Source: Patiria pectinifera
Taxonomy: Eukaryota > Echinodermata > Asteroidea > Valvatida > Asterinidae
NCBI GenBank assembly: GCA_029964075.1
Contig: CM057136.1
Span: 6,820,001-6,884,000, forward strand
Direction: 5' to 3'
Length of the DNA: 64,000 nt
Shown here: positions 1 through 64,000 of the stretch, piece after piece
Layout: the number at the start of each line of letters is the position of its first letter
Position numbering within the stretch: the first letter of the stretch is position 1
The notes under the pieces: generated by a model
Told to the model about the DNA's origin: nothing
Seen by the model: only the letters and a program-made list of their open reading frames with translations
The model's database searches: none
Position numbers and translations under genes: made by a program

Positions 1-833
1 TTTATTTGTTTTCTTACTTACATTCGCTTCGCAACATAACTAGTTCGCAATTCGATGTCACGGTGATATAATCACGAGCGTAAGCTCAATGCGGCGGCGA
101 TGACTGGTTCCCGCCGCACCGCGCAGGGGCCAATTTAGAAGACATGATGAAAATGCGGTAACTAGTCTGTGCACGGCTATCAATGTCGTCCCCAGGGTGT
201 CGAGCAGTACGCACCCACCACTACCTGCTCTCTCACCCTGGTATTGGATCATTTGCATGTGCAAGATTTTGAACACGTATGCAAATTAGGAGTAGTCTGG
301 TGCCTTCCTGTGCGTTACATTTGCGTTTGTTTTTGTATGCGGTGTCTGGGGTAAAAACAGAATAAATTCGTCGCAGTGCGAGCATGGCGTGAGTTACGAA
401 AACATGATTTCATTTTAATTAAACTGTTACGATCTTAACGAGACAACATGCAGTATCACATTTCATATTAATATTAACAAACTGGAAAGGAAATGAATAT
501 TTTCGAGAAGGCGAGGACGAATGATCGCGAAAAAAACGTACTGCGCGTTGTGAATAACAACACCAAGTACACGATATAAATCAATTTCTAGCCAATTGCG
601 GTATCAAATCAGGATGCAGGAAGGAAGTTTCCTATCCAGGGTTTGCTATTGGAAACAACGTTGGAAAAAAAGTAAGCACTGGGGACGAGGCTGCACGGCT
701 ATGCGATCGATAGCGCTAGCATGGCTATGCATTGCAGGCACGTGCACTGTCAACTGGTCGTATCCGACATTGTGAAAACGCCAAGAAAACACCGATGGAG
801 AAAGAACATTTTTAAGGGAATATTAAACAGTAT
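1..833. other. No gene recognised
   Basis: I see no coding exon, RNA gene or recognisable repeat here. The few open frames are under 75 codons, lack codon bias and overlap each other on both strands. Confidence 0.5.
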
Positions 834-1017
834 GAGGAGCCAGTCTTCACTGCGTGATAATGACCGGGTTTGGGGGTGACCGCTGTTAATGGACCGAGAC
901 GAAGTCGAGGTCCATTAACAGCGGTCACCCCAAAACCCGGTCATTATCGAGTCTCGGTCCATTAACAGCGGTCACCCCCAAACCCGGTCATTATCACGCA
1001 GTGAAGACCGGATCCTC
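834..1017. repeat. Foldback element with three copies of one arm
   Basis: A 67-nt left arm (834-900) and a 67-nt right arm (951-1017) are reverse complements with two mismatches. The 50-nt spacer carries a third, partial copy in the right-arm orientation (about 909-950). The arm contains the block GGTCATTATC and the block GTCCATTAACAGC. A 25-nt stretch just right of the element (1023-1047) recurs next to another foldback at 46860-46957, so the two look like one family. No coding capacity. Confidence 0.9.
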
Positions 1018-2212
1018 ACACTGTTATTCCCATTAATAAATACCTTTTTTAACGAAATAAACTCTCCAGACTTTTTGTGTTCATGTTCATGGGCCATATT
1101 TTAGCTGATGTGTGGTACCCTGTCTCTTCAGTAAGCGTTGTTATATACACCACAGCCGGGCCCAGGCTGCGCTGAACAATTGCAACGTCTTCATTGCGTA
1201 TGCGTACGACTTCTGCTGCCGTAGCCAAACAAATTACAACAATGTTTTCATATGTTTACCTTATGGAGGAAGCTGAAATTTCGTTTACACATTCCTTGTG
1301 TCCAGAATTACAAAGATGTTTGGTTTAGGAAAGGTAAATATGTCGATGGGAGAAGTATTTACAGAAAATAAATCGTAGATCTACGCTTTCGTCGTAACAT
1401 CCTCAGTATATAGTGCACTGCCGCTGTACGAGGTCGTTTCAAAACTTCCTTACGCGCGCGCACCCATAGCAACTGTGTTGCGTGCGCGCGCGTCAGTCTC
1501 ACGCGAAGGTGGTTGAGCGCATGTGCAGTGCTGTATTTTTACAAGCTGCCGTATAACTGTTGTAAATTTGGCCAATCATTGCCATTTATTCGCTTGTTCT
1601 TTGAAGCCGGTATTTATATCACCGTTAATGCCCGGCCACGTGATCGAGTCTCGACCAATCAGAAACCATCAACTCTCCAAGGTATTTATTAATGCAAGTT
1701 AATTCACAGAATGATCTAGCTTGTCTGTGTATGTATTTTCCGTGTTCAAGAGTTCATTTTGAGATCGCACTACATGTACTTGTATTTGGAGTGATACAAT
1801 GCAGCGTGTTTCCTGAAATTTTCGACCGTGAAAACGAGGTATGCTGGCCGCTGGCCACACATGCACAGTGCATCACACACTTTGGAGTTTTGGCCAGCTT
1901 CCCGTCTTGACTAGTGTTGTGCATATGTTGTGAACGACCTGAATTTTCCATTATTTTTAAAGAATTATCGAACGTAAATATATAGACAATAATTAAGGTA
2001 GGTTTAATTCACTTTTTGTGGCCATTTTGTGTATAGCTTTCGTAGTGCAATGGAAATAGTTCAGGCTAAAACTTCGCATATAATTGAATACCCGATTCAA
2101 TCTGCATTAACAAAATTGGCAAAAAAAAAATTCCGACCGACCGACCCTATTTTTGAAAGGCATGTAATCGGAAGCAGAACTGTTTTTTTGGCCTTATAAG
2201 AAAATGTTGTAT
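1018..2212. other. Unannotated stretch with one GC hairpin
   Basis: Apart from the hairpin at 1452-1493 and the shared 25-nt motif at 1023-1047, I see no gene or repeat. The 60-70 codon frames on opposite strands around 1692-1951 are shadows of each other. Confidence 0.45.
1452..1493. repeat. CG-rich perfect hairpin
   Basis: The 12-nt arms ACGCGCGCGCAC (1452-1463) and GTGCGCGCGCGT (1482-1493) are perfect reverse complements around an 18-nt loop. The alternating purine-pyrimidine arms could also adopt Z-DNA. Function unknown. Confidence 0.8.
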
Positions 2213-3849
2213 ACTAGGTTTGCTAATACAATAAAATAAGCTATATTGGATATTTGAACAGTTTCATGCAATATTTATTGGAATTTTATAGTCATATGCG
2301 GAAAAAAAATGTTTGCAGTGCATACTGAATAATATTCGTCCATGGGTTTACGAAGCGATTTTGAGTGGGAAAACTCTTTTGTATTGACTAAAATTCACCC
2401 ACTTCAAATTGCGTCCTCTTATTGTGTCCATCTTACATCAACAAGGATAATGGTTTGTGAGGCTTGAATTTATTATCCAAGTTTCAGGTGCACTTTCATC
2501 TGGAGATTGGCAAACCTTGGTGCTTTCTGGGTCCAAAAAATGTCCTTTGCAAAATGTCTGACATTTTCCAGAGAAAATGTTGAAAACACCCGTTTGTTTA
2601 CATATTGCGCGTCGGCGATTTTTGCCTCTCCTTTCAATTATTTCAATTAGTGAAAAAAGCCATTGAATTTCAAAGCAAAAGTGAAACCGTCACTTTCACG
2701 GTAGTGTTGTGTGCATGGTACTTTTTCTACTTGTCATCAATCTTTCCAATGATTATTATTTCGTGAGCTATGCGTTTTTAGAGCCCAAAAGATCGCAACC
2801 GGCCAAAAGTGCACATTAGAGAGTATTGTATTTTAAGTGAAAACAATTTCATGTTCTATCGGGTCTTCCAAAATACCCTTTTCAAAATTTACTTCTTGAA
2901 AAAAGGGATAGTACAAAATGTAAATACATGCCATTGTGTATTATCACTGATTAAGCCAATAAGAATCTAAAAAAATCTGAAAAAAACCTGTTAACCGTCA
3001 GTTTTTATACAAACAATTTCTTTTGTCGGCATCAATGTAGCATGGGAAATTCCTGCCTCTGAAGCTCATTGGGACATTTGACAACTGAAAACTGTGGAAG
3101 AGTCTATGTCTTGAATCTGGGTTAACCGTTAGACTGGTTATGGATCCCTCCATCATAGCCCTCATTCATAATGTAGGAGGTGGGAACAAGTCTGAACGTC
3201 CATATTGGGGACTCAGGAGGAGCACTTAAAGTGCAAGTCTCTTTTGCTTTTGAGCATTTGTTTTTAGATTAACAACAAAATCTATCAAAATAATGAGAAG
3301 GGTGCATAACAACTATTAAACTTGTTGAATTTGCAGCTCAGTCGATACTACACATTTTGAGAACAAAAGCAACATTAATGGAGTCTTGTAAATGGATTAC
3401 GTTGCTAGCGCACGTACAGAACAGTGCACATATTAATAAAATCACTTTCAAAGAATGTTTCTTCCGAATGATGCCATATCAGGCAGGGAACTTGTTACGA
3501 GTTCTATCTTCGTTTTGAGCGAGGATTTCTTGTTCAAATCGTACATTTCAGGGTAATTGCAACTGTTGCTATGTGCCTTAAATTTTTGAATGGAGCATTC
3601 TGTGCCTGATGTGGGCAGATCTTTATGAAATCACCTTCAAAGATTGTTTCTTCCGAATTATACCTTTTCAGGCAAGAAACTTGCTAGCAGTCCTTTCTTC
3701 CTTTTGAGCGAGGATTTTCTTGTTAAATCGCTAGGTACGATTCGGGGTAACTGCAAGTGTTCCTATGTGCCTTTAATTTTTTAATGCAATTCGTCGAATT
3801 TCCAGCGAGCACTAGAGCTAGGTTTTTACCAAGCTAGCATTGATTGAAT
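2213..3849. repeat. Duplicated 3' flank of discoidin gene A
   Basis: This non-coding stretch is similar to 51995-53322 (flank of gene C) and, from about 2483 on, to 23512-26068 (flank of gene B, interrupted there by a 1.55-kb insertion). Shared landmarks include the run around TTTCAGGTGCACTTTCATC and the run around GAGCCCAAAAG. The duplicated block therefore reached well beyond the last exon. It may hold the gene's 3' UTR, but I see no canonical minus-strand AATAAA close to the stop. Confidence 0.75.
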
Positions 3850-3996
3850 TTACTCATTATTCGTACAGCCGAGGACTTCAAAGCGCATACAGCAGTATGA
3901 ACTCCACTGAGTAGGCAGGATACGCAGGAACCTGGCCTCGAAAGCCTTCGGGAAAGTGGTGGTTACGTGGGTGTTTTGGTCCAAGTTTCCAGGGAA
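3850..3996 (-). CDS. Gene A exon c (end of F5/8C domain, stop)
   Basis: 147 nt. The acceptor is TTTATTCCACAG. It encodes FPGNLDQNTHVTTTFPKAF through RFLRILPTQ and the closing RFEVLGC, then TAA five residues after the last cysteine, so the domain ends the protein. Same length as exon c of B and C. Confidence 0.9.
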   Translation of the reverse strand, partial: FPGNLDQNTHVTTTFPKAFEARFLRILPTQWSSYCCMRFEVLGCTNNE

Positions 3997-6900
3997 CTGT
4001 GGAATAAACAACATGAACACGATTTTTAAAACCAGCGTTGAAAGGTTAATGGGGATGAGTTTTCCCTTGCAGTCACACGGTTTCAGCAGGAGCGATATAG
4101 GGCGCCCTCGTCCTACGGCATGCATAATCTTAGTTTTCAGGGCTTTGTAGAATCAGTAAAATAATTAAGGATATAAAGTATTTTAAACACTAAGGCAAGA
4201 CAACAGACTTGTTGACTGGGAAATGGTTGGAAGGAAACATAAGTCGATATGACAACAAATCCCAAGTTGGCCCTTTTCCCTTCTCAGTATGCTGTCTTTC
4301 TTTTTGTGTACTTTTAAATAAAAAACGACGAGGGAGAGATGTTTACTTGGGTGGGACACGACATTGTGCTTACTAGTGCAAATGTCTTGCCACTCGACCA
4401 GAAAGCTTGCTTGGGTCTGTGGCTGGTTCGAATCTGATCTAGCTTAATTTCAATCCAACAATAAAAACCCGTAAACAGGAGTTCGTGGGTTCTAGTCCCA
4501 ACCGTCTAAGTGAACTTGGGAATTTTATCTCACAACCCTCGGACAACACTGAGTATACAGTGTTTGTGAAATGTCATTATTGAAAGGGCAAATATAACAA
4601 TGTTATTATTTAATTATTACATTTCTTTACCCAGGGCATGTGCGTCGCGAGGGGGGTGGGGGCAAGGGGTTGCCCCCCCCCCGGAAAAACAAAAAAAAAA
4701 AAAAAAAAAAAAGGGAAGGAAAAGAAAAGAAAACAGAGAAAAGAAAAAGAGGCGCGAAGACAAAGTGGTGTAAAGTTAATGAGTTCGGGGGGGGGGGGGC
4801 AAAATGTCACTGCCCCCCTCTAAAACTGATAAATCGAAATGTGTTGAGAAATACAAACATTTTAAGGCCAATTTTTTTTTTTGCCCCCCTCTAGAAAAAA
4901 TCCTGACGACGCCCATGACCCAGGGTGTGCCCAAGCAGTTTAAAACTGGTTTCAAATGGGGCCCTGCATACACTAAAGATGTTTATACACACATGTACAA
5001 ATACAATACATTACAAATACAATGCACACAATGAAATAAAATAAAAGCATACGAGATTACTGCATGATTGTAAAGCAACTATTTCAAAATATGTACAACA
5101 TTACAAAGCAACATAATACAGTTTGAAACGACAGTGCTATTACAGGTGATTTAAGTTAACACGGGGAAGATTGGACATTTCTTGTGACATGAGTAAAATA
5201 AACATGTGTATTTCTATGCATTCGCCGAATATGGGAGGGGCGACAAACCCGTGAAAAAAAAAAACCTTTTAGAAGATAAAAAACGGGAAAATTTCCATCC
5301 GGCTCCTTATTATTATGCAACCAAGTGTATTAAGTCCGTAAGTCAGCAGATATTTATAATTGTATTTTCAGTAAAGGTAGCGCTAGCGACAACAAGAAAT
5401 TTAATGCTCACATAAATGCAGAAATATTTACTGGCCGAATGTTTTACGTAGTTCAGTTTTGAATGAGGTTAGAGATGTCATGTTTCTTAACTGTACATGC
5501 AAGTTATACTCATTTTTTTAGTCAGAGAAAGACATCCAATTATGTCTGGCAAACATAGACTACCTTCATCGGTGTACTTGATCCATCATTAGTGAGGTAG
5601 GTCCATTCTTGGCCATCGTCGCTGAATGCCACTTTGAACTCTGTCACCCATTGGTTTAAGTTCCCATACCTACGCCCCTGGGTGATAACGCCAGTGATGA
5701 CCACACTGAAACTGAAGTCGACTTGGATCCATGGATCGTTATCACCAGCATTGCACCAGGCTGCGGCCCCGACTGTGACTGCAGAGTAAGCAGATAATCT
5801 AACATGCTGAACATAAAATACTGCTCAGCAAATTGATGTACTAAGAAGAAACTGAGAACCTGCCACAAGTACTACACTGTTAACAGTAATATACCTTTTC
5901 TGCTCAAAATGACCCTTTTTGGTCTCAAAAATGACATTTTTCTCGATCATTTGGACCGACACAAGAGAGAGGCCATACTTGCAAAGTAAGCGATTAATAA
6001 GGAGAAAGCATTGCATGGCCAATTTTATGTGCTAATCAAAAATCGGCAGGAAAACAATCACAAGTCATACACAGACATTTTGCTGGTAACCATTCCCCTT
6101 TTTATATGTGCTTTATAATGTTGTGCTTAGCAACAATGAGCAACTTTGCTAAGTTTGCATGAGCGATTTGTGAGACCTGTGATAGTATCTGACCAGAAAA
6201 TGCGTAATTATAAAATTGAGCAAAACAGACTTCACTTTGAGCACCAGCCACACTGCAGCGGCCCACTTTGCTTGCCCACATTTCCAAGTCGTCCGCCAAC
6301 CGCAACAAGAACTTCACCATGTCAAGACAGCTCTGCAACGCAACAGATACAAGACTAACGGATTCCAAACCCAAGACCCACTCCCGACTAAACCTTCTCC
6401 TTAACCCAATGTCAGCCCCTGGGTACAAATCGTCAGTCACACCTCATCCAGCGAGTCCCGAGCAACAATGACATCTACGTCTTCAAAACTGCACCCAACA
6501 AGATACGCGACATCCTTCAGTCCCACAAAGACAGGCAGTGCCCGAGCCCAAACCTAGAAATTACAGGATTATCTTTGAATATGGGAAAGTGTTGTCGGGG
6601 AAACTGGACGTGATCTCAACACAAGACTGAAAGAGCACAAACCACATGGCCGAAGAGGGGACTATAGGGGAAGTCTAAGGTTTACAAACCATTTTTACAA
6701 AACATTGTACAATAAAAGCTGAAAATGTACGGCTTTATTTATATCGTCCAGACTTATTTCAAACATCAAAATGTTTATTTTAGATGGTTACCATAGAAAT
6801 CGTAACTCATCAAACCATTTTTACCAATACATTGTGGTCATTAGCATATAAAGGAATAAACAAAGTGCACTAATGATTTTTTTATCATTATTTATTGCCA

Positions 6901-7457
6901 TTTTACCACCCTTTACCACTTTTTACCTCCATATTGCTAGTTACCATATTAACAGTACATCCAATAATTCTTAAATCCTTTCGATCGAAATTATTGGAAC
7001 CAAAAACACATATCCGGGCCACTAAATTATTGATCTGTAACAGAAAACATGGAAATATGGGGGGTTTCTGAATTCAAGTTTTCGCGGCAGCCATCTTGGA
7101 CGCTAGGTTGATTTTTAAAAAATTGCTCAAGGGTGTCAGGTCAACACCACCCTAGATCTCAATAGATACACCCCCAAGATGAATAATCAACAGAGAAAAA
7201 AACTATATCAGACATTTTAGGGTCAGGTGGAAATTTAGCCTTTTTTGTCAAGTTTGAAGAATTGTTTTTGTTTTCCGTATTCTTATTCTTTATCCTATGT
7301 AACTGTTGAACGAATATAACATTACCTTGAAGGTTAAGCCGAGCTCTGGCGGGTCCGAAATCGGCCGGGTTCAACGTTGACGACGCTGTGATGCTTGCAT
7401 CTGGGATGCGTCCATCTTCCATCCCAAGGGGTCCCACCTCAGAGCACTCCAAAACAT
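3850..7457 (-). CDS. F5/8 type C (discoidin) domain protein, gene A, 5' partial
   Basis: Three exons on the minus strand (7326-7457, 5564-5778, 3850-3996) together encode one complete F5/8 type C domain of about 164 residues followed directly by TAA. The family forms a beta-barrel that binds carbohydrate or phospholipid outside cells; the ligand here is unknown. Visible hallmarks are the first cysteine in VLECSEV, the GMEDGRIPDASITASS block, AAAWC, DPWIQVDFS, VITGVITQGR, QWVTEFKVAFS, RFLRILPTQ and the closing MRFEVLGC. Intron phases are 1 into exon a, 1 between a and b, and 0 between b and c, all with GT/AG borders. No first exon with a signal peptide is visible upstream, so it may be far away or lost. 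No stop or frameshift interrupts the three exons. A close paralogue of genes B and C. Confidence 0.88.
4390..4504. repeat. Decayed tRNA-like (SINE-type) sequence in gene A intron
   Basis: A minus-strand A-box-like TGGTCGAGTGG (4390-4400) and a plus-strand B-box-like TGGGTTCTAGTCCCAACC (about 4487-4504) match better-preserved versions at 26550-26722 and a poor one near 54012-54070. It lies in the same intron (b to c) of all three paralogues, so it predates the gene duplication. Not a functional tRNA: no complete cloverleaf. Confidence 0.5.
4637..4917. mobile_element. hAT-like MITE with 8-bp target duplication
   Basis: The 281-bp insert starts CATGTGCGTCGC and ends as the reverse complement of CATGGGCGTCGTC. 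It is flanked on both sides by the direct repeat ACCCAGGG (4629-4636 and 4918-4925). An 8-bp duplication with short imperfect terminal repeats fits the hAT superfamily. The interior is C, G and A homopolymer-rich (long A run around 4690-4711) and non-coding; the lysine-rich frames here come from poly(A). It sits in the b-c intron of gene A. Confidence 0.75.
5564..5778 (-). CDS. Gene A exon b (middle of F5/8C domain)
   Basis: 215 nt. The acceptor is CTTACTCTGCAG and the donor is ATGAAG|GTAG. It encodes AAAWCNAGDNDPWIQVDFS and VTEFKVAFSDDGQEW, the central barrel strands of a discoidin domain. Phase 1 in, phase 0 out. Confidence 0.9.
6434..6660 (+). pseudogene. Penelope-like element fragment (GIY-YIG endonuclease region)
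   Basis: One plus-strand frame gives SHLIQRVPSNNDIYVFKTA followed by NKIRDILQSHKDRQ. Another frame, shifted by small indels, gives VGETGRDLNTRLKEHK (6594-6641). This order, an IQRV linker and then a G-E-T-G-R-x-L-x-x-R-x-x-E-H-K block, is typical of the GIY-YIG domain at the C-terminus of Penelope-like retroelements. It lies in the a-b intron of gene A, within about 0.9 kb absent from gene B. Frameshifts show it is dead. Recognised by motif only. Confidence 0.6.
6661..7190. other. Rest of insertion in gene A intron
   Basis: AT-rich sequence with no counterpart in the B or C intron. No coding or terminal repeat recognised. A YY1-like GCAGCCATCTTGG lies near 7088. Confidence 0.35.
7326..7457 (-). 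CDS. Gene A exon a (start of F5/8C domain)
   Basis: 132 nt. The acceptor follows CCTCCGACAG and the donor is CAAG|GTAATG. It enters in phase 1 with two bases of an Asp codon and leaves in phase 1. It encodes the N-terminal third of the domain, including the first conserved cysteine and GMEDGRIPDASIT. It is one codon shorter than exon a of B and C. Confidence 0.9.
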
Positions 7458-7855
7458 CTGTCGGAGGTAGTTACAAAAATCGATCAGAGTGTGGCGGGGT
7501 TCATTAAAGCAATCACAATCATTTTTGTTTCCTGTATGGACAATATGGCCGGGCGCGGATTTCAACTTCTCCTCATCTTGGAAATGTGTCATGAAACTTA
7601 TGTTTGTAGATTTCGATTTGTACATTGACGCTGTAGCTCAATCTGACGAAGTGTTTCAAGGAGTGATCATCATGTTTCACTCGCGGTCCGTGAATGAATG
7701 CAATTCTCTGTATGTAACAGGTTTGATACTTGTTCCAAATTTACATATTACAGCACGCGACACAAAGATCAGGTCATCCACATCAGAAGCGTGACGCAAG
7801 ATGGCAGATTTGGAACACCTTAGTAGCGCTTATGTCATTTTAACAGTATACGGCT

Positions 7856-8210
7856 CGTTTGAACGAGAGCTATGGGTCGTTTAATGAGATAAATAAATCG
7901 TTTAAACGAGATAAATAATTCGTTTATACACGAGCTCAATGAGTCGGTTAAATGAGACAATAAGTCGTATAAACGAGATAATTGGGGAGGTTTCGCAAGC
8001 GAACTGATACGCTTACACTTACGTTTAGCTATCCGTATCAGTTTTTTACTTACGTGTAGCGAGCGAGATATGCGTGTCGTCTGCACGTTTAGCGGATAGT
8101 GAGTGGCGTATGACGTCATAACTGATGACGTATCCGTCGCACTAAACGTATCCGTTTGCATGTGAAACTTCTCTAATAAGTCATTTAAACGAGATAATAA
8201 GTCGCTTTTC
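7856..8210. repeat. TCGTTTAAACGA minisatellite, upstream of gene A
   Basis: Degenerate units of about 20-27 bp built on TCGTTTAAACGAGATAA. A related array stands at the same place upstream of gene B (28680-28825). The core TCGTTTAAACGA is self-complementary. The gene A array is split by a MITE at 7987-8171. Confidence 0.7.
7987..8171. mobile_element. 185-bp MITE inside the minisatellite
   Basis: The left end GAGGTTTCGCAAGCGAAC and the right end (reverse complement starting GAAGTTTCACATGCAAAC) form imperfect terminal inverted repeats. Interior motifs GGATACG and CTTACGTTTAGC recur. Partial copies of the left half lie in S1 (about 10965-11035) and S2 (about 16157-16232). Non-coding. Confidence 0.65.
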
Positions 8211-8275
8211 GTTTTTATTTATTTATTTATTATTTTTTTTTTGTAAGCTCTTCAACATGTGACTTCGTGATTTGT

Positions 8276-8330
8276 TGGTCGATTGGTCGGACGGTCGGTC
8301 GGACGGTCGGACGGTCGGTAGGACGGTCGA
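8276..8330. repeat. GGTCGGAC short tandem repeat
   Basis: About seven imperfect 8-mers of the type GGTCGGAC. Low-complexity; the arginine-glycine frame it creates is not a gene. Confidence 0.8.
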
Positions 8331-9204
8331 TTTTTCCAAAATTGAGCAAATGCTATGCCGTCGTCAGTAAATGCACTCTTAAATTGTTTGTGACAATTTG
8401 TGAAGTTCTTCATGAACAAATTGTAAACGGATGTACATTATTTGCAGTAATGCTATAGTCACGTGGTATTTTATGTAGTGGTTGGACGGTATCCAGAAGG
8501 AGGAAATGAAACTTGTCCACAACTATGATGTTGCGCGGCCGCGGCCCGAGCTTGTTAGTACGTACGCACAATCATTTCATTCAAGACTTTCATGCAAGAC
8601 GTACACAGCTAATGCTTATTTCTTACGCTACAATCTGAGGTAATCAATGTTTACACGACTTCAAACGATCCCTTTACTCACTACTTTTCAGTTGGATACT
8701 AATTTAATAGCAGCCAAGTTCTTTTTCTTCATGCAAGACTGTCATGCCAGACGGCCAGAGCTTAGGCCAAAAAAACCCAAAAAAACTTCTGCTTCCGGTT
8801 TCCCTACCAACCCTATTCTGACAGCCCCTACCCTAAATTTTCTTATGGGAAAAATGAGCAAAAAGACCCAAAACCATTAATTACTACCTTTTACTTTTGA
8901 CTACACGCAAACGCCTCCATATGATCGTACAAAAAAAAAATTCCCCCCCAAAAAATCCCTTCCTTCCTACCCTATTTTCAAATGCCATGTAATGGGGTGT
9001 TATTGTGCACTTTTGTTTTGTTGGAAGCAAAATGCTTTCATACAAAACGCAGATCCGTGCCACGTTTTCTTTTAATTAACGACAACAATTTCGGCGCAAG
9101 ACTCGAAGGCGTAACGACATGAAACAAGCCGAATGCGCGTCAGTATCAGATGTGTTGTTTCTAAGGCCGGCGTCTCTGAAAGGAATTACGTCCTGGAATG
9201 CACC
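8331..9204. other. Upstream flank of gene A block
   Basis: Non-coding. The part around 9030-9160 resembles 28850-28980 upstream of gene B, so the A/B duplication extends at least 1.7 kb upstream of exon a. No first exon like that of gene C was found here. Confidence 0.5.
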
Positions 9205-9543
9205 CAATTGGGCTGCAAAATGCGTGTTAATGGTTTTGACTAATTCGCCGCAGTTTTTACTCGCATTTTGCTAGCGGGCTACCGCTAAGGTCGAACCATT
9301 AATATATGCCTACATGGCAATCTCCCCCCCCCCCGGAGATTCGTCTGTCGGCGCCGCTTTTCCCTCCAAATCCTGCCTATAAATCGCCGCCATTGGTGCG
9401 TATCCAACGGGTTATCCCAAGGGTTGCGCGTACTCTGTGATGAAAAAAACAAAAGTACAGGGAGTAATCTGCTTTGGGTTTTTGATGTTGGCTCTGCGCT
9501 TCAGTGAACTATCCAATGAAATGTCATGGAGAATTTGACTTAA

Positions 9544-9982
9544 CCCTAAAGGGGCCGGGGGGGCGGAATCCGCCCCCCCTCAACATTTTCCGTGATAGCC
9601 TCTAAAAAAATTTTTTTCGCGACCCGAGCTGTTATGAATTTTTAGCCTTGAGCTTTGCGCATCTTTTGATACCAAAAACATAAAAATCGGACCACGGGTT
9701 GCTGCGTAGCGAAAAATTTTCCGGCGCTACGCGCCGTGAAAACTGAATTTTCGCATATACGTCGTTTACACAGAGCAGAATTGCCATTCGTACATATGAA
9801 TAATTAATTAGCCATAACTCCAAAACCCTTTGACCTATAGTCATGACATTTCTTGGGTATGTTTAGGAAGAGTTGCTCTATGCATGTGCGGAGTTTCAAA
9901 ATATTTCGTCACTCGATGGCCGAGATCTTAGGCCCCCCCCCCCCGGCTGAGAGATGGTCAAAATAACCCGGCTCCTTTAGGG
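9544..9982. mobile_element. piggyBac-like MITE with TTAA duplication
   Basis: The terminal inverted repeats are CCCTAAAGGGGCCGGG (left) and CCCTAAAGGAGCCGGG (right, reverse complement). TTAA flanks both ends (9540-9543, 9983-9986). S2 and S3 have a single TTAA at the same place, that is, the empty site. TTAA duplication with CCCT termini is diagnostic of the piggyBac superfamily. 439 bp, no transposase frame, so it would depend on an enzyme from elsewhere. Confidence 0.88.
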
Positions 9983-10345
9983 TTAATATATTTATTTTTA
10001 TCGATGCCTAATAGACATTTGGGCAAGAAGACGAGGCAAAAAGCTACTATGCAGTTAATGTATGTGCCTCTTTTGTGTATTTTCCCGGAGTTAATGCATT
10101 ATAAATAAACGAGGCTCATTTTCAGAGCCAATGAATTAGATGAAAGCAATATTATCAAAAAGGCCATGGCAATGTTGCCTTCTAAGATACTAATAAAAAA
10201 ATAGTTTTAGATTTTAATTTAAAAAAACACACTTACATGTGTCTTATTATTGAAAAGGAATACCTTTCTGTGCCGAATTCTTCATACTTTAAGATGCATT
10301 CAGCCAATGTTTGCCTTCAAGCCAGAGTCCATCATTTGCAGCTTA

Positions 10346-10907
10346 CAAGTGACGAATTCAGCGCATCCATTGCGTATGAGATGCGTATGAGTTGCGTATG
10401 CAGTGCACAACATTATCTTTCGGGCTGCGAATAGGTCAGTATGCAGTGCGCATGCCGAGCGTAATCCGGACGCACCCGACTTATGCCGACCGCATGCTTG
10501 GCGCACTTCTGAGCGTATTCCCGCCGCATTTCCGCCGCTCGCCGTTCAGCGTGCGTTGCATCTGCGCTGCAAGTACGCTATGTATACGTCCAATACAGGC
10601 GGCTCATATGCTGACGGGGTGCGTCACGAACACATAGCGTACTCGTAACGCACTCGACCGATGCGGGACCGATGCGCTGCGTATTTATAACTTATGACCT
10701 GCGTGACAGCGTACACAGCGTAGTTTTGTGCATGCCCCAAACTATCCTGAGTACTGGGCCGTACCATGCGTATATCTGCGTACATAAAACATACACAAAA
10801 CGATAGAGATGCATATGAGGTGCGTGTTGTGCGTATGACTGCGTATGAAAAAAATGTCAATGCGCAACTCATAAGGAATTAGGATACGCAGAAGTGTGAC
10901 AGGGCCC
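10346..10907. mobile_element. Left-truncated TIR element rich in GCGTATG
   Basis: The right end matches the right terminal repeat of the complete element in S2 (16064-16105); the left terminal repeat is missing. The interior has many GCGTATG/ATACGC words. The 65-80 codon frames on both strands are by-products of these words. Confidence 0.75.
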
Positions 10908-11443
10908 TAAGACGCACGCGCTGTTGCTATAATTCGTCGGATCAGTGCGCGACATCGCGGGAGGTTTTGCAAGCGAACGGATACGCTTACACTTACGTTT
11001 AGCTATCCGTATCCGTTTTTACTTACGTGTACTTTAGATTTTGAGCCCTTTTGTTGCTTCAAACGAACAAAATGCACAAATTACAAATGATTGACTATTC
11101 CTTTAACCAACGACTGAATCATCCCCTTTATCAGTACCTCATTGTCTCGAATCGTTTACATACTTTCTTTCAAATAATTATCTTTGCATGTTCCATGTGA
11201 CTTTCGGATCAGACGATATACAATTAGTGTACACACTATGAGGTCTTAGGAACTCTCTTCTTGGACCGATTCTGTTGGTCTTGCATTTAATATGTGCATA
11301 TTCATCATCAGCTAATCCACGATGGAGGAAAATCGTTAAATTCATATTAAAATAGCCTATCAACAATATTGGCAAGCAATGAGGCAGAAAGCAAGCACTT
11401 GATGACTGCGTTCCTTTGTTTATATTCCGGCGGATATTATAAA

Positions 11444-14400
11444 TGACACCATAAAACACAGAAAAGCTTCAGTGATCACGCTTTTGAGTGAAATTAATTG
11501 TCCTTGACCGTGGGGATCGGGCACCACACGGTCGCTGTTTTATATATATTGGGTATATTCTTGTAAAATTTCAGGGATTATTACTAAATTACTATAAAAC
11601 CCAAATCCACCTGATGCCATTTTAATAACCCCAGAAGATTGTTTGTTTTTTTAGCAAAACTCAAGAATGTACATACCCATCTTTTGCTGACTTTTCTTGT
11701 GGGCGTCCATTTTGGAAAAATGGCGAAATGAGCCCAAAATGAGAATCATTTATGTTTTTGCGGTAAAAAAAGAAAGAAAAAAGAGTCAACAATTTTACGT
11801 TGACACACAATTTTGGACAAACGGTCTCTAGAAGGGGCGGGGACACTTTCCATAATTGTTTTGGGGAAAAACAGAAGTTACAAAATCTTTCATATTTCAA
11901 CTTATGCGTCGAATTTTGCCCAGTAGCAGTCTAAAACTCTGACCCGAGCCAATATGGGCATATAAGGTCGGCGTTTATCGCCCGTTTCAGTATATACCAT
12001 GAAACGACAGAGAATATTTACTATTCGCCTGGATGGGATGCAGGTCCATCGCAGGTTGCTCCCCAGATAATGCCGGTGTAGCGGGCAAAGTGGGAATCTG
12101 CGCAAAGTTGGAATTCCCACTTTGTCCTGCTGGGCAAAGTGGGAATTCCAATGCTGTCCGGCAAAGTAGGAATACATCCAAATATTGACAATTTGTTTTT
12201 GTATGAAGTTTTCAATGCAATTTGATGATCGTCATGCGAACATTACACAAAAGCATATCGTGCACATGCCCAACAGCCAAACTGCCCATTGTAAGTATTC
12301 CTTCGTTGCACTGCTACTGAACCTGGTCAAAGTGGAAATTTGTTAATTGGCTGTTTCGGCAACCAGCCGAAACAGCCTTTGTTTTCGGTTTTTTGGGGGT
12401 TTTTTTGGTGCATGAATTTCACTTTTCTGCCTGTAGCGTCCAAGTACGTCATAGAACTAACTTTGTCTAACAACAGCGACGCTAAGGCCTTCGCAACAAC
12501 ATGGCTGGAAATGCGTAGAAAAATATCTAGTGGATATTATGCCGGATCCGGCTTTCTTTTAGTAGACCTATGGGCGCAAACCGGCAAATATATAGGCCAA
12601 ATATCAGTCCGCCGATCGAGCTCATGAATAAAAGTCATACACTCAATTTTCTGTAAATTGGAGGGTTCTGAGAGTCATCGAATCGGCGAAAATGAAGAGA
12701 TATTGGCAATACACATCTATCCCGGACTTGGGGCTTCCAATTTAGACATTTTTGATGCAATCGGACCCGAAAGTGGCTCTACGGGATGAGTTATAAAAAG
12801 CAAAACCCAAACTCCAAAATCATATTTCATATTTAATAAAAACAAAAAAGCACCTAATCTAAATGACTGGAAAGCCAATTTCATAAACTACTTTAAGATG
12901 AACACAATTACAAAAAGCTGTTCAAAGAATATGACAATTTGAAAGCAATGGCCCTTAAAAAAAAAAAAAAAAAAAGAAGTGTACATTCTGACTGTTTGGA
13001 ACAACAAAGAAAATGACACAGAATACTTGTTTCAACAACTGTCAACAACTGTACTGTAGTGCACAATATCTTTATTAGCAATCCTGGTTAGGCGAACAAT
13101 ATGATTTATATATTCCACTTTTTTTAAGACGGGTCTTCAAACGGACTTTGTTGAATTTTTTAACTTTGATACTGAGGTTTTATCTCTGGTAATGTTGGAA
13201 GACAATTTTGACGACGATTCTTGAGATCGCATTTTTGGACGAAAGGTGTTGGAATTTGTATTAAGCCATGCTTTGGAGCGATCCTTTTGAAGATGGCTAC
13301 TTTTCCACTTTGGGAAACATCACTCATCTTAGGGGTCGTATTTTTTGGGTACAGAATGTCTCGAGAAGTCATCTGTCAACCCAACAAAAATTTGAACTAA
13401 AATGAAAGATGACATGTTGATCATCATTTTTTTATGCAGCCTGAACACATGTGGGTTTTGAGTATTTTTTAAACGAATTTTAAAGTATGGGCATTTACAC
13501 TGTTGTCTATGGAAATTTATTAGATTGGGTGAACCCAATACGATGTTAAACCGGGAGATCTTACAGCGCCCCCCTTGACTCATAGACAAAGAAACAAGAA
13601 GAAAGACTTTTCCGCAACTATACGGAAAAGCCACACGAAAAACCAGAAGATAAACAATGACTTTTACGATGATGGTGGAAAAGCCAATATGCAAAGTTGG
13701 CGGAAAAGCCAAGCAAACCTGAAGTTCGAAAAATAATTGCATTTCATGAAATTTGAGTCATGGGGAAACTCCATTGCACGGTCCTGTAAATGTCTATTCG
13801 ATAAGCTCTATGTTAACACTTGATGCGTCGCCCCCTTATTTGCTTAACGATAGCAAACAGATCATTTTAGAAATCTAGCTAGCTTGCAATCAAAGTACTT
13901 TTTATCGCAATAAAAATAACCCGCATGCTTCTAATTTGGCAAAACCACAATTTTCTGAGATTTCCCCACAAGGCAAAAAGGCGCTTTCAACACATTTTTA
14001 TGGAGTAGAATTACTTACCTTGTTTACCACGGCACTTGGTTCTAAAAGACGCGAAAGCCTTTTTACGAAGCGCGGTCAGATCATCACCGGGTGCAGCCTG
14101 GACCATGGCACTACACGTGTTCCCTCGTACAGGTAGAATAAAGAGGGAACTAAAAAGTCCCAGAGTCCAACTGAAGACCCACATTATTTTAACGCGGGTT
14201 TGTCATAACCAGCCAGCAGGTCTTTACTATGATATCTGCAATCAAAACGGGCGGAGCACCACTCCCTGGCACGATGAGCCTTATGTTTAGAATATCGCTT
14301 GCAGTAATCACATAGTTTCCACTGTAACCTTAGCAATGGTTATTGATTGGAGTTAGTTCATCGACGATCTCGAGTTTCAAGAGTCAAAATGTTGATCCCG

Positions 14401-14562
14401 GAATTCATTCTCGCATGATTCTCTTAGAGAACGTGTTTGTAGCCCAATTGGGCGCATTTCAGGACGTAGTATCCCTTTAAGAACGCAATATCTCGTTAAG
14501 AACGCGTAGGGCATTCGCGTGAGCTTGGTACCACCACTGTGAGAACTAATTCAGTGACAACT
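11444..14562. repeat. Segmental duplication unit X1
   Basis: Nearly identical to X2 (18203-21318); a 416-bp piece recurs at 22941-23356. It contains a 15-bp inverted repeat (12110-12149), a poly(A) run near 12958 and short frames. The 95-codon frame 12340-12627 has an identical twin at 19102-19389, but the identity follows from the recent copying of the whole unit and is no evidence for a gene. No domain recognised. Confidence 0.85.
12110..12149. repeat. Perfect 15-bp inverted repeat in X1
   Basis: GGAATTCCCACTTTG (12110-12124) and CAAAGTGGGAATTCC (12135-12149) pair around 10 nt. Further copies of GGCAAAGTGGGAAT stand in direct orientation beside it, so four related words lie within 110 bp. 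The X2 equivalent is 18872-18911. Confidence 0.85.
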
Positions 14563-16648
14563 AATTGGGCTGCAAAATGCGTGTTAATGGTTTTGACTAA
14601 TTCGCCGCAGTTTTTACTCGCATTTTGCTAGAGGGCTATATACCGCTAAGGTCGAACCATTAATATATGCCTACATGGCAATCCCCCCCCTCCCCGGAGA
14701 TTCGTCTGTCGGCGCCGCTGTCCCCTCCAAATCCTGCCTATAAATCGCCGCCATTGGTGCGGATCCAACTGGTTATCCCAAGGGTTGCGCGTACTCTGTG
14801 ATGAAAAAAAACAAAAAGTACAGGGAGTAATCTGCTTTGGGATTTTGATGTTGGCTCTGCGCTTCAGTGAAATATCCAATGAAATGTCATGGAGAATTTG
14901 ACTTAATATATTAATTTTTATCAATGCCTAATAGACATTTGGGCAAGAAGACGAGGCAGGAGGCTAGCAGTTAATGGTTGTTCCTCTTGTGTGTATTTTC
15001 CCGGAGTTACTGCATTATAAATAAACAAGGCTCCCATTCAGATCCAATGAATTAGATGAAAGCAATATTACCAAAAAGGCCATGGCAATGTTGCCTTCTA
15101 AGATACTAATAAAAAAATAGTTTTAGATTTAAATTTAACAAACACACTTACATGTGTCTTATTATTGAAAAGGAATACCCTTTCTGTGCTGAATTCTTCA
15201 TACTTTAAGATGCATTCAGCCAATGTTCGCTTTCAAGCCAGAGTCCATCATTTGCAGCTTTCCAAAAAGTAGTGACGTAATTATTGTTGAAAAACATACT
15301 TGGTTGAAAGAAAGTAGGGGGACTAAACTCCCTGTGAAACTATTCTCTCTGGCAAGCTGTCATTTTGAAGAAATCAACAAAAGAAGGCCTTTCCAACGGT
15401 GCTTCTTAAAGCCCCTGTCACACCTTTGCGTATCCTAATTCCTTATGAGTTCCTTATCAACAATTTTCAATACGCAGCCGTACGCTCAATTAACGTCGTA
15501 ATGTTTTGATCACTTTGACTTATGTGCGACGCACATCTAGCGTACAAGTGACGAATTAAGCGCATCCATTGCGTATGAGATGCGTATGAGTTGCGTATGC
15601 AGTGCACAACATTATCGTTCGGGCTACGAATAGGTCAGTATGCAGTGCGCATGCCGAGCTAATCCGGACGCACCCGACTTATGCCGACCGCACGCTTGAC
15701 GCACTTCTGAGCGTTTTCCCGCCGCATTTCCGCCGCTCGTCGTTCAACGTGTGTTGCATCTGCGATGCAAGTACGCTATGTATACGTCCAATACAGGCGG
15801 CTCATATGCTGACGGGGTGCGTCACGAACACATAGCGTACTCGTACAGCACTCGACCGATGCGGGACCGATGCGCTGCGTATTTATAACTTATGATCTGC
15901 GTAACAGCGTACACAGCGTGATTCTGTGCATGCCCCAAACTATCCTGAGTACTGGGCCGTACCATGCGTATATCTGCGTACAAAAAAACCTACACAAAAC
16001 GATAGAGATGCATATGCGGAGCGTATTGTGCGTATGACTGCGTATGAAAAAAAGTCAATGCGCAACTCATAAGGAATTAGGATACGCAGAAGTGTGACAG
16101 GGCCCTAAGACGCACGCGCTGTTGCTATAATTCGTCGGATCAGTGCGCGACATCGCAGGAGGTTTCGCAAGCGAATGGATACGCTTACACTTACGTTTAG
16201 CTATCCGTATCCGTTTTTTACTTACGTGTACTTTAGATTTTGAGCACTTTTGTTGCTTCAAACGAACAAAATGCACTAATTACAAATGATTGACTATACC
16301 TTTAACCAACGACTGAATCATCCCCTTTATCAGTATTCAGTACCTCACTGTCTCGAATCGTTTGAATACTTTCTTTCAAATAATTATCTTTGCATGCTCC
16401 ATGTGACTTTAGGATCAGATGATATACAATTAGTGTACACACGATGAGGTCTCGGTAACTCTCTTCTTGGACCGATTCTGTTGGTCTTGCATTTAATATG
16501 TGCATATTCATCATCAGCTAATCCACGATGGAGGAAAATCGTTAAATTCATATTAAAATAGCCTATCAACAATATTGGCAAGCAATGAGGCAAAAGCAAG
16601 CACTTGATGACTGCGTTCCTTTGTTTATATTCCGGCGGTTATTATAAA
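14563..16648. repeat. Segmental duplication unit S2
   Basis: Same unit as S1 and S3, with a complete copy of the 694-bp TIR element. The unit ends abruptly at TTATAAA, where a 1.55-kb insertion starts; in S1 this point runs straight into X1. Confidence 0.85.
15412..16105. mobile_element. Complete 694-bp TIR element (GCGTATG family)
   Basis: The left terminal repeat (15412-15451) and right terminal repeat (16064-16105) are about 40 nt and share CGTATCCTAATTCCTTATGA. The outermost bases read CCCTGTCACAC. The body has many GCGTATG, ATGCGTA and GTACGC words and no long frame, so it is non-autonomous. Copies: S1 (left-truncated) and S3 (right-truncated and interrupted). Superfamily not settled because no clean target duplication is visible. 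Confidence 0.8.
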
Positions 16649-18202
16649 CAAGCTGATTTACCCGATCATAGATCGGGTAGGGCGTAGTGTTGTGGATGAA
16701 AATGTGGAGAGTTAAATGTAAATGGGGGATATAGTTGGGGAGACATGCAGTTATAGAAAAGCAATTTCTGTGGTGTGATCTGTGGCAATTTCTGACCACT
16801 AAAACCAATTTGAGCAAAAGGTCATCTTTGAAAGTTTTGAGTTTGGAGTAATAAGTGAATCAGCCACATGCATTCTGAGCAATATAATCATTATTGTAGG
16901 CTACGATTTTTTTCGGGGAAGAAAAAGTGGCGGTGGGGTGGGGTGGGGGACCAAACAATGTCCCCCGCTTTAAAATGTGGGGGGGGGGGGGGGGCATGGG
17001 TTCCCCCTATCCCCCGTCGATTTACACACATGATAATTATGTACCATGGCAACTGTCTGTAAATGTTCCCGTTGGTCTGTTAAATTGGCATTTTGTGAGG
17101 CAGTCGCATTTGGAAAACGTAGTGAAAAGGTTACTTAGTACACAGGCGAACGCTGATTGTACGTACAATTTTGACAATAAATCATAATGCAATAAAACGT
17201 GAAGGTGTCATTTGAAATAAAAATGTTGAGTGTTACCATAAAATTCGGTCTGAATCATGGAGGAAGGTCGATCACAATTAAGTTCAGTATTGGACTCTTC
17301 AACAAACGTAAACTTGACTTCTTACAATTTGCGACACCGTCTGCGAGGAAGAAGTCGATTCAACTTTATCGCGATATTTGAAGCAATGCATCGATCCTTC
17401 GTTGACCCCAAACAGGCCCCCGAAATTATAACGCGACACTGAATTATACGTGCGGGCAGCGAACTCACAACGCTCAGCCTTGGTGGTGGAAGCATGGAGC
17501 TGTAAACACATTATGGAAGCAACAGCACTCTATCACGCGACGTCTCATGCTTGCGCTTCAAATAGCGAGCACCGTAGACTCAACCTCGTTTCCAGGGTGT
17601 GGAGCAGGCTGCAGTACGCGTTGCCAGTGTCGGTTTTACGCATAGCCGGGAAGTGCCACGGAGTGTAGACTTTCGATTGGTCAGACCGCGCTAGGCATAC
17701 TAATGTATAGTCCTTCTGTGTATTCGTTGCACTCGGCGCAGGGGCGGCAAGCGAAGCATATGAAAGAATAGGGACACTTGGTGGCCACGCACCATGGACA
17801 AAAAATATTTTACCAAGGTCACCTCATACTAACGTTTGGTGAACGCTTTTGCCGAACGGCCGAGTAGAACACGTAAACGAAACCCCTACGTTGGCCTCGC
17901 TGACCTCGCACAGTCTAGACACGCAGAAAAGCCAGCACGGGGGCGGCCAGGCAGTCAACGTGAAAGCGCACACGACGGCAAATTCCTGTGCAAAATGCAG
18001 TCACGAAAAATCGACGAAACGGATCGCCGGTCCGTACGGGAAAATAAGGACGACCCGAAGCGTCCGACCCGGCGGAAGACACCCTCCGCATTTTTCCACG
18101 GACGTGGAGCGATTTTGGCGCCGCGTGAGCCCGCGGTCTCGGATCCTTTCATGAGCAAACATCGTCTCGCAGGCCGAGTAAACTTCTCTCTTATATATAT
18201 AG
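16649..18202. mobile_element. 1.55-kb insertion between S2 and X2
   Basis: Absent from the S1/X1 junction, which supplies the empty site. It has a G-run low-complexity part (16920-17010) and an unusually GC-rich end (about 17830-18180), and closes with a TATATATATAG run. Several short frames (17257-17442, 17450-17668, 17836-18267) carry no recognisable domain. No clear terminal repeats or target duplication, so the class is unknown. Confidence 0.6.
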
Positions 18203-21200
18203 ATGACACCATAAAACACAGAAAGGCTTCAGTGATCACGCTTGTTAGTGAAATTAATTGTCCTTGAACGTGGGGATCGGGCACCACACGGTCGCTGTTT
18301 TATATATATTGGGTATATTCTAGTAAAATTTCAGGGATTATTACTAAATTACTATAAAACCCAAATCCACCTAATGCCATTTTAATAACCCCAAAAGATT
18401 GTTTGTTTTTTTAGCCAAACTCAAGAATGTACATACCCATCTTTTGCTGACTTTTCTTGTGGGCGTCCATTTGGGAAAACTGGCGAAATGAGCCCAAAAT
18501 GAGAATCATTTATGTTGTTGCGGTAAAAAAAATAAAAACATAAAATGAGTCAACAATTTTACCTTGACACACAATTTTGGACAAACGGTCTCTTTAAGGG
18601 GCGGGGACACTTTCCATAATTGTTTTGGGGAAAAACAGAAGTTACAAAATCTTTCATATTTCAACTTATGCGTCGAATTTTGCCCAGTAGCAGTCTAAAA
18701 CTCTGACCCGAGCCAATATGGGCATAAGGTCGGCGTTTATCGCCCGTTTCAGTATATACCTTGAAACGACAGAGAATATTTACTATTCGCCTGGATGGGA
18801 TGCAGGTCCATCGCAGGTTGCTCCCCAGATAATGCCGGTGTAGCGGGCAAAGTGGGAATCTGCGCAAAGTTGGAATTCCCACTTTGTCCGGCTGGGCAAA
18901 GTGGGAATTCCAATACTGTCCGTCAAAGTAGGAATACATCCAAATATTGACAATTTGTTTTTGTATGAAGTTTTCAATGCAATTTGATGATCGTCATGCG
19001 AACATTACACAAAAGCATATCGTGCACATGCCCAACAGCCAAACTGCCCATTGTAAGTATTCCTTCGTTGCACTGCTACTGAACCTGGTCAAAGTGGAAA
19101 TTTGTTAATTGGCTGTTTCGGCAACCAGCCGAAACAGCCTTTGTTTTCGGTTTTTTGGGGGTTTTTTTGGTGCATGAATTTCACTTTTCTGCCTGTAGCG
19201 TCCAAGTACGTCATAGAACTAACTTTGTCTAACAACAGCGACGCTAAGGCCTTCGCAACAACATGGCTGGAAATGCGTAGAAAAATATCTAGTGGATATT
19301 ATGCCGGATCCGGCTTTCTTTTAGTAGACCTATGGGCGCAAACCGGCAAATATATAGGCCAAATATCAGTCCGCCGATCGAGCTCATGAATAAAAGTCAT
19401 ACACTCAATTTTCTGTGAATTGGAGGGTTCTGAGAGTCATCGAATCGGCGAAAATGAAGAGATATTGGCAATACACATCTATCCCGGACTTGGGGCTTCC
19501 AATTTAGACATTTTTGATGCAATCGGACCCGAAAGTGGCTCTACGGGATGAGTTATAAAAAGCAAAACCCAAACTCCAAAATCATATTTCATATTTAATA
19601 AAAACAAAAAAGCACCTAATCTAAATGACTGGAAAGCCAATTTCATAAACTACTTTAAGATGAACAAAATTACAAAAAGCTGTTCAAAGAATATGACAAT
19701 TTGAAAGCAATGGCCCTTAAAAAAAAAAAAAAAAAAAAATGTACATTCTGACTGTTTGGAACAACAAAGAAAATGACACAGAATACTTGTTTCAACAACT
19801 GTCAACAACAGTACTGTAGTGCACAATATCTTTATTAGCAATCCTGGTTAGGCGAACAATATGATTTATATATTCCACTTTTTTTAAGACGGGTCTTCAA
19901 ACGGACTTTGTTGAATTTTTTAACTTTGATACTGAGGTCTTATCGCTGGTAATGTTGGAAGACAATTTTGACGACGATTCTTGAGATCGCATTTTTGGAC
20001 GAAAGGTGTTTGAATTTGTATTAAGCCATGCTTTGGAGCGATCCTTTTGAAGATGGCTACTTTTCCACTTTGGGAAACATCACTCATCTTAGGGGTCGTT
20101 TTCTTTGGGTACAGAATGTCTCGAGAAGTCATCTGTCAACCCAACAAAAATTTGAACTAAAATGAAAGATGACATGTTAATCATCATTTTTTTATGCAGT
20201 CTGAACACATGTGGGTTTTGAGTATTTTTAAACGAATTTTAAAGTATGGGCATTTACACTGTTGTCTATGGAAATTTATTAGATTGGGTGAACCCAATAC
20301 GATGTTAAACCGGGAGATCTTACAGCGCCCCCCTTGACTCATAGACAAAGAAACAAGAAGAAAGACTTTTCCGCAACTATACGGAAAAGCCACACGAAAA
20401 ACCAAAAGATAAACAATGACTTTTACGATGATGGTGGAAAAGCCAATATGCAAAGTTGGCGGAAAAGCCAAGCAAACCTGAAGTTCGAAAAATAATTGCA
20501 TTTCATGAAATTTGAGTCATGGGGAAACTCCATTGCACGGTCCTGTAAATGTCTATTCGATAAGCTCTATGTTAACACTTGATGCGTCGCCCCTTTATTT
20601 GCCTAACGATAGCAAACAGATCATTTTAGAAATCTAGCTAGCTTGCAATCAAAGTACTTTTTATTGCAATAAAAAAACCCCGCATGCTTCTAATTTGGCA
20701 AAACCACAATTTTTTGAGATTTCACCACAAGGCAAAAAGGCGCTTTCAACACATTTTTATGGAGTAGAATTACTTACCTTGTTTACCACGGCACTTGGTT
20801 CTGAAAGACGAGAAAGCCTTGTTACGAAGTGCGATCAGATCATCACCGGGTGCAGCCTGGACCATGGCACTACACGTGTTCCCTCGTACAGGTACAATAA
20901 AGAGGGAACTAAAAAGTCCCAGAGTCCAACTGAAGACCCACATTTAACGCGGGTTTGTCATAACCAGCCAGCAGGTCTTTACTATGATATCTGCAATCAA
21001 AACGGGTGGAGCACCACTCCCTGGCACGATGAGCCTTATGTTTGGAATATCGCTTGCTGTAATCACATAGTTTCCACCGTAACCTTAGCAATGGTTATTG
21101 ATTGGAGTTAGTTCATCGACGATCTCGAGTTTCGAGAGTCACAATGTTGACCCCCGGAATTCATTCTCGCATGATTCTCTTAGAAAACGTGTTTGTAGCC

Positions 21201-21318
21201 CAATTGGGCGCATTTCAGGACGTAGTATCCCCTTAAGAACGCAATATCTCGTTAAGAACGCGTAGGGCATTCGCGTGAGCTTGGTACCACCACAGTGACA
21301 ACTAATTCAGTGACAACT
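18203..21318. repeat. Segmental duplication unit X2
   Basis: Second near-identical copy of X1, offset about 6.76 kb. Differences are scattered substitutions and small indels, for example in homopolymers near 19720. No gene recognised. Confidence 0.85.
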
Positions 21319-22940
21319 AATTGGGCTGCAAAATGCGTGTTGATGGTTTTGACTAATTCGCCGCAGTTTTTACTCGCATTTTGCTAGCGGGCTACCGCTA
21401 AGGTCGAACCATTAATATATGCCTACATGGCAGTCCCCCCCCCCCGGAGATTCGTCTGTCGGCGCCGCTGTCCCCTCCAAATCCTGCCTATAAATCGCCG
21501 CCATTGGTGCGTATCCAACTGGTTATCCCAAGGGTTGCGCGTACTCTGTGATGAAAAAAACAAAAGTACAGGGGGTAATCTGCTTTGGGTTTTTGATGTT
21601 GGCTCTGCGCTTCAGTGAACTATCCAATGAAATGTCATGGAGAATTTGACTTAATATATTAATTTTTATCGATGCCTAATAGACATTTGGGCAAAAAGAC
21701 GAGGCAGAAGGCTAGCAGTTACTGGTTGTTCCTCTTGTGTGTATTTTCCCGGAGTTACTGCATTATAAATAAACAAGGCTCCCTTTCAGATCCAATGAAT
21801 TAGATGAAAGCAATATTACCAAAAAAGCCATGGCAATGTTGCCTTCTAAGATACTAATAAAAAAATAGTTTTAGATTTTAATTTAAAAAACACACTCACA
21901 TGTGTCTTATTATTGAAAAGGAATACCTTTTCTGTGCTGAATTCTTCATACTTTAAGATGCATTCAGCCAATGTTTGCCTTCAAGCCAGAGTCCATCATT
22001 TGCAGCTTTCCAAAAAGTAACTGACGTAATTATTGTTGAAAAACATACTTGGTTGAAAGAAAGTAGGGGGACTAAACTCCCTATGAAATTATTCTCTCTG
22101 GCAAGCTGTCATTTTGAAGAAATCAACAAAAGAAGGCCTTTCCAACGGTGCTTCTTCAAGCCCCTGTCACACCTTTGCGTATCCTAATTCCTTATGAGTT
22201 CCTTATCAACAATTTTCAATACGCAGCCGTACGCTCAATTAACGTCGTAATGTTTTGATCACTTTGACTTATGTGCGACGCACATCTAGCGTACAAGTGA
22301 CGAATTAAGCGCATCCATTGCGTATGAGATGCGTATGAGTTGCGTATGCAGTGCACAACATTATCTTTCAGGCTACGAATAGGTCAGTATGCAGTGCGCA
22401 TGCCGAGCGTAATCCGGACGCACCCAACTTCTGCCGACCGCACGCTTGACGCACTTGAGCGTATTCCCGCCGCATTTCCGCCGCTCGCCATTCAACGTGT
22501 GTTGCATCTGCGCTGCAAGTACGCTATGTATACGTCCAATACAGGCGGCTCATATGCTGACGGGGTGCGTCACGAACACATAGCGTACTCGTAACGCACT
22601 CGACCGATGCGGGACCGATGCGCTGCGTATTTATAACTTATGATCTGCGTAAAGCGGCCTTTCGGTTGTCCGTAAACATGGCATCCGTTAAAAAAATCGC
22701 TCTGTGTAGTGTGATGACGTCAATATAACGGACGCAACGCACATGAGTGTATATGGAAAGGAGCTTATGTTTTTCTGTGTTTTCGTCATCATTTTCGGTA
22801 AACTCAACTTATACGCATCGTATATAAACAGCGTACACAGCGTGATTTTGTGCATGCCCAAAACTATCCTGAGTACTGGGCCGTACCATGCGTATATCTG
22901 CGTACACAAAAACCTACACAAAACGATAGAGATGCATATA
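21319..22940. repeat. Segmental duplication unit S3, right-truncated
   Basis: Matches S2 up to the TIR element, which starts at 22161 but loses its right end at about 22938, where a fragment of X begins. Within the element a further 177 bp (about 22653-22829) is inserted relative to S2; this insert contains a TGATGACGTCA palindrome. No gene. Confidence 0.8.
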
Positions 22941-23356
22941 TGTAGTGCACAATATCTTTATTAGCAATCCTGGTTAGGCGAACAATATGATTTATTTATT
23001 CCACTTTTTTAAGACGGGCCTTCAAACGAAATTTGTTGAATTTTTTAACTTTGATACTAAGGTTTTATCTCTGGTAATGTTGGAAGACAATTTTGACGAC
23101 GATTCTTGAGATCGCATTTTTGGACGAAAGGTGTTTGAATTTGTATAAAGCCATGCTTTGGAGCGATCCTTTTGAAGATGGCTACTTTTCCACTTTGGGA
23201 AACATTACTCATTTTAGGGGTCGTCTGCTTTGGGTGCAGAATGTCTCGAGAAGTCATCGGTCAACCCAACAAAAATTTGAACTAAAATGAAAGATGACAT
23301 GTTAATCATCATTTTTCTATGCAGCCTGAACACATGTGGGTTTTGAGTATTTTTAA
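22941..23356. repeat. X fragment (X3)
   Basis: Corresponds to about 13055-13466 of X1, with some substitutions. Both edges are abrupt: the left joins the truncated TIR element of S3, the right joins the flank of gene B. Confidence 0.8.
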
Positions 23357-23726
23357 GGTAGTGTATATTTTGCCGGAGGTAACGCCGGCAAACTAACGTT
23401 TACTAAAGGTTTGCCGGCGGCAATCCATATCAACAGAGGGCGCTGTACTCTTTAAGATAGGGCTGAATTATAACATGTATTAAATTCCCACCAAAGTTGT
23501 GCAGCACAGTAGTTTCAGGTGCACTTTCATCCGCAGAATGTCAAAACTTAGTGTTTTCTGGGTCCCAGAAAATCCTGTTCAAAATGTTTGACATTTCCAG
23601 AGAAAATGTTGAAATTACCCGTTTGTTTACTTTTTGGCGCGTAAGCGATTTTTGCCTCTCCTTTAAGTATTTCTAGCAGTGAAAAAAAAGCCATTGAAGT
23701 TCAACTCAAAAATGAAACCGTCATTT

Positions 23727-25278
23727 ATGGCGAGCTGCGAAGCAGATGCGAGCCTATGTAATACCAATTTCCGTCCATGCGTCTGTCGGTACGTCCGTCC
23801 GGCCGCCCGCGTTCAGATAAAAATGTTGAAGTTTTTTGTTCTAGCTAACTTGGGGGGAAAATGAAATGCAGTTTACATGTATCATCTTTATAACTTCAGT
23901 TAGATTCATATTGCAGTAAATTTTATTATTTTATTGAGGATTTTTAATTCAAGAAAATGTTTTAAGTTGGTAATTATTTATGTTCATGTATACCGGTACA
24001 ACATGTACATGTATGTTAACCGAATACACTATGCATTTCGGGGATGTGCATGGACTTGAACTTTTAGTTTTATGTGGTTGGAGTAGGGATGGGGTAGGGG
24101 AAGATGGGGCTGGGGGATAGGGGTGGGGGATAGGGGTTGGAGTTGGGGTTTGGGTTGGTATAGGGATGGGTAAAGGATCGAGCTAGGGTGGGATGGGGTG
24201 GGTGGGTTAGGGTGGGGGATAGGGGTTGGAATCCTGGGTTTGTGTGGGGTGGGGATGTGTACACATGTATGGGTGGGGTGGAGACAGGTAGGGGGAGGGT
24301 TAGGGGGTCGGGGAGGGGAAGGAAATAGGGATTTGAGTAGGGTTAGGGTGGGGATGTTTAGGGGGTGAGGATGGGTAGCGTGGGTTTATAGGGTTGGGTA
24401 AGGGGAGGGGGAAGGGTATAAGGATCGGAGTAGGGGTTGGGGTCGGGTGGTGAGGTATGGGTCAGTATGGGTAGGGGGATTGGGGTGGGCGGGATATAGG
24501 ATTCGTGTAGGGGTTAGGGTGGGGATGTGTAGGGGTGGGTGAGGATGGGTAGCGTGGGTGTATATGGTTGGGTAAGGGGAGGGGGCAGGGTATAAGGAAC
24601 GGAGTAGGGGTTGGGGTCGAGCGGGGAGGTATGGGTCAGTATGGGTAGGGGGATTGGGGTTGGCGGGATATAGGGATTCGAGTAGGGGTTAGGATGGGGA
24701 TGTGTAGGGGTGGGTAAGGAGGGAAAGGGGCATTATAGGGTAGGTGGGTGTAGGGGGTTGGGGGAGGGGGAAGGAGATAGGGATTGGAGTTTGGAAGGGG
24801 TTGGGATGTGTAGGTGATGTGGTGGGGAGGGTAGGGGAGGATGGGATGGGTGTGGGTAGGGGGTTCGGGGATGGGGTAGGGTTTAGGGCATGTGGTGATG
24901 GTGCTGTGTCTACATGTACATGTCTACCAATTCTTGTTCCGCATTTAATTGTGGGGACTAAACAAGAGTTCTCATATGGTAATACAAGTACGGGGACCCG
25001 AAGACACTGTGGGGGCTGCAAAAAGGCTCCACAACTGGGTCCTAATAATTACCCTAATAATGAAAAACCTCCGCATAACGCAGTGACTGCTAACCTATAT
25101 ACACATGTATTTATTACGTCATCTATTGACTCTTTATGTTGACATTTAAAACTGACCCCTACACCTTGGTATATCAACGAGAATCCTGATCCCCATCATG
25201 CCCATCCCCAACACTACCTCCAGCCTCCCTTCCCGCCTTCGACAGCGAGCCATGGCGACTTCGCCGTTCTAGTTCAAG
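23727..25278. mobile_element. 1.55-kb insertion in the gene B flank
   Basis: The A and C flanks continue without a break at this point. The left end ATGGCGAGCTGCGAAGCAG and the right end (reverse complement near GGCGAAGTCGCCATGGC) look weakly inverted. The centre is the G-rich array 24065-24890. No transposase recognised. Confidence 0.5.
24065..24890 (+). repeat. G-rich minisatellite with telomere-like words
   Basis: About 825 bp in which the plus strand is nearly free of C and full of GGG runs, with words such as GGGTTAGGGT and GGGGTTGGGG. A higher-order period of about 174 bp is visible (the block from 24392 recurs at 24566). The strong strand asymmetry makes G-quadruplexes and R-loops plausible. 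The proline- and glycine-rich frames across it are artefacts. Confidence 0.85.
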
Positions 25279-26068
25279 GTAAAGTTGTGTGCATGTTTAT
25301 ATTCTACTGGTCATCAATCTTTCCAACGATTATTATTTCGTGAGAAATGGGTTTTTAGAGCCCAAAAGGGCGCAACTGGCCAAAAGTGCACATTTAAGAG
25401 TATTGTATTTTGAGTGAAAACAATTTCATGTTCTGGCTGGTTTTCCAAAAATATCCCTTTCACCATTATTTTTCTACTTGCAAAAATGATATTACGTAAT
25501 TATATGTCCTTGTATTTTGTTACAGATTGTACCACTAAGAATCTAAACTATGCTTAGCAAAAAAGTTGAAAAAAAGGAAATTTAAATTTTGTTCACCATA
25601 ATTTTTTTAATCCAACTGACTTCTGTTGCCAGCATTAATGCAGCATGGGAAACTCCTGCTTTTCAAGCTTACTGGAAAATTTGACAATTCAAAACTGTGG
25701 AAAAGTCTTTGTCTTAAACCTGGGTTAACCGTTAGACTGGTTACGGGTCCCTCCGTCATAGCCCTCACTCAGAATGCAGGAGGTGGGAGCAAGTCCGAAC
25801 GTCCATATTGGGGACTCTGGAGGAATGATACCATTTCAGGCAGGGAATTGGTTACCAGTCCCACCTTCATTTTGAGCGACGATTTTTTTTTTTAATCGCT
25901 GGGTACGATTCTGGGTTACTGCAAATGTTCTTATGTGTCTTTATGTTTTGACTGAAGCATTCTTAAAATTTAACACCAGTCATATATCTATGACACATCC
26001 CCGCTCCAATTTATCGAATTTGCAGCGAGCACTAGAGCTAGGTTTTCCCAAGCTAGCATCGATAAAAT

Positions 26069-26215
26069 TTACTCATTAATTGTGCAGCCCAGGACCTCAA
26101 AGCGCATACAGCAGAATCAATGATACCGAGTAGGCAGGATACGCAGGAACCTGGCCTGGAAAGCCTTCGGGAAAGTGGTGGTCACGTGGGTGTTTTGGTC
26201 CGAGTTTCCAGGGAA
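26069..26215 (-). pseudogene. Gene B exon c with internal TGA
   Basis: The acceptor is TTTATTCCACAG. It reads FPGNSDQNTHVTTTFPKAF and FLRILPTRYH, then TGA at 26117-26119. The sequence beyond the stop still encodes CCMRFEVLGC and the ancestral TAA. Confidence 0.85.
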
Positions 26216-26549
26216 CTGTGGAATAAACAGTATTGATTTTTAAACCAGCGTTGACAGGTTAATGGGGATGAGTTTTCCCTTGCAGTCACACGGTTTTAGC
26301 AGGAGCGATAGAGGGAGCCCTCGTCCTACGGCATGCATAATCATAAATTTCAGGGCTTTGTAGAATCAGTAAAATAATTAAAGTATTTAAAATACTATGG
26401 CCAGACAACAGATGTGTTGATTGGAAAATGGTTGGAAGGAAACATAAGTCGATCTGACAACAAATCCCAAGTTGGCCTTTTTCGTTCTCAGTATACTATT
26501 TTTTTTCATTTACTTTTAAATTCAAGAAGGCCAGGGACAGGTGTTTACT

Positions 26550-26722
26550 TGGGTTGGACTTGAACCCATGACAATGTGCTTACTAGTGCGAATGTCTTAC
26601 CACTCGACCAGCAAGGCTGCCTGGGTCTGTGGCTGGTTCGAATCTGATCGAGCTTAATTTTCGTCCAACATCAGCACCTGTAAACAGGAGGTCTTGGGTT
26701 CGAGTCCCAACCGACTGAGTAT
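26550..26722. repeat. tRNA-like SINE remnant in gene B intron
   Basis: The minus strand has an A-box-like TGGTCGAGTGG (26600-26610) and a B-box-like GGTTCAAGTCC (26555-26565), 34 nt apart, as in a tRNA of about 71 nt. A plus-strand TGGGTTCGAGTCCCAACC follows near 26697-26714. The anticodon stem does not pair well and no U33 is found, so a working tRNA is unlikely. Confidence 0.5.
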
Positions 26723-26825
26723 AAAGCTTGTGAATTTTATCTCAAACTCTCGGAAAGCACTGAGTATACGTTATTTATGAAATTACATCGGTGAAAGGGC
26801 AAATTGAACAATGCGATTGGACTAC

Positions 26826-27037
26826 CTTCATCGGTGTACTTGATCCTTCATTGGTGATATTGATCCATTCTTGGCCATCGTCGCTGTAGGCCACTTTGAA
26901 CTCCGTCACCCTGTCTTGATTGTCCGCGCGCCCCTGGGTGATAACACCAGTGATGATGACATTGGAACCGAAGACGACTTGGATCCATGGATCGGTTTCA
27001 CTAACTCCAGCATTACACCAGGCTGAGGCCCAACCGG
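26826..27037 (-). CDS. Gene B exon b
   Basis: 212 nt. The acceptor is CTTACTCTGCAG and the donor is ATGAAG|GTAG. Open, one codon shorter than in A and two shorter than in C in the QGR loop region. Confidence 0.87.
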
Positions 27038-27287
27038 CTGCAGAGTAAGCAGATAATCAAACATGTTGAGCATAGAATACTGCTTAGCAAATGTATGTGC
27101 TAAGCAAAAACTGACAACCTGCCACAAGCATTACACCTGGGAGAGGCTGCACTTGCAAAGTAAGCGGATAATAAGGAGAAGGTATCGCATGACCAGTTTC
27201 ATGTGCAAATCAAAAATCGGCAGGGAAATAGTCGCAAGCAATGCACAGACTTTTTGCTGGTAACCCTCCTCCTTTATGTGTTTTATA

Positions 27288-27965
27288 CAGCCTGTCCCCT
27301 CAAGAAATGCTGCAAGCAGAAACGGGCTCTGTGTCCTTGGAATATTGAAAAATACTTCATTATGCTTATATAATGTTAAACCACGGATATTCAGCTTTCA
27401 AATATTTGTTTCATCAATTTTGCTTTTGCCAAGTTAGAGATATAGTCCATTGAACACAAACACTCAAAAATCAATGTGTGCCACTTTCTACATTATTAGG
27501 CCTATAATGACATAACAAGACATGGCACCGGTTCAAATCCGACTTCAACTGAGGTTTGCATTCCAGAAGATACGTTTTTAATAATGATGACTTGGAGAGT
27601 GTGTTACAAATAATGAAAAGAACATTATAATATGAATAACTAAAGTGTTTCTTCACCTATTCATTACTAATTGTATTTCTGCACGATCATACATGTGTAT
27701 AATACTGGCATACATGTGTATAATACAAAACAAATTTCTGTTTATAGTATCAACTTACGGAAAGTGGCACAAGTTTGAGTGTTTGTGTTCAACGGACCAT
27801 ATCTTTGGTTTGGCAAAAGCAAAATTGATAAAACAAATAGCTAGCATTTGAAAGCTGAATATCCCAAATGTAACATTATATCAGCATCATGAAACATTTT
27901 TGAGTATTCCAAGGACACAGAGCCCGTTTCTGCTTGCAGCGTTTTTTTTCTGGGGGGACAGGCTG
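27288..27965. mobile_element. 678-bp element with ~200-bp terminal inverted repeats, TA target
   Basis: The two ends (27288-about 27480 and about 27765-27965) are near-perfect inverted copies beginning CAGCCTGTCCCC. TA lies at both borders (27286-27287, 27966-27967), and gene A shows the empty site near 6117-6122. This fits a Tc1/mariner-type non-autonomous element. It sits in the a-b intron of gene B. The short frames inside are not genes. Confidence 0.8.
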
Positions 27966-28214
27966 TATGTTGTGCTTAGCACCTCTATTATGACAGTCAG
28001 CCATTGAGGAATGAGCGACATCTGAAACTTGTGAAAGTTCCTGACCACAAAATGTGTAGTTATACAATTGAGCAAAGCAGACTTCACTTTGAAGCACCAC
28101 CCCTCCGAGGAAAGCCTTAAACGTTTGGCATTTTTTGTCACTTTTGACGAATTGTTTTTGTTTGAGTTGTCTTATTCTTTATCCAATGTAACTGTTGAAC
28201 GAAAATAACATTAC

Positions 28215-28349
28215 CTTGAAGGTTAAGCCGAGCCCTGGTGGGTACGTGATTGGTCCGGCTTTCCCACATTGACGACACGGTGATGCTTGCATTTGGGATG
28301 CGACCGTCTTCCATTACAAAGGGTCCTCCCTCGGAGCACTTCAAATCAT
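28215..28349 (-). CDS. Gene B exon a
   Basis: 135 nt. The acceptor follows CCTCCGACAG and the donor is CAAG|GTAATG. Phase 1 in and out. Keeps the first domain cysteine (LKCSEGG) and MEDGRIPNASIT. Confidence 0.87.
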
Positions 28350-28679
28350 CTGTCGGAGGTACTGGAAAATATCGATCAGGGTGGGGCGGGGTTCATTAAA
28401 ACAATCACTATCATGTACGTTGATTTTGATTTGTACATTGACGCTGTAGCTCAATTAGACGAAGTGTTTCAAGTATTGTGATTATCATGTTTCACTCAAG
28501 CGTCCGTGAATAAATACCAATCTCTTGTGTATAACAGGGTTGATAATTTTTCCAAATTTTCATATTACAACTCGCGACACAAAGGTCAGGTCATCCACAC
28601 CAGATGCAAGATGGTAGATGGGAAACACCTTAGTAGCGCGAATTTCACTTTAGTAGTGTGCCTAGGCTCGTTTGAAAGA

Positions 28680-28825
28680 GTGACTTAATAAGTCATTCAT
28701 AAGATAAATAGTCGTTTAACCAGATAAAGTCGTTTAAAGAAGATAAACTCCGTCGTTTAAAAAAGATGAATAAGTCGTTTTAAACGAGATAATAAGTCGT
28801 TGAAAGCAGATACTATGTCGGGTTT
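28680..28825. repeat. TCGTTTAAACGA minisatellite upstream of gene B
   Basis: About six degenerate units built on GTCGTTTAAAnGAGATAA, matching the array upstream of gene A. The position relative to exon a is conserved, so it was duplicated with the gene. Confidence 0.7.
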
Positions 28826-28849
28826 TTTTGTGGCAGCAATACCGGTACG

Positions 28850-29501
28850 CTCTTCAAAACGCACAGCCAGGCCATGTTTTTAAATTTACACGCAAGCAGT
28901 TTTGGCGCAGAAGTCGGCGGCGCAATGACATGAAACAAATTAGTGCGCGTCAGTATCAGATTATGTTTTTTAAAAGGATATTACGTTCTCGAATGCGCTA
29001 AGTTGGGCAACAAAATTGGAAAGAGCATTTAAAAGAAGTATAAAAATATGGACACCATAACCATCCTTTAAAAGTCAACATTTTGACTTTCAAAAATCGA
29101 GCTGTTGGGTGTTAGTTTTGAATTCCGCCGCACTTGTCTTACCAGTGCATCGTATTTTGCGGACGTGCGAGAAACAATATTTGTGCCGTGTGTATTATGT
29201 GCCTTACACGCGCAACGAGTACCGTACATTGAATGGACACGGCTGAAATGTCCGCCGCGTCCGATCCATGCGATGTGAACGACCGCCCCCCCCCTTCTTT
29301 CTTTGGAATGGTAAGGCATTAGAATAGTTTCCTTTTAACCAGACCTTTGAAATAGGATAAGTATTAATTCATCCAAAACATGACATTTTCGGGGATTTTA
29401 GGCCGCAATTCCATTTAAAAACGCTAAAATCAACGGATACACGAGAAAGTTACATGCCTTATTTCAATAATTTTGACTCGCCAGGGGGTATACTTTAATG
29501 G

Positions 29502-29545
<44 letters not shown>

Positions 29546-29759
29546 TGATTGATTGCCATTTATATACAATGGTATACAAGAGAAAGTGACGTGGTTCTCG
29601 TGCTCAAAACATTAAAATACATTAAACTTTACATTACAAACATTAAACAACCACATAATTTATATTAATTCCCCCTTGAAATATCTTCCTAAAAAGTAAA
29701 AGTCATTAACAAGACAAACGAATTATTACACTGTAATGTAACAAGTGCTTGGACTAGCC
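28850..29759. other. Upstream flank of gene B with GATT microsatellite
   Basis: 28850-28990 resembles 9030-9170 upstream of gene A. A (GATT)n run covers 29505-29556. No first exon recognised. Confidence 0.5.
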
Positions 29760-31090
29760 CGCCGTTGTATTTCCTTGCATTTGGCTAGCGGGCTAGCTAC
29801 ACTAAGCTCGAACCATTAATATGCCTACATGGCAATTAATCTCCCCTCCCTCCCCCCCCCCGGAGATTCCACTGTCGACGCCGCTGTCCCCTCCAAATCC
29901 TGAAAAGAAATCGCCGCCATTGGTGCGTAATCCGACGGGTTACCCCAAGCGTTAGGCGTACTCTGTGATGAAAACCCAAAAGAACAGGGAGTCCTCCGCT
30001 TTGAATGTTTTATGTTGGCTCTGCTTTTCAGTGAACTATACAATTGAAATGTCATGGATAATTTGACTTAATTTATTTATTTTCATCGATAAGATACTAT
30101 AGGTTTTTCCGACTATTTAAAACATTATTCATTCCAATGCACCAACTCTAACATTCAATTTCGTCCGAGAAAAATTCACATGCTTTAAAAAGAAAACCAC
30201 TTCAGCCATTTATTCAAAGTTTGGTAACCCTCTTTAGTCACCGGGTCGATATTCGACATTATAGATCAATTTCGACATTACCGATCAATTTCGCCGTGCA
30301 GCCGGCATCCAGAAATCGAATTCATTTTATATCAATCAATTACACGAATTTAATTCTGAATAACAAGGTTTTTCGTAGATGAGACGAGATCGAATACCCC
30401 GGGGCGAAACATGTGCTCATTATTTAAATTTGACAAAAAATAAAATTAAACATTGGAAGTGCACTAAATCGATGTTGATGGACGAATTTGAATATTAGAA
30501 ACAGTGAATTCGAGTAACAAACATTTTAAAATAGCTTGGAAAACCTATAATAAAAATAGTGACAACCGTGGCCCAATTTTTTTTATTTTAATTTCAAACT
30601 ACAGTAATTTGTCTTATGAAAAGGAAGGCCTATAGGCTGACTTCTTCATACTTTAAAAGGAATTAAGCCAATTGTTGTCTTCATACTCGTTAACCAACGA
30701 CTGATCACCCCTCAGTACCTCCCCATCTCATATCGTTGGAATATTGTTATTTCTTATAAATATCATTGCTCCATGTGACTTTCGGATCAGGAAGATGTAC
30801 ATGAATGTACACACTATGAGGTCTCAGTAACTCTCTTGTTCGCCCGATTCTACCTGCCTTGCATTTAAGTGCTAAATCATCATAACAAAAATCTACGATG
30901 GAGGAAAATTATTAAATTCATATTTAATAACCTATCGACAATACTGGTAAGCAATGAGGCAGAAAGGAAGCGCTTGATGACTGCGTTCCTTTGTGTGTAT
31001 TCCGGTGGTTAATGTATTATAAATGACGTAGCATAAACTACAGAAAGGCTTCAGTGATCACGCTTTTAGTAAAAAATAATTATCCTTGAG
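29760..31090. repeat. Segmental duplication unit S4, diverged
   Basis: Starts like S (GCTAGCGGGCTA...TCGAACCATTAATAT, about 29784-29822) and continues to an S/X junction near 31020-31085. It is more diverged than S1-S3, lacks the GCGTATG element, and carries its own TA-target element at 30101-30547. So the S-gene arrangement existed before the recent S-X amplification. Confidence 0.75.
30101..30547. mobile_element. 447-bp Tc1/mariner-like MITE, empty site known
   Basis: Ends TAGGTTTTTCC and GGAAAACCTA form terminal inverted repeats that continue imperfectly for about 30 nt. TA duplicates at 30099-30100 and 30548-30549; S1, S2 and S3 carry a single TA in AAGATACTAATAAAA. Same terminal word as the large foldback at 32194-35553. 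Non-coding. Confidence 0.85.
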
Positions 31091-31346
31091 TACGGCAGCC
31101 TTTATTTGGATTTGGGGAATCTGCCACAACCCGGCTACTGTTTTAGAATCGTTCGAGCTTTTCTTTCTTTTCCCCGGACCGTCATTCTTAGCGAATTTTC
31201 TTCAACCTGTTCCCAGCAGGAACTTGAGACTTGGAATGAAAATCAACCCTGATAAAGAGGGTACATCATCATGACGTCATCGGGTATCAAATTAACAAGT
31301 CGTCATTTTTTTAACTCGTGGACAAAATAATAAACAAGCATGTTAA

Positions 31347-32090
31347 TATGGGTTTTCCCGGCCAACTTACCAAGTTTTTATTTAATGTAACGCCTGGCTC
31401 ATTTAATTTAGATTAAAATTGAAAAATCACGCACATCGTCATTCGACCATCAAAAAGAATCATTCAATTTCACTATCCTTGCATTCTAAAAGTATCGTCT
31501 TGTTCATTCAATTTTGTCTGAACCAGCAGTAAGGGTTGATCGGACATTCATTTTCACCAATGGGCAAACATATTGTACATTTTATCAAGCATCTTTGTGT
31601 GTGCCCGTATTCCTATAAAATCCTGAATTAACTCTGCGTAAATTACATCAGACGTCTTCAATCCGTAGATGCACACCTCTCTTTCTTAAGAGTCCATGCA
31701 ATGAATTTATCTAAGGGAACACATTTTCTGCAACTTTTGACTCCTCTTAAATGCTTGACAACTATATTTGACATCCCTTGTTGGTATATACTCTTATTGC
31801 AAAGTCCACTTCTTTAAACAGTTAAACGTTTCCATGCTTTTCCAGACTTCTGAGGACGCTGTTGCTGTGATGCCAATTCAGAAATACTCTGTTCAGCTAG
31901 AGGTTTTCTGTTCAAATTGCCGGCCTAAAATTTGAACGTACTAAAACGAAATAGAATGCCCCAAAACTAAAACGAACATTTGGAGCAAAATCTTGGGTGC
32001 CTAAAAATTAAAATTGAATGCCCAAACAATGAAAAAGAAACCCCAATTTGATCAGATATGTGTAAACATGGTAAATATTGCCCTGGGCAA
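31347..32090. mobile_element. Truncated relative of the TAGGTTTTCCCGG foldback
   Basis: Begins with GGGTTTTCCCGGCCAACTT and follows the left arm of the 32194-35553 element, then breaks off. 31920-32040 also resembles 33640-33750. No coding capacity. Confidence 0.6.
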
Positions 32091-32193
32091 TATTTTTGAC
32101 TCCGGAGTATATTGACGCTTGATCTTTACTTTGTGTGCTACCGAAAAGTGCAATGAGGAATTAATAAAACTTGAATACGAAAACATTTTACTA

Positions 32194-35100
32194 TAGGTTT
32201 TCCCGGCCAATTTCACAAAGTTTTCATTCAATTTAACGCCTGACTCGTTCGATTTAGATTGAAATTGAAAGATCACGCAGATCGGCATTCGACAATCAAA
32301 AAGAATCATTCAATTTCACTATCAGAGCATTCTATCGCCTGTCAGCTTCACTCGTCCCTATCAAAGATGCATTCATATTAAAAGTATCGCGTTGTTCATT
32401 CAATTTCGTCCTAACCAGCAGAAAGGGGTTGATCGGGCATTCGTTTTCACTAATAAGCAAACGTATTTTACATTTTGTCAAACATTTTTGAAGACTTTAA
32501 GACTGAAGTATCCTTATTCCTTAGCGTAAATCATATTTGATGACTTCAAACCGTAGATTGACTTTCTTTCTTAATTAAAGGGTATGTGCAATGCATTTTT
32601 CTCAGGAATTCTGTTTGCACAACTCTGTGAAATGTTAAACTACACATTTGACAACACTTTTTGGGTTAATCATATTGCAAATGTGCACTCCTTTAAACAT
32701 TTAAAAGTTTCCATGCTTTTCCGGACTAACGCTGTTACTGTGATGTCATTTCAGGAAGACACTGTTCAGTTTAGGGTTTTTTCTTTGAAATTATTCATCC
32801 AAAATTTGCTAATTGAAAACATATGTGGGAAAGGGATGGTCATTGGCTTACTGCCATATACTGACACATCATATAATCACCAAAGAAAAGAAATTTATGA
32901 CATCAAAATATCCAAAAATTCTAGCAACCTTTTTGCTGAAATAGCCGTGTAACATTAATCATGCTCGGAATGCCATCACAGGTTTTCTTATGAATATGAA
33001 ACTTTGCGTTAGTATAAAAATGAAGAAGGCACCAAAAACACCCCTCAAAATGGAAAATAAAACTTGCAAATAAGCTTGAATGTGACACAAAGATGTATTT
33101 TCAAGGTTTGCATTGCCGACTTTTCATGGGCCCTGTGAATACGGTAAGTGTTCGGTCAGACATACGCAAACAAACATTTAAGAAATAACGCAAGACAAGT
33201 GTTCCCGACGATACAACCATTGCCAAACATACGTGTCCCGATGTCTTGCACGTCAAGAAGTCGTCAACGTAAAAAAAAGCCTCTTGATCAACCGTTTAAA
33301 ACAAGTATACAGAAAAGATCAACAGTGAAAAAAAGAAATTATCTTATTCCCTTTCGATTCATTATTTCGTTGCATCTTGTTTCCCTCATATCAGTTGATT
33401 TGTAACATTGTAAATTTTACAGTCATCAAGATTTTTGAGGGGAAATAAACCTCGGAGAAAAAAAGGAAAAAATATCGATTAAAAATTAATTTTAATGACC
33501 AAACGATGAAAGCGATTGCCCATAAACGAATAAGAAACGAAAAGCATGGTTATACGTTATAAGCGCACAGATGTTCGCTAATTTGAATACGTCAACCGTT
33601 AAAAGGTTGCAAAGACTTAATTTAAGACTGCTACAAGTTAAGTCTTGAATGCACCAAAACGAAATAGGCTGCCCGAAAATGAAAACGAACATTCACAGCA
33701 AAATCTTGGCTGCCGAAAAATGAAATTGAACGAACCCAAAACTTATTGCAAACGTGCACTTCTTTAAACGTTTAAAAGTTTCCATGCTTTTCCGGACTAC
33801 GTATGATCTATGAGCGTGCTGTTACTGTGATGTCATTTCAGAACGACACTGCTCAGTTTAGGGGATTTTCTTTCAAATTGTTCATCCAAAATTTGCTTAT
33901 TGAAAAAATATGTGGGAAAGGGATGGTCATTGGCTTTAATACTGCCATGCACTGACACATCAAAGAATCACCAACCAAAAGAAATTTATGACAGCAAAAT
34001 ATCAGAAAATTCTAGCATTTTTTTTGTGCTGAAATAGCCATGTAACATTAATCATGCCCGGAATGCCATCACAGGTTCAGGCTAATGAATATGAAACTTT
34101 ACATTAGCATAAAAATGGAGAAGGGACCCAAAAACTCCTTTAAAATGGAAACATAAAACAAATAAGGTAAAATGTGACACAAAGATGTATTTTTAAGGTT
34201 TGCATTTAAAACTTAATTGTATGGGCCCTTTGAATATACGTTAAATGTTGGGTCAGACATTATGCAAGAAAACATTTAAGAAATAACGCAAGAGAAGTGT
34301 TCCCAATGGTACAGCCGAGGTTTATTTCCCCTTAGAAATCTTGATGACTGTAAAATTTACAATGTTACAATTTGACTGATATGAGGGAAACAAGATGTAA
34401 CGAAACAATTAATTGAAAGGGACTTAGATAATTTCTTTTCACTGTTAATGTTATCTCTTGTTTAAACGTTTGAGCAAGGACATCTTTACTTTGACGATTT
34501 AGGCATCGGGACACGTATGTTTGGCAATGGTTGTACCATCGGGAACACTTCTGTTGCGTTATTTCTTAAATGTTTTCTTGCGTATGTCTGACCGAACAAT
34601 TACCGTATTCAAAGGGCCCACGCAAAGTTTTCAATGCAAACCTTGAAAATACATCTTTGTGTCACATTTAACCTTATTTGCAAGTTTTATTTTCCAGTTT
34701 GAGGGGTGTTTTTCGTGTCTTCTCCGTTGTTATGCTAATGCAAAGTTTCATCATCATTAGAAAACCTGTGATGGTATTCCGGGCATGATTAATGTTACAC
34801 GGCTATTTCAGCAAAAAGGTTGCTAGAATTTTGGATATTTTGCTGTCATAAATTTCTTTTATTTAGTGATTATAATGTTGTGTCAGTATGGCAGTAAGCC
34901 AATGACCAACCCTTTCCCACAAATGTTTTCAATTAGCAAATTTTGGATGAATAATTTGAAAAAAAAAACCCTAAACTGAACAGTGTCTTCCTGAAATGAC
35001 ATCACAGTAACAGTGCGCTCATACGTAGTCCGGAAAAGCATGGGAAATGTTTAAAGAAGTGCACTTTTGCAGTAAGATTAACTGATTTTTTTTTTCAAAT

Positions 35101-35553
35101 GTGTAGTTTTCTTACATTTCGCAGTAGTAAAGAGTTGCACAGTAAGATTTTCTGAGAAAAATTCATTGCACATAATTAAGAAAGAAAGGCATCTACGGAC
35201 TGAAGTCATCAAATATGATTTACGCTAAGGAATACGGACAGGTATGAAGTCTTAAAAGATATTTGACAAAATGTAACATAATTATGTTTGCCTATTAATG
35301 AAAACGAATGCCCGATCAACCCCTTTCTAATGCTTTAGACGAAATTGAATGAACTACGCGATATTTTTCAATGAATGCATCTTAGATAGGGACGAGTGAA
35401 GCTAAAAGGCGATAGAATGCTCGGATAGTGAAATTGAATAATTCTTTTTGATTGTCGAATACCGATCTGCGTGATCTTTCAATTTCAATCTAAGTCGAAT
35501 AAGCCAGGCATTAAATTCAATGAAAATTTGGTAAAATTGGCCGGAAAAACCTA
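32194..35553. mobile_element. 3.4-kb foldback element with ~1.25-kb arms
   Basis: The left arm (32194-33456) and right arm (34315-35553) are long inverted copies that begin TAGGTTTTCCCGG and TAGGTTTTTCCGG. TA lies at both borders. The 858-bp centre (33457-34314) contains a further direct copy of part of the left arm, so one segment is present three times (about 32805, 33888 and, inverted, 34650-34945). The 122-codon frame 32584-32952 is not kept in the other copies and I do not call it a gene. The TA target and termini link it to the MITE at 30101-30547. Confidence 0.85.
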
Positions 35554-35639
35554 TATTTTAGGAAAAGATGGTGCTGTGCTACCTTTGTTTGTGACGTCAC
35601 CCCCAAAAAAAGAAATTTTGGTTTTTTTGGTGTTTTTTT

Positions 35640-36180
35640 GGTAGAAGAGGCATGGCCCGGCCTCCCCCCCTCCCTTGGATCAGCCCTTGGGCCTTTGGCA
35701 CACCGTACACCCTCCGCCCCCGGCAGTAACCTCTCTGGGTCCGCACATGAATTTTAGTAAAGAGACCATTTTTTTTCATCGCGAGAGGGACACTGTGGCT
35801 TTTGATGCCAGCTCAGTGACCATTTTATTCGCGCGAGGAGGAGCACTATTGTGTTCTAAAGGCCAGTTTTCCATGAGAGGGGCACAATTTTAATGTTGTG
35901 AGCGGGGCACTACTAAAATTGTTCTTTTGAGGGGTTGTTTTCTGTTTCGAGAAGTTGCATAATCTTGTTAATGTGAGAGGGGCACTTGTGTTTTTGAGGG
36001 GCATCCATTACAAGAGAGGAAACAATTTGTTTGGAGCGTGATTATATGCTTTCATGTGTGTGTTTGAGGGGCATTTTTGTTTTCATCTCGAGGGGCACAG
36101 TTAGGCCTATATCCGCGGAAGGGGGCACTTTTGTTGGCTTGGGAAATCCGGGGGGGAGGTCAAGTGCCCCCAGCCCCCTA
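35640..36180. repeat. GAGGGGCAC degenerate repeat array
   Basis: About ten irregularly spaced words of the type GAGGGGCAC(T), opening with a C-run and closing with a G-run and C-run pair. It looks like a decayed interspersed element. The frames across it on both strands are by-products of the word. Confidence 0.6.
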
Positions 36181-36515
36181 CCGCATGTTATTGTACGCGG
36201 ATAGCATTGGTCCATTGCCAGACTTATATGTAGTCTGGCACGCGGCAACAGTAATAACCCGTGCACACATTATTCCGCGTTGCTGCGATGTGTGGAGCGG
36301 GATCGGGAATATGCTTTGCCCGTGCCCGACGGAGGGCCGTCTGGCATTGTCTGGTCACATCGCGGTGTTTGCTCAGCGCGTACCTGGACAGCGCGAAGGT
36401 CAGAAGGGTGGGGGGGGGGGCAGGCGCGGTTCTAGAACCTAATTTTTTTTTTGCTTTGCTTTTGTTTTGTTTATCTTAGTTAGCGGATACAATCGATACC
36501 GAAAACATACCGGCA
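36181..36515. other. GC-rich stretch before the orphan exon
   Basis: Higher GC than its surroundings, with a short inverted repeat around CCAGACT/AGTCTGG (36219-36239). No exon recognised; could include a promoter for the frame at 36516, but no TATA box is clear. Confidence 0.3.
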
Positions 36516-36799
36516 ATGCATTTTTTATTGCGTGAAATTTTCTTCATTTTAGATACCCTTATGGGCGTGGTTTCGGCCGAGCGGGTCTGCTACTTTAGCC
36601 AGGAGCCTGATGCGAGACAGCCAGGCCGTCTTCGCTGGTTTATGCCGGGGAGTAAGGAAGATCATTGCGCCTGTACCAGAACCAGACCGGGTCCCGTCTA
36701 CACGCAGCCAGTCCGTTGGTCTCATCCACCGTTCTACACCGACACTCCAATCTTTACAGACGACCAGGAGGACATTCATGATTACTTCAACTGTCATGG
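36516..36799 (+). CDS. Possible first exon of a secreted Cys-containing protein
   Basis: From ATG 36516 the frame is open to a canonical donor (CATG|GTGAGTAT at 36799/36800), leaving in phase 1. Residues 1-22 (MHFLLREIFFILDTLMGVVSAE) can be read as a weak signal peptide. The rest has four cysteines (VCYF, HCAC, FNCHG) and is proline- and aromatic-rich with no repeats, unlike the junk frames around it. Alternatively the AG at 36551-36552 (TTCTTCATTTTAG) is an acceptor and this is an internal exon. No family recognised. A candidate continuation in the right phase is an AG at about 43920 followed by an open stretch with four cysteines to TAA at about 44070, but that is a guess. Confidence 0.4.
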
Positions 36800-37079
36800 T
36801 GAGTATAGGCCTATTGTAATTATTATACCTAAGACCTAATGACAGTACACTTTGTTTTACATGAAACAATAGTATGATCAAAATGATCCTTGCCAGAGCT
36901 TACAAATGTGACGCCCAAAAATGCGAAACCGACGGCACACATGGAGCACCATACTTTAGACGTTACCTAGATTGATAGCGATTTGTGATAAATACCACGT
37001 GACAATATTATTACTGCACATATTTTGCCTCCATTTACAAATTTACATTTTACATTTAAAGATTTAAGTTTCCTTAAAA

Positions 37080-38092
37080 AATAAAGCCGTTGATTTGCTT
37101 TTTTTTCTGAATCCTAATTGTGTTTGCATTCCAATTTAACTTGTCATCCACAACAGCTCCTAAGTATTTAAACTCATGAACAATTTCAACATCTGTGTTG
37201 TCAATTTCAACCGGTTCCTTCCGTTTTTCGTTTTGCGAAAAGCAAGTATCATCTCTTTGGTTTTCTGTACATTTAAAATCAGGTGGTTTCTATCGCACCA
37301 CTTCACAAATATATTAATTCATACCTATACTCCACCTCAGAGTTATTGGTGATCAACCCAGATAAGGCGGTGTCATCAGCAAATTTTGTCATCACACATG
37401 ATCTACTTTCAGGACAAAAATCACTAGTGTAAAAAGAAAACAGTAAAGGTGACAAGACACAGCCTTGAGGCACCCCAGTGCTGATGTGGGCAACATCTGA
37501 TACTACATTCTCAAACCTGATCCTTTGTGATTTCTGCAATAAAAAAATCGTTAATCCAGAGTGCAAGATAAGGGTTAACATTTCGCACTTTGCTGATAAG
37601 AGCATATGGTTTGATAGTGTTAAAAGCAGATGAGAAATTTAAAAAAAGGTACGGACATAATTTCCTGGTTTGTCAAGACGATCATAAATATCGTGTAAAA
37701 AGGTGATCATGGCATCTTCAACCCCACGTTTTGCTTTGTAAGCAAACTGAAAGGGATCTGCAAAACTTAGTGTTTCTACAGTCAGAATGTCTCTAACGAT
37801 TTTTTTTCAAAACACTTCATCACTATGGCTGTTATAATTGCTACTGGTCTATAGCCGTTCAGTACTGTCGGGTTGGTTTTCTTGGGAACAGGAACGATGA
37901 TAGAAGATTTCCATAAGCTTGGTACAGTGTGGCTGTCTAAGGACTACTGGGACAGGTGTCGGAACATTCCTGCGAGTTCTTTATAACAAGATTTCAGGAG
38001 CCTCCCCGAGATCTCGTCAGGACCAGCAGATTTGCTTGGTTTGATGGCTTTGAGAGATTTCTCAACATCCCCAATTGAGAGTTGAAGCCTAG
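37080..38092 (-). pseudogene. Decayed LINE reverse transcriptase fragment
   Basis: Minus-strand pieces read in order: SLKAIKPSKSAGPDEISG, IIVPVPKKTNPTVLNGYRPV (finger/motif 1-2), TGVPQGCVLSPLLFS (motif B), TKFADDTALSG (catalytic FADD) and EFKYLGAVVDDKLNW. Stops and frameshifts separate them, and no endonuclease is seen. It belongs to the jockey/CR1-like side of non-LTR retrotransposons and is older than, and different from, the LINE at 38547-42620. Confidence 0.8.
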
Positions 38093-38167
38093 TACTACAT
38101 CCTTACTTCAATAAAATTTTCTAGCATATAAGACTGACTGGATAATTATAAGGGACATAGTATCGAT

Positions 38168-38543
38168 CAAAACTGGCTACCATTATACCCTAAAGTTGCG
38201 CGCATTAACCTTGTCTCCAGATATCATCAAGTAGTCTTGCCAATTGATGAGCTTCAAATTCACCAAGTTGCTTACTGGCACAGTTACTCCATTAAAACTT
38301 CATGGAAAATCATGTGAACAATGATAACATGGTGATATTTAGCCCAGAAAACAAAAACGGGGGAAAACGATATAATTATTTACATGATTTCCCATTTATT
38401 ATTGTTAGGGTAACTGTGCCATAAGTAACTTGTGAATTTGAATCTCATCAATACTGAGGTTTGGAAAAACGACTTGATGTTATCTGAGGAAAAAAAGGAA
38501 ATGCGCGCAACTTTAGGGTATAATGGAAGCCATTTGAAACTTC
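38168..38543. mobile_element. ~376-bp foldback next to the LINE 3' end
   Basis: Left (about 38168-38289) and right (about 38405-38543) arms are inverted copies sharing CCATTATACCCTAAAGTTGC. The LINE poly(A) tail begins within a few bases of its right end, so the LINE seems to have landed at its edge. Non-coding. Confidence 0.75.
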
Positions 38544-38829
38544 CTTATTTTTTTTTATTTTTTTTTTTTTTGGGTTTATTATTTTACCCTCGTGGCCATA
38601 GGCCAAATTACGGTAAAATTACAATTCAAAATTAAATAAACAGAATGCATATCATATACAAATTGTTAATATTATTCAAAAATAAATAATGAATATACAA
38701 CTACACACACAAACATCTACACAGACTTTACACAAAGACAAAAACCAAACAAAACACATGATGTGAGCAGGTTTGCAGAGATATATGCTAAGATATGAGG
38801 AATTATAATTTGCGGTGATTAAAAGAACA

Positions 38830-40443
38830 CTATCCATTTAATAAATCAATAAAATATGAAATGGGACTGTTTCTAAAACGACAGGTCCTAGTGTGAAGCT
38901 GAGAAATATTATTGGCATTTCGTAAATTGCGAGTATGTCTCTCATGTCTGGTAGGAGGTAAGAGATGCCCAGTACGACTTGACTTGGAAAGCCCGTTGGC
39001 AAACTGCTGGCAGTGGTCTTTCCTCCTACCAGACAGGGTTTCTAGTTCACAATCTATAAGGGCGTCATTATATGAAGTAAATTTACTTCCTAATATTATA
39101 CGACATGCCCGTCGTTGTAACTGTTCTAGTTGGTGAGACTGTTGACATGTGAGTGATGAATGCCACACCACATCGGCGTACTCCAAGAGAGGGCGAATAT
39201 AACCTTTATATACAGTTATAAGCTCCGATAGTGTAAAACCAAACTTTTTAAGTAAACGGAGCATATGCAATTTACGATTAAATTTGATGGAAATCTCCAA
39301 AATATTTTTGTCCCAATGTAAATCATTTTGTATCCAGACACCAAGAATTTTAGCTTCATGAACGTACTGAAGGCTGCGTTCATTAATTTTAAGAACAGGA
39401 GGGATGGGGAGATCGCGTTTGAAACATACTTGAAGAGCCTGACATTTACTTGGATTTAAACTAAGTTTATTATTGTCTGTCCATTTGCAAAATTGATCAA
39501 GAATTTCCTGGAGTCTGCTACTAAATGTGTGTAAACGGTTTTCAGCCAGAGTCAGGTCGTCAACATATTTCCAACAATTCATATTACTGGGAACGTCACT
39601 AATAGCATCATTAATAATGGCCTGAAAGCCAATAGGTCCCAATTTCGTGCCCTGAGGCAAACCACCTGTCAGCGTTTTATATGGGGACAAAATCTGGTTA
39701 TAACGAACACATTGCATCCGGCTGCTGAGAAAATCGCACAACCAAGGGACAATGGCTCCACGGACCCCCAAGCGAATGAATTTTTCGATGATGAGTTGGT
39801 GATCCACCCTATCAAAAGCCTTGGAGAAGTCCGTTAGAACCACCGTACCGACATTGCCGATTCTATCAGCACCCTGGTGCAAAAAATGGAGGAGGCTAAC
39901 CAAATAATGTGCAGTACTTACACCTTTAACATTGCCAAACTGGTGGGGGTCAATTTTGTCCCTAATGTCTTCTAGAACCCATCCGGTAATGAAACCTTCT
40001 GCAATTTTGGCAAAACAATCAGTAAGTGAAATAGGTCGTAACTTGTCTGCACTAGGTGGGTTGGATTTGGGTATAGGCACAACAATGGCTTTTTTCCACT
40101 GTTCTGGAACGACACCCTCATTATATGAAGCATTTAAGATATCACATAATGGCGTACTAAACTCGTATGCAAATTCCTTGATAATTTTAAGAGGAATGCC
40201 ATCTGGACCGCTCGATTTGCCAGGTTTGACCCGTCTTAGCTGCGCATAAACATCCCAAGGGTAAAGTTTTGGAGGAGGGCTTGGGGCAGGAAGGAAAGCC
40301 TCCAGTTTGTCAAGATTCAGGGGCAAAATGTCAGAAGACACTTTAACGAAGGTCTCATTAATGGATTCAGCAATCTTGGCATGATCATCCTCGCTTATAC
40401 CCGGGATGGAGATGCGCAGCCCAGTCTTGTCATTCCTGGTCAT
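38830..40443 (-). CDS. LINE ORF, reverse transcriptase part
   Basis: 537 residues from an internal Met, open to TAG at 38830. Order: VKPGKSSGPDGIP (about 73-84), AIVVPIPKSN, RPISLTDCFAKIAEGF, TDFSKAFDRVDH (motif A, Asp205), GGLPQGTKLGPIGF (motif B), YVDD (motif C, 293-296), ILGVWI and a C-terminal thumb/CHC-poor tail. All polymerase residues are in place. It would copy the element RNA at the nicked target. It cannot be translated from the normal start because of the three upstream stops. Confidence 0.88.
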   Translation of the reverse strand: MTRNDKTGLRISIPGISEDDHAKIAESINETFVKVSSDILPLNLDKLEAFLPAPSPPPKLYPWDVYAQLRRVKPGKSSGPDGIPLKIIKEFAYEFSTPLCDILNASYNEGVVPEQWKKAIVVPIPKSNPPSADKLRPISLTDCFAKIAEGFITGWVLEDIRDKIDPHQFGNVKGVSTAHYLVSLLHFLHQGADRIGNVGTVVLTDFSKAFDRVDHQLIIEKFIRLGVRGAIVPWLCDFLSSRMQCVRYNQILSPYKTLTGGLPQGTKLGPIGFQAIINDAISDVPSNMNCWKYVDDLTLAENRLHTFSSRLQEILDQFCKWTDNNKLSLNPSKCQALQVCFKRDLPIPPVLKINERSLQYVHEAKILGVWIQNDLHWDKNILEISIKFNRKLHMLRLLKKFGFTLSELITVYKGYIRPLLEYADVVWHSSLTCQQSHQLEQLQRRACRIILGSKFTSYNDALIDCELETLSGRRKDHCQQFANGLSKSSRTGHLLPPTRHERHTRNLRNANNISQLHTRTCRFRNSPISYFIDLLNG

Positions 40444-40464
40444 CTTGCGTATCTGTTGATGTCA

Positions 40465-40881
40465 TTTTCTGGGCTCAGTGAACTGTAACCTACGGACTCT
40501 ATTAGCATAGTAATTTACTTTGCACTTGTGTATTTCAGACTTCACCTGGTTACGTAAAAATTTAAATTAACCCATTTCACCCTTGGAAAATGCACTTTGA
40601 CGTAACTTAATTAATGATTTAATTTTGGTATTTATCCATGGTTTGTCATTGCTGTGACATTTAACTGTTATCAAAGGAAATATTGATTTAATTGCATTGC
40701 TCACTGAAAGGTAAAAGGCATCAGTTTTCTGCTGAGTTGAGTTAGCATTAACAATGCTATTCCAATCCTGAGACTGGACCCATCTCCCAAATTCACAGAC
40801 CTGGGAGTCTTTCATAGGACGATAGGTCCTTTTAGTGCTGGCATGTTTAATTTTGTGATAGCCTTTAGGTTTCCACACAAT
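40465..40881 (-). pseudogene. LINE linker region with clustered stops
   Basis: Same frame as the endonuclease and RT parts. It reads IVWKPKGYHKIKHAS, then a conserved-looking linker, TAA at 40567-40569, FKFLRNQVKSEIHKCK and a closing TGA at 40462-40464. Together with the TGA at 40882 all three nonsense codons of the element fall in 423 bp. Confidence 0.8.
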
Positions 40882-42435
40882 TCAAGAATGATCACTCTTT
40901 CCAATCGGGCCAATAACATAAGGGGTATCATAAAAACCCTCCATATTTGTGACAATAAAATCCAAAATTGCATCCTTTCGAGTCGGGCACTTAACAATTT
41001 GCTTAAGGTTATACGAACATAAAATTGATCTGATATTCATTCTGTTAAAATCTCCAAGCAAGACAAAACCGACATCAGGGTACTTTGTTGCTAAAAAATC
41101 CATCGATTCTTGAATGTGCAGTTCTAACTCATGTTGATGAGGAGATCCCGGAGGGTTGTAAACTCCACACACTATCATTAAAGAGACTGTTCGTGGGAGT
41201 CGCTTGGGCTGTACAAGAGTCCATACACATTCTAGCTCCTCCGGCACAGTTATTTCAGTGACCTGTTTTGAAGTAATGTCCGATTTTACGTACAGAGCTA
41301 CACCTCCCCCTTTTGAATGACTACGGTTCTTGCAAAAAAGTTGATACTCTTTCACGTTGGTCATGTTATCACCGAGGTTCTGATGAAACCAAGTCTCTGT
41401 GATGATACCTATATCAATTGACTCCTGATGCAAAATCGTTTCAAGTTCCTCCATCTTATTAACCAAGGACTGAGCGTTCGTCAAAAAGAACGATGGAAAG
41501 TCTCTGGAGTACTCCTTATTGGTTAACGACACATTTTCAGGAGCTTTGGGAATGGCGGTTAAAACTCTAACACGTGTGTCACAGCTACATGGATCCTTAG
41601 GAGCACTACTAACAGTTCTTGCAGTCACATGCACAGTGATGTTCCTCCTCGTATCTTTGCCAGCTCTGCGTCCTCTGCGCACTCGTCTCCTAAGTCCAAG
41701 TTCGCAGATTCTTTCTTTAATTTTGGTGGGTAGAGTATGGACTTGATTTGCGTCTTTCAGTTTGTATAAGTCATGTATGCTATATCTGACTATGCTGTGA
41801 CGGATCACCTCAGAGGTAGGATGGTGTAATAGTACACAACCATGATTGTCCAGAGTGTAGTGCCATGTGGCATCCAAATAACTTGTAGGTCTACTACGCT
41901 GTATACGACCTACTGGTCGTGCTGGTGAGTTCCATAGGAGGAATCCTGCACTTGATGTACTACGTGCATGGCTGGGTAATAGGTCTACTTGCGTTCGTTG
42001 GCTTTTACTCATGCTATCAGTTCTAAGTTTATCGGTGGGCTTGTTCTGTAGGTGTGACCCAGATGATGTTCGTGGACCAGGGTTCTTGGACACATCTTTG
42101 AAGACAGTCAAATCAACCAACGGGTCAGGGCCAGGAACAAATATCGAAGTATATCCATGTTTTGTCCACTTGAACACTGGCATTCTGGAACTAGGCCTAA
42201 TGCTGGGATTTCTCTCATTCCTCCATGTCGTAACATTTATCAGTTCAGCATGATTTACACATCTGCAAAACTCAGGTTTGCATAAAAGACTTCCCGCAAA
42301 GGCAAAAGCGAGTATAACTCGGAGAATAATCCGTGAGCAGGTAGGCCTACACTGCCTTCGACTAGTAGTTGCCGCCATGTTGTTTGAAAACCAGTCATTC
42401 CATTTGTGCAGAAAGTAGGTTGATAAAAAGGACAA
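40882..42435 (-). CDS. LINE ORF, N-terminal region plus APE endonuclease
   Basis: 517 residues. Residues 36-52 are hydrophobic (RIILRVILAFAFAGSLL); D114-P121 is DVSKNPGP, a 2A-like motif. Residues about 245-265 are very basic (LRRRVRRGRRAGK), suited to nucleic acid binding. The APE-like endonuclease begins near 315 with NAQSLVNK and has ITETWF (catalytic Glu 347), VCGVYNPPG, LLGDFNRMN, DFIVTN and GKSDH; all six motifs are intact. It nicks target DNA to prime reverse transcription. The TGA comes one residue after SDH. ATG 42435 is the first in frame; Met20 (MAATTS) is an alternative start. Confidence 0.85.
   Translation of the reverse strand: MSFLSTYFLHKWNDWFSNNMAATTSRRQCRPTCSRIILRVILAFAFAGSLLCKPEFCRCVNHAELINVTTWRNERNPSIRPSSRMPVFKWTKHGYTSIFVPGPDPLVDLTVFKDVSKNPGPRTSSGSHLQNKPTDKLRTDSMSKSQRTQVDLLPSHARSTSSAGFLLWNSPARPVGRIQRSRPTSYLDATWHYTLDNHGCVLLHHPTSEVIRHSIVRYSIHDLYKLKDANQVHTLPTKIKERICELGLRRRVRRGRRAGKDTRRNITVHVTARTVSSAPKDPCSCDTRVRVLTAIPKAPENVSLTNKEYSRDFPSFFLTNAQSLVNKMEELETILHQESIDIGIITETWFHQNLGDNMTNVKEYQLFCKNRSHSKGGGVALYVKSDITSKQVTEITVPEELECVWTLVQPKRLPRTVSLMIVCGVYNPPGSPHQHELELHIQESMDFLATKYPDVGFVLLGDFNRMNIRSILCSYNLKQIVKCPTRKDAILDFIVTNMEGFYDTPYVIGPIGKSDHS
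42073..42096 (-). other. 2A-like motif (DVSKNPGP) in the LINE ORF
   Basis: Codons 114-121 read D-V-S-K-N-P-G-P. 2A and 2A-like peptides end in D-x-E-x-N-P-G-P and make the ribosome skip the Gly-Pro bond. Here the usual Glu is Ser. 2A-like motifs near the N-terminus of APE-type non-LTR elements are known from sea urchin and amphioxus. Skipping would separate a 120-residue leader with the hydrophobic segment from the endonuclease-RT protein. Activity with Ser at this place is uncertain. Confidence 0.65.
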
Positions 42436-44467
42436 ATTTACTCACTCCACAAGAAACATCGACGACAAATCCACATCCACAATTAATAACAGGTAGACCA
42501 ACATCAAAATATTCAGTAGTAAAACGACAGATGAACACTTTAAAAAGAGATATTCACGGAATAAAAACTTAACGACAAGAGCTAAAATAACGGGCAAGCC
42601 AACTCTACAAGGGCGCCCTCTACTTTTTTTGTCCTCAAATTTTCAAGTCTCCGACGTGCTTTAGAACAGTGTATTTAAGAAAGGACGTAAGTAAAATCCC
42701 CAAAATATACTTTCAAAAAAAATAAAAATAAATAAACATCTTCCCAAATATGGGAATAAATACATTACACGGCAGGGATTAACGCTTTATGCAAATGAGG
42801 CAGCCTTCCCAAAAGAATTCCAGGTGTCACCCCTTCTAAATATCTTCTTTAGGGCTATAAGAATATATCTGCCAAGTTTGTGGTGTCATTAGGTAAAGGG
42901 TATGCATTTAGCCTTAACCTGTCCGTGTTTGTAGTGTTGCAAGTATTTAACGCGCTGTTGGTTGTATGCACGCGTTGGATGTTCAGCCGATACCCATTCG
43001 TCAAGCTTTCTACCAGTTTCTCCATAGATGATCATTGCCGCACGCTTTGCGTCACAGCAACAATACCTTTTCATTGAAAATAACTCTAATGGAATCATTA
43101 TTCATCCTTCTTTGTACCGCTGATGAATGTAGACATTTAAATAAATAAGCTAACGTTTTGCATATTTTATGAACATCAACAAAAGAGACACAACCACTAA
43201 TTGCCTCCACCTGCCGCATTTTGATAAAATGTCATTTTTAGTCTCCGTTTAATATTAATTTACACCTTTCTGAATGTAGCACAAGCATATTAACATTCAA
43301 TGTACATGTTAACATGTAGACCTACTTTTTTAAGAGGCAAGACAGTTTCATTAGGATCCATATTTCTTTGTTTTTGTTTACTCTGCTAAACAGATGGTCC
43401 CATGGTCGGAGCTGGTTAAGCACAATCTGCACAAAAATAAACTCAAAAACCAAAACATATTGTTTTTGTCCAGGAGAGGGCCAGTCTAAACCTCTGACTG
43501 TCACTGCATGGTGATCGAGTCAGGCAGGCAGTGCAAACATTTATTGCTAATTCCCAAGTACCTAAACAATCTACCCAGGCATCAACAACGCCAGTTGATA
43601 AAGACACCGTGATTGTGTCGCAAGCTCCTGATACGAGCTCTGTAACTCAAGTCCCAAAAAGGTGTCTTCTCTATATTCAATTTATTCATTATTAAGTTAA
43701 ATATACTTTCCTTCTCGACGATAGAAACCGGAAAAAATAACACGTTAAAAGACAGTAATTTGTTTACTTGATATTAACAGTCTGTGAAACCTTCCTTTTA
43801 CAATAAATTAAGACCAGAAGTGTAGAATGCTTCAAAAACGACATTTTAATATAATGTCAGCCATTTTTACTTCTACACATTTTTAAGTAATTATTATTTT
43901 TAAACTATCCTTCATTTTAGCACCATGCATGTGCAAACGAGGACCGCATATCTCAACACTGCACGGAAAACTATACAAGATTGTTTGTGTCACGAAACGA
44001 ACGTTTTCCCTTTGGAATTTTGTTTGTCAGTCTCTCTTTTTCAAAAGACGAACATTTGGCCGAAGGGACATGATGTAAACCGCCATGCGAGTGATCGGTT
44101 CGGAATACCGGGAATAGAGGTTACTGACGAGGCTAACCTGTTTACAACCCTACGCTGTTCAGCCCATACCGATTCCCAAGACTTTCTAGCGGCTTCACCA
44201 TTGATTATAATTGCCGTATAATACGCATGATCACTTCAACAATACCCTTTTTTATTGAAAACAACTCTAATGATATCATTTTTCTTCCTTCTTTGTTCCG
44301 CTGTCCGCTGCACAAGAGACACAACCATTAATCGCCTCTGCCAGCCGCATTAAGATAAAATGTCATTTTGAGTCTCGGTGTCGGGTATCAGTGTTTAGCA
44401 ATGCTATTCAATAATTCAGAGATATCAAGTCAGTTGGCGCAGTTGAATCTCAATTTACCAATTTCAA

Positions 44468-44575
44468 GGACAAATCTGCGATGGCCCTATAGCCAAATAG
44501 CTTCTTTTTTTAAAGACATACACTGACTGTGTGCAATTTGCTATGCTTTTATCATCAAAGTGAACACCCCCCCGA
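44468..44575. mobile_element. Half copy of the GGGCCATCGCAG MITE
   Basis: Matches the right arm of the MITE at 57863-58147 (words TCTGCGATGGCCCTATAG and ATCATCAAAG). The left arm is not present. Confidence 0.65.
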
Positions 44576-44969
44576 AAAAAATTCCAATTAAACAATTGTG
44601 TAACGGGCTTGACATTCATTGTCATTTTGTTTTGAAAGTAAGTGTGGCATGAAGAGCCTTCTAACGTGATCACAGAATACTTAATGACTTATTTCTTTGT
44701 TTTATTACAATTGACGACGAGTCTATCTTCAAGAAAATAATTGGTCTAATTTAATGAACACTTTTTTTTCAGCAGCCAAACAGCTCATCGGTCTCAAAAT
44801 AAATGATATAATTAGTGAGCGACCAAATACCGGATAAGCGAGACCCCGAGTATGAGGGTTAAGTGACCTTGAACAGCCGTCATATTGACAATTATCATAT
44901 TGAGTGCTCAGTTAATATGGCTTGGCGAGGACATCGTATATTGTTGGTAAACATCTTTCACATCGCGAA

Positions 44970-45255
44970 GGAGCACGGTTCAACAATATAATATTAAGAA
45001 GATGCAAGGTCAAATGTTAACAATGCGAATGTACATGGTTCATATTGCAAAGAAACAAGGTGCAACATTGACATCAAGCATGACTCATGGTCCACATTGA
45101 CAAGATCGAATGTTAACATTAACAAGAAAGATCGTTCACAATGACAAGAAGCAGCTCCCACATTGCGAAATTATGCAACGTACAACGTGCATATTGCGAA
45201 GGTTAAACGTTCATAATTGCGAAGTTTCAACGTTAATATTGAAAAGGGTAACATT
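44970..45255. repeat. Degenerate 22-30-bp minisatellite
   Basis: About eleven units with the pattern GTTCAACATTGACAAG and variants. Unit length varies, identity is low, so the array is old. The 70-codon frame at 45110 is a product of it. Confidence 0.6.
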
Positions 45256-46196
45256 GAAGTGTCGTTTCAGGGACACAGTATCCCCCTCACAAGTATTTAG
45301 GCTTCTTCAAACAAGTTCATGACGTTTGTCTATCCCACTTGTTTTATATTATTTGGTTCAATTTTGCCTGTATTTTTGCTTTCAGTTAAATCAATCAAGC
45401 TCGCCGTTTCATTTTATTCGTAGGAAAAAGGTGAGTTAAAAGCCTTTATTAACATAGTTTATTAACAGTTGAACATTATCTAATTAAACATGACACTGTT
45501 AAAAATCAATATTCATTAGCATTACATAATTTGGCATACCACTCAACAATCGGTATAGTTTCAATCTAAAAAAAAAACTCTTTAAACAACAAAATTCATC
45601 ACCAATCTGTAGAGTTAATGTTTTAAATATTTAAAATACTGAAGTATAAGTAAAGTTTAACAAGAAAAGTAACGGAATAAAAGAAGTATGCAACGAATGT
45701 AGTATCATGACGCCTGTGTGAGTCGTCAAACAAATCCCTGCAGTTTTGACATTGTTTCTTGACCCGATTCAAATAATGTTAACGTATTTTTAATGAATGA
45801 ACATCGTTGAGGTTAAATGTGTCGTCGAGAAATAGTGGTACTGCAGTTTCTCCAAAGCAGCTTCAGCGTAGTTAGTCTTTTTACAAGCGTTATGGTTAAT
45901 CTAATTACAATTTAACGGCCCGTAATAAACAAAGTGAAATTCAGGCGTCGCTGCCTATGGAATTGCACAGATATATTTATTTGTGATTTGTGATGTATTT
46001 CCAGACCCTAACAAATTCTTGACTTCCTTTCCAATACAAATAATTCGTTTGGTTCGGAAGTGAAGGGACTTCATGAAACATAACACGCCAAGCGATTCAG
46101 CTGAGGTAAGGGTGAAAGTCATCATCTGGAATAACGGGACAATAAACCAATCAAATGCTGGGAGAAAACAATTGAAGTAAAATAATGGTGACTTAC

Positions 46197-46239
46197 CAAA
46201 GACGCAAGCAACAAGTGACGCCAGGGCAAGACGCCGCAT
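46197..46239 (-). CDS. Possible signal-peptide first exon
   Basis: ATG 46239 is followed by 14 codons, MRRLALASLVACVF, and a strong donor TTTG|GTAAGT, leaving in phase 1. A short Arg-Arg start and a hydrophobic core fit a signal peptide, and phase 1 is the phase into exon a of the discoidin genes. The next downstream minus-strand phase-1 acceptor with coding sense that I can see is exon a of gene B (28349), 18 kb away, across mobile DNA. The link is speculative; it may belong to an unrecognised gene or be chance. Confidence 0.35.
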
Positions 46240-46859
46240 CCTGATGACAGGCTCGGTTACTACCTTCCGATAAAATTTATTCCGGTTTGGTTTCCCACTG
46301 GATTCGAAATCCAACGTATCAAATGTTTCAAAATGTAGATATTTCACCACCAGACAACACGTTTTGCCGGGTACATTCAACGCACTAATCATAGGACTAA
46401 CGAGTGCGATTCAGCATAACGCCCGGGCTGAAGCTCAGGCAGGCTCATTGATGCACGGTCATTGGCTACTAAGATTAATATTAACGCTAATGCATATTCA
46501 TGGCGCAGGAGCCTTGCGATGAGGGAGACCTTTGGGAAGACTAGGCTGGTTCCCACTTGCATGATATGGCGACCTGTAGCTAGTTCCCATTTCACCGTGA
46601 CGTTGTTCGATGAGGAGGCGCTGACTGAGATTGACGACGGTGTGCTGGATGAAGGAAGCGTTGTTGCGGAGGTGCGGATTGGTCATTAGAGATTGGGTGT
46701 CTTTGATATTTCTTTTGGAAACTGGACTAGCATAATCTCTTTTATTGTTTCCATTTTCCCTTAGACCAAGACATCGCGGTGTGCTTGGTTTGCGAGACGT
46801 GGAAGTTTCTGGTGTTGAAGACTGGATTCTCGGTGGAAGTCACTGGTAAGCAGGTGTTG

Positions 46860-46957
46860 GGTGCTCTATTTAAGACCGCTTGGAGTCTGGGTGCTGTTAA
46901 TTAAAGGCGATGGTAATTATCAGCACTCAGACTCCAAGCGCTCTTAAACAGAGTGAT
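46860..46957. repeat. Foldback element, relative of 834-1017
   Basis: Arms of about 37 nt (46860-46896 and 46921-46957) share GCTTGGAGTCTG and pair imperfectly around 24 nt. The stretch after it (46979-47003, TTATTCCCATTCATAAATAC) matches 1023-1047, which follows the foldback at the left end of the window. Confidence 0.8.
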
Positions 46958-47569
46958 TAATACCGACCAAGCACATATTTATTCCCATTCATAAATACCT
47001 TTTCGCTCAAAAAAAATCTAAAATGTTTGGTCAAAAAAAACCGATTTTGTTCAGCAAGTTCACTTCATGTTTTGTAAAACACCCCTCTAGCTAAATAATG
47101 GAGTGTCCAGCTCGCGAGTAAGATGTCAACAACTCCCTTTAAGGAGATTGTCGCGCGTACTGCGCGATGTCGCGCAGAATGCACATAAGGCGTTCCCATG
47201 CATCCCCTGGATATATTATTCTAACCTACTTTTTTGTAATCCTTATGGTGTCTAGTGAATGAATTTTGATGTTCCCAAGATCAAATATCGTCCCATGGGC
47301 TTCATTTGGCGGCCATCTTGGCAGCCACCTTGGCTCTCGACAAAAAAAAACTCGATTATTGACATAACTTTTGAGCCAGGCATCATAGAAAGACATTCTT
47401 TACCTCGGGTTTCAGCTGCTGCCTTTCAGAACGCCCTAGGAATGGTAAAGGCTAGTAGAGTAAACAGAAAAATATCAGGAGTGGAGCCGCAAAGGCGGTT
47501 GGTGGTAATACAAACCATTCCCTCGTAGCTAGCAAAGCTCATACCAAAAACACAACCAAGACTATGGGT

Positions 47570-48290
47570 CACCTACCGCGAATTGTCACCTTCTGCATCA
47601 ACAACCCAGCGAGGACTCAGCAGTTTGACAGTCTTAGAGAGGCTCTGGCATAACTTACAGGCGGTGATAACAAAGTGGAATCCAAGTGGTCCAACCTTCG
47701 TGATGATCTACAACCTCACCACTTCTTCCTATGGAAAGAGAGAACGTAGGAATGCTGACTGGTACGAGCTGGGAAGAAAAAGAAACAGTGACAAAAGCCA
47801 AGAAAAGAGCTCTCCTGGCCCACAAGAAGGATCCCAGTCCAAGCACATAACATATGCTCCAAGGCCAGGGCCGCAAGAGACCAGTAATGCAAGAAGGCTG
47901 TATGAGGGCATCAAGAAGGCAATATGACCGAATATCTCGATAGCGACACTGGTGCAGTCCAAGACAGGAGAAGTTACCACCGATCCAGCTGATGCAAGAT
48001 GCAAGTGTACCAGTCCTGTGTCCTCGTACACTCCTTGAACGGTTGTGAAGCCTGGACAACCCATGCTGGTCAGGAGAAGAGACTAAAGAGGTTCCAACTC
48101 GGATGCCTCAAACGTATCCTCTGCATAAGCTGACAGGATCGAGTGACAAACACGAAGATTTTAGAGCGTGCTGGTATCCCGAGCATGTTTGCTCTCCTCA
48201 GCATGAGACGTCTTAGATGGCATGGGCCATGTCAAGAGGATGGACTCGGGTCGGCTCCTGAAAGGATCTCCTTCATGGAGAACTTGCTGA
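47570..48290 (+). pseudogene. Decayed RTE-type LINE fragment
   Basis: The clearest part (48052-48220) reads EAWTTHAGQEKRLKRF, CLKRILCIS, a stop, QDRVTNTKILERAGIPSMF and LLSMRRLRWHG. This is the conserved C-terminus of endonuclease-reverse transcriptases found in many invertebrates. Upstream pieces (PRIVTFCINNPARTQQFDSL, near 47575-47634) resemble the EN-RT linker, with frameshifts. The RT core is missing. Confidence 0.72.
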
Positions 48291-49127
48291 ATATACCATA
48301 TTATTATACCATTACGTAGTGACGCCATCATAGTAGTAATATTCCAGTGGAAAATTATAATAGACTAAAATGTCCGTAATTGTAACGGGTACACATTACG
48401 AGTTATGAGTACACAAAGCAACAGTGAAGAGAAAATTGTTCTCATTTTCGAGCGACACGACAAGCTAGAGAAATGATAATCAATGACATTTCACCGTCAT
48501 ACTTGAACGTCTAGTCGTCATCTTCAAGAAACTCATCATAATCAATTTGTTGATGCTCTTTAACTATTGTTTCTCCGCCTTCTCAACAGTTTTCTGCAAC
48601 AAGTCAATGTGTGATAGAGAATGATAGGTCCTCATCACCACACTGGCATTATCCAACACCATACTGAAACTATGCTATGATTGTTGGTTCACTATATCAC
48701 CATTCCAGCTAATACTACAAGATTAAGGCTACATCTTAATTTGACTTCCTATGGTGCCTAGCTCAAAGGCCATGTAAAATAACAAATTTTCGAAATGTAA
48801 GATCACGATGGCCGCCAAATCATGAAATCATGCTTTTGATCGATTCCGCTCGCCCAAATTACCCCTAACAATATGTTAATTTTTCTCCCCATGATGCCTT
48901 GTGCAAAGTTACTTCATGTATTAATCTAGGTCCTTCATATGCCATTTTTTCCCTTAGCATGTATCTTTTGCTTGATTAGTTTGTTCTTAAGTTTTAATGC
49001 TAATGTGCTTGTATTTTCATTGTTTTATTATTAATAATTTTAGTGTAACAATATGTAATTTTTAAAGGTTTTTCATATTCATAATTAAGTTTTGGATTTT
49101 TTTTTTATTTGGTTTTTGTTAATTATT

Positions 49128-49200
49128 GCAAAGCGCCTTGAACGGCAATTTGAAGGATTTGGCGCCATATAAGAATATAATTATTGTTATTATTATGTAC
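49128..49200 (+). mobile_element. L2/CR1-type 3' tail
   Basis: GCAAAGCGCCTTGAACGG is followed by TTTGGCGCCATATAAG and an ATT-rich run (ATTATTGTTATTATTATG). This stem-loop plus short tandem tail is the usual 3' end of L2-clade LINEs and the SINEs they move. The body upstream is not recognisable. Confidence 0.6.
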
Positions 49201-49520
49201 ACCTGATTTTTGTCGAAATCCAAGATGGCCGCAAAAAAAGGCCGCCATATTATAACGCAACACTTTCAATTGATTCCTCACACCCAAATTAACCTCAAAA
49301 ACGTGTTAATTTGTCTACCTGTGATGCCTGGGTCAAAAGTTAGTTCAATAATAGACTTTCGTCGAAATCCAACAAGGCCGCCAAGATGGCCGCCATAATG
49401 AACCCGATGGGACAATATTTGATCTTGGGAACATCAAAATTCATTTGCTAGTCAACTTAAGGATTACAAAAAAGTAGGTTAGAAAAATATATCCAGGGGG
49501 TCCATGGGAACCTTATCTTC

Positions 49521-51994
49521 CGACTAGACTAATTGGACGTATCAAAATATGGTGCGGAAGCAAAGGAACTTTCTGGCGAAAAATTAATTGTATCAGTGAA
49601 GGAAAACAATCTTGACAGTATGAGCGCTTTGAGCGCCCTCTAGTGATCGAAAAAGATCTGCTCCTATGACGGTGTCACATGAAAATCCAACTCCTATGAA
49701 AATCGCACTTGACAGGGCACTCTCCCCAAACAAACCTAAAAAAAAAGAAGCATACTATGGTACTCACGCGTGCGCAATACTACCAATGAATCCACATTTC
49801 ACGGAGTCGGATATTTACGCTACAACGGCACTCCTCTAACTTGAAAACGTTATTACCTGTAACACCTATGTGCATGTCACCGGTTGCATAGCCACTTCCT
49901 TACAAGGAAATGTCCACTGTTGACCACCGTATGAGTGATCGGACGTTCGATCTTATATCTACAACAACCTCAATGACTGCTGGTTTTGAACAAGGAGGTG
50001 AATGACTTATCAATTGCATTGCGTGAGTGTGTCTGAAGTACGTGGCGCAAGCGCAACAGTTCAGGTATTTTGAATTTTTTCATAAATTATCACTGGGTGA
50101 CCACATGACTGACCACTTAATCACTTCCTATGAGGTTAAGGTACATATATGTATTGGACCAAACTTGACATTAAGTGATCTTTACTTGTGGAGGCTTGTA
50201 AATTTAAAGAAAAATGGCCACTAGTAACCACTGTGTAACCGTTGACCCCAAATCGTCACCGACACCACGATCGTAACACTCCACGTGTTAAACCATATTT
50301 TTTTTCAATTATCTGGGTTTTTTTCTTACACTTTTAAACATTATTCATCAAGGCCCACCATTGCACGAAGTTTCAAAGCTCCAAGGGCTTTACTTTAATA
50401 ATTACGCTAATTATCCATGGCAACTTTTGCGCAAAAGTGACAATTTTCGTTTTAACGAAGTAACACTCAAGTTCCAGTTACCATTGCAATGCATGGCGCG
50501 CACTCTGCTCAAATGTGAGCAAAAACGTTTTCACGAAGTAACACTCTCCTTGTATGAGAGGGCGCGCGCTGACCCGAAGTAACTTTCACCTAGTGTTATA
50601 GGCCTAATGCATTGAAGCGTACTACTTCGTGAAAACAAACATTTAGAGATTCGCAGCTTTTTTTCGGTTCAATGAACTGACACTCACCTTTTTTCTTTTA
50701 TTTTTTGTTGATTTAATACACAAATGGGTGAAAAACTGCAGATTAAATAAATTCAATACATCAAGTGTCCTCAACGAGAAACCAAACTGAAAATACTCTG
50801 CAGTTTCGACGCAAAGTGTTGTCCTAGAAGGCATTGGACTTTAGATGCCGTTTCCCCGATTGCTAGTTTTCACTGGTATGTACATGGGTGTTACTTCGTG
50901 GTTTCGCTGACACAATGATTTTCAGCATCTCGGGTAGGAGTTCAGTCGAGAAAGATCCTGTCCAAATTAGGCTGCAATCGCCAAATGCATGGCAGATAGC
51001 ATTTTAAAGGCTCATTAGGAGAAAGAAAGGTCAGGTTCGGTCGGGTCGGGTCAGGTCTGGCTTATTAAAGGCTAAATCACAAGAGACAGCCAAGTCCGGT
51101 CCAGTCGGTCGGTCGGTCAGTGCGTGCCTGTGTGCTAGATATGTGCTAAGAGCACTGTCACTAGGTTGGCCCTCTGGGACCAGCACAAATGTAGTCTTGA
51201 AATATACACGTAAGGCCGTGAGACACCTTAAGAGATCACTGACAGTAATAAATGATATCTAGAGACAACAAAACACTGCAGGTGCACGCTTACACTCTAT
51301 CTAAAGTGCTTTTATTAAATGAGAAAAGATATGCCAAACTTCTGTCTTCTACTCCATATTTAATTTAATGGGCTTAAAGGCAGTGGCCACCTTTTGCAAA
51401 AGAATGATTTTTGTTGCCGTTTCAAGAAACAGTAATATAATAAATCTGAGGCAGGTTGTTTATAAAAAAAAAAAAACCGTTGAAATTATGCGCAGTAGAT
51501 GTCATACTTTTGAGAAAACTGTGACAATGCATCTTCAATTTCTCATGCACAAAACATGCTATTGTTGACAGTTTGATGGTTTGGTCCTAACCATCCCAAG
51601 GAAATGATGGTAAATTCCTCTTGCAGGAAAAAAGACAGCATACTGGGCGCAAACGATTTCACAGGATGCTTAAACATTGTACTCACTTTACAATAAAGTG
51701 GGATATTTCATAATATTTTGACAGTTTAATGTTTGAATGTTTGCAAATTGTGTCGATTACCTTTAACCCCTTCATATTTTAAAAGAAAACAAGAGAAAGA
51801 AAAAAAAGACAGAAAAGAAAACAGTTTTGCTGAGAAAATATAGCCAGTTCATACTGGGTTTTTTTTTGTTATCTATTTCCACCAGGTACTGAACTACATG
51901 TATATGCTTAACCATTGTTGAAAAGGACAGTTAAGAAAGACTAATAATCTATATAATTATGCCCATTTCTATATTAAGAAAATTAATAAATTAT
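49521..51994. other. No gene recognised
   Basis: AT-rich. Repeated CGAAGTAACACT words occur at 50455-50600 with the inverse near 50620 and 50890. GGTCGG runs lie near 51035-51120. No exon or terminal repeat found. Confidence 0.4.
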
Positions 51995-53322
51995 ACCAGG
52001 TTTGCTATGCAAAAGTTTTATGCAATATTAATTGGCATTGTACAGTGTTGTAGAACAAAATAGTTTGCAGTTCATGAATAATATTCATTCCGTTGGTTTA
52101 CGAAGCGAAATTGAGTGGGCAAACTATTTTGTATTGACTCAAATTCGGCCACTTCAGATAGCGTCCTCTCATTGTGTCCACAATATTTCAACAAGGATAA
52201 TAGTTTGTGACGCTTGAAGTAATTATTATCGAAGTTTTACGTGCACTTTCATCTGGGGATTGTTTTCTGGGTCCAAGAAAATCCCGACAAATGTCTGACA
52301 TTTCCATTTGAACTAAAAATTGAAACCGTCACTTTTCAAGGTATAGTTGTGAGCACGTTTATATTCCACTTGTCATCAATCTTTTCATTGATTATTATTT
52401 CTTGAGAAATACGTTTTTAGAGCCCAAAAGAGCGCAACCGGCCAAAACGTCACCTTTAGAAGTATTGTATTTTGAGTGAAACAAATGCCACATTCTAGCT
52501 GGTCTTGCAAACATATCCCTTTCACTATTATTCTACTACACGCAAACATGATTTGTCATATGTAAATACATGCCATTGTATTTATTACTGATTGTGCCCC
52601 TAAGAATCTAAAACAATCTAGGGAAAAAAAATCGAAAAAGGGAAAATTTAAGCTTCTGTTAACCACCTGTTTTTATTCAACCGATTTCTTTTGCCGGCAT
52701 CAATGTAGCATGGGAAACCCCCGTCTCTAATGCTCATTGGAAATTTGACAATTCAAAATGTGGAAAAGTCTGTGTCATAAATATTGGTCTACTGTTAGAT
52801 TGGTTCCGGGCCCTTCAATCGTAGCCCTCGTTTAGAGTGTAGGAGGCGGGAACAAGTCCGAACGGGGGCCTCTGGAAAAGCACATGAAGTGCAAATGCCT
52901 TTTGGGGGCATGTTATTACATCGGATCATTTGCTTTTAGTGCATCCCCCACGTTTGAGCAACAAAGTCGTTGTAACTCGTACAAATGATGCATACTTGTT
53001 GGAGTTTCAGCTCAGTGGATACTATATCTTTTGAGGGGGGAAACGAGAAAAAAAACACATATTTTTGTGCCCACTTTTAATTATTGATACCCTTTCAGGC
53101 AGGGATTTTTTCTACAGTTCTTTCTTCATTTTAAGTGAGGTATTCTTCTTTAAATCGGTAGGTACACTTTTCTGGGTAACTGCAAATATTCTTACGTGCC
53201 TTTATGTTTTGACTGAAGCATTCTTAAAAGTTTACACCACATGACACATGCATCCCCGCTCCAGTTTGTTACATTTCCAGCAAGCATTAGAGCTAGGTGT
53301 TCCCGCGCTGGCATCGATGGAA
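51995..53322. repeat. Duplicated 3' flank of gene C
   Basis: Similar to 2213-3849. Possible minus-strand ATTAAA polyadenylation signal at 53076-53081, about 240 nt after the stop. No other gene. Confidence 0.7.
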
Positions 53323-53469
53323 TTACTCATGACTGTTGCAGCCGAGGACCTCGAAGCGCATACTGCTATGTGTATGGTGCTGAGTAGGCAGGATACGCAG
53401 GAACCTGGCCTGGAAGGCCTTCGGGAAAGTGGTGGTCACGTGGGTGTTTTTGTCCGAGTTTCCAGGAAA
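53323..53469 (-). CDS. Gene C exon c with stop
   Basis: 147 nt. The acceptor is TGTTCCTCACAG. Encodes FPGNSDKNTHVTTTFPKAF, FLRILPTQHHTHSSMRFEV, LGCNSHE and TAA. Confidence 0.92.
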   Translation of the reverse strand, partial: FPGNSDKNTHVTTTFPKAFQARFLRILPTQHHTHSSMRFEVLGCNSHE

Positions 53470-56400
53470 CTGTGAGGAACAAACAATATGGAAACGAATT
53501 TTCGAGTTTTCCCCATGCATTTACAGCAGCAGGGGCGTACATCTGGGGGGAGGGGTTATATTATCCCCTCCACTTTTTGACCAGTGGAGATTTGGGATAT
53601 TGGATTCCCCCTCCACTTTATCGTGGCGAGAAACAAAAAAAGGCGGATTTTAAGATATTGTTCGAACTTTCCAACAACCAAACCGCATTCAATAGTACTG
53701 GAGAAGGGAGAAAAAGTACGGAAACTTTGAATACTGACGGTGTCTTGATGTAAAATTAAGGGCTGTAAGTATACATAACGTGCACATCTGTATCATGAAC
53801 AGCGCCCCCTAGAATCATGTTGAGTCCAGCAAGCCCCCTTTTCTTTTTTGTATCGAGGGCATTTTTTTATTTTATTTTTTTTTAATTTTAATCATCCCCT
53901 ATCCACTCCCCGGCACAGATTCACGCCACTGTGCAGCAGGATCGCCAGAGGGAGCCCTCGTCCTACGGCGTTCATCTCATGAGCGGGGCTTTGTGCAATA
54001 AGCCCATGAATTAAGGAATGTCTTACCACTAGAACACCTAGTTTGCCTGGGTCTGTGGTTGGTTTGAATCAACGGCGGATGCAGGGGGAACAGGGGCCAT
54101 GCCCCCCCCCCAAAAAAAAAAAATTATACTTTTGTTTTGGTAACGTCTAAAAAAACAACCAGCCACTGTACATCACCCACAAAAATAATAAAATAAATTG
54201 ACAAGGTTTTCACGAAATATATATATGGATTTTACTCAAAAATAAGAATTTACAACGTATGTCGCAAATGGGAGAGTTTTAGAAAAGGGATATCAGGTCC
54301 GAATTTCAGCCAAGGAAATTAATTCTGGTTAAAATAAGAGCATTTTGAAACTGCACTTTTAAACTCGAAAAATTTAGTACACGAGAACAAAGAAATGTCT
54401 CCACAAAGATACACATTTCAGTATGTATGGATAACACTGAGGTTACAGTGTTAGGCATCGGTGAAAGGGCATTTGAACAATGCAATCGGTCTACCTTCAT
54501 CGGTGCACTTGATCCATCATCGGTGACGTCGGTCCATTCTTGGCCATCGTCGCTGTAGGCCACTTTGAACTCTGTCACCCATTGGGGCCAGTTACCATCC
54601 CCGCGCCCCTGCGTGATAACGCCAGTGATGATCACATCAGAACCCAGGTCGACCTGGATCCATGGATCGGGATCACTAGCTTCATTATTACACCAGGCTG
54701 AGGCCAAACCGGCTGCAGAGTAAGCAGATAATCAAACAAGCTGAGCAGAACATTCGGCTGTGCAAATGTAAGTGCTAAGCTGAGAACCTTCGATAAGCAC
54801 TTCATGAGGCAGCGGTCACTTGCAAAGTAAGCGGATAGTGAGAAAGCAGTCCTAACGATACCTAACGACGTCATGCTTAAGTTTTTTACATGTGCACTTT
54901 CCTATGAGAGCCAGGTGGGACCAGGCTCGGATTAAGCGTTTCGTAGGTCAAATAGGCATCAGTGTTCCGTAGGTCCTACTTAGCCCTAGGTATCGGCACC
55001 AAATTCCTGTTAATGCTATTAAAGTACAAAGCACTATACAAAGTATATATCTAGCCAGGCCAAACTGATATATGTCCTTGCTCTAAAAGTTTGTTGGCAC
55101 TAAGGGTGTCAATCGCTTCTTAGAAGTGGGGGGGGGGTACATACATTTTACATGTGTATCTTGATCAGAACTTATGTGACTGCGACGCCTAAACGGCGTG
55201 GGGTTTCGGGGCCCGCTAAATACGGGCGATTCCCAATAGTGCGCCTCCAAGAGTTTGCAACGCGTTGGCCAATCACAATGCGCGAAATCAGTCGACCTTT
55301 TCCAAACGTGCATTGGGTAGACAGATTTTGCGCATTGTGATTGGCCAACGCGTTGCAAACTCTTGGAGGCGCACTATTGGTAATCGCCCGTATTGAAGAG
55401 CCCAGAAAAAAAAATCGATTGTAGACGTTCTGTGGTGCGATCTGAGGCAATTTCTGACTTCTGCCAAGGTTTTAGCAAAAGATCGTCATTTTAACGGGAT
55501 TTTCGAGTTTGGGGTCATTGAATCAGCGGACGAAAATAGTTTGGGGACGACATGTTTCCCGGACCCCAGTGATCTATTTTCGTATGCCCCCCCATTTATC
55601 GTTAGTCTGAGTACGACCCGTTTTCCACGGAGCCAAGTCTCGTGTATAACGTCTGATAATTGTAAGCATGCAGATATATGCAAGCCGCACGCAAGCCAAT
55701 CGGAGTCGACTTTACTAAATCGTGACGTAATTTCATTCCCAACTCAGGACTAATGGTTTGATTGGTCAATTCGAATGCAGTGTTTCGTAATACAACAACA
55801 GCCTGGCGCATATTGCGTAAATGATACAGAGCGCGTGACACTTTTTTTGTATCCATGTCTATGACGCGCAAAGGGTGAATGACCGAAGACCCGACGTAGA
55901 AAGCGCCCGCTGATTTGTCAAAATCTAAGAGGTCAAGAGGCGGTACATTGCATAATTAATCAGCGAATCTGTTTATATCTAATCTATTACAAAGACTAAT
56001 TTCTAGTGGAACCCGAATTTTTGAAGGCCCTTTAGGGCACAGTGTGCCCATTAGGTAAACCGGGCCTGGGTGGGACGCGCACGTCATTTTTGCCGGTAAC
56101 CTTTCCATCTTCATATCATGTGCTTTATGTGTTGTGCTTAGTACCTAAACACGTATATTCATGCCAATGAACATGTACTTGTGAACCACTTAGTAAGTCT
56201 GGTTATCAGACCAGATGATTATGACAATTCTGGAATCTTGCAGACGTCCTATGGCACCATTCATAAGGCACCATTTATATATCTTAGCACGTATGATGAG
56301 CTGAGATTGTCAAAATTAATTTTAAAACCATTTTTGAAAAAAAAAATAAAAAAATAAAAAGAACCTCTTTCCAAAAAAAATCTTCAAAACCCCTGTAAAT

Positions 56401-58461
56401 CAACCAAAATTTAGAACTATTTTTCCAGTTTCCCTGAACAATAGATAAACAATAGATGAAAATGATGATATCATTTTCGAGTTATTGTGAATACGACAAT
56501 TCAAGACAAAAACCCCGACGTTTTAGTATCAGTGCAACAGCGAATATACGCCCCAACGGACGTATGTATACACCTGCCTGATGGCATGCAGACAGCAAAT
56601 GCAAAAAAAGGTCACCTCGTACCCGAGTCAAATCGTACCATTTAATTCGTACCCAGGTAAACTCGTACATCAATCATGTTGTGCTCACCTGTACGAATTA
56701 ACTACACACACAAAAACGAGCCATCGTTTGTAAAACTTTCGAATGGGAAATTTTGGAATGAAAAAATTTAAAGTTCTTTTCATTTCGACAAACCACTGGC
56801 ATTAGCAAGATTTTGGCGCCTGCGCACAAACTAAGTGGTTGAGGAACATACATGTATGTGTCTGTGACATTCAGACAATGAGGAACTTGGCTATGTTTGA
56901 ATGAGGGACATGTGAAACCTGTGAAAGGTTTTCACTTCAAAATGTGTATATATGTATATTAAGCAACACAGATTTCACTTTGAAGCGCCAACCCTCAGAG
57001 GAGAGCCTTAAACTCCTGGCATTTGTTGTCACCTTTGACGAATTGTTCTTTTGAATTGACTCATTGTTTATATCCTGTAACTGTTGAACGAAAGCAAAAT
57101 TACCTAGAAGGTTAAGTCGAGCCCTGGTGGGTCCGTGATCGGCACGGTTCCTCCACATTGACGACACTGTGATGCTTGCATCTGGGATGCGACCATCTTC
57201 CATGCCAAAGGGTCCCACCTCAGTGCACTCCAAGACGTCTGTCGGAGGTAGTAGACAAAAATCGATCAGAGTGGGGCGGGTCTCATTTAAATAAAGCAAT
57301 TGCAATCATGTTTTAATGGACATCGCGGCCAGGCGCGGATTCAGCCTTCTCTTGATCAAGAGTGAAGAATATTTTAAGGGAAATTTGGGGGTAAAACGAT
57401 GATGACGACGACAAAACGCAACACCAAAATAAAGAAAGCGATCACTGTGATGTACCGGGAACATCACAGTGATCAAATGTGGAGAACATTTTTTGGGGAA
57501 AAAAAATATGTGGTCCCCAAAAAAGTGGGTCTAAAATATTATGGCGTGGGGCATTGACCCCATACGCCCCCCCCCCCGATCCGCCCTTGTTCATGATCGT
57601 TAAAATGTGTTATGAAACTGAGCATGATTTTGAATTGCACATTGACGTTGATGCTCAATCAGACGAAGTATTTCACCTAGTGATCATGTTTCACCCACCT
57701 GTCCGTGAATGAATGCAAATTAGAATGTGTATTTTTTATTACGTTCTTAAATTATTTTGTTTCGGTACCCCTCGTTGAAAATTTTGACGCTTTGCGCGAA
57801 CGCTATAGGTTCACTTTTTATGAGCTTGGTGTTATAGTGGGTCGAATTTGGAAAATATTTGGGGGAAGTGTGCCTTTGACGATACAAGCATGGAATTTGA
57901 CACACAGTCAAAGTTTGTCATGAGAAAGATATTTGTGTATAGGGCCATCGCAGGTTTGTCCTTTGAAAAAAAAATGTAGGTCGAATAACAAGCAATTTTC
58001 AAACTTTTCAAAAGGGCTACTATTTCATGTTATTCTACAAACATCACATGACAAATCTGCGATGGCCCTATAGCCAAATATCTTTCACATGACATACTCT
58101 GATCGTGTGTCGAATTCAATGCTTGTATCATCAAAGGCAAACTCCCATCACCTATCTGCCGTAATATTAAGACGACGCAAACCATCAGTCTAAAAGCTAA
58201 TCGTCGTCACGAAAAAAGGAACTAAGTTGAAAGCTGTTTTGACAACCAAAAAAAAAACAATATCTACAAAAACATCGCACCTACCTTTCTTACAACAAGA
58301 GTCATGGACACACGCTTTGACCGCATCAATTTGGTTTCGAAAGACGTCAAGTTGGCTGTACAGCGGACGCAGAGCTGCTTCGAGAACCGAGTCGCAGTTA
58401 CCGTTGTCGTGTGCGGCTGCAGGGCCAGCACGGCGAAAACAGCTACCAGAAGGCACTTCAT
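53323..58461 (-). CDS. F5/8 type C (discoidin) domain secreted protein, gene C
   Basis: Four exons: 58285-58461, 57104-57238, 54495-54712, 53323-53469. The protein has an N-terminal Cys-containing helix-prone segment (NCDSVLEAALRPLYSQLD, then VKACVHDSCCKK), followed by one F5/8 type C domain (first Cys in VLECTEV; GMEDGRIPDASITVSS; ASAWCNNE; DPWIQVDLGS; VITGVITQGR; FPGNSDKNTHV; closing MRFEVLGC) and TAA five residues on. Splice phases 1, 1, 0. The N-terminal segment may drive oligomers through a coiled coil and cysteines, as in other soluble discoidin lectins. Problem: the signal peptide MKCLLVAVFAVLALQ starts at the only well-placed ATG but is in the wrong frame for this chain. Either a one-base loss (mutation or assembly error) lies between codons 15 and 23, or the true first exon is further upstream and joins at the AG at 58417-58418, which fits phase 1. 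Confidence 0.85.
53530..53931. mobile_element. hAT-like MITE in gene C intron, empty site in A and B
   Basis: 402 bp, ends CAGGGGCGTACATCTG and (reverse complement) CAGTGGCGTGAATCTG. Flanking 8-mers TACAGCAG (53522-53529) and TGCAGCAG (53932-53939) differ by one base. Genes A and B show one copy of CAGCAGGAGCGA or TAGCAGGAGCGA without the insert. CAG...CTG termini with an 8-bp duplication fit hAT. Non-coding. Confidence 0.85.
54065..54470. other. Further insertion-like sequence in gene C intron
   Basis: Opens with GGCGGATGCAGGGGG and a C/A homopolymer block, a form typical of MITE ends, but I cannot define the other end. Absent from the B intron. Confidence 0.35.
54495..54712 (-). CDS. Gene C exon b
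   Basis: 218 nt. The acceptor is CTTACTCTGCAG and the donor is ATGAAG|GTAGAC. Encodes GLASAWCNNEASDPDPWIQV and EFKVAYSDDGQEW. Best match of the three copies to the F5/8C consensus (VDLGSDV). Confidence 0.92.
54895..56080. other. ~1.2-kb insertion in gene C intron
   Basis: The A and B introns run straight from the ATGTGCTAATC-type stretch to the GCTGGTAACC-type stretch. Only C has this extra DNA. It contains the near-perfect palindrome 55221-55392. Frames of 60-92 codons on both strands inside it are shadows. Confidence 0.55.
55221..55392. repeat. Near-perfect 63-bp palindrome with CCAAT-type words
   Basis: The left arm (55221-55283) and right arm (55330-55392) match at 62 of 63 positions around 46 nt. 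Each arm contains TTGGCCAATCAC or its complement and a GGCGCAC block. It could extrude as a cruciform. Likely a foldback MITE; no clear target duplication. Confidence 0.9.
57104..57238 (-). CDS. Gene C exon a
   Basis: 135 nt. The acceptor follows CCTCCGACAG and the donor is CTAG|GTAATT. Completes an Asp codon from exon 1, then VLECTEVGPFGMEDGRIPD. Phase 1 in and out. Confidence 0.9.
   Translation of the reverse strand, partial: TSWSALRWDPLAWKMVASQMQASQCRQCGGTVPITDPPGLDLTF
57440..57474. repeat. Perfect 14-bp hairpin
   Basis: GATCACTGTGATGT (57440-57453) and ACATCACAGTGATC (57461-57474) pair around ACCGGGA. It lies in the insertion-like part of gene C intron 1 (about 57370-57590, not in gene A). 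Confidence 0.85.
57863..58147. mobile_element. 285-bp MITE with ~95-bp arms in gene C intron 1
   Basis: Arms 57863-57958 and 58052-58147 are inverted copies sharing GCCTTTGA-GATACAAGC and TATAGGGCCATCGCAG. A half copy lies at 44468-44575. Non-coding; target duplication not resolved. Confidence 0.8.
58285..58461 (-). CDS. Gene C exon 1 with signal peptide/frame conflict
   Basis: 177 nt from ATG to the donor AAAG|GTAGGT. In the ATG frame it encodes MKCLLVAVFAVLALQ and then TTTVTATR; this frame leaves in phase 0 and would hit TAG at the end of exon a. In the frame two bases on it encodes NCDSVLEAALRPLYSQLDVF and CVHDSCCKK, and leaves in phase 1, exactly what exon a needs. Confidence 0.75.
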
Positions 58462-58521
58462 CTTGATCACCAGAGACAAACAATGTTCTGGAATCAATTC
58501 CAGTATCGCATGTATATAGGG

Positions 58522-58528
58522 TTTTATA
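58522..58528 (-). promoter_or_regulatory. TATA box of gene C
   Basis: TATAAAA on the minus strand, 61 nt upstream of ATG 58461, with a second TATATA just downstream (about 58513-58518). With a start site about 30 nt on, the 5' UTR would be near 30 nt. It supports 58461 as the native start and argues that the signal peptide is real. Confidence 0.6.
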
Positions 58529-58877
58529 CAGCGCCTGAATAAATGCCCGAAATCAGAATGGTGGCTCATTGATCACGTGTCATTGAATTATTCTCCCACA
58601 TGCCGGGCACAGCCGCATCACAAAATAGAAAGTCTATCACACGGTAAATAGAAGTTCAATTGCACGGTCACACTATTGGTAGCTGTGACCAATGAGATGG
58701 CGAGGATTTGTTCAGTTGTAGAAAACAAATCATGAATGGCTCACATTCATTCGGTGACATAAATTATTCTCACCATTGCACTCATAAACGTTCATTCTTT
58801 GTATAACTGAACTAGAACCCATGACGCCATGATGCGCACTAAAGGCGTTCCTCGTAAAAGTGGAACCGTCACGTATA

Positions 58878-59135
58878 TGGGTCATTCAGATTCCTCCAAT
58901 GTCAAAGGCTCACTTTATCGTGTGTTTTTTTCCCCCCAAACAAGGTCGTCCAAAAGTTGTAGTAAGCTGTATTGTGGACACATTTTCGCCGAAACAGCTC
59001 TTGTTTTGGGTCATTCAGATTCCTCCAATGTCAAAGGCTCACTTTATCGTGTCCCCCCCCCCCCCAACAAGGTCGTCCAAAAGTTGAAGTAAGCTGTATT
59101 GTGGACACATTTTCGCCGAAACAGCTCTTGTTTTC
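58878..59135. repeat. Tandem duplication, period 129 bp
   Basis: Two nearly identical copies (58878-59006, 59007-59135). They differ mainly in a T/C homopolymer. The 87-codon frame that repeats a short peptide is a result of the duplication. Confidence 0.9.
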
Positions 59136-60160
59136 GTAGTTTGTTTTGGACTTTCCGCATAGTTAAGAAAAGCCTTTGTTTTTGTTCTGATATCTTTTAG
59201 GTTTTTCGGCAAGTCACATGAAACAGCTCACCTGCAAACAATTCTCCTATAGGGATGCATGTTCATTGTTTTCGTTTTGCTAAAAGAATACTTACCTTTT
59301 TTAAGTGATTCGTAGACTGAACTGAACTTTAAATCGGTATTTGTGTTCAAAATTCCTTGAAAAGCGCATGGGTGATTTGAATGATTATTGTACTAAAGAA
59401 AGCTCCTTTATTTGGCTTTCATATCCGAGATTTTTAAAGTGCTACAGGCAAAACTTTATCACAAATCGGTCCTGTCAGATAGGGTTGAAAATGACGTTAT
59501 AGCTGTAAGACTGTGTGCACCATGCATCCTTTTCTACTGAAATCGTACATGAAGGCGTAAATACACATATGTTTATGTATAGATGGTGTGTGGCCCCTCC
59601 CACCTCCTGCATTTCGAACTGCCAAGCTCCAGGTCCCCCGTATGTTGACAGAACCAGTCGTCACTGATAAGAATAAACAACTACATGCATCTGAATGACA
59701 ATCTTCGTTATGCAGTAATTAGGTGTTGTTCTAGAGTCCTTATATAGTTTTGAAAGTGATGCCAAATTGTTACAGGTATCTTTGTAAAGGGATTTGTTTT
59801 AAACTCCTTTTTTGTGTTGAAAATGGACAAAAAGAGGCCCATTGTCAAAGAAGCGGATTCAGCGTGGTTCTACCTTATAATAATAATAACTATTATTATT
59901 TTGACATGACGAATGCAATCAGCTGTGTAGATGTAAATTCCAACAGCTGCGAATAGCTTGTCTCTTGTCTTTGGTTTTTTAAGGCGATTTTCTAGAAATT
60001 AGGTCGGCGATATTCGCGGGAAAACTGTCGATTAAGTTCCTGCGGCATATCTTTGGAACAAATTAAGCTACAGAAACAAATTTTGTATCATTGGCAAGCC
60101 CATGATTTGCTCTTTGACATGATGTTTATAACTTGAAAAGTCAAAGGTGGGACTTATTCC
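59136..60160. other. No gene recognised
   Basis: Only short unrelated frames. A TAATAATAATAACTATTATTATT-like small palindrome of AT triplets lies near 59877-59900. Confidence 0.4.
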
Positions 60161-61240
60161 TCATTATGCTATGGCAGGTCACTGCCCGTTTTTGATATGC
60201 CACAAGGGAGTGAGCCGACATTGATTTTGGCTTTGAAGCACAGCTGTTGCCTGTTTGTCAGTGTACGCAGCTGCTTAATTAATTACAAAGCACCATATGA
60301 AACAACAACAATGGGCCTACATAGAAATTCTTTTCTGTGTTATTCCCCAGAAAATATAAAATAAAAGGAGAAACGCAGTCCATAACAAAGATGAAAATCG
60401 ACCTCCCGACTATGCTTTCAACCTAGCTAATTAAATATAGATTAAAATTTCTTGATTTATTACCTGTTTTGCCAAAACGGCTGTTAAAACTTGTGGTTTT
60501 AAAGATTTTCCGCGTACTTGCACAAAAGCCTTTGTTTTTGTTATGATTGGGTTTTCTGCAAACATTGAGATGAATATTCAGCTGCACGGATGCAAATTCC
60601 AACAGGTGCAAGTAACTAGATTGTTGCATTTTATTCGTTGTGCGCGTATTTGATATGCCACACTAGTGAGCAACACACTAATTTTTTATTTGAATCTGTT
60701 ACCAGTTCATCAATGCACACAGCTGCTTTATGATGAGTGCATACAGAAGCACGGATGCGAATTCCAACAGTTGCGAACAACTATAGACTCTTTTGCATTT
60801 TGTCATTATGATATATGTAGCCTATAATTATTATGCCACTCATTGCAATCAACATTATTGAGCCGGTATTGAATTTGGATTTGAAGCACAGCTGCAGCCT
60901 GCTGTGTCCTGTTTGTCATTGTACACATCAGCTTCAAATACAAAGAAACAGTTGAATCGACACCAATGGGCCCGGATAGAAATTCCTTTGTGTACAATCT
61001 GGGGAATATCAAAACGGAGACACGAAGTCGAAAATTTACTCTTTTGTATTTGATATGCCACATCATAATGAGCAGACAATGAGATTGGATTTGAAGCACA
61101 GCTGCAGCCTGCTGTGTCCTGGTTGTCATTGTACACATCAGCTTCAAATACAAAGAAACAGTTGAATCCACGCCAATGGGCCCGGATAGAAATTCCTTTG
61201 TGTACAATCTGGGGAATATCAAAACGGAGACACGAAGTCA
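60160..61240. repeat. Tandem ~210-bp repeat, recent and old copies
   Basis: Two near-identical units (about 60871-61035 and 61081-61245; GCTGCAGCCTGCTG at 60891 and 61101). Older relatives lie at about 60190-60390 and 60650-60780 (shared TTTGATATGCCACA, GAAGCACAGCTG, ATAGAAATTC). The 138- and 141-codon minus-strand frames arise because a whole unit was duplicated; not genes on this evidence. Confidence 0.8.
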
Positions 61241-61245
61241 AAAGT

Positions 61246-61960
61246 AAGTTGAAACTCAATCCCGACCATGTTTTCAGCATGATTCAATATCGACTTGTTC
61301 AAAGTTTTACTCATAATTTATATCAGCTGCTTCGGCGACACAGTTTGGCCCACCAGCTCTTGTTTTCATAAATATTTCTGTCTTTTAATTGTTTTTACTC
61401 TTAAATGCGAAAGACGGACTCGTCAAGCATATGGAATTAATACATTCATCACAGAAAAGGGGATAACTAAAACATATGGCAGTATGGAGGGCTGTATAAA
61501 AACAATTTCGAACCTTTGAAATTCAACCGAATTATCTTTTGCTCCCTCAAAATGTGTGTTTTGTATTTTGAATATACCTTTCATTGTATGTACGACATGT
61601 AAAACTAATCACATAAACTTATTGCATTAAGAAAATATCCTTAGCTACCTACCGTATTTGAAACTTCCTGTAATCAAAAGCAAATTTTCTGGACATTATT
61701 TACACAAAATGTTGTGTCATTTTCAGTAAACAACCATTACACGAAAATTTCAAGACAGAAAAAAAAGGATTAGTTTTTTTCTTAAAGCACGATAAATAGT
61801 TATAAAATTTACGATATTTGTGCTACGGTGTATGCAAATAAACTTTTAACTTTTGAGGTATTCAACTCATCCCTAATAAAGCATGATCATGCACGAATCA
61901 AAATAATGGACGTTTGGACTTGCATTTGACAACTGCAAAGTACCAGATAAGACACATGTA
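61246..61960. other. No gene recognised
   Basis: AT-rich, no exon or repeat identified. Confidence 0.4.
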
Positions 61961-62005
61961 CTCAACACCCCCCCCCCCCATCGAAACTCCACCCAGCCCT
62001 ACCAT

Positions 62006-62131
62006 GGACTTGAGTCACATTTTTCGTGACTCGGACTCGATTCGAGTCACATTGGAAAATGACTCGAACTCGGACTCGGACTCGACCATGATGACTCGGA
62101 CTCAAGCTTGGTGACTCGTGACTCGAGTCAC
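62006..62131. repeat. GACTCG minisatellite, left block
   Basis: Hexamers GACTCG and GACTCA with GTGACTCGAGTCAC-like palindromes. Encodes an Asp-Ser run in one frame, which is an artefact. Confidence 0.85.
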
Positions 62132-62479
62132 GTATATTCATTAAAAGAAAAAAACAAAAAGTTACGTATTTGTGCGACGAACGTAGCATTCATTTTTTAC
62201 TCCAAGACAAAACACGGCGCCGCGGAAAATCGTATCTAGGAACCGCACGCACACCTCTAGCCCCTGCACGACGAGCACCATGCATGCCAAAAAGTGTCCG
62301 GTATCATGGAGGAGGGTATCTTTAGGGATTGGATTTAAAAGGAAAACACATTTTGGGTCTAAACAACATGTACACACACAAGGTAAACTGTATACAGTGA
62401 TATTTACTTAAAAGAAAGAATGGATGATTGAAAAATATTTTTTTTTAAATGATTAGTTTAGTGAACAACTAAGAACAAG

Positions 62480-62656
62480 TGACTCGTGACTCGGACTCGG
62501 ACTCGGACTCGAGGCTTGTGACTCGAGACTCGGACTCGAGGCTTGTGACTCGAGACTCGGACTCGACGCTTGTGACTCGAGACTCGGACTCGGACTCGAG
62601 GCTTGTGACACAAGACTCTGACTCGGACTCTACGTTCGTGACTCGACTTCAACACT
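62480..62656. repeat. GACTCG minisatellite, right block
   Basis: About 24 hexamers; higher-order unit of 27-33 bp ending GAGGCTTGTGACTCGA. Flanks of the two blocks (CCAGCCCTACCATGGACTTG near 61993 and CTTCAACACTGAGCCCTAC near 62647) suggest that 61960-62665 is one mobile unit with hexamer arrays at both ends. Confidence 0.85.
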
Positions 62657-62665
62657 GAGCCCTAC

Positions 62666-63580
62666 TCACACTTGTGTGGGGTGGGTTTCTCATTATTACA
62701 GGCAGGAGCGTTCGAGCGTACAAGAAAGGTATGTCGGATGGCCATACAAGGACGTATGCGACCAACAAACACCCACCAAAGCTAAGACCCAGAGAGCCGG
62801 CACTCACCGAGGATAGGCTGGCTGGTACTTAACGGGACACCACACGAATCTGATTGCGTCGCTGGGGCAATGAGTCAGGCCAGTTTTACCTGCAGACTGC
62901 ATCAAATCGTGTGAGCATGGTTGTGAACTTAAGCATGAAGCTTGCATGGTGTACATGTGGTATACATCTGAAAAGGGGCTGCCGGGTGGGTACACAACGG
63001 ACTTTCGGGCATCCCCCAAACAGGGAGTCAGGCCGATCCGATCCGTCGATGCTGAGCATCTGGCAGTCACCGACCGTTAAGTGATAGCATTTTGAGCTGC
63101 TCGACCTTGCAGGCTGCATAAGCCGATACAAACCAAGAGAAGGCCTGCACATGTGAAAAAAGTTGTACAGGGCCAACACGCAAAATGAGCTTCCGTTATA
63201 CAGTGTCACTTACCACAAAGTGAATCTGATAATACACAGGCCCGTACTGATCCGAGACTGCAGGGAAGGTTTTTTTTTCAAATCCCAAACTGGAACTCTT
63301 AATAAAAGAGAGCGAGGAGAACGAACTCCTTGCGGCGTGGGTTCCGGGTCCCGACCAAGGGCCCCGAAATGTGTTGGATTCTCTATGGTACAATCCGATG
63401 CATTTCCTGACCACTTTCCTCCTACTCTTTATGGGGGACGAGGGAGTGTAAGCAAAAGTAGATTTTTTTGGGGTAAGTATATTTTGTTATATTTGTTTTT
63501 AATATCTGAGCTTTACTCGTCACCGAGCAGGGTGAATCCCCCCCCCCCCCCTCCAAGCGTCCGGGCCTGATACAGTACTT
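62666..63580. other. No gene recognised
   Basis: Moderately GC-rich, with frames up to 135 codons on both strands but no domain. An AG at 62699-62700 and a GTATGT 27 nt later could bound a mini-exon, too short to support. C-run at 63540-63551. Confidence 0.35.
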
Positions 63581-63584
63581 CGTG

Positions 63585-64000
63585 TTTTTTTCAACTCCCA
63601 TTGATGAATACATTTTGCAAAATGATTTTGACACGATTTATACTTGGTGTGTGCAAAACAAGATGACATTCAACAGCACTAAATGCCAAACGACGCATAT
63701 CACTAGATCCCCGTTTCACAAATCAACAGTGTTTTGGAAGTTGTTAATTCTGACAAGTATTTCGGTTTTGTTGTTTCATCTGATCTCTCATGATCCAAGC
63801 ATGTTGCTAAAGATTCTAGAGTTTTAAGACTCGTCAGTAGAATTTCTGGTTGGTCACAATCTGAGTCACATCGTAGGAAGTTTTGTGATGAATGCACGAA
63901 GGGTTATGTCTACCTATTCTGTACTAGTACAGTGTGGCAGCCTTATCAAAAATTCACTTTCGTTCACTTGGTTAAGGCCGGTTTTTGGGCAGCACTGCGG
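63585..64000 (+). pseudogene. LINE reverse transcriptase fragment, runs off the window
   Basis: Plus strand: ILQNDFDTIYTWCVQNKMTF and FNSTKCQTTHITRSP form the block after the catalytic motif in jockey/CR1-type RTs. Then, after a frameshift, SDKYFGFVVSSDLSHD (the KYLGV-type motif) and, in another frame, DSRVLRLVSRISGWS. So it is decayed. Upstream RT motifs are not present. Confidence 0.65.

Follow-up and report, generated by a model that had tools for sequence, protein, structure and literature searches.

A Conserved 38-Residue Block Ending in a Glu-less NPGP Core Predicts a StopGo/2A Site in Single-ORF LINEs of Patiria pectinifera

Is a 2A-like motif with Ser in place of Glu, located behind a hydrophobic leader at the N-terminus of a LINE, a peculiarity of one copy, or is it a site at which ribosomes could separate the leader from the replication protein? 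The question was raised by a stretch of 64,000 nucleotides from Patiria pectinifera (GCA_029964075.1, contig CM057136.1, positions 6,820,001 to 6,884,000; hereafter the window), in which an initial annotation had noticed DVSKNPGP at the beginning of a LINE frame. Sequences of the 2A type are widely used as a tool and serve as a model for how a nascent chain controls the ribosome. That they occur in LINEs, and that they occur with signal peptides, is already known: 2A/StopGo sites in APE-type non-LTR retrotransposons are said to have been described by Odon in 2013 and, for L1Tc, by Heras in 2006, and the arrangement studied here shares with them an in-frame NPGP associated with a LINE endonuclease-RT.

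The frame lies on the minus strand, which the initial annotation did not mention, and its 2A-bearing part extends from 42435 to 42073, with residues numbered from the TTG at 42435. Translation confirmed the order of features described for it, namely a hydrophobic stretch of 17 residues (IILRVILAFAFAGSLLC, residues 36–52, 42280–42330) and DVSKNPGP at residues 114–121 (42073–42096), followed by a basic region, an endonuclease and an RT. A basic sequence, RRRVRRGRRAGK, occurs downstream of DVSKNPGP, and a basic region, LRRRVRRGRRAGK, lies after a variable spacer at 41656–41694 on the minus strand, with a similar basic end in other copies. The EEP (APE-type) endonuclease domain corresponds to residues 320–465 (minus strand, 41041–41478; PF03372, E = 5.4e-10), and the RT domain, which includes KYVDDLTL, to residues 124–370 of P0002 (minus strand, 39334–40074; PF00078, E = 6.6e-27); the two Pfam matches fall in separate open segments of the same frame. 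An EEP endonuclease and an RT in one protein, by which an APE-type LINE is recognized, were found with Pfam in the window, in L041 and in L036, and in one uninterrupted frame in the latter two. The whole coding stretch of the window element (38830–42378, minus strand) is a single frame interrupted by three stops, of which the one at 40882–40884 comes first, and the window copy is therefore a dead member of its LINE group. An A-rich tail (T-rich on the plus strand) follows the coding stretch near 38548–38571. The window also contains a second, different LINE RT remnant on the minus strand (37000–38090; GVPQGCVLSPLLFSFYTSDF and TKFADDTALSGLI, in broken frames), and upstream of the element a 69-base direct repeat (43180–43248 and 44311–44379, 1131 bases apart, 86% identical).

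The leader had been given as 120 residues, and 101 is the more likely length. The first ATG of the frame encodes residue 20 (42376–42378; context caaacaacATGgcg, A at −3 and G at +4), and the next in-frame ATG ahead of the motif encodes residue 85. Because Met20 is the first ATG and has a strong Kozak context, the leader most likely extends from Met20 to Gly120; with the Pro, it occupies 42073–42378 on the minus strand. These 101 residues would be freed if skipping occurred at the predicted break between Gly120 and Pro121, and the next product would begin with Pro121. Counted from Met20, the hydrophobic stretch covers residues 17–33 and is signal-like (best 13-residue hydropathy = 2.49, shuffle P = 0.017).

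Leaders were assessed in 11 copies, those with a frame reaching a plausible Met; among the 13 lineages profiled below, L045, L046, L047, L049 and L050 yielded no assessable leader. Starts were chosen partly for Kozak context, an earlier in-frame ATG being passed over in L037, L027 and L035, so that the frequency with which the chosen Met is followed by Ala and has A at −3 and G at +4 (8 of the 10 leaders with context) is biased upward. With starts chosen in this way, the distance from Met to the Asp of the core was 99.1 ± 7.3 residues (10 leaders, range 87–110). The most hydrophobic 13-residue window began by residue 23 in 10 of the 11 leaders (in L035 the maximum is at residue 38), and the combined shuffle P for leader hydropathy was 0.0012 (n = 11, leaders taken as independent). 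Single leaders are weak evidence, with P < 0.05 in 3 of 11 and values of 0.50–0.67 in L007, L027 and L035. Hydropathy and position, on which we call the leaders signal-like, make a signal function a candidate role, and the arrangement originally proposed, a LINE protein that begins with a signal-like segment and then a 2A-like motif, is supported.

The motif is not isolated in the genome. A 241-residue query from Met20 matched at least 31 places; the only full-length match was the window itself, and the others (best E = 9.1e-16) were 33–55% identical, nearly all before NPGP. A second query, taken from a relative, returned at least 49 rows, and a 41-residue probe of the block alone at least 45 rows (36 at E < 0.001), with a few places giving two rows. 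The block common to the relatives reads roughly KWSKHGxTCLxxPGxDPxxDITIFM-D(I/V)xxNPGP, and in the window it comprises 38 residues (minus strand, 42073–42186), at positions −37 to 0 relative to the Pro of NPGP with which it ends. We counted 29 block copies, i.e., the 30 fetched loci of the 241-residue search minus L022, which matches only downstream of the block; the 31st place was not among the fetched loci and is outside the counts.

NPGP was in frame in 23 of the 29 block copies, the search query itself having contained NPGP; one of the 23, L032, has Tyr in place of the Asp. It was lost in the other six (NQGP in L007, NTDP in L026, NPAS in L033 and L034, none in frame in L013 and L029). Family members lacking NPGP had been named in advance as what would speak against the motif; such members do exist, and they read as decayed copies because the open frames around them span only 58–166 codons, a weak contrast given that many NPGP-keeping copies are broken too. 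Both the leader and the motif are kept in the copies read that have the longest open frames, L041, L042 and L043 (1146–1147 codons from the Met) and L036 (1044 codons), where the motif is DVQVNPGP in L041 and DISTNPGP in L036; three of these four copies with more than 1000 codons represent one lineage. A PDB sequence search with L041 gave no match at E = 0.001.

We profiled conservation in 13 lineages with a full core, using an ungapped comparison anchored on the Pro. Near-identical copies were excluded, as were L007, L013, L026, L029, L032, L052 and L053, which are without the full core, and two extra block residues in L044 and L045 were stepped over. Mean pairwise identity was 0.065–0.069 upstream of −46, 0.16 at −45 to −37, 0.49 at −36 to −19, 0.51 at −18 to −8, and 0.75 at −7 to 0; from +1 on it was 0.07. 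The leader sequence before the block is thus not conserved across the 13 lineages, and at the other end identity was 1.00 at the Pro and had fallen to 0.04 one residue later. Numbering the core as in 2A sites (p11, p12, and so on, up to the final Pro at p19), D12, N16, P17, G18 and P19 are identical in all 13 lineages, which were chosen for their core; this choice and the similarity-based retrieval inflate identity inside the block. The sharp edge, however, was not made by retrieval, because the 241-residue query ran more than 130 residues past the Pro. Such a drop should be what is seen where one protein ends and another starts. A conserved upstream context of about 30 residues precedes the core, and a block of 38 residues would roughly span the exit tunnel of the ribosome.

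The codons show an old conservation that operates at the amino-acid level: third bases vary freely while amino acids are fixed, and pN/pS is low. The third codon base differed in 0.76 of pairs at P17 and P19 (about 0.75 is expected at random), in 0.65 at G18 and in 0.51 at N16, with first and second bases of all four codons invariant. The ratio pN/pS was 0.35 in the block and 0.21 in the core, relative to 0.93–0.94 on both sides, a control value because the flanks cannot really be aligned. Among recent near-identical copies, leader and block have too few differences to test for selection; further downstream, where their ungapped comparison breaks at indels, they were left out.

How far does this core follow the known 2A rules? 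2A sites are described with the core D(V/I)ExNPGP (PMC4981915, PMC12846837), p14 of viral sites is almost exclusively Glu with His as the only other residue flagged, and His at p14 works at over 95%; in earlier work E14Q retained 56% or 26%, and in the F2A structure E14 stacks on a base of the exit tunnel (PMC12846837). NPGP with Asp at p12 and Val or Ile at p13 is present in the window (DVSKNPGP) and in the 13 core-chosen lineages. Glu at p14, or the also active His, is not: the window has Ser, and the 23 block copies with NPGP have S 12, Q 6, A 4, L 1, E 0 and H 0 when copies of the same lineage are counted separately, or S 8, A 3, Q 1 and L 1 in the 13 lineages. The Ser noted initially as a natural variant is no quirk of a single copy, and aligning related LINEs, as had been proposed, mostly favors the initial interpretation, with D and NPGP usually kept and the Ser/Glu position variable. 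Known 2A sites with Asp at p12 prefer Gly at p11; here p11 is Met in 8 of the 13 lineages, Lys in the window and L036, Asn, Val or Ile in three others, and Gly in none. The block LINEs thus differ from the core in those papers in having S/A/Q/L at p14, mostly M/K/N at p11, and a conserved block of 38 residues. StopGo motif 4 is defined by the upstream hexapeptide DLTxDG (PMC12846837); its D-(I/L/V)-T is in register before D12 in most of the 13 lineages, but p10–p11 are mostly (F/Y/W/C)(M/K/N) instead of DG, and p14 is not Glu. The same source notes that class B of Rao 2025 resembles motifs 1/4. In the literature searched, which did not take in Odon 2013 and Rao 2025, we found no active site with Ser, Ala or Leu at p14, and within that limit a Glu-less core with a conserved block is new.

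Glu is not missing from NPGP sites of this genome at large. The pattern D(I/V)xxNPGP occurs at 190 places, compared with 28 for the reversed pattern, so that some of the 190 are chance; the pattern omits the Val codon GTG, and the window's own site is consequently uncounted. Among the 100 listed sites p14 is E 23, N 22, S 17, H 15, A 6, Q 6, K 4 and others 7. The 15 that overlap a block match have S 9, Q 3, A 2 and L 1, and the other 85 include all 23 E as well as S 8, A 4 and Q 3. Glu is thus depleted in block sites relative to the other listed sites (Fisher P = 0.019, related copies counted apart). Ser at p14 occurs outside the block too: eight listed non-block sites have it, and CGDVSPNPGP in L059 is an example. 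Asn and His at p14 are often accompanied by Pro at p15 (DINPNPGP, DVNPNPGP, DIHPNPGP), and such sites may belong to other LINE families with a core rule of their own. A weak match to the block probe on contig C5 (E = 0.03, with a stop inside) has Arg at p14. Contig C7 carries 44 of the 100 listed places, which reach as far as C11, and may be LINE-rich.

In 17 of 20 fetched loci and in the window, the block has endonuclease-RT sequence on its own strand and at the distance expected, in part only in L046, L048 and L049; L037, L045 and L050 are without linked endonuclease-RT in the fetched DNA, although L045 retains, on the same strand, a short stretch of what normally follows the block. RT sequences beside the blocks of L037 and L045 are on the opposite strand, were taken as other elements and were dropped from the linkage argument. 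We built an RT tree from elements of this genome only, with L001–L005, the best RVT_1 matches, used solely as RT comparators; the L041 RT query did not match L004 or L005, and L045 was included without bearing on the block. One side of the tree holds the window, L036, L051, L044, L052, L053, L040–L043, L054 and L055, and well apart from it L038, L039 and L049 stand beside comparators L001–L003. Across this gap RT identity is 26–31%, about the same as to L001 and L002, and block identity is 42–71%, or 36–70% without the core (L038 and L049 vs. the window, L036, L041 and L044). Two accounts would fit, a constraint on the block that exceeds the one on the RT, or an exchange of the N-terminal module between LINEs; block-based retrieval favors similar blocks.

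We consider it probable, on sequence grounds, that the block is a Glu-less StopGo/2A site that would separate a secretory leader from the endonuclease-RT in single-ORF APE-type LINEs. The sequences themselves show the layout, the conservation, its sharp end at the Pro, selection on amino acids, the lack of Glu in the copies read, and the relatives with long open frames; skipping, its efficiency, the signal function, ER docking and the purpose of the arrangement are inferred. Translation would begin at the Kozak-strong Met, and the hydrophobic, signal-like segment would be made within the first 20–30 residues. Once about 100 residues have been joined, the exit tunnel would be filled by the 38-residue block with its D(I/V)(S/A/Q/L)xNPG end, and the ribosome would fail to join Gly to Pro, free the leader and continue, making the endonuclease-RT as a separate cytosolic protein that starts with Pro. 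At that moment the signal-like stretch would be roughly 70–95 residues from the active site, as judged from leader positions, and hence outside the tunnel, which holds 30–40 residues. Having emerged, it could dock the ribosome at the ER, sending the leader into the secretory route and leaving the endonuclease-RT in the cytosol; incomplete skipping would carry a fraction of the endonuclease-RT to the ER. These lengths fit published ones: full activity of the FMDV site requires more than 30 native residues (PMC12846837), 30–40 residues sit in the tunnel and 65–70 span the ribosome plus translocon (PMC2978324). The latter source also reports that ER translocation can inhibit 2A with some upstream sequences and that a native extension of 39 residues insulates it, and by analogy the 38-residue block may insulate its 2A in the same manner.

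A fuller account, which we offer as no better than tentative, is that the tunnel contact of Glu at p14 is dispensable since the tunnel-filling block holds the chain, constituting a second way of building a StopGo site; that two LINE lineages share the block through unusual constraint or exchange; and that its job is to let a signal peptide take the translating retrotransposon RNA to the ER before the RT is cut loose into the cytosol.

Alternatively, the block could be an arrest or pausing peptide, or a structural segment, with the Gly-Pro bond normally made and the endonuclease-RT fused to the leader. The residue thought nearly essential at p14 is present in 0 of 23 copies, Gly at p11 in 0 of 13 lineages, and conservation begins some 30 residues before the core, beyond the six residues that define the motif classes of PMC12846837, all of which would suit such a peptide. 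A folded segment would have no need for conservation to stop exactly at the Pro, and a fused signal-like segment would route the RT to the ER, and we regard this explanation as unlikely, if not strikingly so. Deliberately partial skipping, by which one mRNA would give both a cytosolic endonuclease-RT and an ER-directed fusion, has a precedent in the N-terminal 2A signal of sea urchin NLRs (Roulston et al. 2016, PMC4981915), and a weak p14 would suit it. The sequence gives no efficiency, and it is hard to see what a retrotransposon would gain from an RT directed to the ER, which makes deliberate partial skipping rather improbable. The presence of Met at p11 in most lineages raises the prospect of a separate internal start of the endonuclease-RT just before the core, with NPGP as a by-product; this candidate was judged very unlikely because p11 is Lys, Asn, Val or Ile elsewhere, including the 1044-codon frame of L036, the base at −3 is T (a weak context) in the listed copies that do have Met, and NPGP would be left unexplained. 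That NPGP fell by chance into a random leader, as might be supposed of a short motif in a dead copy, is practically negligible given the recurrence of the block in the genome and the excess of pattern places over the reversed control.

The closest counterpart of the predicted separation is the sea urchin NLR system, in which, according to Roulston et al. (2016; PMC4981915), a 2A at the N-terminus doubles as a signal sequence and is estimated to be about 80% active, and separation decides between the cytosolic and the secretory route. There a single Glu-containing sequence of 26 residues in host immune genes is both signal and 2A, whereas the LINE leaders, about 100 residues long and with no Glu at p14, carry the signal-like stretch and the 2A as separate parts. 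Were the Glu-less sites to work, a natural and long-lived set of them would show that the 2A rule set is incomplete; motif searches demanding Glu would pass over 77 of the 100 listed (of 190) NPGP sites here. The block-bearing leaders offer a natural Glu-less variant of the skipping motif that is suited to a simple test, and why a retrotransposon would have a secretion signal becomes a directly testable question.

Other NPGP sites of the genome differ from the block sites. L057 (DVELNPGP), L058 (DVNPNPGP), L059 (DVSPNPGP, with Ser at p14 like the block) and L061 (DIHPNPGP) have no block in the pieces read, and L058, L059 and L061 have Gly at p11. Of the six small comparator pieces, L060 contains no D(I/V)xxNPGP, and the DIELNPGP of L056 sits in a frame with many stops. 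Directly after NPGP, both L057 and L061 have a Cys/His-rich stretch that, from its sequence, looks like a PHD finger.
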